From IMG/VR virus record IMGVR_UViG_3300031746_000003, positions 56,345-120,344 of that record: DNA of 64,000 bases. One strand, written 5' to 3'. Positions 1-64,000 of the stretch are shown here, in pieces. Each line of letters begins with the position of its first letter. Within the stretch, counting starts at the first letter, position 1. This DNA is from a virus. Position numbers and translations under genes: made by a program. The notes under the pieces were generated by a model that had not been told where the DNA came from, did no database searches, and saw only the letters and a list, made by a program, of their open reading frames with translations.

Positions 1-612
1 GAGGTTTACAAGGACGTGGCCAGGAAGTACCCAGACCTTGCTCGGCACAGTGATATACCAGCAGTGAAGGCAAAGGCTAAGCACGCTAGTAAGTACCACG
101 CTGGTTACCCCAAGTTTCTTAAGAGGTATAGTGAGGGGCTAACCGGTGAGAAGGTACGCGATCTAAAGGGTACACGGGACACGGTTAAGAACAAGCTAGA
201 GAAATCCCACGTACTAAAGACTAGAGGTGGTACTGCAGCAGCTGTAGTTGCGCCTATTGTTGGGAAGAAGCTACACGATAAGCGTAAGGCGAATAACGAC
301 AAGCTCGCTGGTGTAGCGGGTGCTATCGGTGGAGCAGCTCTTGGTGGTATGGGTGGCTTACTAGAAGCCCACACGGCTAACCCAGAAGCCATGAACCAAC
401 GCGTTCACGAGCTAGAGGCCAGGGACAGAGGCACCTTTGGTGATGCTCTCTCTATCGCTAAGGCGAAGATGAGAGCTTCCATGGGTGAGCTTTCTCACGC
501 GCATCCAGGGGCAGCTATGCTTACAGGTGCAGCTATCGGTGGGGTAACTGGGCATCACATAGAGTCTCAGCTACCTGGGATTATGCAGAACATAAAAGAA
601 CTGAGGAGCTGA
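1..612 (+). CDS. Gly-rich virion-type protein, 5' end cut by window edge
   Basis: Not recognised by family. The reading frame is open from base 1 (codons before the GTG at 16 also look coding), so the gene probably starts left of the window; a GTG start at 16 is the alternative. The visible part is a basic N-terminal half, then two Gly/Ala-rich apolar stretches (about residues 100-120 and 160-180) resembling glycine zippers in phage-ejected or membrane-active virion proteins. It ends two bases before the next ATG, consistent with one structural operon. Confidence 0.7.
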   Translation, partial: EVYKDVARKYPDLARHSDIPAVKAKAKHASKYHAGYPKFLKRYSEGLTGEKVRDLKGTRDTVKNKLEKSHVLKTRGGTAAAVVAPIVGKKLHDKRKANNDKLAGVAGAIGGAALGGMGGLLEAHTANPEAMNQRVHELEARDRGTFGDALSIAKAKMRASMGELSHAHPGAAMLTGAAIGGVTGHHIESQLPGIMQNIKELRS

Positions 613-614
613 TC

Positions 615-2288
615 ATGCTCGATACATTTTTGAAGGTTGCCTACGACCACGAGAAGACCGCTGCTGGTAAGGAGTACACGGTTGACCTTCTAAAGCAGCT
701 CCCTAATGACTACCTACAGGCGCTTGCGTCTGGCGAGGTAAAGCTAGCGCATCTTAGCTGCGGTTCTGGTGGGGACTACGAGTGGCTAGAGAAGTTCAAG
801 GGTTCTCCTCTATTCGACCAGGCGCTGCAGCTAGAGCAGAAGACCTTGGAAATGGACCTACAGAAGCAGCAGACGAACAACGAGCGTCGTCAGATGTGGG
901 ACCAGCAGGACCAGGAGATGGACCAGCTGCGCATCCAGAAGAAGCTGCTAGATCTACAGCTCGTTCAACAAGAGGGTCAGACTGCCGCCGGTGGTATGCC
1001 CGCAGCTGAGGGTGCACCTCCTGAACTCCCAGTAGAAGCTGCTCCACCCGAGGCAGCTCCTCCTGGTCCACCAGCAGCTGCCGCTAACCCTGTTTCTGTG
1101 AAGGTGGGCTCCATAAGTAAGACAGCTCTAACTGCTGCTGATGTGTATCGTCGGGTGAATAATGCAGCCATTAACGCGAGTCCAAAGCGTCTTAATAACT
1201 TCGGCAAGAGGATGGATATCGCACACGATATGGCTGTAGGAGATAACGTAGCTAAAGGGCTAGCGCACCCATCGTCAGCAGGCTCTGCTTCTAAGTATTG
1301 GGATGCTGGGACCGCTGCTAACTATGCGGAAAGAGCAAAGAGGCAGGGTTTACCGGTAAAACGGATGGAGAAGGGTGGTGCCGCTAGTTCTAAGGACAAA
1401 GTTACGGCGAAAGACCGTATGCACGCTGGCGCTCGGGGGGCAGCAGTTGGCGGTACTCTTGGGGCTGTTGCACATGAGGTTAACCGACGTATTACGGGGA
1501 CTAAATCTCATAAGGGGTTAGTCCCAAACGTTGCTGAAAAAGCCATTGTCATTGGGGGTTTAGCTGCTGCCCTAGCTAAGTCACGTAAGGAAAAGACCTC
1601 CGCTGAGCACGAGAAGCACCGCGCAACTAAGCAGGTAGCTTCTTTAGCTGCTCTCCCTGCCCTAGGAGCAGCGACTGGCGCAGGTGGCAGGGCACTTCTT
1701 TCCTTAGGAGTCAAGGATACCGAGCCGTTAACTGCCAAGGCGGTCAAAGCACTTGGTGAGGCTGTGCCTTCTGCTAAGGAGCAGCTCAAGAACCTTCTGA
1801 AGAACCAGAAGGCGAAACCAGGAGACCTGGCGCACAAGGTCATTCGTGGGGCTGGTGTTGGTGGTGCTATTGGTCTAGGCGCTGCTGGGGCTATAGGTGC
1901 TACGCAGCTGATCCACCATGGAGACACCGAGGGGCATATCACAGGTGCTATGAAGCGCCGCCGAGAAGCAGCTGAGAGTTTTGCTAAATCTCATAGTGTT
2001 AAGGAGGGCAGCAAGGTTGCTAGTAGCCCCATGCTAAACGCCATGCGGAGTCTAAGAAGTGCGTGGGGTATCGAGAAGGACAGTGCAGCAGCCCCAGCTG
2101 TAGACCCGCACCTTGGTATGAAGCTAAAGGACGCACCACAAGCCGCTTTAAATGCAGTGCAGTACGGCACACATGCGGCTGGTGACTGGGTAGGTAAGAA
2201 TCCAAAGGCTGCTCTTGGTGGTGCAGCTCTACTTGCTGGTGGCGCGTTGCTGGGAAGAGCTAGTAAAGACGACCGTCCAAGGTACTGA
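615..2288 (+). CDS. Large virion-type protein with coiled coil and glycine-zipper segments
   Basis: Unrecognised 557-residue protein. The ATG follows GAGG at a good distance. Order: a short N-terminal helix with the motif TFLKVA (residues 4-9) that recurs in several other proteins here; a Gln/Glu/Leu-rich coiled coil at about 70-120; a Pro/Ala linker to about 160; then basic regions alternating with Gly/Ala-rich apolar segments (about 270-290, 340-360, 410-430, 535-550). The stop overlaps the next start (TGATG). Composition and position upstream of neck and tail genes suggest a virion or ejected protein, an inference only. Confidence 0.75.
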   Translation: MLDTFLKVAYDHEKTAAGKEYTVDLLKQLPNDYLQALASGEVKLAHLSCGSGGDYEWLEKFKGSPLFDQALQLEQKTLEMDLQKQQTNNERRQMWDQQDQEMDQLRIQKKLLDLQLVQQEGQTAAGGMPAAEGAPPELPVEAAPPEAAPPGPPAAAANPVSVKVGSISKTALTAADVYRRVNNAAINASPKRLNNFGKRMDIAHDMAVGDNVAKGLAHPSSAGSASKYWDAGTAANYAERAKRQGLPVKRMEKGGAASSKDKVTAKDRMHAGARGAAVGGTLGAVAHEVNRRITGTKSHKGLVPNVAEKAIVIGGLAAALAKSRKEKTSAEHEKHRATKQVASLAALPALGAATGAGGRALLSLGVKDTEPLTAKAVKALGEAVPSAKEQLKNLLKNQKAKPGDLAHKVIRGAGVGGAIGLGAAGAIGATQLIHHGDTEGHITGAMKRRREAAESFAKSHSVKEGSKVASSPMLNAMRSLRSAWGIEKDSAAAPAVDPHLGMKLKDAPQAALNAVQYGTHAAGDWVGKNPKAALGGAALLAGGALLGRASKDDRPRY

Positions 2289-3193
2289 TGCCCGTCCCGC
2301 TGGTAGTTAAAGAGTTAAAGATCCGCTCGTTAGACGCAGACTTCAACGAAATATCGTGGAAGCTGGAGTCTACGAGTGAGGACGTGCTCGACTACACCTT
2401 TCAGGTTACTCGTTCAGAGGGTGCCGAGGGGCCCTACGACGCAATATCTCCGTTGATGGACGACACTTATATCTTCATCGACAATATGGTGAAGATCGGG
2501 CATCGCTACCGACATAACTTCTACAAGCTGGTCATCACCCAGAAGTCTTCTGGAGACACTTCTGAGTTTGGTCCTGAGGAGAAAGAGGCGGAGCCAGATC
2601 TAATAGCTCTAGAACTGCGGAAGCATATGAACCTGCTTTTCCGTGAGTTCGCTGGGCGTAGGTGCTGGGTGCTGCCTGTTAGAACCTTTGGTCAACGCTG
2701 CGGGTGTTGGAATGCCACACTGCAAAAGCGTACGCGTTCCGGTTGCCGTACTTGTTACGACACAGGTTTTATTCGTGGGTACATGCACCCAATAGAGACC
2801 TGGTTACAGATAGATCCTAGTCCCGCCAACGAGACGACTACTAATGTAGGCCCTATCCATCAGAACAACACTACTGCTCGGCTAGGCTACTACCCTTCGT
2901 TAAAGCCTCGTGATCTTATCATTGAGCCAGAGAACCGCAGGTGGCGAGTTACTCAGGTAGGTGCTACTGAGCAGTTACGTTCTCCGGTACACCAAGAGAT
3001 ACAGATTCACGAGGTACCCCAGACCGACATAGAGTTTTTGATACCTCTGCAGTTAGATCAGGCTCTACGGGATGTGTTCTTCTCTCCTGCTAGGAACTTC
3101 ACGAATCCGTACACGTTAGAGAACTTCGAGAACGAAGAGATCCCTAAGATCTACAATCTGTACTACTCTAGCTACCCACCAGTGAAGTCATGA
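2288..3193 (+). CDS. Putative neck/connector protein with fibronectin-like and four-Cys zinc site
   Basis: 301 residues. The first ~90 look like a fibronectin III/beta-sandwich fold (alternating hydrophobics, ending near FYKLVITQ). In the middle a CxC then CxxC pair (CGC near residue 138, CRTC near 153, followed by YDTGF) is a likely structural zinc knuckle. The C-terminal third is beta-rich with conserved aromatic residues. Lying two genes ahead of the tail sheath and overlapping its neighbours by 1-4 bases, it fits a head-tail connector or neck component. The exact role is inferred from position. Confidence 0.75.
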   Translation: MPVPLVVKELKIRSLDADFNEISWKLESTSEDVLDYTFQVTRSEGAEGPYDAISPLMDDTYIFIDNMVKIGHRYRHNFYKLVITQKSSGDTSEFGPEEKEAEPDLIALELRKHMNLLFREFAGRRCWVLPVRTFGQRCGCWNATLQKRTRSGCRTCYDTGFIRGYMHPIETWLQIDPSPANETTTNVGPIHQNNTTARLGYYPSLKPRDLIIEPENRRWRVTQVGATEQLRSPVHQEIQIHEVPQTDIEFLIPLQLDQALRDVFFSPARNFTNPYTLENFENEEIPKIYNLYYSSYPPVKS

Positions 3194-3525
3194 TATCCGT
3201 ACGTCACTACCTACCAGAGTACGCTGACAGCTTTGCCAAGTTAGCTGGGGTATTGCCAGCTACCGTAGCTAAGAAGCCTGACAGCCAGCTTAAGCGAACG
3301 CTTCAGACAGCGGCTAAGGGAGCTCTTGGTATTGGGCTAGGTACTGCCGCAGGTTTTGGTATTGGGGCAGCTACTGATGCTATAGCTCGCGGGCTTAGTG
3401 GCAAGCCTTCTGGCATACCTGAGTTCAAGTATATCGTTCCTGTGTTAACTGCCGGGATGCTGGTGTCTAAGGCTTTGTGGCAAGCTAAGGAACAGGAGGC
3501 TCTACGTGGCAGGAAAGATCGTTGA
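3190..3525 (+). CDS. Small Gly-rich membrane-type protein with SFAKLA motif
   Basis: 111 residues, starting in an ATGA overlap with the upstream stop. An N-terminal helix contains SFAKLAG (about residues 14-20), a variant of a short motif repeated in other proteins of this phage. Two apolar stretches follow: a Gly/Ala-rich one (about 45-70) and a second near 82-97. A basic tail ends the protein. It overlaps the next start by 20 bases. No known family; probably a minor virion or membrane-interacting protein. Confidence 0.7.
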   Translation: MISVRHYLPEYADSFAKLAGVLPATVAKKPDSQLKRTLQTAAKGALGIGLGTAAGFGIGAATDAIARGLSGKPSGIPEFKYIVPVLTAGMLVSKALWQAKEQEALRGRKDR

Positions 3526-4411
3526 GACCAACCCGAACAGGGGTTTCCCTGATTCGAGCTTCAGGTATACACCCCTGCAGCATTTGCGTGTCTTGATGAC
3601 TGCTTTTGCCCAGGGCATCTTTGCGGAGGCTCCTCCTGGTTTTTACCACTGGACTCCGGACATGAGCTCTACAGAGATCGTCATCACAGACGAGTCTCCC
3701 ATCCATGTAGAGAAGGTAGGGCAGCGCCCGGCTATCACGTTCACGCGTGGCCCGGTGCAGTTCTACTCGCTTGGCATGGACGACATGTATAAGTACGACT
3801 TCGACACGGACCGTAAGACAAAGGTTGTCTTGGTCCCTGGCACGATGATCGTTAACTGTTGCTCTCGTGTAGATATCGAGAGTGAGAACATTGCCTGGAC
3901 ATTCACGGAGCACATCTGGCTGCTACGTGACCGGCTAATGAAAGAGGGCTTCTTCGAGATAGGCAGGCAGCCTGGGATAGGCGCCCCTTCTCCAGCTGGT
4001 TCTATTGTGGCCGGTGACGGTGGTGACGAGTGGTTTGTTACTGCGGTAACAATCCCATTCCAGTTCGGAAGGAAGTCCGCGTTTACCCCACTAGGTCAGC
4101 GGATCGTAAAGAACATAGAGCAGAAGCTGGATGTGGTGCACAACAGGGTAGCATCCCAGGGGTACCCGGATGCCCTCATAGACCTACCGATAAATATTCA
4201 TACGTGTCCACCACCCCCATTTTCTCCAGCATCTGACGCACATGGGCGATCACCGGACCCAGCTGGCGTAGCTGTAGCTGGCCCACAAGCTCAACCAGAT
4301 CCATTAAACCCCGCTACTAGGCGGGTTATACGCAGTGTTCATCCTAATAGGCCATTTAGGTCTGCCTCCATGAGAGGTGTGCCTATTCCTATAAAAGACC
4401 CATGCGTGTAA
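3506..4411 (+). CDS. Putative neck/tail-completion protein
   Basis: 301 residues from a GTG preceded by AGGAGG. It has a beta-rich middle with many aromatic residues and a Pro-rich C-terminal tail from about residue 230 (several PPP/PDP runs). It sits between a zinc-knuckle connector candidate and the tail sheath, the usual place of neck or tail-terminator genes in contractile-tailed phages. No catalytic motif is visible. The ~60 bases after it contain a short GAATC...GATTC inverted repeat and a strong AAAGGAG site for the sheath gene. Confidence 0.7.
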   Translation: MAGKIVETNPNRGFPDSSFRYTPLQHLRVLMTAFAQGIFAEAPPGFYHWTPDMSSTEIVITDESPIHVEKVGQRPAITFTRGPVQFYSLGMDDMYKYDFDTDRKTKVVLVPGTMIVNCCSRVDIESENIAWTFTEHIWLLRDRLMKEGFFEIGRQPGIGAPSPAGSIVAGDGGDEWFVTAVTIPFQFGRKSAFTPLGQRIVKNIEQKLDVVHNRVASQGYPDALIDLPINIHTCPPPPFSPASDAHGRSPDPAGVAVAGPQAQPDPLNPATRRVIRSVHPNRPFRSASMRGVPIPIKDPCV

Positions 4412-4473
4412 GAATCTTGTTGTGATTCACCACACTCCGAGCATAGCGAAGTTTTTCGTGAAAGGAGCCGCCA

Positions 4474-7400
4474 ATGGCTGCTGAACTCCCCCGCCCAGGG
4501 GTCGAAGTAATCCAGGTTTTCCGGACCACCTCCCCAACGGTGATCACCCCCACGCTCACGCCTTGCGTGGTCGGCGTAGCCAAGCAGATTGTTGATGTTC
4601 TGGTGCCAACGGGCTCTGGTAGCAACACGCTGAACACGGCGGCGTTGATTAACATGCCTGGCTTCTTCATCTCGAAGGATGCCGTTGGTGACCCGCCTAT
4701 CTACAGCATTCTTGACGGCGATGCGTTTAGCATTTCCGTAAATGGTGGTGCAGATATCACACTAGAGTTCTCTGACCTAGCGGCAGCTGGTCTTTCCCCA
4801 GCAGATATCGTTGCTCAGGTAAACGAGCAGCTGCTGGCGCAGAACGTCTCTAGCATTCGCGCTACCCAGGTTGGAGATCTAACTTGGCGCCTAGCCACAG
4901 TTGGTCTTGGGGAGTTCCAGTACATCACCATACTAGACGCTGACGCTTCGGTGCTCAGCGCCTTTGGTATCGGCATAGGCAAGACCTACGCCGGTCTGGA
5001 CAACTACAACCAGCTCATTGCTGAGATTCCTCAGGCAAACTTTCCAGACCCACGTAGCAATCTTTCGCAGTTGGCTATCGAGAACGATTCTATCCGAGTC
5101 TTTCTAGCGACCGGTAACGGAGCCAACCTACTAGAGACCAGCCGCACGTCAGCGTTCTGCCGTAATGGAGCTACCAGCAAGGTAGTTGTTACAGGTATTA
5201 CGGACATTGCACTATTAGCCTTGTACGGCGGTGCGGGTACATTGGACACCACCGTACTCAACATGTCCATAAATGGTGCGACGTCACCAACAGCACTGAC
5301 CTTTGTAGGCCTTACAAACGCCTTAAATGAAGCAGCTATGTTGGCGGCTATCACGGCTACTTTCCCTGGTGTAGTAGCCAGCTTTGTAGCCGTGGGCCCA
5401 GTGCACAACCTTGTACTCACCACGACCATCAGTGGAGCACCTGCTCAGATTCGCATCTTTGCTGGTACTGCCAACGCGATTCTGGGTCTCTCAGTGTCTG
5501 ACACAGTGGGTGGAACTATCTCTGCTGTCGATGACGGCAATGGAGACACAGTTACTCCATTGATAGAGTTCGGTGGGTACACCCCACAGGCCTTTACGGT
5601 TACGCCTACCCAAGCGGTACTAACTGCGTCTTCTGCACTCACACTACCACCAGCAGCGGGCTCGACACTTATACTGAATGGTGGAGACCAGACACAGACG
5701 ATCACCTTTGATGGTACTGAGGTACTAGCTGCTGCGGTACATGCGGCTATCAATGCCGTAGTTGGACCTGCCGCTGGTGGTCACATCACTGCAAGTGGGG
5801 CTACTCTAGTTCTTACCCACGACCGTTTTGGGACGGACAGTGTGATCAACATTGTCGGTGGTACAGCGCTAGCGACTAGCCTAGACCCCGGTGTAACACC
5901 GACTATTGTAGCTGGGGCTACGAAGCGCGGAATTGTGTCTAAGCCGGAGGCGGGTGACTCGCTCTACTTAGATGGTTCGTTCTACGCGACCATTCTTCAG
6001 GTAGCACCTGGCCTTGTTACCAGCCGCGTGAAGATCGACCGACAGGTGCCAATTAAGGCTGACCTAGCGCAGACCTTCTACATCGTTGCCAACAACCTGC
6101 CTGGTATAGCAAGCAGGCCGCTACCGGAGCTAACCATCACCCTAAATGGGGACGTGGTTATCAAGCAGGAGCTCCTCAGGGAGATCACGGGCACCTCTGT
6201 AGGTACTCTACGAGCTCCTATCTACCTGGCGTACAAGGCCGTTCGTAAGGACGTTACCTCGGCAGCTACCTCCCCTGGTCTCCTACGGTACGACAACACG
6301 ACCACGCTTACTCAGGACCTCAGCCCGATTAACGTGTCCAACCCACTTGCCCTTGGGTTGTTCTTCGCTCTTCTCAATGCCCCAGGTGCTCAGGTTACTG
6401 GCATCGGTGTTGACGAGGTTAGCGCAGACTCCCCGTACGGCACAGTCGAAGGGTTCACGCGAGCGGCTGAGTACCTTGAGAACTTCGAGGTCTACGCAAT
6501 CGCTCCGCTGACCCACGACGATACGGTTGGCCAGGTGTACAACACCCACATCACGGTGATGAGCTCCCCCGCTAACAAGGGTGAGCGCATTGCTATCTGG
6601 AACCCGGCTACGCCAACCAAGAAGCTAGACACACTAGTTGCGTCTGGCTCTGATGGTAATAGCTCAGGTCCCAGCGGTACTCTGTTCGATACTGGTGTAG
6701 CTAACCTGTCTGCCCTTCTGCTGAACGCAGGGGTAAACCCGGTTGGTACGATACCGGTATCGAAGGGTGTGTTCCTGGACATCGCCAGTGACAGCAAGCA
6801 CTACTCGGTGCAGTCTATCTCGGGCGCTACCGTCACCATCAGGACAGTGTTTGGTCCTGGTGAGAACACGGATGCTTTCTACTCCACTACTGACCTGAAC
6901 ACTCCCCCTCTGCCAGCCTCGCTTATAGAGGAAGCGTTTAGTGTTAAGGTCCGTGGAGCAGCACTCGCTACGGTATCAGGTATGCCTGACCGTAACGGTA
7001 TTGCGGCCACCGTAACCGGCATTGGCCAGTCCTTCCTGAACCGCAGGTTCTGGATGACCTTCCCTGACAAAGCGGGTGCTGTCATAGAGGGCACTGACCA
7101 GATCGTGGAGGGCTTCTACATGAACGCGGCTATCGCGGGCATGATTGGCCAGCAGCCTCCTCAGCAGTCCTTCACGAACTTCCCGATGACTGGGTTCACC
7201 CGAGTCATTGGATCGAGTGAAGTCTACTCGGAGCGTCAGCTGAACCAGATGGCTGCAGGTGGCGCGTACATCATCGTGCAGGACTTCATCGGAGCTCCGC
7301 TCATCGCCCGGATGGCTCTCACCACGGACCTCACGTCTGTGGAGACCCGTACGGACTCCATCACGAAGGTTGTCGACTTCACCGCGAAGTTCCTGCGCAA

Positions 7401-7629
7401 GTCGCTCAAGAACTTCATTGGTAGGTTCAACATCACCCAGGGTCTACTGGACAGCCTTGGTACTGTTATCCAGGGTTCTCTAGGGTTCCTCATCGAGCAC
7501 GGCATCCTCATCGGTGGGCAGCTGAACAACATTGTTCAGGACGAGACTGCTCCTGACACGGTGCTTATCGATATCACCCTGGATGTTCCATATCCCTGCA
7601 ACTACATCCGTCTGACCCTATTCATCTGA
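4474..7629 (+). CDS. Contractile tail sheath protein
   Basis: 1051 residues. The N-terminus (PRPGVEVIQ, then TPTLTPCVVGVA) is the typical opening of phage tail sheaths, and the last ~150 residues (TTDLTSVETRTDSITKVVDF, then the IGRFNIT helix and final beta strands) are the conserved C-terminal sheath domain that forms the inter-subunit mesh. The middle (about 110-650) is a large insertion of beta-rich repeats forming the exposed outer domains, making it long for the family. It is immediately followed by the tube gene. C-ending codons become frequent toward the 3' end, as expected for high expression. Start supported by AAAGGAG. Confidence 0.95.
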   Translation: MAAELPRPGVEVIQVFRTTSPTVITPTLTPCVVGVAKQIVDVLVPTGSGSNTLNTAALINMPGFFISKDAVGDPPIYSILDGDAFSISVNGGADITLEFSDLAAAGLSPADIVAQVNEQLLAQNVSSIRATQVGDLTWRLATVGLGEFQYITILDADASVLSAFGIGIGKTYAGLDNYNQLIAEIPQANFPDPRSNLSQLAIENDSIRVFLATGNGANLLETSRTSAFCRNGATSKVVVTGITDIALLALYGGAGTLDTTVLNMSINGATSPTALTFVGLTNALNEAAMLAAITATFPGVVASFVAVGPVHNLVLTTTISGAPAQIRIFAGTANAILGLSVSDTVGGTISAVDDGNGDTVTPLIEFGGYTPQAFTVTPTQAVLTASSALTLPPAAGSTLILNGGDQTQTITFDGTEVLAAAVHAAINAVVGPAAGGHITASGATLVLTHDRFGTDSVINIVGGTALATSLDPGVTPTIVAGATKRGIVSKPEAGDSLYLDGSFYATILQVAPGLVTSRVKIDRQVPIKADLAQTFYIVANNLPGIASRPLPELTITLNGDVVIKQELLREITGTSVGTLRAPIYLAYKAVRKDVTSAATSPGLLRYDNTTTLTQDLSPINVSNPLALGLFFALLNAPGAQVTGIGVDEVSADSPYGTVEGFTRAAEYLENFEVYAIAPLTHDDTVGQVYNTHITVMSSPANKGERIAIWNPATPTKKLDTLVASGSDGNSSGPSGTLFDTGVANLSALLLNAGVNPVGTIPVSKGVFLDIASDSKHYSVQSISGATVTIRTVFGPGENTDAFYSTTDLNTPPLPASLIEEAFSVKVRGAALATVSGMPDRNGIAATVTGIGQSFLNRRFWMTFPDKAGAVIEGTDQIVEGFYMNAAIAGMIGQQPPQQSFTNFPMTGFTRVIGSSEVYSERQLNQMAAGGAYIIVQDFIGAPLIARMALTTDLTSVETRTDSITKVVDFTAKFLRKSLKNFIGRFNITQGLLDSLGTVIQGSLGFLIEHGILIGGQLNNIVQDETAPDTVLIDITLDVPYPCNYIRLTLFI

Positions 7630-7636
7630 GAGCCCA

Positions 7637-7858
7637 ATGGACATTGAGCACATCAGAAAACTGGCCTCACTAGCTAACGGCAAGGAGCTTCTTGAGAAGC
7701 TCTCTGCCCCAGTTATACCGAGTCCTTTGACTGCGACTCTTCTGCATAAGGCAGCTGAGTGTGACGTGCGCTTTCTCAAGATCGCAGCCTGGATGAACAC
7801 AGGTGATACACTAGAGGCCTACGAGGCACTAACTGGCCGTAACGTAGAGCAGGAATAA
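7637..7858 (+). CDS. Small conserved-context protein between sheath and tube
   Basis: 73 residues, all helical in appearance, seven bases after the sheath stop. Two short motifs, IRKLASLA near the N-terminus and RFLKIAAW near residue 50, resemble the FxxELxKIA-like motif in several virion proteins of this phage. No known family. Position suggests a tail-assembly accessory protein. Confidence 0.65.
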   Translation: MDIEHIRKLASLANGKELLEKLSAPVIPSPLTATLLHKAAECDVRFLKIAAWMNTGDTLEAYEALTGRNVEQE

Positions 7859-7869
7859 AAGGAGTTATC

Positions 7870-8682
7870 ATGGCCGGCACATTTTCCGAGTGGTCACCAT
7901 ACACAAACTACGTTCAGGCCGGTATGGTCGACGGGGCGTACGCCAACGCTGGCTACACCATGTTGGCAGCTGGTCCTCCGCGACTAGCTAACATCGGTGG
8001 AGCAGCAGCACTAGCTTCTCAGGTTAGTGGAGCTGTCATCAGCTCTAACGGTGGCGCCCAGCCTCCTGTATCAGCTGGCGCTAACCAGATCGTGTTCCCG
8101 ATTGGTATCGTGCAGAACTTCAACCTGTCTCACACCAGGCAGTTCTCCAGGATCTTCGAAATTGGGTCAGAGCGAAGCTACTTCATTGCTGGTAGGACGG
8201 TAGGCCAGATCGGTCTAGCTCGCATCTACTACCACGGTGCTTCGCTGCTACGCACGATGTACGCGTACTACAGCGACATCATCCCGCCCACAGTAGTGCA
8301 GCCAATGTTCGGCAACATCGGTTCGCAGACGATGTCCAACCCGCACGATGTGATCATCCCTCCTGGGTATGAGAACATCTACATCAACCTGGCTTCCGAC
8401 TTGTTCGCGCAGCCTGTAGGCCTACTGATGTACATCCGTGACATCAACCAGGACGCTCTTGGTGCGATGTACTTCGAAGCGTGCTACATGCCGAACCACA
8501 GTTGGGCAACAGACTCTCAGGGTGTGCTCATCCAGGAGTCGGTAGCGGTGCAGTTCGAGCGTGGAGTACCAGTTGAGATCGCGGCACTGAGCCTAGTTGG
8601 TGGCCAGAACGCTGGTGGTGCCGATGTCTTCTCTCCGCCTGGGCAGGGTTCAGGTACCATCCTAGGTATCCCTGGTTCGTGA
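7870..8682 (+). CDS. Tail tube protein
   Basis: 270 residues with AAAAGGAG upstream. It lies directly behind the sheath gene, where contractile phages encode the inner tube. The central region (FPIGIVQNFNLSHTRQ, GSERSYFIAGRT) has the beta-hairpin style of tube monomers, followed by a beta-rich C-terminal half. Codons are strongly biased to C-ending forms, as for a very abundant protein. Assignment rests on order, size and fold style; no alignment was possible. Confidence 0.8.
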   Translation: MAGTFSEWSPYTNYVQAGMVDGAYANAGYTMLAAGPPRLANIGGAAALASQVSGAVISSNGGAQPPVSAGANQIVFPIGIVQNFNLSHTRQFSRIFEIGSERSYFIAGRTVGQIGLARIYYHGASLLRTMYAYYSDIIPPTVVQPMFGNIGSQTMSNPHDVIIPPGYENIYINLASDLFAQPVGLLMYIRDINQDALGAMYFEACYMPNHSWATDSQGVLIQESVAVQFERGVPVEIAALSLVGGQNAGGADVFSPPGQGSGTILGIPGS

Positions 8683-8696
8683 TAGGACGCTACTAG

Positions 8697-9080
8697 ATGT
8701 CCACACCGTTTACGCTGTCAGGTACGTTACAGCTACCCCCTGACCTGGGGGTGCCTAACACTAACATTCCTTTCAGCACATCGTCTGGGTTCGATTCCAG
8801 GAGCGAAGCTGAGTACAACTTTGTGGGTGCAGGCACTAAGGTCGTAGACTTTGGCACCATTACTTCTCCTGGGGCCAAGGCTATCCTCATAGAGGTAGAC
8901 CCGAACGCTACTGCAACCCCCGTATTGGTTCAGTTCAACGGTGGTGGAGCTCCTGGCCAGGTAGAGATTGCTCCTGGTGGTTTCATTGCCTACGCTAACC
9001 CCGTGCCGTTGACCGGCATAACCTCCGTATCTATCGTGTACTCTACAAATGTCAGGGTACGTATACGTTTGCTAGGATAA
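8697..9080 (+). CDS. Small beta-rich structural protein
   Basis: 127 residues, rich in Gly, Pro, Thr and Val with alternating hydrophobic residues throughout, indicating a single beta sandwich. It has no Cys and no membrane segment. It follows the tube gene by 14 bases. It could be a tail or head decoration protein; nothing in it identifies a specific family. Confidence 0.7.
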   Translation: MSTPFTLSGTLQLPPDLGVPNTNIPFSTSSGFDSRSEAEYNFVGAGTKVVDFGTITSPGAKAILIEVDPNATATPVLVQFNGGGAPGQVEIAPGGFIAYANPVPLTGITSVSIVYSTNVRVRIRLLG

Positions 9081-9090
9081 TAGACTTCAT

Positions 9091-9462
9091 ATGTTGGCCT
9101 TCGCTAGCGAAGAAGTAGTGGGGGTAGGAGTCAAGGCAGGCCTCTCGATACTGGAATCCAGTATCTTAGGGGCCATTGCTATTTTGGCCATCGCCATAAC
9201 TGGCTGGGCTATCTTTAAGCTCAGCCACGTCCAGGACCTGCGCGTTGCCGATCAGAAAGCCATCAACGATAAGATGGAGAAGCTGATCGAGAAGATGACT
9301 ACTGCGTTCAGCGAGATCAATAATACGCTGGGCAACTTGGTCACCTCTGACAAGGATAGCCAAGGGGTATTGCTGGGGTTGAAAGGGTCACTTGACGGGG
9401 TGATCATGGAAGCTATCAGGAGGAGTGGTGGGGGCACCTACCCCCCAGGGAGAACACGTTGA
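9091..9462 (+). CDS. Membrane-anchored coiled-coil protein
   Basis: 123 residues. One strong transmembrane helix at about residues 18-42 (IAILAIAITGWAIF), then a charged coiled coil (about 45-95) with heptad hydrophobics and a Gly/Pro-rich end. This is the topology of phage holin-adjacent or spanin-like proteins, but also of minor virion proteins. It is the first of three small genes with TM or coiled-coil features (to 10.3 kb), so a lysis cassette is possible but unproven. Confidence 0.7.
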   Translation: MLAFASEEVVGVGVKAGLSILESSILGAIAILAIAITGWAIFKLSHVQDLRVADQKAINDKMEKLIEKMTTAFSEINNTLGNLVTSDKDSQGVLLGLKGSLDGVIMEAIRRSGGGTYPPGRTR

Positions 9463-9728
9463 TGTTCGCATTCCTTCATAAGCTGGTCGGCTCTACGAGC
9501 GTACACAAGAGTGAAGAGGCTAGGTTTAAGAAGAACTTAGACAACATGGACTCTAAGGAGTCTGAATTAGACGCTCTTCGTGATACGCTACGTAAGATTC
9601 AAGGCAGCATGGGCCAGAAGCAAGAGCTCATGCGGACCATAAGTAGCTCATCACTTAAGGCGGTACGTCCAGATGGCGGAGAACAACTCACCGGAGCTCA
9701 GCTCCTCAGACCTCACCAGAAAGCCTAA
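9462..9728 (+). CDS. Small coiled-coil protein
   Basis: 88 residues starting in a TGATG overlap with the upstream stop. Residues ~20-60 are a highly charged helix (MDSKESELDALRDTLRKIQG) with coiled-coil spacing; there is no membrane segment. The 3' end overlaps the next gene by 56 bases in another frame. Likely a partner of the membrane proteins on either side; function unknown. Confidence 0.6.
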   Translation: MFAFLHKLVGSTSVHKSEEARFKKNLDNMDSKESELDALRDTLRKIQGSMGQKQELMRTISSSSLKAVRPDGGEQLTGAQLLRPHQKA

Positions 9729-10296
9729 CCAGACCCTTCTAGATCTGGGTGAGAAGTTTTCTGCGCTGATTCAACCGCTACAGGCTATTCTCGATCACTT
9801 GATTGAGAACAACAAGATAGCCGCACGGGGAGCTCGGCTAACTACCTTTGTGTTGTGGGGCTTGCTGACCTGCTTTGTGTTAGCCGCTGTTGTGTTGATA
9901 CGCGTGGAGAACGCTACTAGCCGGCTGATCAAGGCGCAGGAGAGCGAGGAGAGGCTTGCCCGCAGGATCGAAGACAGTATCCGCATCACCAACGTGGTCG
10001 CGCAGACCACCAAGGATACTCAGAAGACTGTTGTTGCCGTGCAGGATGAGGCTGCTAGCCAACCCTCTGTTGTTGTACTTCCTGGTGTGGCTAAGGATGA
10101 ACTAAAGGTGGTTATACAGCCACGTAGAAAGGTCCACGTACCAGAGCTCGTAGCTATGCAGTCTGACTCTGTAACTGTCTCTGCATCTGACTCCGCACCT
10201 GTCTCTGCACCAATGGCCATAGAAGAGAAAGCTGTAGAGATACCAGTTAAGGCAGACTCCGAGTTGGGTCGTCAGCTAAGTGGTCTCAAGCGATGA
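9673..10296 (+). CDS. Single-pass membrane protein with long exported tail
   Basis: 207 residues. A hydrophilic N-terminus (1-55) precedes one transmembrane helix (about 57-77, TFVLWGLLTCFVLAAVVLI), then a charged helix (80-115) and a Val/Ser/Pro-rich extended tail. The topology resembles inner-membrane spanin subunits, but no adjacent outer-membrane lipoprotein gene exists, so that role is speculative. The ATG lies inside the preceding gene. Confidence 0.65.
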   Translation: MAENNSPELSSSDLTRKPNQTLLDLGEKFSALIQPLQAILDHLIENNKIAARGARLTTFVLWGLLTCFVLAAVVLIRVENATSRLIKAQESEERLARRIEDSIRITNVVAQTTKDTQKTVVAVQDEAASQPSVVVLPGVAKDELKVVIQPRRKVHVPELVAMQSDSVTVSASDSAPVSAPMAIEEKAVEIPVKADSELGRQLSGLKR

Positions 10297-11930
10297 CTAT
10301 TAGAAGGTCAGACTTGGGGCACATAAAGGCTGCTGAAGGTGTGCCTACTGCTTTACGTATTGCTGCTGCGATACTGGCACCTGCTCTCATGTACTCACTG
10401 TACAGGGGTAGCGAAGACTCCGATAAGAAAGTACGTAATGAGCAGCAGGCTACTCGCGCTGCTGAGGCGAACAGGATGGAACCTGGCATTGCGCCATTAC
10501 GTAAGCACGGTCCAGCACAGAGGCAGCATATGGAGATATCCGCCGATGATATGGGTGGTATGGACCCACTTGCCATGGACGCATTGTTCAAGGGCAGCTC
10601 TGCTTCTTACGCAGCAGCTGAGCAGACCGGCAGAGCTATGGCCAGGATGGCTAGCTCAGACCAGGTGAAACTTGCTGAGCAGGTAAAGCTCTCTGACGGG
10701 ACACTGGGAGGTATTTTTGGGGCAGGTCTAAAGTCTGTCCCGAAGGTTCATGTGCCTATAGCTCCTGCTGTTCAGCGAGCTCGTAACGCCGCTACAGTAG
10801 TGGCATCTGGGAGCATCCCTGCTCCACCAGCAGCGATAAGAGCTGCCGGGGCTAAGGCACAGTTGAGCGCTCCTCCTGTAGCCGCACCAGTAGCGGCTGC
10901 ACCAGCAGTTGCCCAGGTAGCTAAAGCTACCCCTCCTCCAGTACCTAAGAGGACTGCGCCTATAGGGCAGGTTAACTTACCAGGAGGTTCACCAGAGTTT
11001 GCAGCTAACGATAACCTACACACCCCAATATCCCCTGGGCTGCAGCATCTAGTTGACCATGGCATTGCTGACCGTCAGTTTGCTCAGTCAGCGGCTCCTC
11101 CAGCTACGCGTGTGCGTAGTGGTGTGCTGATGCCGCCTGGAGCAAAACCCTCAGCTACTAGCACAAGTCAAGCTAACCAGATGAGGTCTATACAGGCCAA
11201 CACACAGCGTAAAGCGCAGAGTGTTCGTGCCCTGGCAGAGCCATCCTCTATTCAGGAGCTAAGTGCTGGTCGTCTTGCACCACCATCTGCGCCTCTGGGT
11301 CCGTTACCAGGGGCTATACCCACACAAGTACCTTCTATGGGTAACTACCGTGGCCCTCAAAGTAAAAATCTTCAGGCAGCAACCGCAGCTGCTATTGGCG
11401 CCCACAGAGTTATAACTGAGCCTGTCCAAACGGTTAAGAATCTAGCTGAGGGGGCAGCCGAGAAACTTAGGGCGGGTGTTCGTAAGGTAGCGCCTAACTC
11501 ACCTCTAGGACAGAAGTCACCCGAGCGTATCAGCCAAGAGCTGAATAAAGCTCAAGCTGGGGCGCAAGGTATAGCTGAGACCGCAGCAGCATCCGGTGTT
11601 ACGCACAATACTACGGGCACTCTAGCCCCACCGAATGTACTAGCCCCAGAGAGTGGTGCTGGTAACATGGCTCCACCTAGTACCCCTGGTGCAGTAGATT
11701 CTCCGCGTGGTGTACCTGCTTCTCCGGGGCAAGTTGCTTCTCCGGCAGAAGCTAAAGGTAAGGGGTGGGGCACCGCTGGGCTACTAGCTGGTGGGGCTCT
11801 TGCTCTTGGTGGTTACGGGGCTTATCGAGCAACAAAGGGAGTTGCCGATTACATGAGTCAGCCTTCAGGGCAGTACTCTTACGGGCACGGTTATGCCCCG
11901 CAAGCCGGGCTCTCTCCGTACGGGTATTAG
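10293..11930 (+). CDS. Ala/Pro-rich virion-type protein with terminal hydrophobic segments
   Basis: 545 residues, starting in an ATGA overlap. Hydrophobic segments lie near both ends (about 20-37, and 498-512 with LLAGGALALGGYGAYRA); between them is a long low-complexity Ala/Pro/Gln region with little predicted fold. VKLAEQVKLSDG near residue 128 echoes the short KxA motif of other virion proteins. The design, apolar ends around a flexible linker, fits a tail or ejected protein. Its stop overlaps the convergent minus-strand gene by four bases. Confidence 0.7.
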   Translation: MTIRRSDLGHIKAAEGVPTALRIAAAILAPALMYSLYRGSEDSDKKVRNEQQATRAAEANRMEPGIAPLRKHGPAQRQHMEISADDMGGMDPLAMDALFKGSSASYAAAEQTGRAMARMASSDQVKLAEQVKLSDGTLGGIFGAGLKSVPKVHVPIAPAVQRARNAATVVASGSIPAPPAAIRAAGAKAQLSAPPVAAPVAAAPAVAQVAKATPPPVPKRTAPIGQVNLPGGSPEFAANDNLHTPISPGLQHLVDHGIADRQFAQSAAPPATRVRSGVLMPPGAKPSATSTSQANQMRSIQANTQRKAQSVRALAEPSSIQELSAGRLAPPSAPLGPLPGAIPTQVPSMGNYRGPQSKNLQAATAAAIGAHRVITEPVQTVKNLAEGAAEKLRAGVRKVAPNSPLGQKSPERISQELNKAQAGAQGIAETAAASGVTHNTTGTLAPPNVLAPESGAGNMAPPSTPGAVDSPRGVPASPGQVASPAEAKGKGWGTAGLLAGGALALGGYGAYRATKGVADYMSQPSGQYSYGHGYAPQAGLSPYGY

Positions 11931-12232
11931 AGCCACCAGAAAGCAGGGACACCATCTACCATAGGAGGTGGAGTTTCCTTCTCCGCCTTTGGTAGTACTG
12001 GTCTGGTGTCCTGCTTAGGTATGGTTGACGTAGGACGGGGTGTTGTAGCTCTGTTGTAGTCAACCACGGCTCTATCTAGTAGTCGTAGTTCCGCCTCATC
12101 CAGATCTGGTAGGTTCTTCTTGCCTGCGATCATCAGTTGTATGAGCTCAGCGGCAGCAGGCTCATACTTGTCTGGGTTATCTAGCAGGTCATAGAAGAGA
12201 ACCTTTGGGTCTCCTACCAGGCTTTCGAACAT
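11927..12232 (-). CDS. Acidic helical protein, possible frameshift extension of the upstream gene
   Basis: From an internal ATG at 12232 the frame gives 101 residues (starting MFESLVGDPKVLF) that are clearly protein-like: acidic and helical, then Pro/Thr-rich, ending VPAFWWL. The same frame is open upstream to 12427, but that part looks like a shadow of the overlapping gene. The AAGGGG before ATG 12232 is too close for a normal ribosome site, so this may instead be reached by a +1 (or -2) shift from the 12189-12629 frame at CAAGGGGAT. Product unknown. Confidence 0.5.
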   Translation of the reverse strand: MFESLVGDPKVLFYDLLDNPDKYEPAAAELIQLMIAGKKNLPDLDEAELRLLDRAVVDYNRATTPRPTSTIPKQDTRPVLPKAEKETPPPMVDGVPAFWWL

Positions 12233-12629
12233 CCCCTTGTCTCGCGTCTTTGGCCTTGGTGCTTCTTCTTGGCTCGCCAATTCGTAGAAGCTCGGGAAGC
12301 GTGGATAGGTCTGTATCGCTAGCGGCTGCAATTGCGTCGATCTGTGCAGGGCTAAAAAATCTGGGTAGCCGACTTTTGAGGTTGGCGAGCTGGGTTCTCC
12401 CGAACTCTTCTTCAATTTCTCGTTCATGGGCTAAAACGAAGTATGCCAGGATAGCCCCAGTCAGTCTATAAAGACTGAGCTGAGGCCACCCCTTCTGTAC
12501 TAGTCTCCCGTTAATTACCACTAGGTACTTGGCCAGAAGAACCCACACCCTTGGGGTGGCATTGATGGGCATAGCCTTCATCTGAAGGATCTTCTCAACA
12601 CCATCTTTCTCTAGTGGATGAAGCTTCAT
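12189..12629 (-). CDS. Unknown helical protein, possible frameshift donor
   Basis: 146 residues. Residues 1-115 look like a genuine helical protein (a hydrophobic stretch near 50-65, then EREIEEEFGRTQLANLKSRL); the last ~25 residues become very basic and unlike the rest, as when a frame is read past its true end. The following gene overlaps it by 44 bases in the +1 frame. Such a pair resembles phage tail-assembly chaperone genes, but the strand and neighbours are atypical. Confidence 0.6.
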   Translation of the reverse strand: MKLHPLEKDGVEKILQMKAMPINATPRVWVLLAKYLVVINGRLVQKGWPQLSLYRLTGAILAYFVLAHEREIEEEFGRTQLANLKSRLPRFFSPAQIDAIAAASDTDLSTLPELLRIGEPRRSTKAKDARQGDVRKPGRRPKGSLL

Positions 12630-12644
12630 ACGTCTGTTGCGAGT

Positions 12645-12815
12645 CTACTCCTCGCCCTCTAGCGCTTCTCTCAAACGTTCCATTGCCCCGTGGACATCTG
12701 GCGGAAGAATGTGGTCGTACCCTCGTAGAACCTCCAGAAGATTAGCAGCCGCATCTTCTAGCTCACTGTAGAGGGACGCTAAGGCCTTTATTTTGTCAGT
12801 ACTACTGTCAGTCAT
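12645..12815 (-). CDS. Small acidic helical protein
   Basis: 56 residues from ATG 12815, which overlaps the upstream stop as ATGA, a better start than the longer possible frame. The sequence is helical and acidic (KALASLYSELEDAAANLLEVL), possibly a short coiled coil. It is part of a minus-strand operon with the zinc-ribbon gene upstream. Function unknown. Confidence 0.6.
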   Translation of the reverse strand: MTDSSTDKIKALASLYSELEDAAANLLEVLRGYDHILPPDVHGAMERLREALEGEE

Positions 12816-13027
12816 TTCTTGTCCGCAGGCAGTCCTAGTCGTTCTGCCAAGCACTCCCGGCATAGAACCGTTTCAGGGTTATCCTCTGTCTTGTCAATAA
12901 GTATTTTCTGGTCTACCCCAGTTACCCCAGTTAGTATTTGACCCCTGACGATAAAGCCATCTTCGGGGTGTAGTAGAACCGCCCCGCAGGCAGGGCCGTC
13001 ACAGATGTACATCTCTTTCTTAGCCAT
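12812..13027 (-). CDS. Small zinc-ribbon-like protein
   Basis: 71 residues. Cysteines at about 9, 14, 56 and 59 (CDGPAC ... CREC) form a plausible two-knuckle zinc site around a beta-rich core. First gene of the minus-strand unit: a promoter-like block with GGGATAAG lies just upstream (13043-13073) and an AGAGG ribosome site precedes the ATG. One of many CxxC mini-proteins in this phage; no specific function can be assigned. Confidence 0.65.
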   Translation of the reverse strand: MAKKEMYICDGPACGAVLLHPEDGFIVRGQILTGVTGVDQKILIDKTEDNPETVLCRECLAERLGLPADKK

Positions 13028-13042
13028 GTTGTAGCCTCTTTG

Positions 13043-13073
13043 CCCTTATCCCAGGTACTCACTACAATTTGTT
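13043..13073 (-). promoter_or_regulatory. Promoter-like 31-nt block (family member F)
   Basis: Reading on the minus strand, ACAAAT sits near -35 and TGGGATAAG at -10, at the same spacing as four better matches near 28.5, 50.8, 51.4 and 52.3 kb. It lies about 16 bases upstream of the ATG at 13027. It is a weaker match to the family, and no hairpin follows it. Confidence 0.45.
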
Positions 13074-13102
13074 CAGGTAATGTGGAAAAAGTAATATGGG
13101 GG

Positions 13103-13132
13103 TTGATCTATCTACAACAAGGATATATATCA
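13103..13132 (+). promoter_or_regulatory. Sigma-70-like promoter candidate
   Basis: TTGATC, a spacer of about 17 bases and TATATC stand upstream of the gene starting at 13162 and face away from the minus-strand promoter candidate. A small CCC-TACA-GGG hairpin in the leader would overlap the GGGGAG ribosome site. Confidence 0.4.
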
Positions 13133-13161
13133 CTAGTCCCTACAGGGGAGAACAAAAACAT

Positions 13162-13899
13162 ATGACAAAGTCTAGCTACCAGCCACTGAATTATGACCGC
13201 TTCATTGAGCGGTTGAAGGCCGACGAGTACGGCAGCATTGCCGGAGCACGCAGAGGCATTGGCAAGTCTGCCATGAGCACCAAGGAGAAGGAGAAGGCCG
13301 GAGAGATTGCTACAAAGCACTTCGGTGCGGATGCAGCGCCAGCCAAGGCAGTTACTGCCAAGGCCGCTCCTGCTACACGCAAGGGGCTGAAGAAGCTCGT
13401 GCGTAAGCCTGGTCGTAAGGCCAAGGTAGTTGAGGTTGTGGCAGAAGCCGCACCGTCTGAGCCCAAGGTTCGTAAGCAGCGCGCTAAGAAGCAAGCTGCC
13501 ACTGGTGTAGCAACACCGCGCGTACCGGTTCTAGCGGACCATAACAAGGACCTGCTCAGCCAGGTTCACATCCTCGGGATGAAGGTTGGCACCTATGCTC
13601 AGGCCGTTACGGCGCTTGAGAAGGCGAAGCAGAACAACCCAAAACTCGACGTCTCTGATGGCATGAGGGCTGCCAAAGAGGGCCTAACAGCTAGTATCCT
13701 AGAAATGCAGGCTCTAGGTGTGGCTGCTGCTGTCAGCGACAAAGAGCAGGAAGCCGTCGTAGCGCCAGAACTAGTTAGCGGTAACGGATCTGGCTCGGCA
13801 GATGTGCTGAGCAAGTTCCGTGAGGCTAGCAATAACGCTAGTGCTCGGGCCAAGCAGGCACTGGAAGCTGCTGGCTACGTGGCCCCTACTGCAGAGTAA
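13162..13899 (+). CDS. Lys/Ala-rich basic protein, possible DNA-binding/nucleoid-type
   Basis: 245 residues from ATG 13162, chosen because GGGGAG precedes it; an upstream ATG at 13096 gives an unlikely N-terminus. Residues ~1-65 are a small folded region (FIERLKADEYGSIAGARRGI). About 70-140 is an Ala/Lys/Pro stretch with KKLVRKPGRKAK, resembling histone H1-like or AT-hook tails, and the C-terminal 100 residues are helical and acidic. A DNA-coating or packaging-associated role is plausible from composition only. It ends against the convergent minus gene with no gap. Confidence 0.7.
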   Translation: MTKSSYQPLNYDRFIERLKADEYGSIAGARRGIGKSAMSTKEKEKAGEIATKHFGADAAPAKAVTAKAAPATRKGLKKLVRKPGRKAKVVEVVAEAAPSEPKVRKQRAKKQAATGVATPRVPVLADHNKDLLSQVHILGMKVGTYAQAVTALEKAKQNNPKLDVSDGMRAAKEGLTASILEMQALGVAAAVSDKEQEAVVAPELVSGNGSGSADVLSKFREASNNASARAKQALEAAGYVAPTAE

Positions 13900-14469
13900 C
13901 TAAGCCTCGGCCATATTAGGCTGCCAGAGAAAGCCGATACTATCAGTATCTATTTTTCTGGCAGCCTTGCCGAGCACATTGATGTCACCGTGACGTTCGA
14001 TGGGTATAACCCAGGACGTGGAGCCTTCTGGAGTTTCCAGAATTAGCTTCACGTCTTTTTCGTTTTGCTCAAGTAGTAACATAGCTTTTGGGCTAGTGAG
14101 TACTATGGCTTCTACTAGAAGCCCCTTCCACTGTGCCTTATCTTTAGGCAGAGTGAGCTGGCATGCGCCTGTGATCCAAGACCCATTACTGGTCTGCACT
14201 GGCTCTGACGGCCACGTAAGTAGGAACGGCTCTAACTTACCTTGCGTGGTCTTCCAGCGTTTGTATATCAAGTCTAGGTTGGCTTCCGCCTGTAGAGACA
14301 ACTGCTCATGGTACTCTTGGTGCATGTTGTATGCTAACTCTCGTCTGCTAGATGTACGTCGTAAACTACCGAGATGGCTACCATACATCAAAAAGTTTTC
14401 ATACGCCGATGATATACGAATACTACCAGGGGCATCAGGTGAGTTTACGGTACTAGCCACTTGGAACAC
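13900..14469 (-). CDS. Unknown 189-residue protein
   Basis: The minus-strand frame starts at GTG 14469 (GGAG lies almost adjacent), with a later ATG near 14385 as alternative. The N-terminal half is charged and helical (RRELAYNMHQEYHEQLSLQAE); the C-terminal half is beta-rich (MLLLEQNEKDVKLILETPEG). No Cys cluster or membrane segment. It lies tail to tail with the basic protein gene. No family recognised. Confidence 0.6.
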   Translation of the reverse strand: MFQVASTVNSPDAPGSIRISSAYENFLMYGSHLGSLRRTSSRRELAYNMHQEYHEQLSLQAEANLDLIYKRWKTTQGKLEPFLLTWPSEPVQTSNGSWITGACQLTLPKDKAQWKGLLVEAIVLTSPKAMLLLEQNEKDVKLILETPEGSTSWVIPIERHGDINVLGKAARKIDTDSIGFLWQPNMAEA

Positions 14470-14536
14470 TCCAAAGCCAGGTAGCTATAGTAGGAAGTTT
14501 GATCTGTCCTACATAGTTAAGCCTGGTGGTAAAGGG

Positions 14537-14605
14537 ATGAGCAAGAAGGCTTGTAGGTTTGCTGACGATATCATAATGGATATCCTCTTGGAGAGGCGTA
14601 AGTAG
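14537..14605 (+). CDS. Possible micro-ORF
   Basis: 22 codons ending LLERRK just before the gene at 14618. The frame is open and protein-like upstream of the ATG but overlaps the start of the minus-strand gene. No well spaced ribosome site; listed only because the residues look coding. Confidence 0.2.
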   Translation: MSKKACRFADDIIMDILLERRK

Positions 14606-14617
14606 TATACTCACGAC

Positions 14618-15016
14618 ATGCCGGCACCTATTACATTCACGTTAACGATAGAAGAGTACGAAGCTCTTATAGCGTTGGCTCGCGAAGGCACGAAGGACAA
14701 GGAAGGACATCCTACGGACAAAGCTAGGAACCTAGACGAGTTTCTTCAGAAGATAGAGAAAGAGAACGGTGTGAAACGGGACGCCATCTGGGTGCAGTGG
14801 CAGGAGCTAGATGCCCCGCTCCCACCTCAGACTGATTTTCCGTACAAGTGGCCGCCGTCCATGCGCTGGTACATAGAACTTATCACGCGTAAGGTTGCCA
14901 AGGTAGACGTAGAGCAGGTGCTAGCTGCTAGGGCTAAAAATCCTACCAGCGTACTAGTAACTCGTGACCCGGCTGGTGTAGTCGGGTGGACACAAGTAGA
15001 TCAATTCTTTCGTTAG
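14618..15016 (+). CDS. Unknown small protein
   Basis: 132 residues. The N-terminal ~60 are acidic and helical (TIEEYEALIALAREG, then an EFLQKIEKENG segment); the middle is Trp/Pro-rich (WVQWQELDAPLPP) and the end helical. It opens a plus-strand run of small genes extending to 17.3 kb with overlaps of a few bases. No known family. Confidence 0.65.
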   Translation: MPAPITFTLTIEEYEALIALAREGTKDKEGHPTDKARNLDEFLQKIEKENGVKRDAIWVQWQELDAPLPPQTDFPYKWPPSMRWYIELITRKVAKVDVEQVLAARAKNPTSVLVTRDPAGVVGWTQVDQFFR

Positions 15017-15026
15017 GAACAAATCT

Positions 15027-15647
15027 ATGGACTCAATTCAACTCGTTCATGCTCTCCCGTACACCTTCGGTGGTGTGCTCGTACTGCTACTCCTCGTGGG
15101 TCTAGTGACTCGTGTCCTTAAGCATTTTAGCCCAGCTAACATCGAGGTTAGGGTTTCTCCCACGGAAGCTGACTACAACGCGCTAGAACTACAGCGTCAA
15201 AATGAAGTAGAGGACAACGTCCAACGTTGTGTCTGTGGGGAGCTCGCTACTAACCCATCGCCTCAGCTGATACGGCAACGTACCAGCATCCTTCAGACGT
15301 TCTTTGCTATGGCCCCGAAGTACCGTCGTGAGGTTCCTCGGACATCTTGGTTCTTTGGGCTAGCCCCCATAGATCTACCAAGAGAACAGTACGTCTACTG
15401 CCTTACGCACGCACACGTGGCAGACGCCATGCTAGATAAGTTCATCTACCATGACATCCGTGCAATGCAGGCGAAGAACAACGAAGACATTGCTATCCGA
15501 GCAGCCGGCTTTGAGCAGGAGGCTCTAGTGGAGCAGATCAAGAACAGCTTAACGGACACACAGAAGAAGGCTCAGCGCAGAGGTCAGACGCAAGTACGTC
15601 TACTACAAAAGACTGGAACAGACTCCGCTGGCAGTCCGAATGAGTGA
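15027..15647 (+). CDS. N-terminally anchored membrane protein
   Basis: 206 residues. One transmembrane helix near residues 8-28 (FGGVLVLLLLVGLVTRV), a short cytoplasmic or periplasmic domain with a CVCGE pair near 68-72, an aromatic-rich middle and a charged C-terminal coiled-coil helix (about 165-195). AGGA precedes the ATG. Function unknown; the topology suggests a bitopic membrane protein. Confidence 0.65.
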   Translation: MDSIQLVHALPYTFGGVLVLLLLVGLVTRVLKHFSPANIEVRVSPTEADYNALELQRQNEVEDNVQRCVCGELATNPSPQLIRQRTSILQTFFAMAPKYRREVPRTSWFFGLAPIDLPREQYVYCLTHAHVADAMLDKFIYHDIRAMQAKNNEDIAIRAAGFEQEALVEQIKNSLTDTQKKAQRRGQTQVRLLQKTGTDSAGSPNE

Positions 15648-15933
15648 AGACAAGAAACGTAGATTCGTAACGGTGGGCATCGAGACTTCTCTCGGTGCCC
15701 ACTACCTGTTCCCAGATATGGACATGGCAGTACTGTCTCAGCTATTGCCTAAGTTTTCTGATCGTAGACCACCTAACGAGTCTTTTACGTTGGTCAACGC
15801 GAGTACCGCCGTTCTAATTCTACCCGTACGTGTTATCAAGAAGGTAACAGTCAGTACGATGTACGAGAGCGGCTCTAAAATAACGGAGGACTGGTGGCAT
15901 GCTCCCTTGCATGAATTGCAAAACACCCATTGA
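15640..15933 (+). CDS. Unknown small beta-rich protein
   Basis: 97 residues starting in an 8-base overlap with the upstream gene and ending 35 bases inside the next one. Alternating hydrophobics (FTLVNASTAVLILPVRVIKK) suggest a compact beta fold. No motif or family recognised. Confidence 0.6.
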   Translation: MSEDKKRRFVTVGIETSLGAHYLFPDMDMAVLSQLLPKFSDRRPPNESFTLVNASTAVLILPVRVIKKVTVSTMYESGSKITEDWWHAPLHELQNTH

Positions 15934-16156
15934 CGATGGCAAGTTCTTTGCGGAAGTCTGGGTATGCTCAGATTGCCACGGGATGGCCACAAGGTTTTAC
16001 GATAAGGCACAGGCCGACATGCGTAAAATCATGGTCATGATGAAGGAGACCATACGCATTGGTCTTATAGAGGGTAAGTTGCAGTTCGCTGGAGATATAG
16101 AAAACAAGTCACCACAAGAAACCTTAAAACTACTACAGGGTATCCATGAACAGTGA
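15899..16156 (+). CDS. Zinc-ribbon mini-protein
   Basis: 85 residues. CMNC at 4-7 and CSDC at about 23-26 form a two-knuckle zinc ribbon at the N-terminus, followed by a Met-rich amphipathic helix (ADMRKIMVMMKETIRIGLIEG). The pattern suits a small nucleic-acid or protein-binding regulator. The ATG overlaps the end of the preceding gene. Confidence 0.65.
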   Translation: MLPCMNCKTPIDDGKFFAEVWVCSDCHGMATRFYDKAQADMRKIMVMMKETIRIGLIEGKLQFAGDIENKSPQETLKLLQGIHEQ

Positions 16157-16457
16157 CGATGATCTTGACATGTGTAGTCCAGATGACGAAGCCGCTATAG
16201 AAGATATAGTATCTAAAGCTGGAGCGCCGGATGCTGGCCCACAGGAGTTCCTTAACTTCATGTCTTGGGTAGCTGACGACTTCTCTGCACGTGGCGTGGT
16301 CTCGTATGAGAAGGTTACTGAGTTAATGTTGGCTATAGCTATCTCTAGGTACAAGTCTATCGGTAGGGCTGACGCTAGTGTTGTGCAGGCAGTTAAAGCA
16401 ATCTGCGAGCAGGTAAAGTTCGTAGGGTCTACGTACAATGGTAAAGAACCCAACTAG
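16146..16457 (+). CDS. Unknown acidic helical protein
   Basis: 103 residues with a very acidic N-terminus (SDDDLDMCSPDDEAAIED) and a helical body (KVTELMLAIAISRYKSIG). It overlaps the previous gene by 11 and the next by 20 bases. No family recognised. Confidence 0.6.
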   Translation: MNSDDDLDMCSPDDEAAIEDIVSKAGAPDAGPQEFLNFMSWVADDFSARGVVSYEKVTELMLAIAISRYKSIGRADASVVQAVKAICEQVKFVGSTYNGKEPN

Positions 16458-16701
16458 TACGTGGTGTGTCTACCTACTGCAATGCTCTGATGGTTCTCTG
16501 TACACTGGCATAACCAACGACTTAGACAAGCGGCTAAAGACACATGCAGCTGGCCGTGGATCTAAGTACGTCCGTAGCAGACTACCCTTTGTGCTATGGT
16601 ACGTAGTGCACGTAGCTACCCGTAGTGAAGCTTCTAAGATGGAAGCACGGCTAAAAAGAGAGCCTAGGGCTACTAAGCTACAACTTGGTCAACCTCAATG
16701 A
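16438..16701 (+). CDS. GIY-YIG nuclease domain protein (UPF0213/YhbQ-like)
   Basis: 87 residues, essentially one GIY-YIG domain. VYLLQCSDGSLYTGITND carries the two Tyr motifs (YLL / YTG), followed by Arg in DKRLKTH, YVRSRLPF and a C-terminal KMEARLKR helix with the catalytic Glu. These match the single-domain YhbQ-type family, whose members cut structured or single-stranded DNA; phage copies are often linked to DNA processing or homing. There is no attached DNA-binding domain. Starts within the upstream gene and ends in an ATGA overlap. Confidence 0.88.
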   Translation: MVKNPTSTWCVYLLQCSDGSLYTGITNDLDKRLKTHAAGRGSKYVRSRLPFVLWYVVHVATRSEASKMEARLKREPRATKLQLGQPQ

Positions 16702-16955
16702 ACATTCAACAGCGACCTGACGATGCCCTTTATGGTGAGTACAAGGCAGTTTGTAACCACTGTGGGTGGTCGATGAAGTTCACCCAGTCTCTATCCTGCG
16801 GTTTGACCCCAGGTGATATAGTGTTTAAGGACCCAGAGAGCCCAGCATTAGGACACTGTGTACGATGCAAGAGAAACATGATGAAGGTGACGGAGGTACC
16901 TCAACTACCGCCGATACCGAGCCCCAAGGGCTTCTGGAAAGTCCCCACGGAGTAG
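16698..16955 (+). CDS. Zinc-ribbon mini-protein
   Basis: 85 residues with CNHC near residue 19 and CVRC near 54, a C4 zinc ribbon, then a Pro-rich tail (PQLPPIPSPKG). ATGA overlap with the GIY-YIG gene suggests coupled translation. Function unknown. Confidence 0.65.
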   Translation: MNIQQRPDDALYGEYKAVCNHCGWSMKFTQSLSCGLTPGDIVFKDPESPALGHCVRCKRNMMKVTEVPQLPPIPSPKGFWKVPTE

Positions 16956-17278
16956 AGAGTACGTCTGTCGGCACAGCTATCTGCACACTCAGAGGCGTGG
17001 TCACAACGACTAAGAGAACTGCAGAGCTTCCTGGTGGTGCCGTAGAGTGGGACGAGATACAGATAGAGAACTTGTGCTGGTCTAAGAGATCGGCAGAAGT
17101 GCTACTACAGGGGGGCTCTGTGCGGTCTCTTATAGGGCCGGTGTTCCTACTCAAAGGTGGGAGTCATAGGCCCCTGTACTGCACATCCCCCGGCATGGAT
17201 AACGCCGTCCTAGTTAGGATAACGGCTCATCCAGCGAACTTAAGACTACAAGAAGTGCTCGGGGCAATCCTGCTCTGA
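16865..17278 (+). CDS. Unknown beta-rich protein
   Basis: 137 residues. The first ~35 overlap the previous gene by 91 bases and are low complexity, so the real start may be later, although no better in-frame ATG exists. The rest is beta-rich (AICTLRGVVTTTKRTAELPG). A strong intrinsic terminator overlaps its stop codon, so this is the last gene of its transcription unit. Confidence 0.55.
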   Translation: MQEKHDEGDGGTSTTADTEPQGLLESPHGVESTSVGTAICTLRGVVTTTKRTAELPGGAVEWDEIQIENLCWSKRSAEVLLQGGSVRSLIGPVFLLKGGSHRPLYCTSPGMDNAVLVRITAHPANLRLQEVLGAILL

Positions 17279-17290
17279 GCGCTTCTTTTT
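17254..17290 (+). terminator. Strong intrinsic terminator
   Basis: A 13-bp stem (AGTGCTCGGGGCA pairing with TGCTCTGAGCGCT, including G-U pairs) closes an ATCC loop and is followed by TCTTTTT. It overlaps the stop codon of the gene ending at 17278 and isolates the tail assembly chaperone gene downstream. Confidence 0.8.
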
Positions 17291-17347
17291 GGTGGGCACT
17301 TTACAACTACGCCCATACGGGTGTACAACGTCAGCACAGGAGAAGAT

Positions 17348-18574
17348 ATGGCTAAGAGAGACCAGCAGGGGCCTACGCCCCCCGTGTTTATCGACCCAAA
17401 GCTAGGAGCTGAGGCAGCCTATAGAGCTGGTATCCAGGCTCGTAGGGCGGCAGCGGGGCCAGCCAAGTACACAACTCCTGTAGCTGGAGGACCGACCCCC
17501 GCTATTCCTAGGTTAGACCAGCAGCCTTACGCGGGCGTTACCATGGCTCAGCAGGCTGAGATGTCTCGGCAGGGGGAGCTACAGAAGGCTGCCTCCGATA
17601 GGGTCTTTGACCAAGCTCGTAGCCAGCAACGACAGGGGATAGTGGAACGCCCGCAGGGTGCCCCTGTTAGCCCCCAGAGCAACATGGGGATCTTACCCGG
17701 TGACACACTCCCGGAGCAGGCGCGTTCAGATCCAGCCTTCATCGAGGGGCATGGCTCTATGTTCGCTGCAGCTCAACCGAACCTGGCGTCTAAGTACGGT
17801 GTGGTACGCAGGGGGCAGTTGATACCGCCACAAGCTCTGCGACAAGGGCAGGCATCGCAACTTCGTCCTGAGACGCTTAAGGACTTGGAGACACTACGAG
17901 AGCTACAGCAGCATTCCAAGGTAGGAGCATTGCTGGATAACGATGCTGAGGCGGAGAAAGCGGTAGATGACTCAGCTGCTTCTGCTGCAGGTCGTGCAGG
18001 TAATGTGGTCGGGGACAATAGTACTAGCCCCGTAACGGATGAAGACAAAGAGCGAGTGTCTAAGACACTAGCTAGTATGGATGAGTTCGACTTCGATACA
18101 TTTAGGCAAATGATGATGAAGGACATCATCAACAATCCTAAACAGAAGGGCGTTATTGAGGCGAAGCTTACTCCGCTCAGTATAGACGACCTTATCATGC
18201 ACAACAGGGCAGTACAGAAGGTGCCTATTGTGCCTGGGTTTACCCCGGAGTTTCAGTCTCTAACTGCAGAGGAAGATCTGGCTCTTAAGCGTTTAGTTAT
18301 GCAGGAGTCTAAGACAGTAGAGGTTACTGACAGGTATCTCTTAGACAAGCTTGCCATCATGTCTATCGCCGTTGGGCTGAAGAACATCAATGGAAAGCCG
18401 CTAGGGGACCACTTAGACACCGAGGGTAACTTTGATGATACAAAGTTCTGGGTGAAGTTTAACCGCATCATGAAGCTGCCACTTCAGATGATCGCGTCTA
18501 TCGGCGTTAACATCTTTTGGTTTGAACAGCGCGTACGTAAGCTCTTCGTAGCTGAGAAAGTGGGAAATGGCTGA
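17348..18574 (+). CDS. Tail assembly chaperone, short (in-frame) product
   Basis: 408 residues from ATG 17348, preceded by AGGAGA. The N-terminal ~200 are Gln/Ala/Pro-rich and flexible. The C-terminal ~190 are a folded helical domain (FDFDTFRQMMMKDI, then DRYLLDKLAIMSIAVGLKNI and a NGKPLG turn) in the style of phage tail assembly chaperones and T4 gp26-like proteins. The frame ends four codons after a canonical slippery heptamer G GGA AAT (18562-18568), with a long open -1 frame beyond, the lambda G/GT arrangement. It should bind the tape measure protein and be absent from mature tails. Confidence 0.8.
   Translation: MAKRDQQGPTPPVFIDPKLGAEAAYRAGIQARRAAAGPAKYTTPVAGGPTPAIPRLDQQPYAGVTMAQQAEMSRQGELQKAASDRVFDQARSQQRQGIVERPQGAPVSPQSNMGILPGDTLPEQARSDPAFIEGHGSMFAAAQPNLASKYGVVRRGQLIPPQALRQGQASQLRPETLKDLETLRELQQHSKVGALLDNDAEAEKAVDDSAASAAGRAGNVVGDNSTSPVTDEDKERVSKTLASMDEFDFDTFRQMMMKDIINNPKQKGVIEAKLTPLSIDDLIMHNRAVQKVPIVPGFTPEFQSLTAEEDLALKRLVMQESKTVEVTDRYLLDKLAIMSIAVGLKNINGKPLGDHLDTEGNFDDTKFWVKFNRIMKLPLQMIASIGVNIFWFEQRVRKLFVAEKVGNG
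18562..18568 (+). promoter_or_regulatory. -1 ribosomal frameshift slippery site (GGGAAAT)
   Basis: The heptamer reads G GGA AAT in the chaperone frame; after a one-base slip the tRNAs re-pair with GGG AAA. Lambda uses GGGAAAG at its G/T junction. The zero frame stops at 18572-18574; the -1 frame is open from 18556 to 18993. GC-rich sequence just downstream (18576-18597) could form a stimulatory stem. Confidence 0.8.
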
Positions 18575-18993
18575 GGACTCCCGAGGGCTGGGCGAGAGCA
18601 AACTTACTGCTTAAAACCCTAAAAGCGCCACCCCCTAAGGGGTCCCTCCAGGAGTCCGTACTCATCTTGCTGCTGATGCGTTTAGAGACGATAGAGCACG
18701 CAAGATTTAGGGCGTTAGCTCAGATATACGTTGATAAAGAAAAGGGTATCGAAGCTTTCGAAGAGTACGTCAAGATCGCCTTCCCATACATGACGGCTGT
18801 AAAGGACAGAAGTAAAGAAGCAGCCCACAACGCGCTAAAGAGCTGGGTAGGTAGCGGACAGATAATGGTTAGAGCCATGCCAGAGTCTAAGGGTAAGAGC
18901 AAGATGCGCGCCAAGCTCACAAAAACTACTACACAAACACGCGAACAAGCTGAGTCTCTCTATAAGAAAATGGGCAACGTAGTACCTACATGA
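18568..18993 (+). CDS. Tail assembly chaperone, C-terminal extension made by -1 frameshift
   Basis: The -1 frame adds about 141 residues to the 407 of the upstream frame, giving a predicted product near 548 residues. The extension starts with a basic linker, then a helical domain (ETIEHARFRALAQIYVDKEKG) and a Lys/Thr-rich tail. It could instead start independently at TTG 18667 or ATG 18676, with AGGAG about ten bases before the TTG. The open frame reaching back exactly to the slippery site favours frameshifting. It ends in an ATGA overlap with the next gene. Confidence 0.72.
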   Translation, partial: WLRTPEGWARANLLLKTLKAPPPKGSLQESVLILLLMRLETIEHARFRALAQIYVDKEKGIEAFEEYVKIAFPYMTAVKDRSKEAAHNALKSWVGSGQIMVRAMPESKGKSKMRAKLTKTTTQTREQAESLYKKMGNVVPT

Positions 18994-19388
18994 CTCCTCT
19001 AAACAAACCAGACTATGCCTACTTCTGTGGTCATTGCGGCAGTGCCTCACTAGACATCAGTGAACTAGTAGGTACTGCCACATGCAAGGCATGTAACTGG
19101 AGTGGCAGCACTAGCGATTTGGCTGCCATGCCTATCGAGCACGAGTTCGGTAGCTCAGAGAAGGTGGTACAGGCCTTGATGGGGGACATGCGCTTGATGC
19201 TAGCTAAACACTTAGCTGCACCCTTGTTACAGTTCCTTATGAAGTGGGGATTTCTGAGCAACCACATCACAGAGTATACGAAGCACGCAGTAGGTAGATA
19301 CCTAGCAGCTACAGCTAACGCTATGCTTACTGCTGTTATTGAAGAGAGGCAGAAAATGGAGAAGGAAAAGCACAATGGAACAGGGTGA
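18990..19388 (+). CDS. Zinc-ribbon protein with helical tail
   Basis: 132 residues. CGHC at 13-16 and CKAC at about 32-35, flanked by aromatic residues, make a classic N-terminal zinc ribbon; the remainder is helical (MRLMLAKHLAAPLLQFLMKW). ATGA overlap with the chaperone extension. Unknown role; possibly a transcription or assembly factor. Confidence 0.65.
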   Translation: MTPLNKPDYAYFCGHCGSASLDISELVGTATCKACNWSGSTSDLAAMPIEHEFGSSEKVVQALMGDMRLMLAKHLAAPLLQFLMKWGFLSNHITEYTKHAVGRYLAATANAMLTAVIEERQKMEKEKHNGTG

Positions 19389-19689
19389 TACACCGTTTAT
19401 CCATCGACCAGATGAGGTAGACGACGACCCCGTACGCAATGGGCTAACTTGTTTTATGGACCAGCTACGACCCTGCGGCGCTGACTGCATGGCCTACACT
19501 ACCTACTCAGATGGCTCCCTAATGGGGCAAGCTGGTAATTGCATATTGTTGGTGAACGCTGAGCGCTCAGGTAAGCACCTAGTGATTCTAGCCAAGCTGA
19601 CTAACGACATGATTAACGGCGCTAAGAGAGCAGCCGCAGACCAACGAAGAGAAGCTCAAGTTTCTCCCTCACCTCCAAAGGTAGTGTGA
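19375..19689 (+). CDS. Unknown small protein with Cys cluster
   Basis: 104 residues from ATG 19375, preferred over an upstream in-frame start because AAGGA precedes it. A central CFMDQLRPCGADCMAY block has three Cys in 14 residues and may bind a metal; the rest is a short alpha/beta domain. It overlaps the previous gene by 14 bases and ends in TGATG with the next. Confidence 0.65.
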   Translation: MEQGDTPFIHRPDEVDDDPVRNGLTCFMDQLRPCGADCMAYTTYSDGSLMGQAGNCILLVNAERSGKHLVILAKLTNDMINGAKRAAADQRREAQVSPSPPKVV

Positions 19690-20261
19690 TGCAAGTCAAC
19701 ATACTTCGAGTAGACCAGAGCTATTCCCTTGTGGATAAGTCGGTCACTAACAACCTGGTAATAGCGTTACCTAGTGGTGACGAGCTACGTATCTCGGTGC
19801 CTGAGGACGTTGTTCGCTACCTACTGGGTACTGCAGCAGCAGAAGCGGAGGTACAAGAGGAACTCGCCCAGACAATAACGGACGATGAACCTGTCGTGTT
19901 CAATGGGGTGCCCTCTAATGTTGGCTACGTTCGGTGGCAAGAGCTATCTGATACTGATATGCCACCTGCCATAAAGAAGATCTTCACAGATGCCGGGATG
20001 CCAGATGAGATATCCCCGGCTGTCTTTGAGAACTTGTACTCCATGGCGTTGGAGAGGCTGATGACTGTAACAGCACCAATGCAGCCAGCTGTGCCAGGTA
20101 TACGCAGAGTGGGCTCACCCGTGATCATGCAGCGGCAGAGTCGTAGGTCTGTACCAGCTGATGACTATGGTAACCCAATAGTTCAGTCCGCAGGTGTTGA
20201 CGCAGGTACGGTAGTGAGTGGTGGTCCTGACTCTGATGAGGATGGTGTTGGACAGCTATGA
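19689..20261 (+). CDS. Unknown acidic protein
   Basis: 190 residues from the ATG in the TGATG junction (GTG 19686 also possible). The N-terminal ~60 residues are beta-rich (NNLVIALPSGDELRISVPED), followed by an acidic helical middle and a disordered Ser/Gly/Asp tail (GGPDSDEDGVG). No motif recognised. Confidence 0.65.
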   Translation: MQVNILRVDQSYSLVDKSVTNNLVIALPSGDELRISVPEDVVRYLLGTAAAEAEVQEELAQTITDDEPVVFNGVPSNVGYVRWQELSDTDMPPAIKKIFTDAGMPDEISPAVFENLYSMALERLMTVTAPMQPAVPGIRRVGSPVIMQRQSRRSVPADDYGNPIVQSAGVDAGTVVSGGPDSDEDGVGQL

Positions 20262-20719
20262 TTCTTATCGCCTGCCTAACCTGTAAGACTGGTATCCACA
20301 TCTCCCCAGACTCTGACGGAGCTGAGGGTAACCTCGTGGGTGAAGGCTGTGAGTGGTGGCCTGACAAGTACCCATGTCCTGTGTGCGATCGTAAAGCTAT
20401 GTACGTACCAGCTGCTGATCAGCAGGCTAGGAATGAGCTAACAATGCATGAGCTCACCCCTGTAGAAGCCTATGCAGCCTTCAATGGTATGGGCTTACCA
20501 GAAGACCAAGAGTGTGGAGCTCTAGCTGTGGCTCAGCAGTTTGCTAAGAAGGTAAAGCAGGTGCACTGTCGTAACATTCCTAACACACAGCGCTCAGTAA
20601 TTAGTTGGATAGAGTTTGATGATGGGTACAAACTCTATTTAGCTGCCGGGGTTCAAGGGGCAGTTGTCTACAGAATACGTGGTCCGTATTCGGTAATGGA
20701 GAGAATCAGTGAAAGCTGA
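20258..20719 (+). CDS. Zinc-ribbon protein
   Basis: 153 residues. CLTC at 6-9 and CPVC at about 40-43 form an N-terminal zinc ribbon; the C-terminal half is an alpha/beta region (RSVISWIEFDDGYKLYLAAG). ATGA overlap upstream and an 11-base overlap downstream. Function unknown. Confidence 0.65.
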   Translation: MILIACLTCKTGIHISPDSDGAEGNLVGEGCEWWPDKYPCPVCDRKAMYVPAADQQARNELTMHELTPVEAYAAFNGMGLPEDQECGALAVAQQFAKKVKQVHCRNIPNTQRSVISWIEFDDGYKLYLAAGVQGAVVYRIRGPYSVMERISES

Positions 20720-21356
20720 GTTAGTTCTAGAGTACTGGCGTGTCGGACATAGATACGACGGTAAAATCAAACTCATAGATATCGAGGGCACTGCCCAGCT
20801 AGTAACACTGGTTGGAGCTACCTTCGGTGAGATGATGCGTAGTTATGTACGCGAGTTATCCACGCGCCTAGAAGTCACAGCGGTTGTAGTTCAACGTGGT
20901 ACCGATGGAGTAGACCACGCCTACGTGTTGACTGAGGAGGCAACTGCAGCTATGCGGCGTGACCCTGCTACTGCGATAGCTAGCATGCTTTATGAGCCTG
21001 AGGAGCCTGTCAGTGTACCACCTGTTAAGAAGTTGGCACACGTTAGAACAGGTGAAGATACCTTGGCTGACGCTTTTGGGGAGAGCATGTACTGTGCGTA
21101 TAAGTCGGGTAAGTTCGAGTCGCCCTTTAGTGGCCGTTGGGAAGACCTTGATACGTTAGATTCTCGTATGGGAGCTGTTAGCTTTGTGTTGTCGGGCCAC
21201 TGGTTGATACTTAGAACTTCGCAGCTGCTAGGTACTGCACAATCTAGGTACTGGTCGCCAAGAGAATGGAATCCGGAAGGGTGGATAAGCCACGCCGACC
21301 TACAAAAGAAGTACGATGAGTACACGAAGGAAGTAGCTAATGTTTACACCAAATAA
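20709..21356 (+). CDS. Unknown protein
   Basis: 215 residues from GTG 20709. An alpha/beta N-terminal half with an acidic helix, then a Tyr/Trp-rich C-terminal region (SRYWSPREWNPEGWISH) and a charged final helix. No family recognised. The end overlaps the next start by 17 bases. Confidence 0.6.
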   Translation: MKAELVLEYWRVGHRYDGKIKLIDIEGTAQLVTLVGATFGEMMRSYVRELSTRLEVTAVVVQRGTDGVDHAYVLTEEATAAMRRDPATAIASMLYEPEEPVSVPPVKKLAHVRTGEDTLADAFGESMYCAYKSGKFESPFSGRWEDLDTLDSRMGAVSFVLSGHWLILRTSQLLGTAQSRYWSPREWNPEGWISHADLQKKYDEYTKEVANVYTK

Positions 21357-21687
21357 CGGTCAACGAGCTGGCGTTCGAGTTGCTGACAGCCAGCTAGCTC
21401 CACAGAGCACACAGCCTGACGGCACAGTAGTTTACGCGGTAGCTTGTGAGATGGTTGCTACTCAATACGTAGATGGTGGCCGCACACATGAAGCTGTGTT
21501 GCTCAAGGTTGGCGGCAAGATCTATTACCCACCGAATGCCGAGCAGTGGGCAGCAGCACTCAAGGAAGTGTCCCCTTGGATGTTCAAGGGAATACAGGAC
21601 AAGCTCAACCTTGGCAGCAACGCGAATGTCCCCAAGTCTGACGTTGTGGACGTAGCTGCCAGCGCCATATCCAAGGAACTAAAGTGA
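21340..21687 (+). CDS. Unknown small protein
   Basis: 115 residues. A flexible Gln/Pro N-terminus, then a beta-rich segment (TVVYAVACEMVATQYVDGG) and a short helical end. It overlaps the co-chaperonin gene start by four bases, so it is probably co-expressed with it. No family recognised. Confidence 0.6.
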   Translation: MFTPNNGQRAGVRVADSQLAPQSTQPDGTVVYAVACEMVATQYVDGGRTHEAVLLKVGGKIYYPPNAEQWAAALKEVSPWMFKGIQDKLNLGSNANVPKSDVVDVAASAISKELK

Positions 21688-22007
21688 AGATCCGCCCCGT
21701 ATCTGATTGGCTGCTAGTTGAGTTAGAACCAGAGGAGCACATGAGCCGGGGCGGTATCATAGAAGTAGGTGACCAGCCCGTACGCAACGCTAAGGTTCTA
21801 CGGGTAGGGCCAGGTAGGCAGTATAAGAAGAACTTCGTACCCACCGTTACCATGGCAGGGGACCGAATATGCTTCTTCGTTGCTGCACTACACACCAAGC
21901 AGGGGAAGGCCATAGTGCATAACCTTGATGACAACCAGGGGCTCATCCGAGAGACGGACGTCTTACTGGTATTTACTGATGCCTCGGACATACGGGTAAG
22001 CGCATGA
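21684..22007 (+). CDS. GroES/Cpn10-like co-chaperonin
   Basis: 107 residues, the normal length for Cpn10. It follows the GroES layout: IRPVSDWLLVELEPEE at the N-terminus, a GGII mobile-loop-adjacent turn, KVLRVGPGR in the middle, AGDRICFF, and a final IRETDVLLVF strand. Phage versions (T4 gp31 type) cap host GroEL and adapt it to fold large capsid proteins. Starts at GTG in a GTGA overlap. No GroEL gene is in the window, so it presumably partners with the host chaperonin. Confidence 0.85.
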   Translation: MKIRPVSDWLLVELEPEEHMSRGGIIEVGDQPVRNAKVLRVGPGRQYKKNFVPTVTMAGDRICFFVAALHTKQGKAIVHNLDDNQGLIRETDVLLVFTDASDIRVSA

Positions 22008-22255
22008 GAACCGTGACAGTCCAAGAAGACGGTGTACTAGAGCTGAACTGGATGTGGCTACCTACGTGGGTTGGTATGAACACCAGTCTAAAGACGGAGA
22101 TGGAGGCCTCTCTACGCAGTAAGATCGAAGGAAAAGAACTAACGGACAAGGTACTTGACGAGGTCAATGACCTGGTCATTGAGTTCCTATGTGCCAAGTG
22201 CCCATTGGCTGGGCTACGCGACTACCTAGATGGGTTAAAGTTCGTACGCGGATGA
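22004..22255 (+). CDS. Unknown small protein
   Basis: 83 residues starting in an ATGA overlap with the GroES-like gene. Trp-rich N-terminus (LNWMWLPTWVGM) and a helical remainder with a CAKC pair near residue 65. No family recognised. Confidence 0.6.
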   Translation: MRTVTVQEDGVLELNWMWLPTWVGMNTSLKTEMEASLRSKIEGKELTDKVLDEVNDLVIEFLCAKCPLAGLRDYLDGLKFVRG

Positions 22256-22416
22256 AGAAAGATGGACGCTTCCAGATTCGTATTCCTGACAAGCTCAAAG
22301 AGCAGATCCAGGGGTATGCTGACAGACACCATACAACGGTGTCTGCCATGGTGACTCGTTTCTTCTTGAAGCTCTTGGCCGAGGAACAAAAGTCTGAGGA
22401 CGCAGAACAGTTGTAA
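22252..22416 (+). CDS. Ribbon-helix-helix (Arc/MetJ-type) DNA-binding protein
   Basis: 54 residues from ATG 22252 (ATGA overlap), preferred over a longer in-frame start. RFQIRIPDKLKEQIQGYA is the RHH beta strand plus helix A and TTVSAMVTRFFLKLL is helix B, so the whole protein is one RHH domain with an acidic tail. Such proteins bind operators as dimers; a phage transcriptional regulator is the natural reading, targets unknown. Confidence 0.75.
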   Translation: MKKDGRFQIRIPDKLKEQIQGYADRHHTTVSAMVTRFFLKLLAEEQKSEDAEQL

Positions 22417-22982
22417 TGCCTGACTACAGAGAACATTCTGGCAAGATAGAAGTACCTCGTAACACAGGTATCGATGGTCTCTTATTTGCTGTACGTGAGC
22501 TGCTAAAGCGCCCACGTATACAGGCTATCAATATAGATGCCAAAGGGCAGATCTCCTACAAGCGTTACGTGCGTGAGGATGAAGCAGATGTGAACATAGG
22601 TATAGACTTTGATACCTACACGCCAGCCAGCATAATCAGGAACTCTGAGGTATCAGAGCTTCAAGCAGTAGGTAACGCAGCAGTCGTGCTAGGCAGTCTG
22701 TTCAGCGCCGCCTCTGTAGACCAGCTGCACCCAATAGCTCTGGTGAGTGGGGCAGCTACTAAGTTATGGGAGTGGTACCGGAGTACAACGAACAGCAGTC
22801 TACCAAGAACTGCAGAAGTGTTTGGTCTACCGTTCTTGTTAGATAGGGGTATACCGGACACAGCGCTGCTCTTATGCACGGCCTATGGTAAAGACTCCGC
22901 CGTTGTAGACACAGTCAAGGTCTACAAGGTGGAGATGGAAGTACACCTCACTCTCCCAACCACTCACGTGGAGATCATATAA
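22416..22982 (+). CDS. Unknown 188-residue protein
   Basis: Starts one base into the upstream stop (TAATG) and ends the same way. An alpha/beta N-terminal domain (RELLKRPRIQAINIDAKG), an Ala-rich middle and a beta-rich end. No conserved catalytic pattern seen. Possibly structural. Confidence 0.6.
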   Translation: MPDYREHSGKIEVPRNTGIDGLLFAVRELLKRPRIQAINIDAKGQISYKRYVREDEADVNIGIDFDTYTPASIIRNSEVSELQAVGNAAVVLGSLFSAASVDQLHPIALVSGAATKLWEWYRSTTNSSLPRTAEVFGLPFLLDRGIPDTALLLCTAYGKDSAVVDTVKVYKVEMEVHLTLPTTHVEII

Positions 22983-23461
22983 TGAAGCCGCTAACTGTTG
23001 CTATAGTGAAGTCTGGGTTAGTTCCGCCTGACGTGTTAGGTGAATTGAAGCGCTGGGGTTTACCCGTAGAGGTAGAGGGCAACCTAGAGTTGTTGTCTAC
23101 AGCTGAGGACGTGGTGGCCTACATACAGGACGCCCTTGAGGGTGAAGATCTAGTGCAGCTTCGTGACACTGACCTAGACATCATCCACAAGTACATTACG
23201 GGGCAGCAGGCTGGTAAGCTCCATGTGGAAACTGATGGCACCAAGTCCAACATTGCTGTGAGCTACTGTCGTACAGACATGGGTCACTACGTGATACCTT
23301 GGCGCAGTGAGAGCATCAAAGAACTGATTACAGACCCTAATACCTACCTCAAGACAGCTGAGGGCAAGGTCTACTTCAGGGATGCTAGAGAACTGTTTTT
23401 TGGAGGGCACAAGACCTTCATGGTCTGTGAGCCAAGTCAGGAGACCCACAATGGAACCTAA
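22982..23461 (+). CDS. Unknown 159-residue protein
   Basis: A compact alpha/beta protein (VAIVKSGLVPPDVLGELKRW; later HYVIPWRSESIKELI). It overlaps the next start by 11 bases. No family recognised. Confidence 0.6.
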   Translation: MKPLTVAIVKSGLVPPDVLGELKRWGLPVEVEGNLELLSTAEDVVAYIQDALEGEDLVQLRDTDLDIIHKYITGQQAGKLHVETDGTKSNIAVSYCRTDMGHYVIPWRSESIKELITDPNTYLKTAEGKVYFRDARELFFGGHKTFMVCEPSQETHNGT

Positions 23462-23894
23462 AGACCTTTATGTTGCCTTGTACAACAAGGCTAAGTTCGA
23501 GATGGTCACAGAGACGGTGAGTGACACGCAGTTGCGCATCATTGGTAGACTGCCTCAGCAGGCTATGTCTAACTGGCTATTGATCATGGATCGATTGCTG
23601 GAGAATATGGAGAACGCCACATGGAAGGTGGACATCTCTAAGCAGTATTTTCGCCGGGCAGATAAGGTACTGTTTGGGTGGCGCTTAATCTTTGTTGGCG
23701 ACAGTATTTTAAGCCAGCTACCTGAGGTCATAGCCACCATCACCAACACGCCTAAGGCTAAAACTTTAGTAGAAGAAGCACAGCTGTTCGGTTCTCGTGG
23801 TCGCAATGAGTTGAGCAACGGCAGGGGAGCTCAGTCTTCTCTCTCTGCTTCAGTAGGGCCCATGGCTATAGCTAGAATGAAAGCAGGTGGGTAG
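23451..23894 (+). CDS. Unknown helical protein
   Basis: 147 residues from ATG 23451; an upstream in-frame start would add a non-conserved-looking tail. Mostly helical with many aromatics (NWLLIMDRLLENMENATWKV) and a Ser/Gly C-terminus. The stop shares a base with the next GTG start. Confidence 0.6.
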   Translation: MEPKDLYVALYNKAKFEMVTETVSDTQLRIIGRLPQQAMSNWLLIMDRLLENMENATWKVDISKQYFRRADKVLFGWRLIFVGDSILSQLPEVIATITNTPKAKTLVEEAQLFGSRGRNELSNGRGAQSSLSASVGPMAIARMKAGG

Positions 23895-24202
23895 TGGACC
23901 AGCTAACAGAGCATCTACTAGAGAACGGTGAGCTTAGGTCTGTAGTCGTAGATCTATCTCAGGAACTGCATGACCGGCTTGACTCTATGTCTGCCAAGAC
24001 AGGTCAACCTAAGGGCATCCTAATGAAGCGAGCTGTCATACTGATGCTTGAGCAGATGTGGGGTAGGTCAGAGGAGTTAGTGCGAGAGCCCGCCCTTGAA
24101 CTGCCAGTATGTGCTAACCCACTTACTGAGATAGCTATTCAGCGGGCAGTAAAGGTAATGCCTACTAGGGACTTTCCACTACCTGAATCTGAAGAAAAGT
24201 AA
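23894..24202 (+). CDS. Probable ribbon-helix-helix protein
   Basis: 102 residues from GTG. RSVVVDLSQELHDRLDSMS followed by a helix with GQPKGILMKRAVILML matches the beta-helix-helix plan of CopG/Arc proteins, with a ~50-residue C-terminal extension. It would be the second RHH regulator in this gene run. Fold assignment by pattern only. Confidence 0.55.
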   Translation: MDQLTEHLLENGELRSVVVDLSQELHDRLDSMSAKTGQPKGILMKRAVILMLEQMWGRSEELVREPALELPVCANPLTEIAIQRAVKVMPTRDFPLPESEEK

Positions 24203-24873
24203 TGCCTGTACTTACCCAAGAGATTAAGTATGGAGAAGATAACTCCATAGATGCTGTTCCTACCCTAACGGATGAAGAAAAGAACATCCTAGAGGAAAAG
24301 AAGAAAACTCTAGACAAGCTTTTCTCTGACGGTGGGAGAAAAGCGAAGTACAAGCTAGAGGTACTCTTTGGGAAGAAGTACTCCCTCAATACACCTTCCC
24401 ATGGTGCCGTCACCTTCTGGGAGAGTGGACGTAAGTTCCACGGCGGTGGTGACACCAAGCTCTACATCTGCCCTGGAAAGAAACTCAACAGGAGTGAGTG
24501 TGACGCCTTCATACCAGAGTCAGCGCAAGGCTATGGCCACCTGGTCTGCCCTAAGTGCGGTCAGGTGTGGAAGGGCGACGAGGTAATAGGCGAGCTCATG
24601 TTTAGGCTCACCTCCCAAGGCTGGTGTACTGTACTCCTAAAGTACTTCCTCAAGATGGAACTTGATGCGGACATCAAGATAAAGTATCCACCTGAAGATA
24701 TACGCAGTATGGCTATAGCCGAGCAGGAAAAGCAGCGTGGGGGAGAGCTCCTAGATACTGCGCGGGGTAAGCGGATGCATGGGGCTAAGATCTACCCCAT
24801 GATGAACATCATAAAGGACACCTCTAGTGGATCTTCACTAGAGAGTCGTATAATGGCCTTCATAAGGTCATGA
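24202..24873 (+). CDS. Zinc-binding protein of unknown role
   Basis: 223 residues. A charged N-terminal helix (about 22-45), then a zinc site from CPG... C near 90-101 with CPKCG near 115, flanked by beta strands, and a basic helical C-terminus. Could be a nucleic-acid-binding or assembly protein. Starts in TAATG and ends in ATGA with its neighbours. Confidence 0.6.
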   Translation: MPVLTQEIKYGEDNSIDAVPTLTDEEKNILEEKKKTLDKLFSDGGRKAKYKLEVLFGKKYSLNTPSHGAVTFWESGRKFHGGGDTKLYICPGKKLNRSECDAFIPESAQGYGHLVCPKCGQVWKGDEVIGELMFRLTSQGWCTVLLKYFLKMELDADIKIKYPPEDIRSMAIAEQEKQRGGELLDTARGKRMHGAKIYPMMNIIKDTSSGSSLESRIMAFIRS

Positions 24874-25277
24874 CCAAAACAATCCGTACAAACCCAGCCT
24901 ACGCACATCTGGCCTATCGTAAGGCTATCCTACAGCACACCATCAACTACTTGATGGATGACTACGTAGGCAGAGATGGTGAGTCCCCCAAGGGGACCAT
25001 CTTCTGTGATGAGGTGTTCAAGGAAGACTCGGAGATCCCATCTGAGGATATCTACGAGATCGTGGAAGACCTACGGATTGAAGTAGCTAACGTTGAACTA
25101 GAACTCAGTAAGTTCGAGTTCACTAGGAGAGGTGATGACAAGCTCTTTAGCAAGAAACCAGAAAAGAATAAGCAAGAAGACCAGCACAAAGCTTCAGGCA
25201 GTGCCGGACCCAAGCCTGGCAAACCGCCTGGTAATGAAGGTGGCCGCTCTGGAGGAGGGCCTTCAAAGAGTAACTGA
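24870..25277 (+). CDS. Helical protein with Gly/Pro/Lys tail
   Basis: 135 residues. Residues 1-90 are helical and acidic (EDIYEIVEDLRIEVANVELE); the last ~45 are low-complexity Lys/Gly/Pro/Ser, overlapping the next gene in another frame. The abrupt change could mean a true disordered tail or a frame change into the next gene. Function unknown. Confidence 0.6.
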   Translation: MTKTIRTNPAYAHLAYRKAILQHTINYLMDDYVGRDGESPKGTIFCDEVFKEDSEIPSEDIYEIVEDLRIEVANVELELSKFEFTRRGDDKLFSKKPEKNKQEDQHKASGSAGPKPGKPPGNEGGRSGGGPSKSN

Positions 25278-25572
25278 AGCGTACGCGCACAACCTCTCGC
25301 AAATCAGACGTGCTTTCGCACTCACTGACTCACATATCTGGTGTCTGCAGTGCATCTCTAACCACATATCACGTGGTGAGCTCCAGACCCTTGAGCTGTC
25401 CAACGGCCTGCACATCAACCTGCCATGGTACCATAACCAGTACAACCAGGTAATGCAGTTCACCATGCTCATAGACTGGCTCTACCCCGATAAGATGGTA
25501 GTAGAGCCTGAGGAGCCTGAGGAGCAGGACAACACAGTAGTGTTTGGAGGCAACGATGGAACGAGTACGTAA
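25234..25572 (+). CDS. Unknown helical protein
   Basis: 112 residues from ATG 25234; the frame is open further upstream (to 25132) inside the preceding gene's low-complexity tail. The body is helical and aromatic (EGLQRVTEAYAHNLSQIRRA; PWYHNQYNQVMQF) with an acidic end. It overlaps its upstream neighbour by 44 bases in the +1 frame, so internal initiation or frameshifting are both possible. Confidence 0.55.
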   Translation: MKVAALEEGLQRVTEAYAHNLSQIRRAFALTDSHIWCLQCISNHISRGELQTLELSNGLHINLPWYHNQYNQVMQFTMLIDWLYPDKMVVEPEEPEEQDNTVVFGGNDGTST

Positions 25573-25750
25573 AGGAAAGCAGCTCGCTAACGGAGTCGTA
25601 GTTCTACGTTCTGGAACAGGTGCGGCTGACCTGCGCAGGATGCGCTGTACGTCATGTCATGGGAACATGGTCACAGGTAAGAACGCTAGTGGGAAAGAGA
25701 CCTCTCGCTGTACTAACTGTGGCAGCACAGCTACTAGCCGCCCGATGTAG
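25556..25750 (+). CDS. Zinc-ribbon mini-protein
   Basis: 64 residues from ATG 25556 with GGAGG five bases upstream. CTSC near residue 31 and CTNC near 52 with turn glycines form a textbook small zinc ribbon. Its 3' end overlaps the convergent GNAT gene by 17 bases, so each antisense transcript covers the other's end. Confidence 0.68.
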   Translation: MERVRKGKQLANGVVVLRSGTGAADLRRMRCTSCHGNMVTGKNASGKETSRCTNCGSTATSRPM

Positions 25751-26153
25751 ATCTGAGCACTAGGTTACCGCTCTGCAGCTGTCCTACCACCTTGAAGCCT
25801 TTACTACAGTAGAGATTCATGGCTGCTTCGTTACTCCTGTCCACAGTGAGTATGCAGTCACCAGGGGTGCGTAGGGCAGCGTTTAGCAGAGCTCGACCTA
25901 TACCGTTTCGTCGGTACTTGCTAACAACACAGAGCTTCAGGACATCTAAGAGGTTGTTCTCGCGCTTTGCCAGTAAGAAGCCTTGTACCTCTTCAGATAT
26001 CAAGTCATGCGCTACGTAGCTGTTGTTCTCCAGTATCAGATGCTCAATAGTCTTTTCGTTGAACGCGGTTTCAGGGAAAACCTCTAGATCTAACTGAGCT
26101 AGAGCGACACTGTCTTCCACTTTAGCTGCCCGAATAACTGCGGAGTGCCTCAT
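25734..26153 (-). CDS. GNAT-family N-acetyltransferase
   Basis: 139 residues. Motif A is clear: KLCVVSKYRRNGIGRALLNA, with the Q/RxxGxG/A acetyl-CoA loop as RRNGIG. The following strand (GDCILTVDRSNEAAMNLY) and CSKGFKVVG are motif B; the length is typical of stand-alone GNATs. The substrate cannot be told; phage GNATs may modify host proteins or small molecules. Its ATG shares two bases with the ATG of the divergent gene at 26152, so its promoter must lie in that gene. Confidence 0.85.
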   Translation of the reverse strand: MRHSAVIRAAKVEDSVALAQLDLEVFPETAFNEKTIEHLILENNSYVAHDLISEEVQGFLLAKRENNLLDVLKLCVVSKYRRNGIGRALLNAALRTPGDCILTVDRSNEAAMNLYCSKGFKVVGQLQSGNLVLRSTSGG

Positions 26154-26388
26154 GTCTAAGATTCTAGTTCAAATCAGCTCAGATGCATCGCACATGCTAA
26201 GCGATGTTGTCGATACGGACATCCGAGAGTTTGAGCAGTGGTTCAAGAGCATTGGTAACGACCCGCTGATGGGGCTTGAGGCCGCCATCATTAAGACATA
26301 CATTGGTTGGAAGCTGGGAGTACACGCAGGTGGCGTTATCAAGACCCCTATTCAACCGGTCTCCTATTGCGAGGAAGAAAATGGCTAA
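26152..26388 (+). CDS. Unknown small protein
   Basis: 78 residues, ATG preceded by GGAG. A short alpha/beta protein with an aromatic helix (FEQWFKSIGNDPLMGLEAAI). Start codon overlaps that of the divergent GNAT gene. It overlaps the next zinc-ribbon gene by eight bases. Confidence 0.6.
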   Translation: MSKILVQISSDASHMLSDVVDTDIREFEQWFKSIGNDPLMGLEAAIIKTYIGWKLGVHAGGVIKTPIQPVSYCEEENG

Positions 26389-26716
26389 GCTACATGTGAC
26401 TGAGTTACGTTGTGATCGCTGCAAGAGGGTGGAGTACGTAGAGGCTACTGACGCTCATGCGCAGGATGCTTCTGTCCAAGTACCAGCGCTACATCTGATA
26501 ATGGGTGATGAACACTTGGAGGACACAGAGGTGCTGTTCCATGACCTCTGTTCCCCTTGTAAGAAGACTGTCAGCAGGTATGTAGAGCAGATCTCTAAAC
26601 CCATGGCTGAGCGCAAGTCCCCAGCTAGAGTCAAAGGTAGGGCTAAGAAGAAGGGGGACAGCCCCCCTTCTCCCGTAGCTACCTCCGGAACCGTTGTGGC
26701 TTCTCGGGCGTCCTGA
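26381..26716 (+). CDS. Zinc-binding small protein
   Basis: 111 residues from ATG 26381, preceded by AGGAAG. CDRC near residue 11 and CSPC near 59 suggest a zinc-coordinated beta domain, followed by a basic Pro/Lys tail (RVKGRAKKKGDSPPSP). Its 3' end overlaps the convergent gene by 38 bases. Possibly nucleic-acid binding; no family recognised. Confidence 0.6.
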   Translation: MAKLHVTELRCDRCKRVEYVEATDAHAQDASVQVPALHLIMGDEHLEDTEVLFHDLCSPCKKTVSRYVEQISKPMAERKSPARVKGRAKKKGDSPPSPVATSGTVVASRAS

Positions 26717-27257
26717 CATTCAGCGTACCCCCTGGTCCCTCCCAGTAGCAGATGAGGGACCTGGGGGCGTCCTCCAGGTGCTTTCCGTTCCGCCATAGCC
26801 GGAACCCTGCTCCAGGCCAGAGCTTGAGCAGGGTGGTGGCCTCCCCCGTCTTGTGGTGCCCGAAGGCCATCAGCTCCACCCCCGTCGACCTGTCCCCCTG
26901 CAGGGGCGGGTAGCGCTTCTCAGACCCCATCAGAGCCACCTTGGTGTCCGTGTACTCCAACCTGCCACCCTCTCCAGCCATGGTAGCCACGAGGACCAGA
27001 GCGTAGGGGTCCGGAGACTTTCTCCCAGTGGTGACCACATAGTCATCACCCGAGTAGTCTATCCGGATGTTGTGAAGCTTGGGAGCGACAGATAGTCGCT
27101 CCTGTTCCATGTAGCTCTGCAGCTGCTGTCGGAACGAGCTCCGCAGCGGGAGCTTCATGCAGGTACCCTCGTCCCCCACGACGACGTAGTACCCGTCGTC
27201 TAGTTGCCTCAAGGCTATCCCCTCAGTACATCCCTCGGTCACTGTGAAACACTGCAT
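26679..27257 (-). CDS. Unknown protein with GC-rich codon use
   Basis: 192 residues; AAGGAG stands seven bases before the ATG. Beta-rich throughout (GYYVVVGDEGTCMKLPL; PYALVLVATMAGEGGRLEY) with an aromatic C-terminus. Codons are markedly more GC-ending than in nearby plus-strand genes, hinting at separate acquisition or high expression. Preceded by a promoter-like block followed by a GGAC-TTTCC-GTCC hairpin. Function unknown. Confidence 0.65.
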   Translation of the reverse strand: MQCFTVTEGCTEGIALRQLDDGYYVVVGDEGTCMKLPLRSSFRQQLQSYMEQERLSVAPKLHNIRIDYSGDDYVVTTGRKSPDPYALVLVATMAGEGGRLEYTDTKVALMGSEKRYPPLQGDRSTGVELMAFGHHKTGEATTLLKLWPGAGFRLWRNGKHLEDAPRSLICYWEGPGGTLNVRTPEKPQRFRR

Positions 27258-27296
27258 TTAGGTATCTCCTTAAAAGGACGGAAAGTCCATCCATAG

Positions 27297-27327
27297 CTGT
27301 TATTCCAGCTATTCGGAGAATATTTCA
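27297..27327 (-). promoter_or_regulatory. Promoter-like 31-nt block (family member E) with leader hairpin
   Basis: On the minus strand GAAATATT lies at the -35 position and GGAATAAC at -10, at the same spacing as the other members. A GGAC-TTTCC-GTCC hairpin (27276-27288) follows before the ribosome site. Confidence 0.45.
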
Positions 27328-27336
27328 GAGCAGCGT

Positions 27337-27597
27337 TTAGCTAGCTAGACGAAGAGAATGTACAGGAGCTAGGGCAGCCAGGGCATACCTGACAGCAGCA
27401 TCCGTCTCCGCATTTCCTTTTGGTAGCGTCGTTAAGATGGTGTACGCAAGCATAGCCGCGCTTGGGCTCGTTGCTTCAACACCACGTAGTGACAGGGCCT
27501 GGGACTTAAATCCTTCCCGTTCGAACGCTTCTTGACATGCTTCAAGCATGACAGCCGCGTTCTCAAAGGAAAAGTTACCTTCAAGTAGAGTTGCCAT
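27337..27597 (-). CDS. Unknown Ala/Leu-rich helical protein
   Basis: 86 residues, entirely helical in appearance (AAVMLEACQEAFEREGF; then two Ala/Leu-rich helices). No Cys or membrane segment. TGTATAAC about 30 bases upstream of the ATG is a likely -10 element, just below the terminator of the preceding minus-strand unit. Function unknown. Confidence 0.62.
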   Translation of the reverse strand: MATLLEGNFSFENAAVMLEACQEAFEREGFKSQALSLRGVEATSPSAAMLAYTILTTLPKGNAETDAAVRYALAALAPVHSLRLAS

Positions 27598-27640
27598 ACA
27601 TGTAGTATTTAGTCTTTTAGTTATACATGCAAGGGAAAAA

Positions 27641-27685
27641 GATAACTAAAAGAACAGTATCCGGGGGGTTACCCCGGACTGTTCT
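27641..27685 (-). terminator. Intrinsic terminator
   Basis: An inverted repeat of AGAACAG plus TCCGGGG arms (7+7 bp with a two-base bulge) closes a five-base loop and on the minus strand is followed by TTTTAGTTATC. It lies just after the stop of the minus-strand gene at 27722. Confidence 0.75.
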
Positions 27686-27721
27686 CTCTCCAACCCTCAG
27701 GGATTGGACGTCGACGTCAGG

Positions 27722-28228
27722 TCAGAGAGGGGTGGGGGCCATCGCCTGAACGATGGCGACCGTACCCACCACGACCCCACCCACCACGACGGCCACGATG
27801 GCGGTCTTGGCGGCGACGCTCAGGAGCTCCTCACTGAAGCTGGGGACCTCTACGCTGGCCTCGTACGCGTCGAGCGCCCCATTGATCTTCTGCATCAGGG
27901 CCAGTCCCTGAAGCGCGGCTGGGGCGACCAACTGATCGATGCTCGGGGGCTTCTGCTGCTGTTGCATGAACGCTTGGAAAGCGGCCATCTGGTTCAGCTG
28001 CGACTGTTGTGCCTGTTGTGCCTGTTGCTCTGCGGTCATGTTGCTGGTCTCTTTCTCAGTGTCAGAGTTGCGGTCAGAGAAGTGAGTTGGGACGGATTCC
28101 CTCTCACTACTCTTATCCCTCGTTTTTTCCGCTTTTTGCAGCGGTGTAGGCAATGTGATGGTCGCCAGTAGTTCTGGTGACGTACCATTGCCTGTCCTCT
28201 TCAGGCTGTCTCTCAGTGTTGTCTTCAC
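27722..28228 (-). CDS. Membrane protein with C-terminal TM and Gln-rich region
   Basis: 168 residues starting in an ATGA overlap. A basic/Ser-rich N-terminal third, a Gln-rich helix (about 65-95), and one strong C-terminal transmembrane segment (about 138-160, TAIVAVVVGGVVVGTVAIV), i.e. tail-anchored topology. It is coupled to another small membrane protein upstream, so the two may form one membrane complex, perhaps for lysis or superinfection control; this is inference. Confidence 0.65.
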   Translation of the reverse strand: MKTTLRDSLKRTGNGTSPELLATITLPTPLQKAEKTRDKSSERESVPTHFSDRNSDTEKETSNMTAEQQAQQAQQSQLNQMAAFQAFMQQQQKPPSIDQLVAPAALQGLALMQKINGALDAYEASVEVPSFSEELLSVAAKTAIVAVVVGGVVVGTVAIVQAMAPTPL

Positions 28229-28488
28229 TTGATCCCCCCCGATTCCTTGAGAGCCGAGTGCCTCCCACTACCAGTCTTGAGAACTCCCTCGGACTTGCTC
28301 ATCAAGTCCTTGACCTCCTCCTTCGTCAGGATGAGGTTCAGGTCTACCGGGTGGAACTTCTCACCCTTCTTGGTTCGGTCTCTCATGCTCTTGACCCTCT
28401 TCCTCACGACCATCTTGTGCGTGGTCGTCGACATGACGCTCGTGAGGATACGAGCACCAATACAAAAGCCGATTACTACAGGAATCAT
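28225..28488 (-). CDS. Small N-terminally anchored membrane protein
   Basis: 87 residues from ATG 28488, chosen because GGGAG stands five bases before it. An upstream in-frame ATG at 28524 would lie at the predicted transcription start. A hydrophobic segment (IPVVIGFCIGARILTSV) at the very N-terminus precedes a basic, Lys-rich soluble tail. It ends in an ATGA overlap with the tail-anchored protein gene. Confidence 0.6.
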   Translation of the reverse strand: MIPVVIGFCIGARILTSVMSTTTHKMVVRKRVKSMRDRTKKGEKFHPVDLNLILTKEEVKDLMSKSEGVLKTGSGRHSALKESGGIK

Positions 28489-28526
28489 GAAACTCCCTAT
28501 CTGTGTGGGGTAATTCCCACTCATCT

Positions 28527-28557
28527 TTCTTATCCCCTAAATGCCCTATAAATTGAC
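28527..28557 (-). promoter_or_regulatory. Promoter-like 31-nt block (family member D)
   Basis: Minus-strand TCAAT at the -35 position, then CATTTAGGGGATAAG at -10. Transcription would start near 28523, followed by a GTGGG-AATTAC-CCCAC hairpin and the GGGAG ribosome site of the gene at 28488. Confidence 0.6.
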
Positions 28558-28637
28558 GGTTTATTAGGTCATTTTTTGCGTAGTTAGCCGGTAGTCAGCT
28601 ATCCTCAGAGCTCACGTGGTAAAGTACAGGTAAGTCA

Positions 28638-31600
28638 ATGCCTCTATCTTCTATGGACATCGCCCAGATGAATGGCGCCTTCCAGAACGGGGCCATGCAA
28701 AACATGGCTCAGTCTGGAATGATCGGGCAACCCTACGGGCACATGCCCTTAGGGGAAAACCTGGCTGGTAGAGCCATTAACATGGGTACTGGTGTAGCTC
28801 AGCCACTGACCATGGGAATGGCCACCCTCGCTGGGACTGACCCCATCTCTATGGGTATGCGCATGGGTACGTTTGCCTCCAGAGGATTAGGGACTGCTGG
28901 GGGTGTCGGCGTTGGTATGGCCGGTGGTCTTGGGATGATGGCTATCGGTGCCGGAGTACAGTACGCCGGGCATCAAGCGGTAGTCGGTGCTCAACAGCAG
29001 CAACAGTTCAACTCCTCTATGCGGAGTAACTTCAACTTTATTAACCCCGCTGCACACGGGGGTCGTGGCTTCTCGTCAGTAGACACAGCCACGATCTCTA
29101 GCAATCTTCGATCTATGGCTGGTGCTCCTCAGGGGCCCATGGGGGAGATGGTGGGCTTTGAAGAGCTCGGACGACTTGCTTCCAACATGGGACGTATGGG
29201 GATGGCACAGGGAGTACGCAGTGCCAAAGAGTTTTCTGGCAAGTTTAAAGAGATGGTCGGCGCGCTAAAAGAAATAGCTACGTCGTTCAACACCAACTTA
29301 GAAGAAGCTCAGCAGATGATGGGAGCCATGCGTGGCTCTGGTGTGTTTGGTGCTGGTAAGGCCGCTGCCTTCGCTAAGAGCATGAAGATGAGTAGCGCTG
29401 CGTCTGGGCTCACCACTACGGAGCAGACATCAGCAATGAATATTGGTTCTCAGATATCTAGGTCCATAGGTGGGCTAGGTAGAGCTGGTGCAGCTGGTGG
29501 GCTTAAGACCATTACAGACATCGGCACGGCTAAGCAGATGGGCATCATGAGTGAGGAGGATATTTATAACTCCACAGGGCTTGCTGGTGCTGAAGGTGTG
29601 CAGGCTATGGCTACGCAGCAGATGCAGTCAGCTGCTAGCTTTTTGAAGGGTGGGTTAGGCCGTAGGTTTCTAGCGTCCATGGCCGGTAAAGACGGTACGT
29701 TAAATCAGGGGTCTGTAAGTGCCTGGACAGCTGGTGGCATTGGTACTGGTGAGACCATGCGGATGGCTCATGAGAACTTGGGTGGGGTTGGCCGTGCTAA
29801 TTTTATACGTAATGAAGGGCGTCTTCGTGGTGAAGCTCTAGCCCAGTTCGGTGGGGCACTACCCGCGATGGTCATGAAGAGCTGGCTTGACCAGAGAGGC
29901 ATGTCGCTAGGGGAGAACAACGATAGATCTATGATTTTCATGCAGCGCCGCCTTGGTATGGGGCGTGACGAAGCTGACATGATGATCCGGCAGATAGAGC
30001 ATCTTCCAGAAATCATACAGCAGCAGAAGTTAGCTCAAGCAGACGTGGGTCAGAGTGAGCGCATGGGTAGGCAGAAAGCCAACCGTGGTCTAGAGGGCCT
30101 TAAGCGCAGCTTTGATAGAGCCAGAGAGACTGTTAACAACAAGCTACAAAAAGCTGGTGCAGATCTCTACGAGCATGCGTCCGACCAAATAGAAGCGTGG
30201 GCTAACAAGATGGTTGGTGGCTACGTCGAGGTGTATAGCCAAGCTGCAGCTAAGGCAGTCTCTTCTCTCAATATGGCTGGAGATGAGGGAGACCGGGCTA
30301 GAGCCATGGTTGGTATGAATGGAGGCAAGTTTAAACAGATGGGCTCACTGGGTAGTAGTGATACCCTGCGTAAAAGTATGTTCGGGGATGTTACTACTGG
30401 GGCGGGGAGTAATAACAGTAACTGGATACAGAAGAACCTTGGTATAGGAGATGTCTTGGCAGAGGAGCGTGGGGGTGCTGGCTGGTCTAAGTTCGGTACT
30501 CAAGGCGAGATGATGCGCGAGATGGGCGGCTCTCTACTCGGTACTGGTGGGGCTGATGCTCAGGCTAACAAGTCCATGCTTTCTATGGGTGCTGGAGGTG
30601 CTGCTGGTGCTATTGCCGGTGGTTGGACGGGGGCTACCGCCGGTGCAGTAGTAGGCGGGTTTGTAGGTGGTGCTGTAGGTCTTATGGCCGGTGGTGTTGG
30701 AGTTCTCGGTGGCATAGCCGCTGGGCAGGCTGTAGGTGGTTGGATAGGTGGTATAGGAGGAGCTGCAGCTGGTGGGTATCAAGGAGCTCAAGCTGGTGGA
30801 CTGCTCAGCTCAGGTGGAGCTGCTAGTTCTCAGGCGTTGGGTGCTGCAATGTCTAGTGAGGAGTCTGTACGCCTTCGCCAAGGTGCTTTCTCGTCAGATG
30901 AGGAAACAAGAAGCAAGACCATCTTGATGATGGACGGCGATGTCAAAAAGATAGAAGACAAGAAGAAGAAAGGGTTAACACTAACTGACACAGAAGAAGC
31001 ACAGCTAACTAACCTGAAGAGCATCAAGACTGCCTCCTCTGCAGGTGCTTACGCTGATAAGGCGGGCAAGAGCGTTACCAGCCTGTCTAAAGATGAGTGG
31101 GAGAAGATTGGTAAAGCTAATGGCCAGAGTGGCACAGAAGCTAGAGCAGCTGCGTACGCTCAAGCAGGTACGGCAGCTAAGGATCAACTTGAAGCGGTTA
31201 TAACCACCGCAGATGTTATGCAGAAGCAGGGGGAAGATATTGTTAGTGGATTAGGCACTAAAGGTGAGGGTGAGGGTGGGCAGCTAGTGCGTGGGGCTGG
31301 CGGTAAGTTAGAGTTGGGTGAAGAGGCTTATGGAGAGATCCATAACCAGTTTAAGAAGAACGAGCAGGCGTTAGGCGACTCAGCTTTCGAATACGCTCAA
31401 GGTATGGCTAAGGCAGCTGCATTTGCAGCTGACTACAAACCTGGCGAGTTCAAGTTTGAAGGTGTGTCTCAAGGGCGAGCAGGGTCACAAGCGTATGCGA
31501 AGGCTAAAGCAGCTTTTGGACCTGCGGAGGATGCTCGCCGTACTGCCCACATAAAGAAGTGGAAGGAGATGCAGGGTGAAGCTAGCGCCAAGCTCGGAGG

Positions 31601-32177
31601 ACTTAGCGCTGCAGACCGCAGACGAGCTATGCTTGCTGCGGGCAGTGGTGGGCGTGGCGCATTGGTGGACGCCCGTGATGAGTATCAAGCAGCTGTGGAG
31701 GATTCGCTAGATAAGGCTAAGAAGAGCCCAATCATAGGTGAGGGTCTTCGAGTTGCCGCGGGGTTCTTAGGAGTTAGAGTATCCGCTAAAGATCTGGCAG
31801 CTGCTGACAAGAATGGTGGTGTTGACTCTCAAATTAGGTTACTCGCTGAAGCATCAGGTATTGACTTCAAGGACCCTAAAAACTCGCAGTACATGAAAGA
31901 CTTTGAGGCTTTGGCGAAGGCCAAAACACCAGCTGAACGTACAGATGTAGTTACGCGACTGCAAGGCAGCGATGTGCAAAAAGCGATAACTAAGGTACAG
32001 GGTGATAAGAAGGAAGCTAGTGACCGCAAGGACAATCCAATACAGGCTCTGATGGAAGGTCACTTGAAGAACATAGCTTCGGCGTTTGGTGGTGCAGGAC
32101 AAGAACTTGCTAGTAAGATAGGGGTTGCCGTCTCTAGTAAAGATAACACTCCGCCAAGTGCCGAGAAACCAAAATGA
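28638..32177 (+). CDS. Tape-measure-like virion protein with glycine-zipper region
   Basis: 1179 residues. A Met/Gly/Ala-rich N-terminus, long helical stretches with little fold diversity (about 190-560), then an extended Gly/Ala/Val zipper (about 650-730, GGAAGAIAGGWTGATAGAV), then charged helices to the end. Length, helicity, a hydrophobic Gly-rich membrane-insertion segment, and position after the chaperone and before hub/baseplate genes all fit a tail tape measure. Other large ejected proteins cannot be excluded. Confidence 0.65.
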   Translation: MPLSSMDIAQMNGAFQNGAMQNMAQSGMIGQPYGHMPLGENLAGRAINMGTGVAQPLTMGMATLAGTDPISMGMRMGTFASRGLGTAGGVGVGMAGGLGMMAIGAGVQYAGHQAVVGAQQQQQFNSSMRSNFNFINPAAHGGRGFSSVDTATISSNLRSMAGAPQGPMGEMVGFEELGRLASNMGRMGMAQGVRSAKEFSGKFKEMVGALKEIATSFNTNLEEAQQMMGAMRGSGVFGAGKAAAFAKSMKMSSAASGLTTTEQTSAMNIGSQISRSIGGLGRAGAAGGLKTITDIGTAKQMGIMSEEDIYNSTGLAGAEGVQAMATQQMQSAASFLKGGLGRRFLASMAGKDGTLNQGSVSAWTAGGIGTGETMRMAHENLGGVGRANFIRNEGRLRGEALAQFGGALPAMVMKSWLDQRGMSLGENNDRSMIFMQRRLGMGRDEADMMIRQIEHLPEIIQQQKLAQADVGQSERMGRQKANRGLEGLKRSFDRARETVNNKLQKAGADLYEHASDQIEAWANKMVGGYVEVYSQAAAKAVSSLNMAGDEGDRARAMVGMNGGKFKQMGSLGSSDTLRKSMFGDVTTGAGSNNSNWIQKNLGIGDVLAEERGGAGWSKFGTQGEMMREMGGSLLGTGGADAQANKSMLSMGAGGAAGAIAGGWTGATAGAVVGGFVGGAVGLMAGGVGVLGGIAAGQAVGGWIGGIGGAAAGGYQGAQAGGLLSSGGAASSQALGAAMSSEESVRLRQGAFSSDEETRSKTILMMDGDVKKIEDKKKKGLTLTDTEEAQLTNLKSIKTASSAGAYADKAGKSVTSLSKDEWEKIGKANGQSGTEARAAAYAQAGTAAKDQLEAVITTADVMQKQGEDIVSGLGTKGEGEGGQLVRGAGGKLELGEEAYGEIHNQFKKNEQALGDSAFEYAQGMAKAAAFAADYKPGEFKFEGVSQGRAGSQAYAKAKAAFGPAEDARRTAHIKKWKEMQGEASAKLGGLSAADRRRAMLAAGSGGRGALVDARDEYQAAVEDSLDKAKKSPIIGEGLRVAAGFLGVRVSAKDLAAADKNGGVDSQIRLLAEASGIDFKDPKNSQYMKDFEALAKAKTPAERTDVVTRLQGSDVQKAITKVQGDKKEASDRKDNPIQALMEGHLKNIASAFGGAGQELASKIGVAVSSKDNTPPSAEKPK

Positions 32178-32443
32178 AGTCATTACTGTTCCAAGGTGTT
32201 ACTCCCTTTGTAGAGCCACCTGACTGTGCTGGTATTCCTTGTCGTGTAGAGGTACCTATCACAATCAATAAGCAGGGTAGACTCTATACGTTTATGCTGC
32301 GTGATAAGATCGCTCCCGAAGACCCTTACCTGGTGATGGTAAAAGCAGCAGCCTTCTCCATCCAACATAACGAGCCCTACAACGGGACGCCAATACCGCG
32401 TTCCGTCAAAGACTTTCTAATCAAGACCAACTTGGTGACCTAA
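32174..32443 (+). CDS. Unknown small protein upstream of baseplate genes
   Basis: 89 residues in an ATGA overlap with the tape-measure-like gene and TAATG with the next. Beta-rich centre (VPITINKQGRLYTFMLRDK). The place is that of small tail-tip or baseplate adaptors; no family recognised. Confidence 0.6.
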   Translation: MKSLLFQGVTPFVEPPDCAGIPCRVEVPITINKQGRLYTFMLRDKIAPEDPYLVMVKAAAFSIQHNEPYNGTPIPRSVKDFLIKTNLVT

Positions 32444-34578
32444 TGCCTGTATTCATCGAGCTCATTACTGAGGCATTCGAAGAAACCAATGCGCGCATTC
32501 AGAAAGATGCGGGCAGTGGTAGCGGCTCTGCTCGTGCCGGTAAGTCTAACGTGCGTAGGCCTGTGCGTGGGTTAGAGATCAAGGAAGATACCTTTGCGTT
32601 CTTGAAGGTAGTACGTGCAGACAACACAGAAATACCAATCATAGACTCTAGCTCACCTACTGGTAAGTCAGAGGGTGGTTACTCTAACTTCATACTGCAG
32701 AGCGTGCAGGAAGCACGTATGGAGAAGAACCAGATAGTAGAGACCTTCGGGGACTCCTACATATTCTTCTTTGGTGAGTCCCCACGCTTCTTAGACGTCA
32801 GTGCGGTGTTACTCAATAGCAACGACTTTAACTGGGAAGCAGAGTGGTGGGAGAACTATAACAAGTACCTACGTGGTACTAAGCTCGTAGAGATGGGGGC
32901 ACGTTGCTACCTTTTCTACGATGACAATATCGTAGAGGGGTACATCCTTGGGGCTCAAGCTGCGAAGACAGCTGATACGCCGCTGTCAGTACAGCTCACC
33001 TTCAAGTTCTTTGTAACTAACCAATCCAATGTGTCTTTCATAGGAGACACGAACTTCCCAACTAGGAAGGTTCTGACGACTATAGACATTGACGAAGCTG
33101 CTCCTATTGACTCCGTTAATACTGATTCGCAGCAGATCGCTAGTAATGCTGTAAGCACTCGCTCTGCAGCAGATCAGGCAGCTGTAGACGCACTGCTATC
33201 TCTTAACGAGCAGTTGTTGGGCGCCATTGGTCCTCCTACAGATCTAAAGCCGGATGAGATAGAGGCTGCTAACGCGGCGATAGCTAAGAACCTAGCTGCT
33301 ATACAGAACTTCCCACCAGGGCAGTTTGGTTCTGATCGTGCGCTTAGTGATGCTGTGCGTAACGCTCCTCCTGGTGGTTTGACTGATCCGGCTGTTACCA
33401 GCGCTATTCAGTCAACCAAGAACTCTGGTCCTGGGCATAGAGGTAAGATCTATGACAATTTCGACGAGTACATAGACAGCTCAGACGGCGCAGGTACCTC
33501 AACTGGCCTGAGTTACAGGCTACAGGATGACCGCCCTCCGTTGTTCTTGTTACAGGGGATCGTAGACTCGATAACTAATGCTGACGATGACCTACAGACA
33601 GAAGCCGCTAACCAGATGGCTAACTATGTAGAACCTGCGCCACCTACTCCTGAGCCACCACCAGAGGAAGAATCTTTTGGTAAGAAGCTACAACACTTTT
33701 TAGCTAGAGATACGCCGACTAACTCAAGAGACGTGCTGGGTTCTCCTAAGGTTATGAACGGCCTTGGTGTTGGCCCCATCTTCACTGCCGGGGCAGGTGC
33801 CGGAGCTGTAGCTGGGTTTGGGCCTAGGTTCGGCGGTGCAGCCCAAGGATTCGGTGGAGGTATAGGTGGCTCAGCTGGCGCTTTTGCTGTAGCTAGCTCA
33901 AGTGGTAGGGCTTTTGCTGGAGCTTTTGCTGGAGCAGCCGCAGGAGTTGGTGTCGTGACTACCGCTGATGGTACCTCCTTAGTCAGCACCAAGAGCTCCT
34001 TTGCAGGTATCTTTGGTCCTACCGCTGCAGCAAAGAATGTGTTTAGCTCAGACAGATTCCGCTACGTAGAAGGTGTTAACGACCCACGCTATGGGTACAG
34101 GAGCCCCCATGCTGCAGGGCCAGGCTTTGGGGTAGTAGGGTTTGCTGACTATGGAGGACCTGGTTTCGGTGGCTGCTCTAGCACTGGTGACCCAGGCTTC
34201 AGAGACCCAAGACTCTTTGCCTTTGCTGGGGTAGGGGCTAGCGCAAGAGCTGGTATCGCGTACACCAGCTTCAACAGGCCTAACCAAGATATCACTGCAC
34301 TAGGCGGCTCAGCGGGTGTCTTTGCTGTGGCAGGTGTATCTACTGGGTCAGGAGCTTTTGCCAGTAGCGGGACTTACACAAGAACAGGACTAGGTGGAGG
34401 AACGTCTGGCCAAATGGGCGGCGCTTACACAACTGTCACAGGCAGACCGTCCGCCTTCGCCATGGTCTCTGTTCCAGGGAAGTTAGACCCAACTGGTCAA
34501 GCCTCCTCTGGCTCTTTCTCTGGCGTTGATGGTTCTGGGGCTTACGCTGGAGCTTGGGCTCAGGCAAGCTTCCCATAA
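32443..34578 (+). CDS. Baseplate/tail-tip protein with silk-like Ala/Gly/Phe C-terminus
   Basis: 711 residues. Residues ~45-210 form a folded alpha/beta domain rich in Trp/Tyr/Phe (SYIFFFGESPRFLDVSAVLL; WEAEWWENYNKYL), reminiscent of tail-tip/baseplate adaptor domains. A helical linker and Pro/Glu segment (about 380-410) follow, then about 280 residues of Gly/Ala/Phe repeats (AFAVA, GAFAGAFAGAAAG) resembling fibrous or amyloid-like proteins. It lies between the tape measure and a hub-like gene. Confidence 0.65.
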   Translation: MPVFIELITEAFEETNARIQKDAGSGSGSARAGKSNVRRPVRGLEIKEDTFAFLKVVRADNTEIPIIDSSSPTGKSEGGYSNFILQSVQEARMEKNQIVETFGDSYIFFFGESPRFLDVSAVLLNSNDFNWEAEWWENYNKYLRGTKLVEMGARCYLFYDDNIVEGYILGAQAAKTADTPLSVQLTFKFFVTNQSNVSFIGDTNFPTRKVLTTIDIDEAAPIDSVNTDSQQIASNAVSTRSAADQAAVDALLSLNEQLLGAIGPPTDLKPDEIEAANAAIAKNLAAIQNFPPGQFGSDRALSDAVRNAPPGGLTDPAVTSAIQSTKNSGPGHRGKIYDNFDEYIDSSDGAGTSTGLSYRLQDDRPPLFLLQGIVDSITNADDDLQTEAANQMANYVEPAPPTPEPPPEEESFGKKLQHFLARDTPTNSRDVLGSPKVMNGLGVGPIFTAGAGAGAVAGFGPRFGGAAQGFGGGIGGSAGAFAVASSSGRAFAGAFAGAAAGVGVVTTADGTSLVSTKSSFAGIFGPTAAAKNVFSSDRFRYVEGVNDPRYGYRSPHAAGPGFGVVGFADYGGPGFGGCSSTGDPGFRDPRLFAFAGVGASARAGIAYTSFNRPNQDITALGGSAGVFAVAGVSTGSGAFASSGTYTRTGLGGGTSGQMGGAYTTVTGRPSAFAMVSVPGKLDPTGQASSGSFSGVDGSGAYAGAWAQASFP

Positions 34579-37500
34579 TGTCACACGCACATGGGCAACG
34601 TCTCAAACTGCGACTCTTCCTAGAAGGAGTCGAAGTACCAGTAATTTCTGCCAACGTGCAGACAGCTCCTAACAGCCCAGCGGTGTGTTCTATACAGATC
34701 CCACCGCTAGCTGAAGGCACACGTTTGCTACCACGCACGCTGGTGCATCTCTTCTTCTTAGACTTCTATGCTATGGCGAGCCCCAACATATACAACCGGG
34801 GCCCCCTAGTTACGCCAGGGTCTTCTAAGTCCCCAACAGCCTATCAACTGTCACGCCAGTCATATGATGAAAAGGCGGAAGACGGTCAAACTGACGATGG
34901 TTCGATTAAGAACGTACTGTCTGACATAGGTAATGAGCAGTACAAGCTTATGTTCGCTGGAGAAGTCATAGGCTTCCAGTGGTCTAAGAACCAAGCTCAA
35001 CGTTCGCTAGTGCTGCAGTGTGAGGACTTCTCTAACTACTGGGACTACGCCTACCAGTTCAACAACACAGATATCTTCGGTCCAGGTATCAAAGCTGTGT
35101 TCTCTGGTGGTGCCACAAATCTGTTCACTGACTTTCTCTCCACAGAGGGGAGCGTTCTAACAGCCATCGTTAGCAGCGGTAGGTGCAACACGTTCCCTAA
35201 GATGGAGGGCATGGCAGCCGGCCTTATACGCTTGATAGAGGCCATTGGGGGTAACTACTACTCACGGCCAGGCCAAGACTTTAAGCTTGCCAAGACCCAT
35301 GCAGGGCAGAACATTTTCTTCTCTTTAGCTGAACTACGTCTGCACATCACGCAGATGATCACAGCTATAGAAGATGATCCTACGTCAAAGCAACTGCTTA
35401 GCAGACACGGCTATTCAGGGTACTTTGATAGGCTGCTGGGTGGGCAAGGTGGGCAGGTATCTATACGTCAAGCAATGAACGCCCTTAGTGGTGTCATGTT
35501 CTACGAGACGTACGCGCAACCTTGCCCAATGTACAAGCCCGGTCTTGCAGGTACTATTGGTGGTCAGGGTAGAGCTCTGTTATCAGAAGATACCCGACTA
35601 GGATTTATAGCTATAGCAGCTAAAGATGCAGCATTTGGGATTAACACAGTTAAAGCTACGTTAGAGAACTTCTCCAGTAACCCTACAGCAAACACTAGTA
35701 GAGTAGCCGCTGTTAAAGCCGTAGCTATCCAACTTACAGGAGTGCGTAAGACATTGAACGGCGTACAGGCTCAAGCTGGTAGAGCTCCCGCTGAAGTAAA
35801 AGGTCTGCTTAGCAAAGCCAGTAGAGCTGTAGCCGCAGCTGCCATTGCAATGTCTGGGTGGGGTCCTCAAGCACCAGAGACCGCCCGTAAAAAGGTGACT
35901 GACAAGTTAGACGAGGCGCACAGATACCTGATCAGTGTGGCTCAGGCTACTATAACTACTACTAAAGCTAAGGATACAGCACCTGCGGTACTTCAGCAGC
36001 AAATACTACGGCCTGACATCTGGTTTACTTCCCCACCACGTTGCAACGTATTGTTCCCAGAGAGTTACCACCAGCTGGACTATGCTCGTTCGTTTCTCAA
36101 AGAACCTACAAGATTTCTGCTCAAGACCAACGACGAGTTCTTCGGCGAAGACTTCCTGTTTGACAAGTTCTACTTCGCGCCAGCCGCAGGTAGTCTGTCA
36201 AAGGATAAGTCAAGTCTGCAGAGCATCCTAAAGAACGACCTATTAGACCATGAGCTCTTCACCGGCATACTCCCAGTGTTTGAGAAGATGGGGGAGTTCA
36301 ACGTATTCGCTGCAGCTGCTGGAGTACAGTCCATCGTTAAGAAGAAGAAAGGCCCTGTCGCTCTAAACCCAACTACCCCCGCTAACTCCACTGAGTGGGT
36401 AGCTAGAGCTGCAGCGCAGAAAGGCGGTCAAATAGACAAAATAGGTTATGCGCAGCGGTCTACTAACTTCATGTATTTTAAGCACCGCTTCAACGCACGA
36501 CAAATGACGGTAACTGGTAAGTTCAACCCTTACATAGCCTGTGGGTTCCCCGGTCTTATCTTAGACAAGTATGTAGATGAGGCAGCCTTAAAGACGTACA
36601 ACGAGTTAAGGGCCACCAAAGGATTTCCTCAGACATTGGCTGGGCAAGCTCTGGGTACTAACTTCTTGGGTAACTTTACACAAGTATCTCACCAGGTATC
36701 TCAGTCAGAAACTGCAGGGGTCACATCTATCACGTGTAGCTACCCACGTCAGCCAGAGGAGTCTACAGAGTTTCTTGGAGCAGTAGAGAAAACGCAGACA
36801 ATACGTAAACGGTTTGGTACAGATGCTGTACGGTCTACGGACGTAGCTGCAGCTAGCGCACCAAAGCTGTTCTCTCTTGGCCCTAACTTTGGGCGCATTA
36901 CGGACGTTGTGGACGTGACTGCACAGTACTTGGGTGGTGGAGCCGACTCTCTAGAACCTACTGGCCGTAGCTTGCCTCTGTTCGCTGGAGAATCTCGTAG
37001 GAAGGGGTACGAGGCTGGTAAGTCTCAAAAGATACTCGTGCCTATTGGTGTGCCAGTAAGTGGTAATAGCCTGGGCTCGCACATAGTAGGTAGTATCATT
37101 GGTGACCCCAACATAAAGGTTGCCTTCAAGGCCTACAAGGTGACTGAGGAGATACCAAAGTATCGATCCCAGATTATAGATGTACCAGCTGAGAAGTTTA
37201 TTAGCCCAGGTTGGTATGGAGATATTTGGTCGGCTGCTAAAGTAGGACAAGCCTACGGTCATTTTTTTGGTACTGGGTCTATCAATGACCCACAACAGGT
37301 AGCTGACCCAGGGGGCTCTTCTACTGGTGCGATTAACCAAGAAGCAGAAGACGCATTAGCTACACGTCTCAAGTCTGATGGTAGCTACGATGCACGTGAG
37401 GAGGCTCCAGCAATTTTGGCATTGGATACCAACACCAGTATCCAACAAGCTGTAGAGTTCCTAGTGTCGGTGTACAGCTACGTCAAAGGTAGCTCAATGG

Positions 37501-37808
37501 ACACAGAAGAGTTTATAAGGTCGTATACATGGAGACCAGTTGCTTCCATGATAGATATGCTTGGTACTAGCGATCTAAAGTTCAGTGACGACGGGCACAA
37601 CGTACTGACTGGCTTTGAGGGCTTTCACTCAAAGGCCTTTGGTCCCTATGAAGATCTCTTCGGACTAGTGGGACCCGAGATAGAAAATATCCTAGGTATC
37701 AAAAAAGGTAGCCCCATCGCTCAGAAGGCTGACACTAGGAAGCGCAAGCAAGACGCCGTTAAGCAGCTAGTTGCTGCGCTGCTCTTCTCTCGGGCTATCC
37801 TAGGTTGA
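34578..37808 (+). CDS. Putative baseplate hub protein
   Basis: 1076 residues from the ATG in a TAATG overlap. The opening (LKLRLFLEGVEVPVISANVQ, then SIQIPPLAEGTRLLPRTLVH) matches the first beta domain of hub proteins of the gpD/gp27 type. Large helical insertions follow (about 350-480), and a C-terminal domain ends with an Asp-rich turn and a helical tail (AVKQLVAALLFSRAILG). Its place after the tape-measure-like gene supports a central hub role. No lysozyme motif was seen. Confidence 0.65.
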   Translation: MSHAHGQRLKLRLFLEGVEVPVISANVQTAPNSPAVCSIQIPPLAEGTRLLPRTLVHLFFLDFYAMASPNIYNRGPLVTPGSSKSPTAYQLSRQSYDEKAEDGQTDDGSIKNVLSDIGNEQYKLMFAGEVIGFQWSKNQAQRSLVLQCEDFSNYWDYAYQFNNTDIFGPGIKAVFSGGATNLFTDFLSTEGSVLTAIVSSGRCNTFPKMEGMAAGLIRLIEAIGGNYYSRPGQDFKLAKTHAGQNIFFSLAELRLHITQMITAIEDDPTSKQLLSRHGYSGYFDRLLGGQGGQVSIRQAMNALSGVMFYETYAQPCPMYKPGLAGTIGGQGRALLSEDTRLGFIAIAAKDAAFGINTVKATLENFSSNPTANTSRVAAVKAVAIQLTGVRKTLNGVQAQAGRAPAEVKGLLSKASRAVAAAAIAMSGWGPQAPETARKKVTDKLDEAHRYLISVAQATITTTKAKDTAPAVLQQQILRPDIWFTSPPRCNVLFPESYHQLDYARSFLKEPTRFLLKTNDEFFGEDFLFDKFYFAPAAGSLSKDKSSLQSILKNDLLDHELFTGILPVFEKMGEFNVFAAAAGVQSIVKKKKGPVALNPTTPANSTEWVARAAAQKGGQIDKIGYAQRSTNFMYFKHRFNARQMTVTGKFNPYIACGFPGLILDKYVDEAALKTYNELRATKGFPQTLAGQALGTNFLGNFTQVSHQVSQSETAGVTSITCSYPRQPEESTEFLGAVEKTQTIRKRFGTDAVRSTDVAAASAPKLFSLGPNFGRITDVVDVTAQYLGGGADSLEPTGRSLPLFAGESRRKGYEAGKSQKILVPIGVPVSGNSLGSHIVGSIIGDPNIKVAFKAYKVTEEIPKYRSQIIDVPAEKFISPGWYGDIWSAAKVGQAYGHFFGTGSINDPQQVADPGGSSTGAINQEAEDALATRLKSDGSYDAREEAPAILALDTNTSIQQAVEFLVSVYSYVKGSSMDTEEFIRSYTWRPVASMIDMLGTSDLKFSDDGHNVLTGFEGFHSKAFGPYEDLFGLVGPEIENILGIKKGSPIAQKADTRKRKQDAVKQLVAALLFSRAILG

Positions 37809-37831
37809 TTCCCTAGTTTTGAGCTAGATGG

Positions 37832-37837
37832 TATAAC
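37832..37837 (+). promoter_or_regulatory. Candidate -10 element (GGTATAAC)
   Basis: GGTATAAC in the 42-base gap before the gene at 37851. The same octamer type (GGTATAA followed by C or G) recurs before the genes at 42060, 45572 and 52401. No clear -35 element here, and the leader would be very short. Confidence 0.35.
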
Positions 37838-37850
37838 TTATAGGCCATTC

Positions 37851-38231
37851 ATGACCTATGACGAAGCCATTAAAGCTGCGTTTTTCAACGAGCTCAAGAA
37901 GATAGCCGCGTCTAACCAGATGCTGGCTGCTTCCTCCAAGCTACGGAGTGGTCGTCGGCCCATGAGTGCCGAGACCATGTTGGCTAAGGACAAGGCCGGT
38001 GAGCTCTACAAGAGTGCCTTCGGTTCTGACCAGAGCTCTCTCTTCTACTCTGATAGTGACCCCAAGACTGGTGCACCAGCAAGGGCCAAGGGTAAGCGTG
38101 GTGACGTACCCTCTCGTGAAGATACTATTAGTCCGGCCAAGACAGTAGACCGACAGACAGTAACGACAACTACAGCTCCAGGTCTTTTAGATACAGACTC
38201 GAACAATAGGCCATCAGAGCGAGCTTACTGA
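37851..38231 (+). CDS. Small virion-type protein with AFFNELKKIA motif
   Basis: 126 residues. Its N-terminus has the clearest copy of a short helix motif (FFNELKKIA, about residues 11-19) shared by several neighbouring proteins. The rest is hydrophilic and probably disordered, with basic and Ser/Thr-rich segments. Possibly a small packaged or ejected protein carried in by the motif; no family recognised. Confidence 0.6.
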   Translation: MTYDEAIKAAFFNELKKIAASNQMLAASSKLRSGRRPMSAETMLAKDKAGELYKSAFGSDQSSLFYSDSDPKTGAPARAKGKRGDVPSREDTISPAKTVDRQTVTTTTAPGLLDTDSNNRPSERAY

Positions 38232-38491
38232 TGTCCCCTGTTGTCTTCCACAGCTTTGCTTGTGAGCTAGTGAAGATAGCTACGCCTATTGATGGTGGTG
38301 ACTCTGGTGCACCTAGGAGGGGTGACGTACCCACCCGAGATGGGCAGTATCAGCGCGGCAGTAAACAGCGTGCTGGGCAAGGCGGTCTTGTAGAATCACT
38401 AGCGCCAGAGCAAGCTGTACGTATTAGCGGGCCATACGCTATTCAAACCAATGGTGGCAACACCGTTGATAGTGGGAAAGTCGAAGGTTAG
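38231..38491 (+). CDS. Small protein with FACELVKIA motif
   Basis: 86 residues, starting in a TGATG junction. The N-terminal FACELVKIA (about 7-15) is followed by a disordered Gly/Arg/Gln-rich body. It shares with the preceding protein a RRGDVPTRDG/KRGDVPSRED-type segment, suggesting an ancient duplication of adjacent genes. Confidence 0.58.
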   Translation: MSPVVFHSFACELVKIATPIDGGDSGAPRRGDVPTRDGQYQRGSKQRAGQGGLVESLAPEQAVRISGPYAIQTNGGNTVDSGKVEG

Positions 38492-38493
38492 TG

Positions 38494-39555
38494 ATGAGCA
38501 AACTTAGTAGAGCTCTTGTGGACGTGACCAAGCTGGCCTCTCCAGTGACTGTAGCCAGTCTCTTCAGTCCTGAAGCTGCCAAACAGAATGCCATTGCTGA
38601 GCAGAAGGCACCTGTGGATTTCACACCCATCTCGAACCTGTCTGACCCTAAGACAGCAGCAGCAGCTCCACATGAACTTGCTGGCGGTGTACTTGGCGGG
38701 GCTATGGGGTACAACAAAGCTCGCGACCAAGGAGCTACTACGTTGCAAGCTCTTAAGCCTGCGGCCATGGGTGCTCTACTAGGTGTTGGGGCTGGTCGGG
38801 TTGGTGGGTTAGTCCTAGAGGGTCATGCCGCTAAGAAAGCTTTGGAGGCTGGCAAGGAACTGACAAAGAAAGCATACGTACAGCACATTGCATTGATTGA
38901 TGAGCTCAGCAAACTCAATGCTGTAGCTGACTACCAGCTAACAGCTATGCTAGCTAAGCAGGCTAGTAGTAGCCCTAAGATAGAGCTATCTGGTTTGGGT
39001 CTGCTAGCTGCTCCGTCTATCGATCAGCTGCAAGCACATGCGAGGGCTGGGATAGCTGGTGACAAAGACCCAGATGCAGTAACAAAACGGCAGTTCTTAC
39101 CAGACGTCGCTCACCCCATAGCTGAAGTATCAGGGTTAGGTTTATTGGCGGCGCCAGATCTAAAGAAACTGATAGCCAAGCATGCCGGTGAGTCGCACAA
39201 TAGTATAAGCGAAGAAGATGTTCTGTCGGCTGTTGATCGTCTAGAACACCTAGACAAGGTAAAGCCCACTCTTGGTACAGTGGGGCGTTTTGCTGGCCTT
39301 GGTGCTGTAACTGCCCCAGGTATTGCTATGTCGAGAGATCTAGTAGCTGGTAACAAGCAATTTCATGGGTGGAACCGCAAAGCACATGGGTTGTCTTTGG
39401 CAAAGGGCAGTAAGTTACGTAATGCAGCTGGGGTAGCTACTGGTGGGGCGCTAGCTGGTGGTGTTTTGCCTCTAGTGCAGAACGAGCTATCTAGAAGAAG
39501 CGAAAAAGGTAAGATACGAAAGTTTCTAGCGCAGAGTGTAGTGGACGATAAGTAA
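38494..39555 (+). CDS. Virion-type protein with repeated SGLGLLAAP and membrane segments
   Basis: 353 residues from ATG 38494. The N-terminus (RALVDVTKLAS) and a middle helix (LIDELSKLNAVADY) carry variants of the shared KxA motif. Two copies of SGLGLLAAP (about residues 168 and 211) start duplicated helical modules. Gly-rich apolar stretches lie near 65-85 and 315-335. Part of a cluster of similar proteins from 37.9 to 42.0 kb; probably ejected or membrane-active. Confidence 0.6.
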   Translation: MSKLSRALVDVTKLASPVTVASLFSPEAAKQNAIAEQKAPVDFTPISNLSDPKTAAAAPHELAGGVLGGAMGYNKARDQGATTLQALKPAAMGALLGVGAGRVGGLVLEGHAAKKALEAGKELTKKAYVQHIALIDELSKLNAVADYQLTAMLAKQASSSPKIELSGLGLLAAPSIDQLQAHARAGIAGDKDPDAVTKRQFLPDVAHPIAEVSGLGLLAAPDLKKLIAKHAGESHNSISEEDVLSAVDRLEHLDKVKPTLGTVGRFAGLGAVTAPGIAMSRDLVAGNKQFHGWNRKAHGLSLAKGSKLRNAAGVATGGALAGGVLPLVQNELSRRSEKGKIRKFLAQSVVDDK

Positions 39556-39556
39556 C

Positions 39557-40303
39557 ATGCCGTTCAAGTCGCAAGCACAGAGAAGATTTATGTACGCTAA
39601 ACATCCAGGTATTGCTGATCGGTGGCAAGAACATACCCCAGAAGGGGCACATCTTCCTGAGAAGGTGAGCTTCGCTTTGCTACACAAGTTAGCGGGTATG
39701 GCTCTTGCTGTACCTAAACTACCTAACCTCGCAGCTACGCCCAAGTTCGACATAGGTAAAGCTATTGCTGAACGTGTAGCAGCGATGGCTCTTGCTGTAC
39801 CTAAACCACCTAACCTCGCAGCTACACCCAAGTTCGACATAGGTAGAGCTATTGCTGAACATGTGCCAACTCAGGCGGCTACTTCCGGTTCTTTACAATT
39901 CTCGTCAGTAGCTAACAGAGCAAAGCCACCCCCCTTACCAAACAGAGTACCCGCGCCTCCAGCACGCGTACAAGCTGCTGCTGCACCAGCCGCAGGTATG
40001 CCGGCTGTTGGCCGTGTGCAACCACCGGGGCAGGCTGCGACTGTTAGAGACCCAAGTTCTGCTGGGCAAGTCCCTGGTATCGTACCCCCTCCTCCTGGGA
40101 TTGTAGCTTCTAGAGCTAGGCAACCTGCACCAACCTTAACAGCTGCCCCAAAAGGGTTCTCCTGGCCAGCAGCGGGAGAGTCTATGCCAATTGGTGATTT
40201 TGTAGCTTCTATGGGCAAGAGCAAATTTAGTTCTGTGCAGTGGAAATCATTTCTGACAGAGCTACATAAAGCGGCTGGGCAACAGCATGATAAAGCAAGC
40301 TAA
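39557..40303 (+). CDS. Pro/Ala-rich virion-type protein with tandem 29-residue repeat
   Basis: 248 residues. The N-terminus SQAQRRFMYAKHP...HTPEG resembles a short module found on small phage and bacterial proteins of unknown function. KLAGMALAVPK begins a 29-residue unit repeated immediately (DNA period 87 bp, a few mismatches). A Pro-rich linker follows, and the protein ends with FLTELHKAAG, another copy of the shared helix motif. It overlaps the next gene by 17 bases. Confidence 0.6.
   Translation: MPFKSQAQRRFMYAKHPGIADRWQEHTPEGAHLPEKVSFALLHKLAGMALAVPKLPNLAATPKFDIGKAIAERVAAMALAVPKPPNLAATPKFDIGRAIAEHVPTQAATSGSLQFSSVANRAKPPPLPNRVPAPPARVQAAAAPAAGMPAVGRVQPPGQAATVRDPSSAGQVPGIVPPPPGIVASRARQPAPTLTAAPKGFSWPAAGESMPIGDFVASMGKSKFSSVQWKSFLTELHKAAGQQHDKAS
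39698..39871 (+). repeat. 87-bp tandem duplication inside a coding region
   Basis: Two nearly identical 87-bp units start at 39698 and 39785 (each ATGGCTCTTGCTGTACCTAA...). They stay in frame and differ at a handful of positions, indicating a fairly recent in-frame duplication. Confidence 0.8.
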
Positions 40304-42014
40304 CTACCTACAATCTCCTAAGCAGTTAGCAGCACCCAAAGAACGAGTGCTATCTGCTATGCCTCCAGTAAAGAGCCTGGTGGTCAAGAGTGGTAGTGTC
40401 TTTGCTCCCTCTGCGTACAGTGCAGAATTTGGCCCGTTACCTGGCCTCTACGTAAGACCTAGTGGGATGCCCGCGTTTACTATGCCTGCTCTTGAGGTAG
40501 ATCCAAAGTACAAGAACAAACGTGCCTCTACATTTGCGGTATCTCAATACAGTGGTGCACTGGGGGGAGCTCCACATAAGTATCAGAGCGGTGTTCCACC
40601 TCTGACTATACCTCCGTTAGAAACGGCTAAGACGTCAGCAGATGAGGCCATAAACAGACAGCTGTTAAGAACAGATGACCTGGATGACCAAGCTAGGTCA
40701 CAAAAACATAGACTTATGGCTACTGGTGCAGCTGGTGCATTACCGTTTGCTGGGATGATAGGTCAAAAGAAAATCATCCATGACCCACTGCAGGGAGCTA
40801 AGGGTAAGAAGTACAGAACTATGCAAGACCTGTCTAGAGCTGCTCGGACAGGTGATGTCATCCTGACCACAAAACCTGAAGGTAGTTTCTTTAAGAACCT
40901 CATCGCCCCCATAAGCGGCAGTGAGTTTTATCATGCGCAGCCCGTTGTAGGACAAAGAGCTGGGTCTGGTCTTAGCTACGATACAGGCCACGCTATTAAT
41001 GAGTTAGAAGATGTTGGTACCAAGCGTCAGCAGGTAAAAGAACTGCGAAAGAATGCCCCCAGCGTGGCTAAGAGCGTACGTGGTAATTACCCAGATGTTA
41101 TGCTGCTTCGCCCTAAGAAGCAGCTAACAGCTCGTCAAGCTAAGGTGTACCAAGACGAAGCACTACTTAGATCAGCTGGGATCTATGACACTCCTAAGGC
41201 GATATCGTCATGGGTTAAGGAAGTCATGGTCCCCAAGATCCATGGTGTTACTGACCGAGGACCACAGACTATCTGTGAAGGCAACATCTGCTCTACTGCA
41301 CCAGCCATGGCTATGCATAAGGCCACAGGTACTGAAGTAGTGCCGGGTAAACGCGCACAAGATGTATTTCCAAGTGACTACCTGCGTTCTGAGAACTATG
41401 AGTTAGTTGGGCACAGGCTACAGAACGCTTCTAGGTATGCTAGAAAAGGAAAGCTGAATCGTGTCTTGACACCTATTGCTACCAGAGGAGCTATGGGTGC
41501 TACTCTTGCGGGCACTACTTATGGTGTTAGCGGAGATCCAGCTATAGGTGGCTCAGTTGCTGGTGCGCTAGGAGCTAGCGCAGTTGCAAATGCAGCGGCT
41601 AAAAGTAAATGGGGGCTGGATAGTGCTAAACATTTACCTGGTATAGGTGACGCCGCTAGCCTACTGACAACAGAAGATGCTGGTGGGCAGGCGTTGATGA
41701 AACGGCGTTTACTGACGCGTAGACTACCTGTAGTTGCCGGGGGAGCTGCTCTTGGCTATCTAGGCACTAAGAAGCTGAGAGAAAAAGCACTAGAGTTTCG
41801 AGATAGAAAAAAGCAAGCCGCTTTAAAGGCAGCTTCTATTATGACTCCTCTGGGGCAGCTGCATAAAGCCCAGGCTGTGGGAGCCCCCGGTGTGCCAGCA
41901 GCACCTGGACCCAGTATCGCTCAGCAAAGCAAGCCCGTAGGCTTTGGTGTCCCTATGTCTGGAGCTGTTGGAGCTGGAGCTATAGGTGGCGGCTCTAAGA
42001 CTTTGGGCGTTTAA
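40287..42014 (+). CDS. Virion-type protein with permuted NlpC/P60-like cysteine hydrolase domain
   Basis: 575 residues. The N-terminal ~110 contain two imperfect copies of a ~40-residue module (FAPSAYS... / FAVSQYS..., each ending PPLE or PALE). Residues ~185-380 look like a permuted papain-fold hydrolase (YiiX/YebB-like): GDVIL near 199, His216 in FYHAQ, then CSTAP with Cys335 as likely nucleophile, and PSDYLRSENYELVG. Such enzymes cut peptides or acyl/amide bonds in cell envelopes. The C-terminus has Gly-rich apolar segments. A hydrolase delivered with the virion is the inferred role. Confidence 0.6.
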   Translation: MIKQANYLQSPKQLAAPKERVLSAMPPVKSLVVKSGSVFAPSAYSAEFGPLPGLYVRPSGMPAFTMPALEVDPKYKNKRASTFAVSQYSGALGGAPHKYQSGVPPLTIPPLETAKTSADEAINRQLLRTDDLDDQARSQKHRLMATGAAGALPFAGMIGQKKIIHDPLQGAKGKKYRTMQDLSRAARTGDVILTTKPEGSFFKNLIAPISGSEFYHAQPVVGQRAGSGLSYDTGHAINELEDVGTKRQQVKELRKNAPSVAKSVRGNYPDVMLLRPKKQLTARQAKVYQDEALLRSAGIYDTPKAISSWVKEVMVPKIHGVTDRGPQTICEGNICSTAPAMAMHKATGTEVVPGKRAQDVFPSDYLRSENYELVGHRLQNASRYARKGKLNRVLTPIATRGAMGATLAGTTYGVSGDPAIGGSVAGALGASAVANAAAKSKWGLDSAKHLPGIGDAASLLTTEDAGGQALMKRRLLTRRLPVVAGGAALGYLGTKKLREKALEFRDRKKQAALKAASIMTPLGQLHKAQAVGAPGVPAAPGPSIAQQSKPVGFGVPMSGAVGAGAIGGGSKTLGV

Positions 42015-42034
42015 CAAATTCTACAGTTCGTAGG

Positions 42035-42040
42035 TATAAC
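42035..42040 (+). promoter_or_regulatory. Candidate -10 element (GGTATAAC)
   Basis: GGTATAAC with ACAAATT about 24 bases upstream, similar to the 13-kb minus-strand promoter candidate. A start near 42047 would leave a GAGG ribosome site before the ATG at 42060. Confidence 0.4.
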
Positions 42041-42059
42041 GGCTATGAGGCCTAATACC

Positions 42060-42653
42060 ATGAACAATGTAGCTAAGGCGTTTGCCGTAGCTCTCAAATT
42101 TAAGGAGAGCACTGATGCTGTGCTCTATGAAGCAGAGCAATCCGCTTTTGAGGACTTACTAGCCCGCTGTGACGTAGCTGTCATAACACCTAGGGTAGAG
42201 CGGTTAAGGGCGTTCTACTGCGTAGAGTACCTGTACTGGTACCTCGGCCCAACATTGGGGTTGAACGTAGCTGACCTACTAGGCCCATGGGACGTAACGA
42301 AAGACTTCAAACGGTCACGCGTAGGGTTAACCGAGCTGGTGGGTAAATTACAAAAGGTAGCTGATGAAGTAGTCATTAGAAGTACCGAGCTATCGTTCGC
42401 TAGCCCACGTACTTCATCTGTATCTACTGGCAGTTATCTCTCCGCTAACTTACTACAACGTAAGTCCTCAGTACTTGCTGCTCTAGGGGCCGCAACACTA
42501 CTGCGTGTAAAACTACGAGGGCCGATAGATGGTATCCACGTTATCGGGGCTACTGCGGCTACCTGCATAATCACGACAGCTACCTTCAAGTTAAAGATGC
42601 TGCGTGACTTATTAGCCATTGATGAAAGGAACGCTCTAAGACCATGGACTTAG
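42060..42653 (+). CDS. Unknown protein with hydrophobic hairpin
   Basis: 197 residues from ATG 42060, which has GAGG upstream (an earlier ATG at 42045 would lie at the predicted transcription start). Aromatic-rich N-terminal half (FYCVEYLYWYLGPTLGLNV) and two apolar segments near the C-terminus (SVLAALGAATLLRV; VIGATAATCIITTATF) that may form a membrane hairpin. It overlaps the next gene by ten bases. Confidence 0.6.
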   Translation: MNNVAKAFAVALKFKESTDAVLYEAEQSAFEDLLARCDVAVITPRVERLRAFYCVEYLYWYLGPTLGLNVADLLGPWDVTKDFKRSRVGLTELVGKLQKVADEVVIRSTELSFASPRTSSVSTGSYLSANLLQRKSSVLAALGAATLLRVKLRGPIDGIHVIGATAATCIITTATFKLKMLRDLLAIDERNALRPWT

Positions 42654-43096
42654 TAGACGAACGAATCCCAGGTATGACGTTCTATCTAGAAGAAGCTACC
42701 ATCTCAGATACTGCTAGCGCATATCACCAGAACTACGTAGGCAAAGTAGTACTGAGTGCTCAGGTATCCACGGAGGGGTATGCTGCCGGTATGTGGGAGG
42801 AGCTGGTAAAGAGGCTAGAGTGCTGGCGGGTGTATTCCTCCAACGATGTTAAAGAGGAACTTATCTCTATGCTTCAGGATGACCTGAAGAAACACAATGA
42901 GCAGCACCTGGCTAAGGTAACCGATTTATCAGACAAGCTAGCCAGGGTCAGGTTAGACAAAGACCTAATTTCTGGGGAGCTCGCTAAGACTAAGGCGGTT
43001 CTGGCGGCTACAGCGGCCCCGTTAGCTCGTTTGGCTGCTTTAGAGGCAGACCTTTCACAACTACTTGATGGGGTGGTATCATCGAACCATGGCTAA
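42644..43096 (+). CDS. Coiled-coil protein
   Basis: 150 residues. An alpha/beta first half, then a long C-terminal coiled coil (about 85-145, with LAKVTDLSDKLARVRLDKD). It overlaps the next gene start by eight bases. Possibly an assembly or tail protein; no family recognised. Confidence 0.6.
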   Translation: MDLVDERIPGMTFYLEEATISDTASAYHQNYVGKVVLSAQVSTEGYAAGMWEELVKRLECWRVYSSNDVKEELISMLQDDLKKHNEQHLAKVTDLSDKLARVRLDKDLISGELAKTKAVLAATAAPLARLAALEADLSQLLDGVVSSNHG

Positions 43097-43565
43097 TCAG
43101 TCAATCAACCTGTCCAGTGATAGTGTTACTCATGGCGACCCGTCTGAGTTCTACAACCTGCTAAAGCAGGCGGTAGACATCAATCCGAGTACGTCGGTAG
43201 ATACCAGCGATGAGCAGCGCTCAACTGTGGGGACTACGTCCATAGTTAAGAACCCTCCTGACAGGCCGACTGGTACTACTGACGCCCCATGGGGAGAGCC
43301 AGGTCCAAAAGACCCCTATCACAACAGCACTGGGGCGCATAAGAACAGCATAGAGACGCGCCAGGGGGAGCTAAGCCGGGCTTTCTCTGGTACTCAGCAA
43401 GCTGGTGCTGCACAGAAGGCTGATGTCAGCCAGCAGCTAAGCCACGCAGCCAGTGGTGACTTCGAAGCACACTCTGCCCTGCTCCAGCCGAAAGGCAAGC
43501 TCAAGGTGTCTCACCCGAGGGCGCAGACGCTAGCTCAGCAGGTGAACAAAGTCATAGGACGATGA
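43089..43565 (+). CDS. Hydrophilic protein with FYNLLKQA motif
   Basis: 158 residues from ATG 43089. An N-terminal helix with EFYNLLKQAV (about 19-28) resembles the shared virion motif; the rest is a disordered Ser/Gln/Pro/Gly region rich in DxP turns. ATGA overlap with the sigma-like gene. Function unknown. Confidence 0.6.
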   Translation: MANQSINLSSDSVTHGDPSEFYNLLKQAVDINPSTSVDTSDEQRSTVGTTSIVKNPPDRPTGTTDAPWGEPGPKDPYHNSTGAHKNSIETRQGELSRAFSGTQQAGAAQKADVSQQLSHAASGDFEAHSALLQPKGKLKVSHPRAQTLAQQVNKVIGR

Positions 43566-44305
43566 CCAATCCATTAGACGATTACCTCACAGAGAAAACA
43601 AAGACAGCTACTGACCGCAACACAGAAGACTTACAGCATTGGGAGCATTGGATGAAGAATCCAACGCCTGCCAAGCTAGACCCGTTAATGAAGCGCTTTG
43701 AACCGCTGATTAACCAGAAGGTTCGACTGTGGAAGGCTCCTAACGTACAGGAGTCAGCGCTGCGTGCTCATATGATGGGGCAGGCTATCAAGGCTTTCGA
43801 AACCTATGATCCTGCTCGTGGGACTAACCTCAATACCCATGTGGGTAACAGGCTCAAGAAGAGTCTCAGATTCGTCTACAGGACTCAGAACCTAGCTGCC
43901 ATCCCTGAGCCCAAGACCAGGCTCATAGGCGCTATAAACGGTGCTAGAGAGCAGCTAAAAGAAGACCTGGGTAGGGACCCCACTCACCAGGAAATAGGGA
44001 CTCATCTTGGTATAACGGCCAAGATGGTCAACAACGTGCAAAAGGCTCAGATGAAGGATGTTATAGGGAGCACTTTTGAGAGTGACCCTGTGCCTAAAGC
44101 ATCACCTAGGTCTCAAGAGGTCATCAGTCTGCTTCGACCCACGCTGTCGTTAGAAGAGCAAGCGGTGTTTGACCATGTATTTGGGTATGGTGGTAAGCAG
44201 ACCATCACATCCACAAATAAGTTGGCGGATAAGTTAGGAAAATCGCCATCTCAGGTCTCACGCTTGAAATCCAGCATTATAGATAAGTACAATCAATACC
44301 TGTAG
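43562..44305 (+). CDS. Sigma-70-family-like transcription factor
   Basis: 247 residues. AIKAFETYDPARGTNLNTHV matches sigma region 2.2-2.3 (the A...FD...G..F.TYA signature); LKKSLRFVYR resembles 2.4. GRDPTHQEIGTHLGIT is a region-3 helix-turn-helix, and LSLEEQAVFDHVFGYGG followed by TNKLADKLGKSPSQVSRLKS is region 4. There is no region 1.1, like alternative sigmas. It should direct RNA polymerase to phage promoters, perhaps the unusual TCAAT/GGGATAAT set. A strong terminator follows. Confidence 0.82.
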   Translation: MTNPLDDYLTEKTKTATDRNTEDLQHWEHWMKNPTPAKLDPLMKRFEPLINQKVRLWKAPNVQESALRAHMMGQAIKAFETYDPARGTNLNTHVGNRLKKSLRFVYRTQNLAAIPEPKTRLIGAINGAREQLKEDLGRDPTHQEIGTHLGITAKMVNNVQKAQMKDVIGSTFESDPVPKASPRSQEVISLLRPTLSLEEQAVFDHVFGYGGKQTITSTNKLADKLGKSPSQVSRLKSSIIDKYNQYL

Positions 44306-44332
44306 CAGGACTGTACAAAACGTAAGAAGTCG

Positions 44333-44369
44333 AAACGGCGCTTGGTGACCCCAGGCGCCGTTTCCTTTT
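44333..44369 (+). terminator. Strong intrinsic terminator
   Basis: A 13-bp stem (AAACGGCGCTTGG with CCAGGCGCCGTTT) closes the loop TGACC and is followed by CCTTTT. It ends the unit containing the sigma-like gene; the ribosome site of the next gene starts right behind it. Confidence 0.9.
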
Positions 44370-44382
44370 GGAGGGAACAACA

Positions 44383-45534
44383 ATGGATTTATTTGAATTG
44401 GCAGCTCAGCCAAGTGCTGAAGCTGTACGTGCAGTTGAAACGCTACACAAGAAACTAGTGGTAGGCGAGGTTATGGGCGGTGAGCTCATAGCTAAAGTCA
44501 GCTCTATGGTGATACGGGACAAGCTTGTACCACCTAAGGCTATGGAGTTTCTGCCATTCAACGGTACGGGTACTGACGGTATTCGTATCATGTATGGCGG
44601 CCTGGCTCACAGTATCCACAACCATGCATTGAACCAGCTTGCTAGCACAGCAGGCATACCGAAGATGTTCGTTACCAGGCTGGTATCGGGTGAGCCTTGG
44701 GAGCGTGAGCTGCTGGTAAAGAACTTTGAGGAGATCTATCACAAAGCCGCATTCAAGGGCCGACGTGACGCAGCTCCTATGTTCTTGCACCGTATCGTGG
44801 GTAGTGAGCTGCGTGGGTTTCTTAGCCGTAGCTATAACAGGTACCTAGCTAGTGCCCCGCTACTCAGAGCTTACGTAGAGGCCTGCACAGCAGTGGGGGC
44901 AATACCCATTGACGCAGTAGCTAGTGACATCCGCATCAGTTTGAAGTGCTACCTACCACATGTGTTCGAGCCAGTGCCTAACGAGTTCGTAGGTATTGGT
45001 GTGAACTGGACCAACTCAGACTTCGGGTCGGGCAGGCTGAAGGTAAGTCTCAGCGTCATGCGTATCTCCTCAGGTACCATGGCTGTGTGGGAGGACAAGA
45101 TCAGTAGGGTGCATCTAGGGTCCGTCATTCAAGAGTCCGATATCGAGATATCGGATGAGACTGCTATCAAGGAAGTAGAAGCTCAGTCCTCTGCTATCCA
45201 TGATGCTGTACGTGGGCAGCTATCCCCTGAGGCTGTTGCACAAGTATTAAAGGTCATCAGTATCGCTCATGAGGAAGAGATACCCTGGCACAAGCTAAAG
45301 GCCATGTTTGGCCAGCTACTCACTAAGAAGGAGTTGGAGTTGGTAGAGACCATGCTTAAGGCTGGTAACTCTGACATCATCGATCTTCCACCAGTGGGCG
45401 TGAAGGGTGATACACCCGTAGCTACTAGGTGGTGGGCAGCCAACGTACTTGGGTATGTGGCCTCTAGCGAGAAGAGTGCAGATCGTAAGTTGGATTTACA
45501 GGCGCTGGCTGGTGAGGTAATGGACGCAGCGTGA
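44383..45534 (+). CDS. DUF932-like phage/plasmid protein
   Basis: 383 residues from ATG 44383, which has GGAGGG in front. The core (RGFLSRSYNRYLASAPLLRA, then a beta-rich domain with VWEDKISRVHLG) resembles the DUF932 family common in phages and plasmids, of uncertain biochemical role. The C-terminal ~120 residues are helical (QLSPEAVAQVLKVISIAHEE). It follows the strong terminator and so starts a new transcription unit. Family call by pattern only. Confidence 0.55.
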   Translation: MDLFELAAQPSAEAVRAVETLHKKLVVGEVMGGELIAKVSSMVIRDKLVPPKAMEFLPFNGTGTDGIRIMYGGLAHSIHNHALNQLASTAGIPKMFVTRLVSGEPWERELLVKNFEEIYHKAAFKGRRDAAPMFLHRIVGSELRGFLSRSYNRYLASAPLLRAYVEACTAVGAIPIDAVASDIRISLKCYLPHVFEPVPNEFVGIGVNWTNSDFGSGRLKVSLSVMRISSGTMAVWEDKISRVHLGSVIQESDIEISDETAIKEVEAQSSAIHDAVRGQLSPEAVAQVLKVISIAHEEEIPWHKLKAMFGQLLTKKELELVETMLKAGNSDIIDLPPVGVKGDTPVATRWWAANVLGYVASSEKSADRKLDLQALAGEVMDAA

Positions 45535-45547
45535 GCACTAAACATGG

Positions 45548-45553
45548 TATAAG
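45548..45553 (+). promoter_or_regulatory. Candidate -10 element (GGTATAAG)
   Basis: GGTATAAG just after the stop of the DUF932-like gene and 19 bases before the small gene at 45572. Matches the octamer type seen at three other plus-strand gene starts. Confidence 0.4.
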
Positions 45554-45571
45554 ACCAGTGGATAGCTAACG

Positions 45572-45751
45572 ATGCAACCATACCAAATCATGAAAATACT
45601 GGACCTAGCTTGGGCAGTAGATCCAGATCAAACAGTGACTGAGCTACTGTCCATGATTGAGGTGGCTGAGAAGGAAGGAAAGACGATAAGCGTCGGTGTC
45701 CTTCGTCAGTTCTTAGGGACGTTAGCCAGCGGTGGTAAACTTTGTGAGTGA
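45572..45751 (+). CDS. Small helical protein (59 aa)
   Basis: 59 codons. The sequence looks coding: hydrophobic helix MKILDLAWAVDPDQTVTELL, then EVAEKEGKTISVGVLRQFLG. A promoter-like octamer lies upstream and a good terminator starts seven bases after the stop, so it forms a complete single-gene unit. Function unknown. Confidence 0.6.
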   Translation: MQPYQIMKILDLAWAVDPDQTVTELLSMIEVAEKEGKTISVGVLRQFLGTLASGGKLCE

Positions 45752-45757
45752 CTGGTA

Positions 45758-45788
45758 GGGGTCTAGCAGTTGCTGGACCCCGCCTTTT
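45758..45788 (+). terminator. Intrinsic terminator
   Basis: GGGGTCTAGC and GCTGGACCCC pair (10 bp, one G-U) around the loop AGTT, followed by GCCTTTT. Separates the small 45.6-kb gene from RNase HII. Confidence 0.8.
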
Positions 45789-45812
45789 AGCCATAGGTGC
45801 AAGGAGAATGTT

Positions 45813-46469
45813 TTGACATTAAGTCGTGAACAAGAAGAAGGTATAAACCGCATCATGTACTCAGATGCTCATTACATCATGGGTATCGACGAGGTAGGTT
45901 ACGGGCCACTAGCTGGCCCGCTAACAGTAGCTGCTATCACCTACAGTAAAGGGTGGAGTCATGCTGATGTACGTGACTCAAAGAAGCTCTCTGCAAAGAA
46001 GAGAGAATCTCTTGAGCTCGACCTCACCATCGCAGCTATGGAAGTAAATATCGTAGATGTCTCACCGGCTGACATCGATAGATTGAACATCTTCACGGTA
46101 CTACATGACGTGATAACCAGTATGGTGGCTACAGCTATGTTTAAAGCCCCCATTATTGTCGTTATCGATGGTAACTGGAAACCAGACGTAATTTACCCTG
46201 GAGTAGAGGTTATCTGTTTCCCCAAAGCGGATGATCTAGTTCCAGCGGTAAGTGCAGCTAGTATTCTAGCTAAGGTCCATCGTGATAAAATCATGCATGA
46301 TATGGCCATCAAGTACCCTGGGTACGGCTTTGAGACCAATGTAGGCTACGGCAGTAAAGTCCATATGAGCTCGCTAACGAAGCTGGGGCCTACGGCTATT
46401 CACAGAAAGAGCTTTGCACCAGTAGCTATAGCAGCTGCTCTCCATGTAAACTTAGGCCATGGCAACTGA
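45813..46469 (+). CDS. rnhB: Ribonuclease HII
   Basis: 218 residues from TTG with AAGGAG six bases upstream. GIDEVGYGPLAGP (residues 24-36) carries the first catalytic Asp-Glu pair, DSKKLS (55-60) is the second signature, and SAASILAKVHRD with the following region supplies the remaining acidic residues. The length is normal for RNase HII, which cleaves RNA in RNA/DNA hybrids and single ribonucleotides. In a phage it may remove primers or R-loops. Confidence 0.95.
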   Translation: MTLSREQEEGINRIMYSDAHYIMGIDEVGYGPLAGPLTVAAITYSKGWSHADVRDSKKLSAKKRESLELDLTIAAMEVNIVDVSPADIDRLNIFTVLHDVITSMVATAMFKAPIIVVIDGNWKPDVIYPGVEVICFPKADDLVPAVSAASILAKVHRDKIMHDMAIKYPGYGFETNVGYGSKVHMSSLTKLGPTAIHRKSFAPVAIAAALHVNLGHGN

Positions 46470-46680
46470 GAAAAGTACGTCTGAGCGTAACGCTCGGTTA
46501 GACGCGTTGCAGGTAGCCACTAAAGACTGGGCAGCTGGTAGAACAAAGTATCTAAACAAGCAGGTAGCCCTTCTCAAGAGAATACTGGCTGGCAGACCAG
46601 GCTCAGGAAAACTGGCCAACGCTGCTGTAGGTGCTGCCAACAAACTAGTAGTGGACGAGATAGACCAATTTCTAAAGTGA
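46459..46680 (+). CDS. Small basic helical protein
   Basis: 73 residues overlapping the end of RNase HII by 11 bases. Lys/Arg-rich helices (TKYLNKQVALLKRILAG; then GAANKLVVDEIDQFLK). Could be nucleic-acid binding; no family recognised. Confidence 0.6.
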   Translation: MATEKSTSERNARLDALQVATKDWAAGRTKYLNKQVALLKRILAGRPGSGKLANAAVGAANKLVVDEIDQFLK

Positions 46681-46687
46681 GTAATGA

Positions 46688-46987
46688 ATGACAACAGGGC
46701 ATAAGATACTCGTCGAAGATCAGTTGGAAGCAAGTAAGCTGGTGGTGCTTCTACAACGTGCACATCAGTTAGCCGTATCACTACAGCTCCAAGCTTTAGA
46801 GGCACAAAAGCAAAAGTTACTAGTACAGCAAGAGATAGAGAACTTCCGTCAAAGAATCACAGCCAAGTATGGAGTAGATTTCTCTACGCATATGGTGGAC
46901 TGGGAAGGTGACGGAACTATCTCTAGGCGCCCAGACCCTGAAGTACCAAAGGTTGAGCAGCTAGAGCTGCCGTTGGAGCAAGAGTAG
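46688..46987 (+). CDS. Coiled-coil protein
   Basis: 99 residues, mostly one long helix (LVVLLQRAHQLAVSLQLQAL; KLLVQQEIENFRQRITAKYG) followed by an acidic Pro-rich end. It stands just before a run of baseplate-type genes and may be a structural or assembly helper. Confidence 0.6.
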   Translation: MTTGHKILVEDQLEASKLVVLLQRAHQLAVSLQLQALEAQKQKLLVQQEIENFRQRITAKYGVDFSTHMVDWEGDGTISRRPDPEVPKVEQLELPLEQE

Positions 46988-46989
46988 TA

Positions 46990-48027
46990 ATGGCCACCAT
47001 AATCATCAGTCCAGTTCTGCAAGAGCAAGAGCCTGTATCAGAGATTGTACAGCTCAGCATCGTGGTTAAGAATGAAGACTTCGATGGCTTCTTCGACCAG
47101 CTGCAGGTGTGGAAATCTCGGCAAGGACCCTCTGGCCCTTATGAGGAACTGACTGCTGATGTATGGAGGCCTGCGCGTATTCCAAAGTTAGCCTCTGACC
47201 CGCCTCTGTCCCCAGTAACTGGGGCTAATGTAAACATAGTAGGTAAGGCGCTGCAGTTGAGGGTGACTGAGAAAGACGACATCGTAGTTGTGTTCACGGG
47301 TACAGACCCACTGACATACGCTACAGTCGCTTCTCAGATCACTACGCAAGGGCTGCAGCGTCTTATCTCCTATGTCACGAAGGAGGGTGAGATAGCTATC
47401 CAGACTACCGATGCTGGCACTGGGGCTGCTCTACGTGTTGTGGGTGGTGATGCCGCAGCTATTCTAGGGCTACCAACTACAGAACCGCAGTCACTAGCGT
47501 TTGGTAGAGACGCTAGGATACCCCTCATCAGGTACCAGACTGTTTACTCGTTCACAGATGTACACGGTAACTCTAAGTACTTCTACAAGACCAGGTTCTA
47601 TAACTCTGGTAATACGGCAGTCAGTGAGTTCAGCGCACCGATAGGTGTAGGGGCTGCCGTAGGCATCCAGAACCCTAATCTAGCAGCTGGCTTCATAGAC
47701 ATGGTGACAGCTGATGGTAAGCCTATAGCTAATCAAGAGGTACGTCTCAGCATCAAATTCACAGGTACGTTGGTAGAAGGTAGAGCTCTAGCTGCCAGCG
47801 ATATCATACGTAGGACAGACGATAACGGACATGTTGAGTTCGTACTAGTACGCGGCCAAGAGGTAGTTGTTGCCATCATAGGTACAGACTTAGTGCGTGA
47901 CATAGTGGTGCCACTAGACCAGAACATTAAAGTGTTCAACCTACTAGACCCCACCATCTCTACGCAGAACGATTACTTCAAGGCACGCGTGCCTAATATC
48001 ATTTTCGCAGAACGTCGTACCTTGTGA
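46990..48027 (+). CDS. Beta-rich baseplate/tail structural protein
   Basis: 345 residues. An N-terminal fibronectin-like region (VQLSIVVKNEDFDGFFDQLQ, SGPYEEL) is followed by a middle alpha/beta module, a second FnIII-like part (QTVYSFTDVHGNSKYFYKTR), and a C-terminal carboxypeptidase-like beta sandwich (MVTADGKPIANQEVRLSIKF). Tandem beta-sandwich domains are typical of baseplate or fibre-attachment proteins. Ends in a GTGA overlap with the next gene. Confidence 0.65.
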   Translation: MATIIISPVLQEQEPVSEIVQLSIVVKNEDFDGFFDQLQVWKSRQGPSGPYEELTADVWRPARIPKLASDPPLSPVTGANVNIVGKALQLRVTEKDDIVVVFTGTDPLTYATVASQITTQGLQRLISYVTKEGEIAIQTTDAGTGAALRVVGGDAAAILGLPTTEPQSLAFGRDARIPLIRYQTVYSFTDVHGNSKYFYKTRFYNSGNTAVSEFSAPIGVGAAVGIQNPNLAAGFIDMVTADGKPIANQEVRLSIKFTGTLVEGRALAASDIIRRTDDNGHVEFVLVRGQEVVVAIIGTDLVRDIVVPLDQNIKVFNLLDPTISTQNDYFKARVPNIIFAERRTL

Positions 48028-48275
48028 GCACATTCACTCTATTTTTCCCACTACCCCATCACCCAGATGAGAGTGTGGAAGCCATACTTGAGCATGTTCC
48101 CGGCAAGATGCTCAGGATGTACTTCCATGAAGCATCCTTAGCTGAGTATCATTTGATGGGTTTACGGCTGCGCTGCAAGATGTTGAATCAGAATTTCATA
48201 CCGCTACGACTCACGCATGTACCTAAACCAGGTGACACCATATTCATGACGCCTACTAGAAGGGCCCAATCGTAA
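48024..48275 (+). CDS. Unknown small protein
   Basis: 83 residues from GTG in a GTGA overlap. Pro/His-rich N-terminus, then a basic alpha/beta core (RLRCKMLNQNFIPLRLTHVP). It sits between two beta-sandwich structural genes, so it may be a baseplate or tail-tip component; the LysM-like GDTIF near the end suggests, weakly, a small binding module. Confidence 0.55.
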   Translation: MSTFTLFFPLPHHPDESVEAILEHVPGKMLRMYFHEASLAEYHLMGLRLRCKMLNQNFIPLRLTHVPKPGDTIFMTPTRRAQS

Positions 48276-49156
48276 TGTCTTTTGAACCAGTTGACATGTA
48301 CATCACTGAGTCTGTGCCTCCATTCGCTCCGCTGGAAGGAGTCGTACTGAAAGTCTATGACCCTTCAGGGTCCATGTTCTTCACTCAAGGAGTGACCGAT
48401 GCAGCAGGGCATGTTGGGTTTTTACTTGAGACTCAAACGTACAGCGTACGGTTCTATAAGTTTCAAGTTCAGTTTTCACAGCCTCAGGTGGTGATAGTTC
48501 TACCCACGCCTGCCATAAATGTCTTTGACATGGTGGGTACCAGCTTTGCTCCCCCGGCTGCCACTGACCCTAGGCTCTGTAGAGCTTCCGGCTTCTTTAG
48601 GGATGTCACGGGCTCTCCTAAGCCTTGGCTGGACATGCACTTCATTTCTAAATTTAGCCCCATCTTGCTAGATGGGTCCGGTGTAGTTTCGGAGCGTCAG
48701 ACGACTAGGACGGATGAGACTGGCTACGTACAGTTAGACCTCATAAGGTGCGCTCAGTACGCTGTAACTATTCAAGATTTTGAAGATACGCAGCGGCAGA
48801 TAAACGTACCTGACTCCCCTAAAGTGAACCTACCTGACCTGTTGTTCCCAGCTGTAGCCAGTATCACCTTCGACCCACCCCCTCCATATTTCTTGACTAT
48901 TGGCACAGACCTTGTAGTAACACCAACTGTAGTCACTACAGATGGCAGGACTCTTATTGGTTGTGCCATCGATGATGTCAGATGGGGTTCGTCGGATAAC
49001 AACGTGGCAGTAGTATTACCCTCACAAACAACACTAGCGTTACGTGGTTTGACTACGGGTATAGCTCAGATAACCGCTGTCCGATTAGACGCAACCGTTA
49101 TACGCATACCCAATACCCCAATCAGTGGTGTGCCAGTGGATATGACAGTGAGCTAA
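48275..49156 (+). CDS. Structural protein with Ig-like domains
   Basis: 293 residues in TAATG overlap. Two carboxypeptidase-type beta sandwiches (each with a G-V/DE-T-G-H/Y-V turn, near 45-60 and 150-165) are followed by a C-terminal Big2-like Ig domain (VVTTDGRTLIGCAIDDVRWG; GLTTGIAQITAVR). Ig-like domains on phage baseplates or fibres often contact host surfaces. Confidence 0.65.
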   Translation: MSFEPVDMYITESVPPFAPLEGVVLKVYDPSGSMFFTQGVTDAAGHVGFLLETQTYSVRFYKFQVQFSQPQVVIVLPTPAINVFDMVGTSFAPPAATDPRLCRASGFFRDVTGSPKPWLDMHFISKFSPILLDGSGVVSERQTTRTDETGYVQLDLIRCAQYAVTIQDFEDTQRQINVPDSPKVNLPDLLFPAVASITFDPPPPYFLTIGTDLVVTPTVVTTDGRTLIGCAIDDVRWGSSDNNVAVVLPSQTTLALRGLTTGIAQITAVRLDATVIRIPNTPISGVPVDMTVS

Positions 49157-49158
49157 AT

Positions 49159-49830
49159 ATGCGACAGACAACCACGGTATTACAGGTTAGTACCGCAGCG
49201 TTATTGGCTCTGGCAGAAGCCCAGCAGTTATGCCCTCATTTGAACCTGCACGTATACCATTGTGCTGCTCTCGTGCAGTCTTTGTTACGTACGCTATCCC
49301 CCTTACAGATTAAACGGTATGAGCCACCCACGGTTGAGGTAGTCAATACCTCCTGGGACCCTGACCCTGAGGCTGTACCAGGGCATATCGAAGTCAGTAG
49401 ATGTCGTGCTCTGCTGTTAGAGATAATCCGTAGAGCTGCCCATGACTGGGTGCTCTATAGGATGAGCACGAAGCTCGACTACAAGCAGATAGCCGAGGAG
49501 GCTAGGACCTGGTTGTTCGAGGAGGAAGAGGGACATCCTAATTGGCTAGAGCGCAACAACAACGAACGTTACATCACAGCATTTGTAGCAATCTGTGATG
49601 CTCTGGACTTAGAGCCAGAAGTGGTTCGTGACCGTGTGCGTAAAATGACCATCAAGTCCATCATGGGAGCTGGACGACCTGCTGAGAAGCGCCATCTACA
49701 GGTAGCCGTTGAAGACATGCACTATGAAGAGCATGGTGTGATGGACATCCATATGGAAGAGCTAGAGAGCTATGAAGATGGCTATCGCTCACAGTACGAG
49801 TCCCAGTTCTCTGTGCCTAGTTATGCGTAG
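49159..49830 (+). CDS. Unknown protein with acidic helical domain
   Basis: 223 residues. N-terminal 80 residues hydrophobic/helical, then a region (HDWVLYRMSTKLDYKQIAEE, ARTWLFEEEEGHPNWLER, ending GRPAEKRH) that resembles a small conserved family seen in several bacterial genomes, of unknown function. The last 40 residues are acidic and Tyr/Glu-rich. It is the last plus-strand gene before the minus-strand island. Confidence 0.6.
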   Translation: MRQTTTVLQVSTAALLALAEAQQLCPHLNLHVYHCAALVQSLLRTLSPLQIKRYEPPTVEVVNTSWDPDPEAVPGHIEVSRCRALLLEIIRRAAHDWVLYRMSTKLDYKQIAEEARTWLFEEEEGHPNWLERNNNERYITAFVAICDALDLEPEVVRDRVRKMTIKSIMGAGRPAEKRHLQVAVEDMHYEEHGVMDIHMEELESYEDGYRSQYESQFSVPSYA

Positions 49831-49836
49831 CTAATG

Positions 49837-49866
49837 AAGAGGAGCCCTTGGTAGGGGCCCCTCCGC
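49837..49866. terminator. Possible bidirectional terminator
   Basis: A GC-rich inverted repeat (GAGGAGCCCT...AGGGGCCCCTC) lies between the convergent genes ending at 49830 and 49869. No strong T run on either side, so efficiency is uncertain. Confidence 0.35.
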
Positions 49867-49868
49867 AC

Positions 49869-49991
49869 TTACTGGGCGATATACGCCCTCTTGGCTGTCT
49901 CATCGTGGAGCCAATCGCCCCACTGTTCTGGCAGCACCTCCATCAGTGGGTGGGCCACCACGTTGTGAATGAATCTCCAAAGACGCCTCAT
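49869..49991 (-). CDS. Micro-protein with IHNVVAHPL motif (40 aa)
   Basis: 40 codons. The ATG overlaps the upstream stop as ATGA. The protein (RLWRFIHNVVAHPLMEVLP, then WGDWLHDETA) resembles a family of very small phage proteins with the NVVAHPL...LHD..A pattern, so it is probably real. Amphipathic and Trp-rich, possibly membrane-associated; function unknown. Confidence 0.65.
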   Translation of the reverse strand: MRRLWRFIHNVVAHPLMEVLPEQWGDWLHDETAKRAYIAQ

Positions 49992-50242
49992 ATTTCCTCT
50001 CCTTCTTCGTTCGGTAGGAAGGTTACGAAGTCGCCAGAGCGATAGCTCCAGACGAACACATACAGCATACCGTTCATCACGGCTTTCCGTACGGCTCGTT
50101 CAGAGTGACCGCGTCTGACGAACACAGTATCTCCACGCTCTACCATCTTGCGTAGCTCGTGAAGGTCACTATCAGAAAGATCCCCCCGCTCTCCATATCT
50201 TTCTGATAGTCGGTCAACTGCGTGCGTCCCCACCGGGATCAC
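49988..50242 (-). CDS. Small toxin-fold-like protein (DUF4258/RelE-like pattern)
   Basis: 84 residues. HAVDRLSERYG near the N-terminus and an alternating C-terminal beta region (MLYVFVWSYRSGDFVTFLP) resemble small HxxxR..R proteins of the RelE/DUF4258 type. There is no antitoxin-like gene beside it, so a toxin role is weak inference; it may be an anti-host effector. It overlaps the kinase gene end by 29 bases and the micro-protein start by four. Confidence 0.55.
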   Translation of the reverse strand: MIPVGTHAVDRLSERYGERGDLSDSDLHELRKMVERGDTVFVRRGHSERAVRKAVMNGMLYVFVWSYRSGDFVTFLPNEEGEEI

Positions 50243-50723
50243 CGCCTTCCAACCACTTCAACACGTCGACCTCATTGTCGAAGCTGGTGTACCACGGTGG
50301 TACCTTCTCAGCGAGCAGCTGTTCATACTTCATGAACACCACCCGCTCTGGCACTCCATGCTGATTGCGCTTGGCTGCAACCAACGGCTCACACTGAACC
50401 GTATAGACTGCCGCCTGCGCCCCGAGCGCAGCAGCCACCAACATGTACGGTGAGTACTCCGCCGCCGAGATGTTGGTGTTGTCGACGACTAGCACATTCG
50501 TATCCAGCTCCGTAAGGTTCTGCAGAGCAGCTAGGTACCTCTGCATGCACCAAGCATGTGCTGAGCTCAGCAGACTGAAGTTAAAGGACTTGTCTGCCCT
50601 GTACAGCCCAGGGAATTTGTCTGCTGACACACTGCCGACGAAATGCTTGTGTCGCGCCAGCACGTTGGCGACAAAGTGAGACTTACCCGATCCTTGGATC
50701 CCGCGCATTACGATAACTTTCAT
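50214..50723 (-). CDS. P-loop kinase, polynucleotide-kinase/AAA_33-like
   Basis: 169 residues. Walker A is GIQGSGKS (8-15); a Walker-B-like VLVVDNTN near residue 78 and RNQHGVPE near 120 (substrate/lid region) match the kinase domain of T4-type polynucleotide kinase and related AAA_33 enzymes. No phosphatase or ligase domain is fused. The role may be RNA/DNA end repair or small-molecule phosphorylation; the T4 Pnk/Rnl pathway repairs tRNAs cut by host defence. First gene after a good promoter block. Confidence 0.85.
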   Translation of the reverse strand: MKVIVMRGIQGSGKSHFVANVLARHKHFVGSVSADKFPGLYRADKSFNFSLLSSAHAWCMQRYLAALQNLTELDTNVLVVDNTNISAAEYSPYMLVAAALGAQAAVYTVQCEPLVAAKRNQHGVPERVVFMKYEQLLAEKVPPWYTSFDNEVDVLKWLEGGDPGGDARS

Positions 50724-50759
50724 GGTCGATCATTCTTTCTAGGAGCTTGACTCCCATTA

Positions 50760-50790
50760 CTATTATCCCCAAAATGCTCGTAATATTGAG
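50760..50790 (-). promoter_or_regulatory. Promoter block (family member B)
   Basis: Minus strand: CTCAATATTACGAG at the -35 region and TTTTGGGGATAATAG at -10. A GGGAG-TCAAG-CTCCT hairpin follows right after the predicted start, then AGAAAG before the kinase ATG. Confidence 0.7.
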
Positions 50791-50795
50791 CTAAA

Positions 50796-50816
50796 AGAGT
50801 TGGCAGTCCTCTTCGA
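50796..50816 (-). terminator. Hairpin terminator with conserved loop GACTGCCAA
   Basis: On the minus strand AAGAG-GACTGCCAA-CTCTT is followed by TTAG, eight bases after the stop of the zinc-ribbon gene. The loop is identical to the hairpin near 51.7 kb and nearly so to that near 53.5 kb, while the stems differ and still pair. Confidence 0.65.
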
Positions 50817-50823
50817 AACTCTA

Positions 50824-50967
50824 CTACTTTCGTAGTGGTTTCATCTTTGGTGCAAGATCACCGCACCAAGTGCAGTAAGCTTCACCCTTGTGGTTGAGCT
50901 TGGCCTGTTCTGGCCGCTCATGTACATGACCACAGCGTGCACAACGCCGTGGTAATCTCCACTTCAC
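50824..50967 (-). CDS. Zinc-ribbon micro-protein (47 aa)
   Basis: 47 codons from GTG 50967, in a GTGA overlap with the lipoprotein gene. CARCGH near residue 10 and CTWCGD near 34 form a two-knuckle zinc ribbon, with a basic tail (PKMKPLRK). A conserved-loop terminator hairpin lies just after the stop. Confidence 0.68.
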   Translation of the reverse strand: MKWRLPRRCARCGHVHERPEQAKLNHKGEAYCTWCGDLAPKMKPLRK

Positions 50968-51146
50968 CGACACCAGCACTTCCTCACGTGTGGTGGTATG
51001 GTGAAGGTCTGCCCACGCACCGTTGCCGGTATGTAGGTGTACCCACCAGTGTAATACCCCTGCTGAACAGGGTATACGTACACCACCTCACGAGCACCAC
51101 ACCCGGTGAGGAGAAGGGCCGCTATCAGGAGAGCGAACCGAGCCAT
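50964..51146 (-). CDS. Small lipoprotein
   Basis: 60 residues from ATG 51146, preferred because AAAGGA precedes it and the protein then begins with a perfect signal peptide: MARF, a hydrophobic core and the lipobox LTGC (Cys about 15). The mature part is Tyr/Gly/Val-rich (VYVYPVQQGYYTGGYTYIP). It should be acylated and envelope-anchored; a superinfection-exclusion or outer spanin role is possible. It overlaps the upstream gene by 22 bases. Confidence 0.72.
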   Translation of the reverse strand: MARFALLIAALLLTGCGAREVVYVYPVQQGYYTGGYTYIPATVRGQTFTIPPHVRKCWCR

Positions 51147-51349
51147 GTGTCCTTTCCGACCATCAGTTCGTCGATGGCTTCCTGGACCGTCTGTCCGGTC
51201 CCTCTGATGAACACACGGTCCATGGCAGCTACCAGCGTCCACTCGATCTTTCCCTTCTTCATGCACCTTCCGGTGCACCCCTGCAACTCCAAGCCAGCGG
51301 CCTGGAGCTTGTCCACTACCTGTGCCAGAGTCCGGCTATCCATGTTCAT
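51125..51349 (-). CDS. Unknown small alpha/beta protein
   Basis: 74 residues, ATG preceded by GAAAG. Helix, beta hairpin with CTGRC pair (about 25-29), then a VFIRGTGQTVQEAIDELM strand-helix unit; it resembles a mini dsRNA-binding or ferredoxin-like fold, but no match is claimed. First gene of its unit behind promoter block C. Confidence 0.62.
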   Translation of the reverse strand: MNMDSRTLAQVVDKLQAAGLELQGCTGRCMKKGKIEWTLVAAMDRVFIRGTGQTVQEAIDELMVGKDTWLGSLS

Positions 51350-51364
51350 GTTGTATCTTTCTAA

Positions 51365-51400
51365 GGGATAACTGTAGTGATTCCCTCACTACTATTATAC
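51365..51400. repeat. Imperfect inverted repeat at promoter C
   Basis: GGGATAACTGTAGTGA and its near-complement TCACTACTATTATACCC face each other across TTCCC. The centre makes a GTAGTGA-GGGAA-TCACTAC hairpin in the minus-strand leader, and the outer parts include the -10 element; it may act as an operator or leader stabiliser. Confidence 0.5.
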
Positions 51401-51422
51401 CCAAAACCTTCGTACATTTGAT
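51392..51422 (-). promoter_or_regulatory. Promoter block (family member C)
   Basis: Minus strand: ATCAAATGTACGAA at the -35 region and GTTTTGGGTATAATAG at -10, exactly aligned with the members near 50.8 and 52.3 kb. Confidence 0.7.
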
Positions 51423-51450
51423 ACGATGGTAACCCTGAAAGGGACAAGCT

Positions 51451-51708
51451 ATGGGAGACGTTCTAGACCTAAAGCCAAAGCTAGCAGACAAAGTAGCTGT
51501 AGAGCCCACCACTGCATTAGCTACCGAGATCGTGAACCTCATAGCGAACAGGCATCCACCTGTACAAGCTGAGGAGGGGTTTGCTGCGCTAGTGCTAGCA
51601 GCTCGTGTACTTCATAAGCAGCTAATAGAAATGCACGGTAAAGACATAGCTGACAGAGCTCTAACAGCCTCTTACGATCTGGCAGATCACTATCAGATCA
51701 TAGAGTGA
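51451..51708 (+). CDS. Unknown helical protein inside the minus-strand island
   Basis: 85 residues, ATG preceded by AAAGGG. Helical and Ala/Leu-rich (EEGFAALVLAARVLHKQLIE). It is the only plus-strand gene in this island and is divergent from the lipoprotein unit. Function unknown. Confidence 0.62.
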   Translation: MGDVLDLKPKLADKVAVEPTTALATEIVNLIANRHPPVQAEEGFAALVLAARVLHKQLIEMHGKDIADRALTASYDLADHYQIIE

Positions 51709-51716
51709 TAGCTAAA

Positions 51717-51741
51717 GAAGTTGGCAGTCCTTCTCTTAGAC
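51717..51741 (-). terminator. Hairpin terminator with conserved loop GACTGCCAA
   Basis: Minus strand: AGAAG-GACTGCCAA-CTTCT followed by TTAG, just after the stop of the gene at 51744. Same loop as the 50.8-kb copy with a different, compensating stem. It may also end the convergent plus-strand gene. Confidence 0.65.
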
Positions 51742-51743
51742 GA

Positions 51744-51941
51744 TCAGTTCCACACGTCAGCTAGCCACCACCCATCGGCGAACACGCCAATGAAGTCGTC
51801 GTCCATTCCGTAGGTGCCCTCGTAGTCCTCTGTCTCCAATATGGAGGCAGCTTCCACTTGGGCCAACAGTTCGGCGTGACGGCTCTTGTCGATGACGCGC
51901 GTTATCAGATGAGCGGCAGCTTCTTTAGACACTTTTTCCAT
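51744..51941 (-). CDS. Small acidic protein
   Basis: 65 residues from ATG 51941, preceded by GGAAGGA; an alternative GTG at 51983 overlaps the upstream stop as GTGA and would add 14 residues. A helical N-terminal half (EAAAHLITRVIDKSRHAELL) and an Asp/Trp-rich end (YGMDDDFIGVFADGWW). Acidic small proteins of this kind can be host-inhibiting DNA mimics, but nothing here proves it. Confidence 0.6.
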   Translation of the reverse strand: MEKVSKEAAAHLITRVIDKSRHAELLAQVEAASILETEDYEGTYGMDDDFIGVFADGWWLADVWN

Positions 51942-51979
51942 GATGATGATTCCTTCCCACGGGATGATTCCCGCATAAG

Positions 51980-52312
51980 TCACTTGACCACACGAAGGTG
52001 TGGCTTGGGTGGGGTTGTATGCCCTTCCAGGAAGTCCACCTTAGCCACCAAGGCTTCGGTGACCTTCTCCCACTCTTTGAGAGCGGCCATATTGCCATGG
52101 TTCACCATGGTGAAATCCCCTAGCATTTTAGAAGCGGTGTCGTACCGACACTGCAGTGCCTTGGCCGACCCGACGAGCTGCATGTGGTCTCGATGGGCCT
52201 GGTCGAGCTCTTGCTGGTCTGCCTTCCGCTGAAGGAGCCTGCCGATAAGCACGCCGATCACGAGGGCCAGAGGAGACATCACAAACGAGACAATCATAAT
52301 GAACTGATTCAT
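51980..52312 (-). CDS. Membrane-anchored coiled-coil protein
   Basis: 110 residues. An N-terminal transmembrane helix (about 4-25) is followed by a charged helix (QRKADQQELDQAHRDHMQLV) and a hydrophilic end. This is inner-spanin-like topology; the nearby lipoprotein at 51.0 kb could be a partner, though the two are not adjacent. First gene behind promoter block A. Confidence 0.6.
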   Translation of the reverse strand: MNQFIMIVSFVMSPLALVIGVLIGRLLQRKADQQELDQAHRDHMQLVGSAKALQCRYDTASKMLGDFTMVNHGNMAALKEWEKVTEALVAKVDFLEGHTTPPKPHLRVVK

Positions 52313-52343
52313 TGGGACCTTTCAAGAGGAGGATTCCTCATAT

Positions 52344-52374
52344 CTATTATACCACCAAACTCTCAATTATTGAG
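52344..52374 (-). promoter_or_regulatory. Promoter block (family member A)
   Basis: Minus strand: CTCAATAATTGAG at the -35 region and TTTGGTGGTATAATAG at -10, then a GAGGA-ATCC-TCCTC leader hairpin and GAAAGG before the ATG at 52312. The CTCAAT-T-ATTGAG palindrome is shared with the divergent plus-strand -10 element at 52377. Confidence 0.7.
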
Positions 52375-52376
52375 GG

Positions 52377-52382
52377 TATAAG
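52377..52382 (+). promoter_or_regulatory. Candidate -10 element (GGTATAAG)
   Basis: GGGTATAAG on the plus strand, 18 bases before the ATG at 52401 and back to back with promoter A. CCAAAC stands near the -35 position. Confidence 0.45.
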
Positions 52383-52400
52383 AGTGGTGAAAGGAAACAC

Positions 52401-52709
52401 ATGAGCCCTTACAACATCAAACTGGACCGGGCTGAGGTACTAAGAGTGCTAGCTCACTGCTCTATGGGCTTCTTGGATGCGGTGACACTAGTCAACGCCC
52501 CAATGGAGGCATCAGCACTAATGGCTGGAGTCATGAAGAACGCAGCACTAGAAGCCTGCCCATCCATGCAGTTTACTCTGGCAGAGCTTGAAGATGCAGT
52601 CACCGACATGTTCCTGGAGCGGAATGGTGGTGCCACACCAAGAGAGCTCGCTAAACTCCAAAAGCGAGTTGCAGATCTTAAAGAAGAAAGGAAACTCAGT
52701 GGCAACTAA
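52401..52709 (+). CDS. Unknown helical protein
   Basis: 102 residues with AAAGGAAA upstream. Helical throughout, ending in a charged coiled coil (ELAKLQKRVADLKEERKL). Its end overlaps the next gene by 11 bases. Function unknown. Confidence 0.6.
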   Translation: MSPYNIKLDRAEVLRVLAHCSMGFLDAVTLVNAPMEASALMAGVMKNAALEACPSMQFTLAELEDAVTDMFLERNGGATPRELAKLQKRVADLKEERKLSGN

Positions 52710-53526
52710 GAACCTATCTCGTACGCCTATCGAAGGAGGGCGTACTGGGCGCAACAAGCATGATCGTCGGTACTCCAATAGAGAAGAGCGTGTGGCTACG
52801 CGTGGGGCTTTGGCAAAGGTCAGAGCCACTGGTGATGGGGATGACCTTCCAATCATCAAGCGCAATAAGGTCATGAAAGAATTCGCCGATAAACTGTCCG
52901 TGGTTAATCGGTTCCTTGATGCCAACGTGGGGAAGTACTGGCCCAAGGTGTACTCAGAACTCCGTAAAAAGTTCGATAGCCGTACTACCGCAGGCCGTCA
53001 TATCTTGTTTGACCACATGCTTCGTGGCATCAAGGGTGCTGGACAGCAGGAAGGCCTACACCCTTACTCGTTCTCATTCGAAGACTACTACGTCAACGAG
53101 GCCAACTTGCTCATGAAGTGCAAGGAGTCTAAGCGTGGTGGCAAACAAGTGGGAAAGAAAGAGCCTAAGCCCAAGAAGACCAAGCCCGTCTCTCTCATCA
53201 AGATCGCAAAGTGGCTGGATGGCATGGGGGTGGTCAAGCAGGGGGAGGTGCTCTACTGGGGTGTCCCTGCTGGAAGAGACCCCTGGGTGGTAGAGGTGGT
53301 AAAGCAGAGTCCTTGGGCCTCCGAGCTACGTTACAGAATGCTCGATCACACCGGCAAGCCGTACTCTATGCCAAAATGGGCTCCTGCTCCTGGGGAAGTT
53401 CCAGTGCTTGTGCCCTGCTACGCCACTACCCTGGTTATGCGGCAAGGAAAGCGCATGGCTGAAGAAGACGTGAAATTCTTCAACAGCCTGCAGCAGAACA
53501 TCAAGGACTGGCTACTCCAGATGTGA
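52699..53526 (+). CDS. Conserved-type protein with KNLSRTPIEGGR N-terminus
   Basis: 275 residues from GTG 52699, supported by AAGGA. The N-terminal block (KNLSRTPIEGGRTGRNKHDR, RRYSNREERV) resembles a motif on uncharacterised bacterial and phage proteins. A helical middle carries a basic Lys/Pro segment (KKEPKPKKTKP, about 150-165), and a beta-rich C-terminus has many Trp/Pro residues. A conserved-loop terminator hairpin follows its stop. Function unknown; the basic region suggests nucleic-acid contact. Confidence 0.62.
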   Translation: MATKNLSRTPIEGGRTGRNKHDRRYSNREERVATRGALAKVRATGDGDDLPIIKRNKVMKEFADKLSVVNRFLDANVGKYWPKVYSELRKKFDSRTTAGRHILFDHMLRGIKGAGQQEGLHPYSFSFEDYYVNEANLLMKCKESKRGGKQVGKKEPKPKKTKPVSLIKIAKWLDGMGVVKQGEVLYWGVPAGRDPWVVEVVKQSPWASELRYRMLDHTGKPYSMPKWAPAPGEVPVLVPCYATTLVMRQGKRMAEEDVKFFNSLQQNIKDWLLQM

Positions 53527-53532
53527 GTAGTG

Positions 53533-53556
53533 AGAAAGGACTGCAAACTTTCTTAG
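53533..53556 (+). terminator. Hairpin terminator with loop GACTGCAAA
   Basis: AGAAAG-GACTGCAAA-CTTTCT followed by TAG, seven bases after the stop at 53526. The loop differs by one base from the copies at 50.8 and 51.7 kb; the 6-bp stem is different in sequence but fully paired. Confidence 0.6.
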
Positions 53557-53593
53557 CCCTCTATTATCCACTCTCTGCTAAACTACCCACTGA

Positions 53594-56500
53594 ATGGCCT
53601 ACTCTACTATCGAAGTTCAAAACGCAGTTGAGAAGCTGGTACTCGCAAATGTGCGTAGACCTTATGGAAGTTTAGGTAATAGGCAACTAAACGTTACCTT
53701 CACTGACCTGCAAAATGCAGTTGGAGGGCTATTTACTCTCTTCCCAAATGCTCCGTACTACTTGGTGCAGCTAGGGATAAGTAGAGCAATAGAATCGCTG
53801 TACCAAGAGGCGGCTATCGCTGCTGACTTGTACCAAGCATTGAATGAGCTCTTGAGGTTTGAATCGCCTATTGAAGACATCTCGCAAATACAAAATGCGA
53901 ATGTTGCTCTTCAAGCTCTATCAGGCGCACTGAGTAATAGAACCTCTCCTATTACAGAAGTATCTACCTCACCTGCCTTCAAGACCTTTGATAGCAGTGT
54001 TGATGCATTTCTGGCTCAAGCAGGCCCCAATATCAAACACCAAGGTCAGATAGTACGTACCCCTACTCAGGCTAGAGAGTCTGTAGCTCCGTTAGTGTCT
54101 AACTTGAAGGCGGCTCATATGACCACCTTCGAGAAAGCTACTTACTTATCTAACGCTATAGCCAATTACTCTACGTTGAATCTACCACTGGTTACAGCTC
54201 AGTACGTGACCCAGAATGCTCAAGCTTCTGTCAGTGGGCATTATGAGGATCTGAAGGCTCAAACACCCGCTGAGAGGAATAGGGGGCTGAGGGACATTGT
54301 ACTGGACCTGCTGGCTGCCAAGGCGACGGTTAAGGGATTTGGCAGTATAGGAGCTCCAGGAGCTTTCTTGCCGTCAGCAGGCAGCGGGTCTCCCTATAGT
54401 GATGCCGACCATCCAGGTACACCAGCTACGGTGTCCGCCACCATTAACGGACCCTATCCAATTGTACTTGGGCACAACGAGCTAGATGTGTTCGTAGATG
54501 GCGAACCATACGGTACGATACCGTCAGCTAGTCTCTCGCTGAGTGGTGGATTTGTGGCTCAGCTCAAGGCTAGTTTTACGCAGCCTGCTACTGGTTATGT
54601 CTTTGGTGACCCCCCAGATGTTGTAGCTACAAATGATGTGCTGTCCTTTACGTTAACGGGCTTCTCCACGGTAACGGTGACGTTTACTCATGGAGCTCGA
54701 ACGCTGAAGCAAGTGCTATCTGAGATTAACGCAGCTATACCAGCAGGTACGCCGCTTATAGCTGATGCCTTCATCTTGCAGCGTAAGTTCCTAGGCCCCG
54801 TTATACTGGAAGATGGTGGTGGTTTTATCCTAGGTGCACTTAACCTAGCCATAGTAGATTGGAATCTTAGCTACGACATAGTCAGTAGCGATGTGTTGTT
54901 CGTAACTGACTTCACGTCACTTTCATATGGTGCACAGGCTACAGATATTGCTGTGGCGGGTAACGAGCTTGTAGCCGATATATTCTCTCAGCATTTCCCT
55001 ACGGCAGGCGCTAACAAGACAATAGAGATAGGCCAAGCTGGCGTGCGCCTACGAGTTACTGGTCAGTACGACACCGGAAAGGTAGACGCCCGTATTCAGT
55101 CTATCCAGGAGTCGTGGGTTCTAAAGCTAGAGTCTACGTCTACTGCAGCTACGACTCTCGGTTTGACAGCCAACGGGTTATCACAATCACTGGCGAGCAA
55201 GGCGTCTGACATAGCCGAAGGAGTTAACACTACTTCCGTTGGTAAAGGACTTGTGCGGGCTACTGCAGTGTTCAATACACTAGCGACTACTCTGTCGCAC
55301 ACAGAGCCATCAGTTAATACCAGGCTCTCGTTCTACAAGATGCGTAGTACGGTAACTCTAGGCACTGGGTTATCCATGGTTATCGTTACTCCTGGGGCGC
55401 TGACAGCCGGGGTGATAACAGGAGATACGGTTATCATTAGGTCTACGCCTACCCCAGGTGAGGTCGGCATCCAGGGTATTGTCTCTGCTGTTACCGACAC
55501 ACAGTTCAACGTATTGTTCAACGCGCCTGTGACTGCAGCAGCCGGTGTAGTGATTGATGTTGGGGCAGACCTAGCACTTAAGTCTGGGTACATCGCCATA
55601 ATCAACAACACCTCGCCTAACGACGGTCGCTACACTGTCAAGGCGCAGACTACACCGCTCGACTACACCCTGACATCAGCGCTTACGTTCCCAGCAGCGT
55701 TTGGTGGTGTGCCCTATTTCTTCACCGACGTACAAGTGGGTGCTTACGGCATTACGCTCGCTTCATCTAATACTGGTGTGTCATCACAGATACTGGTGAA
55801 GCGTAGGTCTGGTGGGGGACCGTCTTCTGCTGAAGGCCTGCTGTTCATTACTGAAGAGGCCAGCGCAGTAGGAGCCACTAATTACTTTCAGGTCACTGAG
55901 CTGCCCAAGGGATTAGAGGTCAACGATGTCCTGGAGCTCTACGATACCAATGTGTCGGTACCCTCTTCCACCTATGTGATAGCTGACTTCAACAGCACGC
56001 TGAATATACTGCAGCTAGCAACCCCAGTAGCTTCGACTCACCCAGCTACAACGTTCAGCACCACGTCTCAGCTACCGTTTGCTAGGATACGTAGACACAA
56101 GAGCTCTAACTACGAAGGGTTTAAGACAGCTGTGCTTGCCTGGCTGCACTTGTCGGTGAACCAGTCGCAGTACATGTCGGAGTTAGATCGCCTGATGAAC
56201 CCCATCCTAGCTAATAGTAATCCTACGCCAGGAGCTGTGACAGCCGCCAAGGGTCATCTACAGAAGCTTATCCAGGTGTTGAGCATCACAGGAGCTCAGT
56301 CTTTCGGTGCGTCTGTGGACGCTACGCTAGAAGACGCGTACAGCAGCTACACGGCTCAAGCTATCCCGCAGGTGAACACGCTCATAGCTACGTACACAGC
56401 CAAGGGCACAGATAGAGCTCTGGACATCCTGATAGAGGGCAGGTTCTCAGAGTTCTTTGGCCTAACGCAGGACACAGCGTCATACGCTGGTACATTACTA

Positions 56501-56665
56501 GCCGCAGTGAAGCAGATAACACTGGCGGATATACCTGTTAGGAAGACCCTGCGGGAGCAGAATAAGGCCATGGAGAAAACTATGGCTAGTTACGAGGATA
56601 CGGACTTTGAATTCGACCAGAGTGACATAGACCCTAGTGCCGCCCTTGTTATCCCCAACAGCTAG
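53594..56665 (+). CDS. Large baseplate/fibre-type structural protein
   Basis: 1023 residues. The N-terminal ~240 are helical (AVEKLVLANVRRPYG; GISRAIESLYQEA); about 280-860 is a long series of beta-rich modules (repeated DVLSFTLTG-, ITGDTVIIRST-type strands); the C-terminal 150 are helical with an acidic tail (TDFEFDQSDIDPSA). Helical ends around a beta body suit a baseplate wedge or fibre-anchoring protein. It starts a fibre gene cluster. Confidence 0.65.
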   Translation: MAYSTIEVQNAVEKLVLANVRRPYGSLGNRQLNVTFTDLQNAVGGLFTLFPNAPYYLVQLGISRAIESLYQEAAIAADLYQALNELLRFESPIEDISQIQNANVALQALSGALSNRTSPITEVSTSPAFKTFDSSVDAFLAQAGPNIKHQGQIVRTPTQARESVAPLVSNLKAAHMTTFEKATYLSNAIANYSTLNLPLVTAQYVTQNAQASVSGHYEDLKAQTPAERNRGLRDIVLDLLAAKATVKGFGSIGAPGAFLPSAGSGSPYSDADHPGTPATVSATINGPYPIVLGHNELDVFVDGEPYGTIPSASLSLSGGFVAQLKASFTQPATGYVFGDPPDVVATNDVLSFTLTGFSTVTVTFTHGARTLKQVLSEINAAIPAGTPLIADAFILQRKFLGPVILEDGGGFILGALNLAIVDWNLSYDIVSSDVLFVTDFTSLSYGAQATDIAVAGNELVADIFSQHFPTAGANKTIEIGQAGVRLRVTGQYDTGKVDARIQSIQESWVLKLESTSTAATTLGLTANGLSQSLASKASDIAEGVNTTSVGKGLVRATAVFNTLATTLSHTEPSVNTRLSFYKMRSTVTLGTGLSMVIVTPGALTAGVITGDTVIIRSTPTPGEVGIQGIVSAVTDTQFNVLFNAPVTAAAGVVIDVGADLALKSGYIAIINNTSPNDGRYTVKAQTTPLDYTLTSALTFPAAFGGVPYFFTDVQVGAYGITLASSNTGVSSQILVKRRSGGGPSSAEGLLFITEEASAVGATNYFQVTELPKGLEVNDVLELYDTNVSVPSSTYVIADFNSTLNILQLATPVASTHPATTFSTTSQLPFARIRRHKSSNYEGFKTAVLAWLHLSVNQSQYMSELDRLMNPILANSNPTPGAVTAAKGHLQKLIQVLSITGAQSFGASVDATLEDAYSSYTAQAIPQVNTLIATYTAKGTDRALDILIEGRFSEFFGLTQDTASYAGTLLAAVKQITLADIPVRKTLREQNKAMEKTMASYEDTDFEFDQSDIDPSAALVIPNS

Positions 56666-56670
56666 TAGCA

Positions 56671-56698
56671 CGGCGTTCCCAAGACAGCCGTTTTAGCG
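56671..56698 (+). terminator. Intrinsic terminator candidate
   Basis: ACGGC and GCCGT pair across a 12-base loop and are followed by TTTAG, directly after the stop of the gene ending at 56665. Short stem, so moderate strength. Confidence 0.5.
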
Positions 56699-56711
56699 GT
56701 AAGATGCACCC

Positions 56712-59700
56712 ATGCCAATCAGCGCGTTAATTCGGTTCCAGCAGGGCCCCACGATTGGTGGAGCTGGAGAAGCCTATGCGGGTACTGTAGCTGGCGGCGT
56801 GGTCACCGTGACCAACGGAGGCGTAAACGCTGGCGTAACTAGCTGGACTATTACGTTGCTGTCCGTGCCCCTTGGTAGCTTGTTAGTTCCAGGGGTAATT
56901 GGTAGCGCGTTTGACGCTTTTCCTACAGCGACATTTGTCCCTGATGTGGACGGGCAGTGTTACCGCATTCAGCTGGATATCACTGACGGCTCCGTTACTG
57001 ACCAGGACATCCGTAATTTCGGTACGCTGAACGCGCGTGGGAACATAATCCCTCCACCTCAGCTCAATCCTCCCCCACTGGTAGCTAAGCCCAATGAGCT
57101 CAACTTCGTAGACCCAAATACTACTACTGAGCAGATAGAGGGCTGGGCAGGTACTAGCGCACCAGGGCTAGTGAACAAGATATTAGTTGGGATAGAAGAC
57201 GCCGCGTACGATGCATTACCTCTTGTGGGTACGGGCATACCTGGGGACTACACCCGTATAGCAACCCCCAAGCTACACGTGCCCACTGCTCCAGTGTATG
57301 ACGGGGCGTTCATCTGGGTAGTGAAGTCCAACTTTGAAGAAACAGAAGGTGGTGGGACTAGCATAGGACCTGGTGTTCTAAAGATAGACCCAGTTACTAA
57401 CAAGATCGTTGAGTCTATCGATACAGAGGACACTGGTGAGGCTGCTTACACGCTGGTGGACACGGGCACACAGCTCTTCCTCTTTGGCGTTGGTGGTGAA
57501 GGACCAGCTCTTTGGGTGCGTGAGGTGCTGCGTGGGGCTACAACTACATTTGGCCCTAGGCTAACTGTCTACACGTTTTCTAGCGCAAGTGCTTATCCTG
57601 TAGACGGGCTATGGGATGGCACGCACATCTGGCTCTCTACTGGGTCAGAGCAAGCGCTGATAGGAACGTTGCCCAGCAGTATCAGTGCACCTGACATAGT
57701 GCTCACAGCACTAGGTGGTGATGTAACGAGCCTTGTGTACGACCCAACTGGGGCGAACTACGGAGACGGTAAGCCACACTTGTTCGTGGCGGTAGACAAC
57801 ACAGTCTACAGCTACACCGACTTAGAGACCGTTAGCCCCGTAGTAGATGGTAGCTATGCACCTGACCTGACGATTAGGTCGATGGCACTGGACACGCTGG
57901 GTGCAAAGCTCTGGACGTTGGTTACTGAGACTGACGGTACTTGGCAGCTTTATAAGCTCAACCTAGACCTAACACTAAATCTATACCCCGGTGTAGCCAA
58001 CACTGATTGCGAGGGGTCTATTATTCTCTGCGATGCCTTTAGCAAGATATACGTAGTCTTGGTAGGTACCGCAGCTCTTGATGACGGTAAGACCTTCCTT
58101 AGGCGCTACAGCAATGTTGGCGTGTTTGAGGTTGAGCTGAATATCACGCTCACTAGTGGTGGTAACCGCCCGCTCATTTACTCCTTCTGGCGGGCCCTCA
58201 TACTGAACATGAACATCTGGCTACCAACGCCAGAGCTAGTATCATTCAGCACGGACGTACCAGAGCTCGTGGGCAAGGGCGGTGTCGTACGAGTTGATAC
58301 TGGACTCGTTGGTGTCAGTAGAACAGAGCCACTGAAGAACCTCGCCTACGAGGGTAGAACTACCCAGTGGTTTTTCCCTACTGTGACAGATGAGGCGATG
58401 TACTGGGACAGGGTGTCCGACGTCATCGTTGTGGAGGACACTAACTTCAATTGTCGTGTGCACCTTGGGGCGGCCGTAGCTAACAAGGTAGTTACAGTTT
58501 ACAACCACACGCTGTTAGAGCTCTTCACAGTTACAGTCGTAGACGTTGTTCCAGCGAACACCATAGTGCTGCGGCCTCTAGAGATAGCGTCGTTCTACTC
58601 AGACGGTGGTAACTGGACACTGATGCAGAGTGCTGGCTCTGCCGCACTGCCTGCGTATACCAAGCACGGCGAGGTACTTACGCTGCTAGGTGACGTACCA
58701 GACTTTGGTAACCCTCTAAGTTCAGTAGAGCATGGTGGTGACATCTGGTTCATTAACATCAATGCCCATATATATGGTGGTACCAGTCTCTACCTACGAC
58801 CTGGTGTAACTAGGGTAAACTCGACTACACAAAAGATCGTAGAGCGTATAGATATCAACACCACCCCCAATACTGAGATAGTAGCTTTCGCTGTATCTAC
58901 CGGAGCTAAGCTCTGGTTGGTGTGCTCCCAGAGGGCACCAGCAGGAAACACCAACATAATTCTACGTGAGGTTATAGTTGGAAACCCGAGTACGATAGGC
59001 CCAGCTGTAATCATCTATAGCGATGTAGATATAGCTAGCCCGACTGGCGCTGTCTTTGATAGTAGTAACAACAAGCTATGGATCTGTTACCAAGCTAGCA
59101 GCCCCGATGCTAGCAGCGTAGTACAGGCTGACTCAGTTACAGGCGCTCCAGGTATACCAATCGCTGTTGGCTTAGTTGGAGAGTCACTTAGCACGCTGGC
59201 GTTGGACAACAACATAGGTAACTACGGTGATCTAAAGCCGCGCCTGTACGTGGGTAATACCACCGCTAATACGATACAGGCTGTTAAAGATCTAGACACA
59301 AACCCACCTACGCTAGACGGCGCTGCGTTAGTTGCTGGACTCCCAGTTACTACGTTAGTTATGGGTAACAGCAACAGGCTTTATGCTGGTGCCTACGGCA
59401 CTTCAGACTTAGCGTCTTTTACCGTTAACCCTCTAGCAGTATCTGTAGCGGCAGCACCTACGGGTATTGGAGCTATTTGGTCGCTAATGTTTGATACCCT
59501 CAACGGTAGGTTGGTATCTGCTATATGGGACACTGCCAGCAAGTATATCCTCGTTGCTTTTAACGCCGTAACGTTAGCACCACTAACCTCTATCGATCTC
59601 CCGGTTAACGAGGACAAAGTAGGAGTCAGCACAAGTACTTATATCGCTATCGCATTTGGTTACATATGGGTGCCTAACCCGTCTCTGTGGAACGGGTTTT

Positions 59701-64000: not shown

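Follow-up and report, generated by a model that had tools for sequence, protein, structure and literature searches.

A probable -1 frameshift site with a conserved downstream RNA stem in a tail assembly chaperone gene of uncultivated myophages

Our analysis of a 64,000-nucleotide stretch (hereafter, the window) of a virus record of 120,344 bases, IMGVR_UViG_3300031746_000003, points to a tail assembly chaperone pair of the lambda G/GT type, made by -1 frameshifting with an RNA stem, a reading to which we assign a probability of roughly 0.9. Present in the data are the sequence signals and their conservation, conservation of the -1 frame of the kind expected only of a fusion product, a chaperone-like predicted fold, and a conserved RNA stem. 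An initial annotation had already proposed a frameshifted chaperone gene and its interpretation was largely right; the downstream RNA stem, which it had missed, was added in the present analysis.

Slip site and -1 frame extension

The 0-frame gene on the + strand runs for 408 codons from an ATG at 17348 (17348-18574), with the slip site just ahead of its stop. The heptamer GGGAAAT (G GGA AAT) was found at 18562-18568, near the end of the chaperone-like frame as the initial annotation had it, and the 0-frame codons around it are GTG GGA AAT GGC TGA, the TGA stop occupying 18572-18574. It had been placed four codons before the stop, but the actual gap between the last heptamer codon and the stop is a single sense codon, GGC, which together with the TGA forms a 6-nt spacer (18569-18574). 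A frame check bore out that nothing interrupts the -1 frame between 18556 and a stop at 18993. The downstream region of 108 codons, which the initial annotation said would otherwise be a separate gene with a poor start, corresponds to a 108-aa ORF beginning at TTG 18667, the earliest ATG, GTG or TTG in that frame. The bare heptamer is no rarer in the window than chance (two matches counting both strands, versus 3.78 expected), while the heptamer followed by GGNTRA occurs once in the window and in 0 of 100 shuffles. The signal for a Shine-Dalgarno-like stimulator upstream of the slip site was weak (mean z -0.5, negative in 30 of 44 sequences), and we do not claim one. Separately, an ATG in the +1 frame overlaps the heptamer (AAATGG) and opens a frame of 15 codons in the window; it was short and dissimilar in the relatives looked at, and we judged it incidental.

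Conservation provided the decisive evidence that confirmed the slip site. Used as a single-sequence query, the chaperone picked up no relative among viral contigs; relatives were instead reached through the tail sheath (4474-7629), which led to six related contigs, from there to relatives of the chaperone, and through profile searches to many more. Besides the window, the comparison set of 44 non-redundant sequences took in 42 further virus contigs and one metagenome-assembled genome, with near-duplicates removed and identity limited to at most 93% over 130 nt. Both parts of the protein were compared with named phages, at the nucleotide level and by tblastn, and gave no match; a chaperone profile found nothing in Vibrio phage D69 or Salmonella phage Arash. 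One relative, L139 (JAKPDW010000050.1), comes from a contig that binning assigned to a Deltaproteobacteria genome, a possible hint of the host if the binning is not wrong.

A canonical heptamer sits at the same position in 41 of the 44 sequences, as GGGAAAT in 22 and AAAAAAT in 19, and one codon followed by TAG, TGA or TAA comes after it in all 44. The check proposed in the initial annotation, conservation of the heptamer in relatives, thus gave a positive result that extends to the stop and the -1-frame protein. In L074 the sequence reads GGGAAAA, shifted one codon upstream. The canonical heptamer is missing in two sequences, both of which keep the frame arrangement: L061 (the same as L033; 3300047172_000213) has AGT TTT (CAGTTTT) at the slip position, and L132 (3300025536_000012) has CGG AAT TTC (GAATTTC). 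Judging from these letters, both would allow re-pairing on a Phe codon once the ribosome had slipped by -1, and the two sequences offer a natural test of what slipping needs.

The -1 frame extension (18559-18993) adds about 140 aa past the slip, joined as GN-WLRTPEGWARA..., with no start codon upstream. Conservation of its protein sequence begins right at the slip site (KWL.TPEGWA) and holds among sequences whose chaperones are down to about 25% identical. A predicted model of the extension has helices throughout (mean pLDDT 75.2), and comparison of this fold with viral and solved structures gave no convincing match. It is very improbable that the 108-aa ORF is a separate gene that starts alone, at TTG 18667 or at ATG 18676, with translational coupling as one conceivable means. 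A start codon does exist, and many relatives have one in frame 32-53 nt past the stop. However, about 32 codons of the -1 frame are conserved before any start in the window, and the position of the first start varies among relatives while that of the heptamer is essentially fixed. Since conservation of the -1 protein reaches back beyond any start codon, a fusion product is required. The view that fusion, and not independent initiation at 18667 or 18676 as the only source, accounts for the -1 protein therefore stands, with heptamer, stop and -1 protein all kept in relatives.

That the -1 protein is conserved starting at the slip site also excludes an assembly artefact, and recurrence of the same arrangement in 44 independent sequences argues against an assembly error. 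Slippage by RNA polymerase could be imagined at the six-A run of the AAAAAAT variants, but half of the sequences carry GGGAAAT, which has no long run, and a stem placed downstream of the site (see below) fits ribosomal pausing. We regard a frame change arising from polymerase slippage or assembly error as extremely improbable.

Identity of the 0-frame product and its place in the tail block

The 408-aa product, conserved in all 44 sequences, consists of a low-complexity, Q/P/A-rich N-terminal region of about 230 aa and a chaperone-like C-terminal domain of about 175 aa. Pfam and PHROG searches with either part of the protein returned no significant match (the best were DUF7181 at 0.0044 and phrog_4168 at 0.0068, both seen with 4 of the 17 members), and a profile search of PDB sequences yielded nothing useful. 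An AlphaFold model of the last 185 aa had a mean pLDDT of 82.8. Among the solved chains that were re-aligned to it, 2OB9 gave Z 7.4 over 98 residues and 3KLU gave Z 7.2 over 90 residues, with the next at 4.3; Z values of 7, being under 8, can mirror a common arrangement and are of moderate strength. The top named matches among viral models were the tail assembly chaperone of Rhodococcus phage Finch and gp182 and gp181 of Bacillus phage G. The name chaperone, in the initial annotation a guess from sequence, is thus supported by similarity in fold to HK97 gp13, YqbN, the Finch chaperone, and gp181/gp182.

Upstream of the gene lies a tail sheath (4474-7629, +; 1051 aa) that matches PHROG 279, tail sheath, at E 2.5e-5 and phage G gp178 by tblastn. 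The protein is long for a sheath, and its sheath-family match is confined to the C-terminal part. The order then continues with a probable tube (7870-8682), small genes, the chaperone, the extension, some 15-20 small genes, a probable tape measure and tail- or hub-like proteins, and it is kept in relatives where covered. The probable tape measure (28638-32177, +; 1179 aa) was assigned by its length, a Gly/Ala-rich hydrophobic stretch and its place in the tail block, with no family match in Pfam or PHROG. The chaperone gene does lie ahead of this candidate, but the wording of the initial annotation, "ahead of the tape measure", applies in a loose sense: the two are not adjacent, many small genes intervene over about 10 kb, and the tape measure is assigned by length and composition only.

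It is quite unlikely, though a little less so than the previous alternatives, that frameshifting is real but concerns a structural or scaffolding protein of a different kind, which likewise has an extended form. The lack of sequence family matches, the long low-complexity N-terminus and the distance to the probable tape measure would all suit such a protein. Chaperone fold matches in two libraries, the position of the gene between the sheath and tube and the tape-measure candidates, and a similar arrangement in phage G favor a tail assembly chaperone instead.

Several other genes in the window were recorded. A number of small CxxC zinc-ribbon-like proteins, conserved in relatives, are encoded in the stretch that separates the chaperone from the probable tape measure (18990-19388, 20258-20719 and 24202-24873). 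A tail-like protein at 32443-34578 has a long Gly/Ala/Phe-rich repeat stretch (GAFAGAFAGA...). Further along, the product of 43562-44305 matches PHROG 351, RNA polymerase sigma factor (E 5.9e-8), that of 44368-45534 clearly matches PHROG 1362 (E 3.1e-13; function unknown) and is among the few database-linked genes here, and a tRNA-Phe (GAA) gene is found at 63893-63987, near the end of the record.

An RNA stem downstream of the slip site

A conserved stem starts about 6 nt past the heptamer and closes about 70 nt later. In the window, its 5' arm (18575-18586, +; core GGACTCC) pairs with its 3' arm (18646-18657, +; core GGAGTCC), and it corresponds to columns 14-25 paired with 85-96 of an alignment anchored at the heptamer. 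Across 17 sequences, 89.2% of cells were paired versus 79.3% with shuffled partners (0 of 500 shuffles as high), with 22 two-sided changes versus 7.5 in shuffles. Among 38 ungapped sequences, the 12-bp helix and its one-step neighbours were the best of 9045 placements, with a paired fraction of about 0.80 against a mean of 0.38 (sd 0.07; z about 5.9), in a control that preserves both relatedness and coding. By a stricter count, branches with simultaneous two-sided change numbered 6 versus a mean of 2.1, a modest to weak signal, with 27 of 754 placements as high.

Folding was more stable than in protein-preserving shuffles of synonymous codons in 44 of 44 sequences (mean z -2.2), compared with z of -0.9 to +0.1 for segments of the 0 frame and for others farther into the -1 frame. 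The best stems begin 5-9 nt past the heptamer, and 34 of 44 beat synonymous shuffles at 0.05. A similar stem appears in the minimum-energy fold of the window and most relatives. The copy in the window has seven perfect outer pairs, and its inner part is paired one register off; with these mismatches, this stem taken alone falls short of significance in some tests (dinucleotide shuffle, z -1.59; outer arm, p 0.12). Two smaller hairpins may be enclosed. One (18596-18612, +) pairs 18596-18600 with 18608-18612 in 88.2% of cells, with mostly one-sided changes and weaker support. The other, CCCC...GGGG (18630-18643, +), pairs 18630-18633 with 18640-18643 in 91.2% of cells without two-sided changes, and is weakly supported because it sits on conserved PP..GS codons. 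An Rfam search returned DicF only, below its gathering score.

For most 3' stimulators the distance from the slip site is 6-9 nt (reviewed in PMC5009743), which fits the position at which these stems start, and the downstream stem is probably a frameshift stimulator. It is unlikely that frameshifting is real while the stem is incidental to protein coding and without stimulatory effect, even though both arms encode conserved residues (TPEG and [QR]E[SW]) and some tailed-phage frameshifts seem to lack stimulatory signals (PMC5009743). Counter to this explanation, the synonymous-shuffle z was negative in every sequence and specific to the slip-site region. In L057, L067 and L069 the conserved Glu has given way to Gly, Val or Ala, and the Leu codon opposite it in the stem has a wobble base that matches the change. 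Pairing is also kept in L081, L082, L083 and L122, where the 3' arm lies 12-15 nt earlier, in PPPRGS codons, and 11-14 bp are retained. We therefore favor a stimulatory stem, and consider it fairly likely that, in a large group of uncultivated myophages, a conserved, covarying stem of about 12 bp enclosing about 60 nt stimulates chaperone frameshifting and constrains the -1 extension protein, its 3' partner having moved to other codons in some lineages with pairing kept.

Our search of the open literature found no description of a stimulator at the frameshift site of a chaperone gene; subscription papers lay mostly outside this search, and such a description may exist among them.

Proposed mechanism and comparison with known systems

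We infer from these features that frameshifting occurs, as well as its efficiency, its stimulation by the stem, and the assembly roles of both products. The majority of ribosomes would read through G GGA AAT GGC TGA to the stop and produce the 408-aa chaperone. A minority would slip by -1 on G GGA AAT (GGA to GGG, AAT to AAA) while the RNA stem starting 6 nt downstream pauses them. Continuing in the -1 frame, they would yield a longer chaperone, extended at its C-terminus by about 140 aa of helical sequence. If lambda is a guide, many short copies may coat the tape-measure protein and a few long copies may recruit tail-tube subunits.

Placing a chaperone and its frameshift in a divergent, almost unannotated phage group anchors the tail-gene block. 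The 44 divergent sites, with two non-canonical heptamers and one group with a relocated stem arm, also form a natural data set that suits asking how a slip site and its stimulator co-evolve while both encode protein.

Frameshifting in tail-chaperone genes is established (reviewed in PMC5009743). As in lambda G/GT, a short and an extended chaperone would come from one gene by a -1 slip on a GGGAAA-type heptamer near the stop. Unlike in lambda, the last base of the heptamer (Z) is T rather than G, neither part of the protein matches a known sequence family, and the tape-measure candidate is not adjacent. The conserved covarying 3' stem at the chaperone site is a further difference from the lambda archetype.

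Bacillus phage G offers a parallel in several respects. Its chaperone has an annotated joined, frameshifted product, gp182, with a similar modelled fold, gp181 ends with the heptamer AAAAAAC directly before TAG, and its sheath gp178 is homologous. In contrast, the phage G 0-frame product is 115 aa and lacks the long N-terminal region, its annotated tape measure lies immediately downstream of gp182, and gp181/gp182 share only 13-14% identity with the protein of the window in structural alignment. The tail assembly chaperone HK97 gp13 (2OB9) and YqbN (3KLU) share the fold of the C-terminal domain (90-98 residues, Z 7.2-7.4), but at 7-9% identity and with no counterpart of the N-terminal ~230 aa. 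Likewise, the Finch chaperone (A0A2P1JXC0) has a matching predicted fold (Foldseek E 8.8e-4, probability 1.00) at 14% identity, in an unrelated phage. Both chaperone frameshifting and downstream stem stimulators are known as such, and what these alignments appear to add is a conserved stem at a chaperone site.
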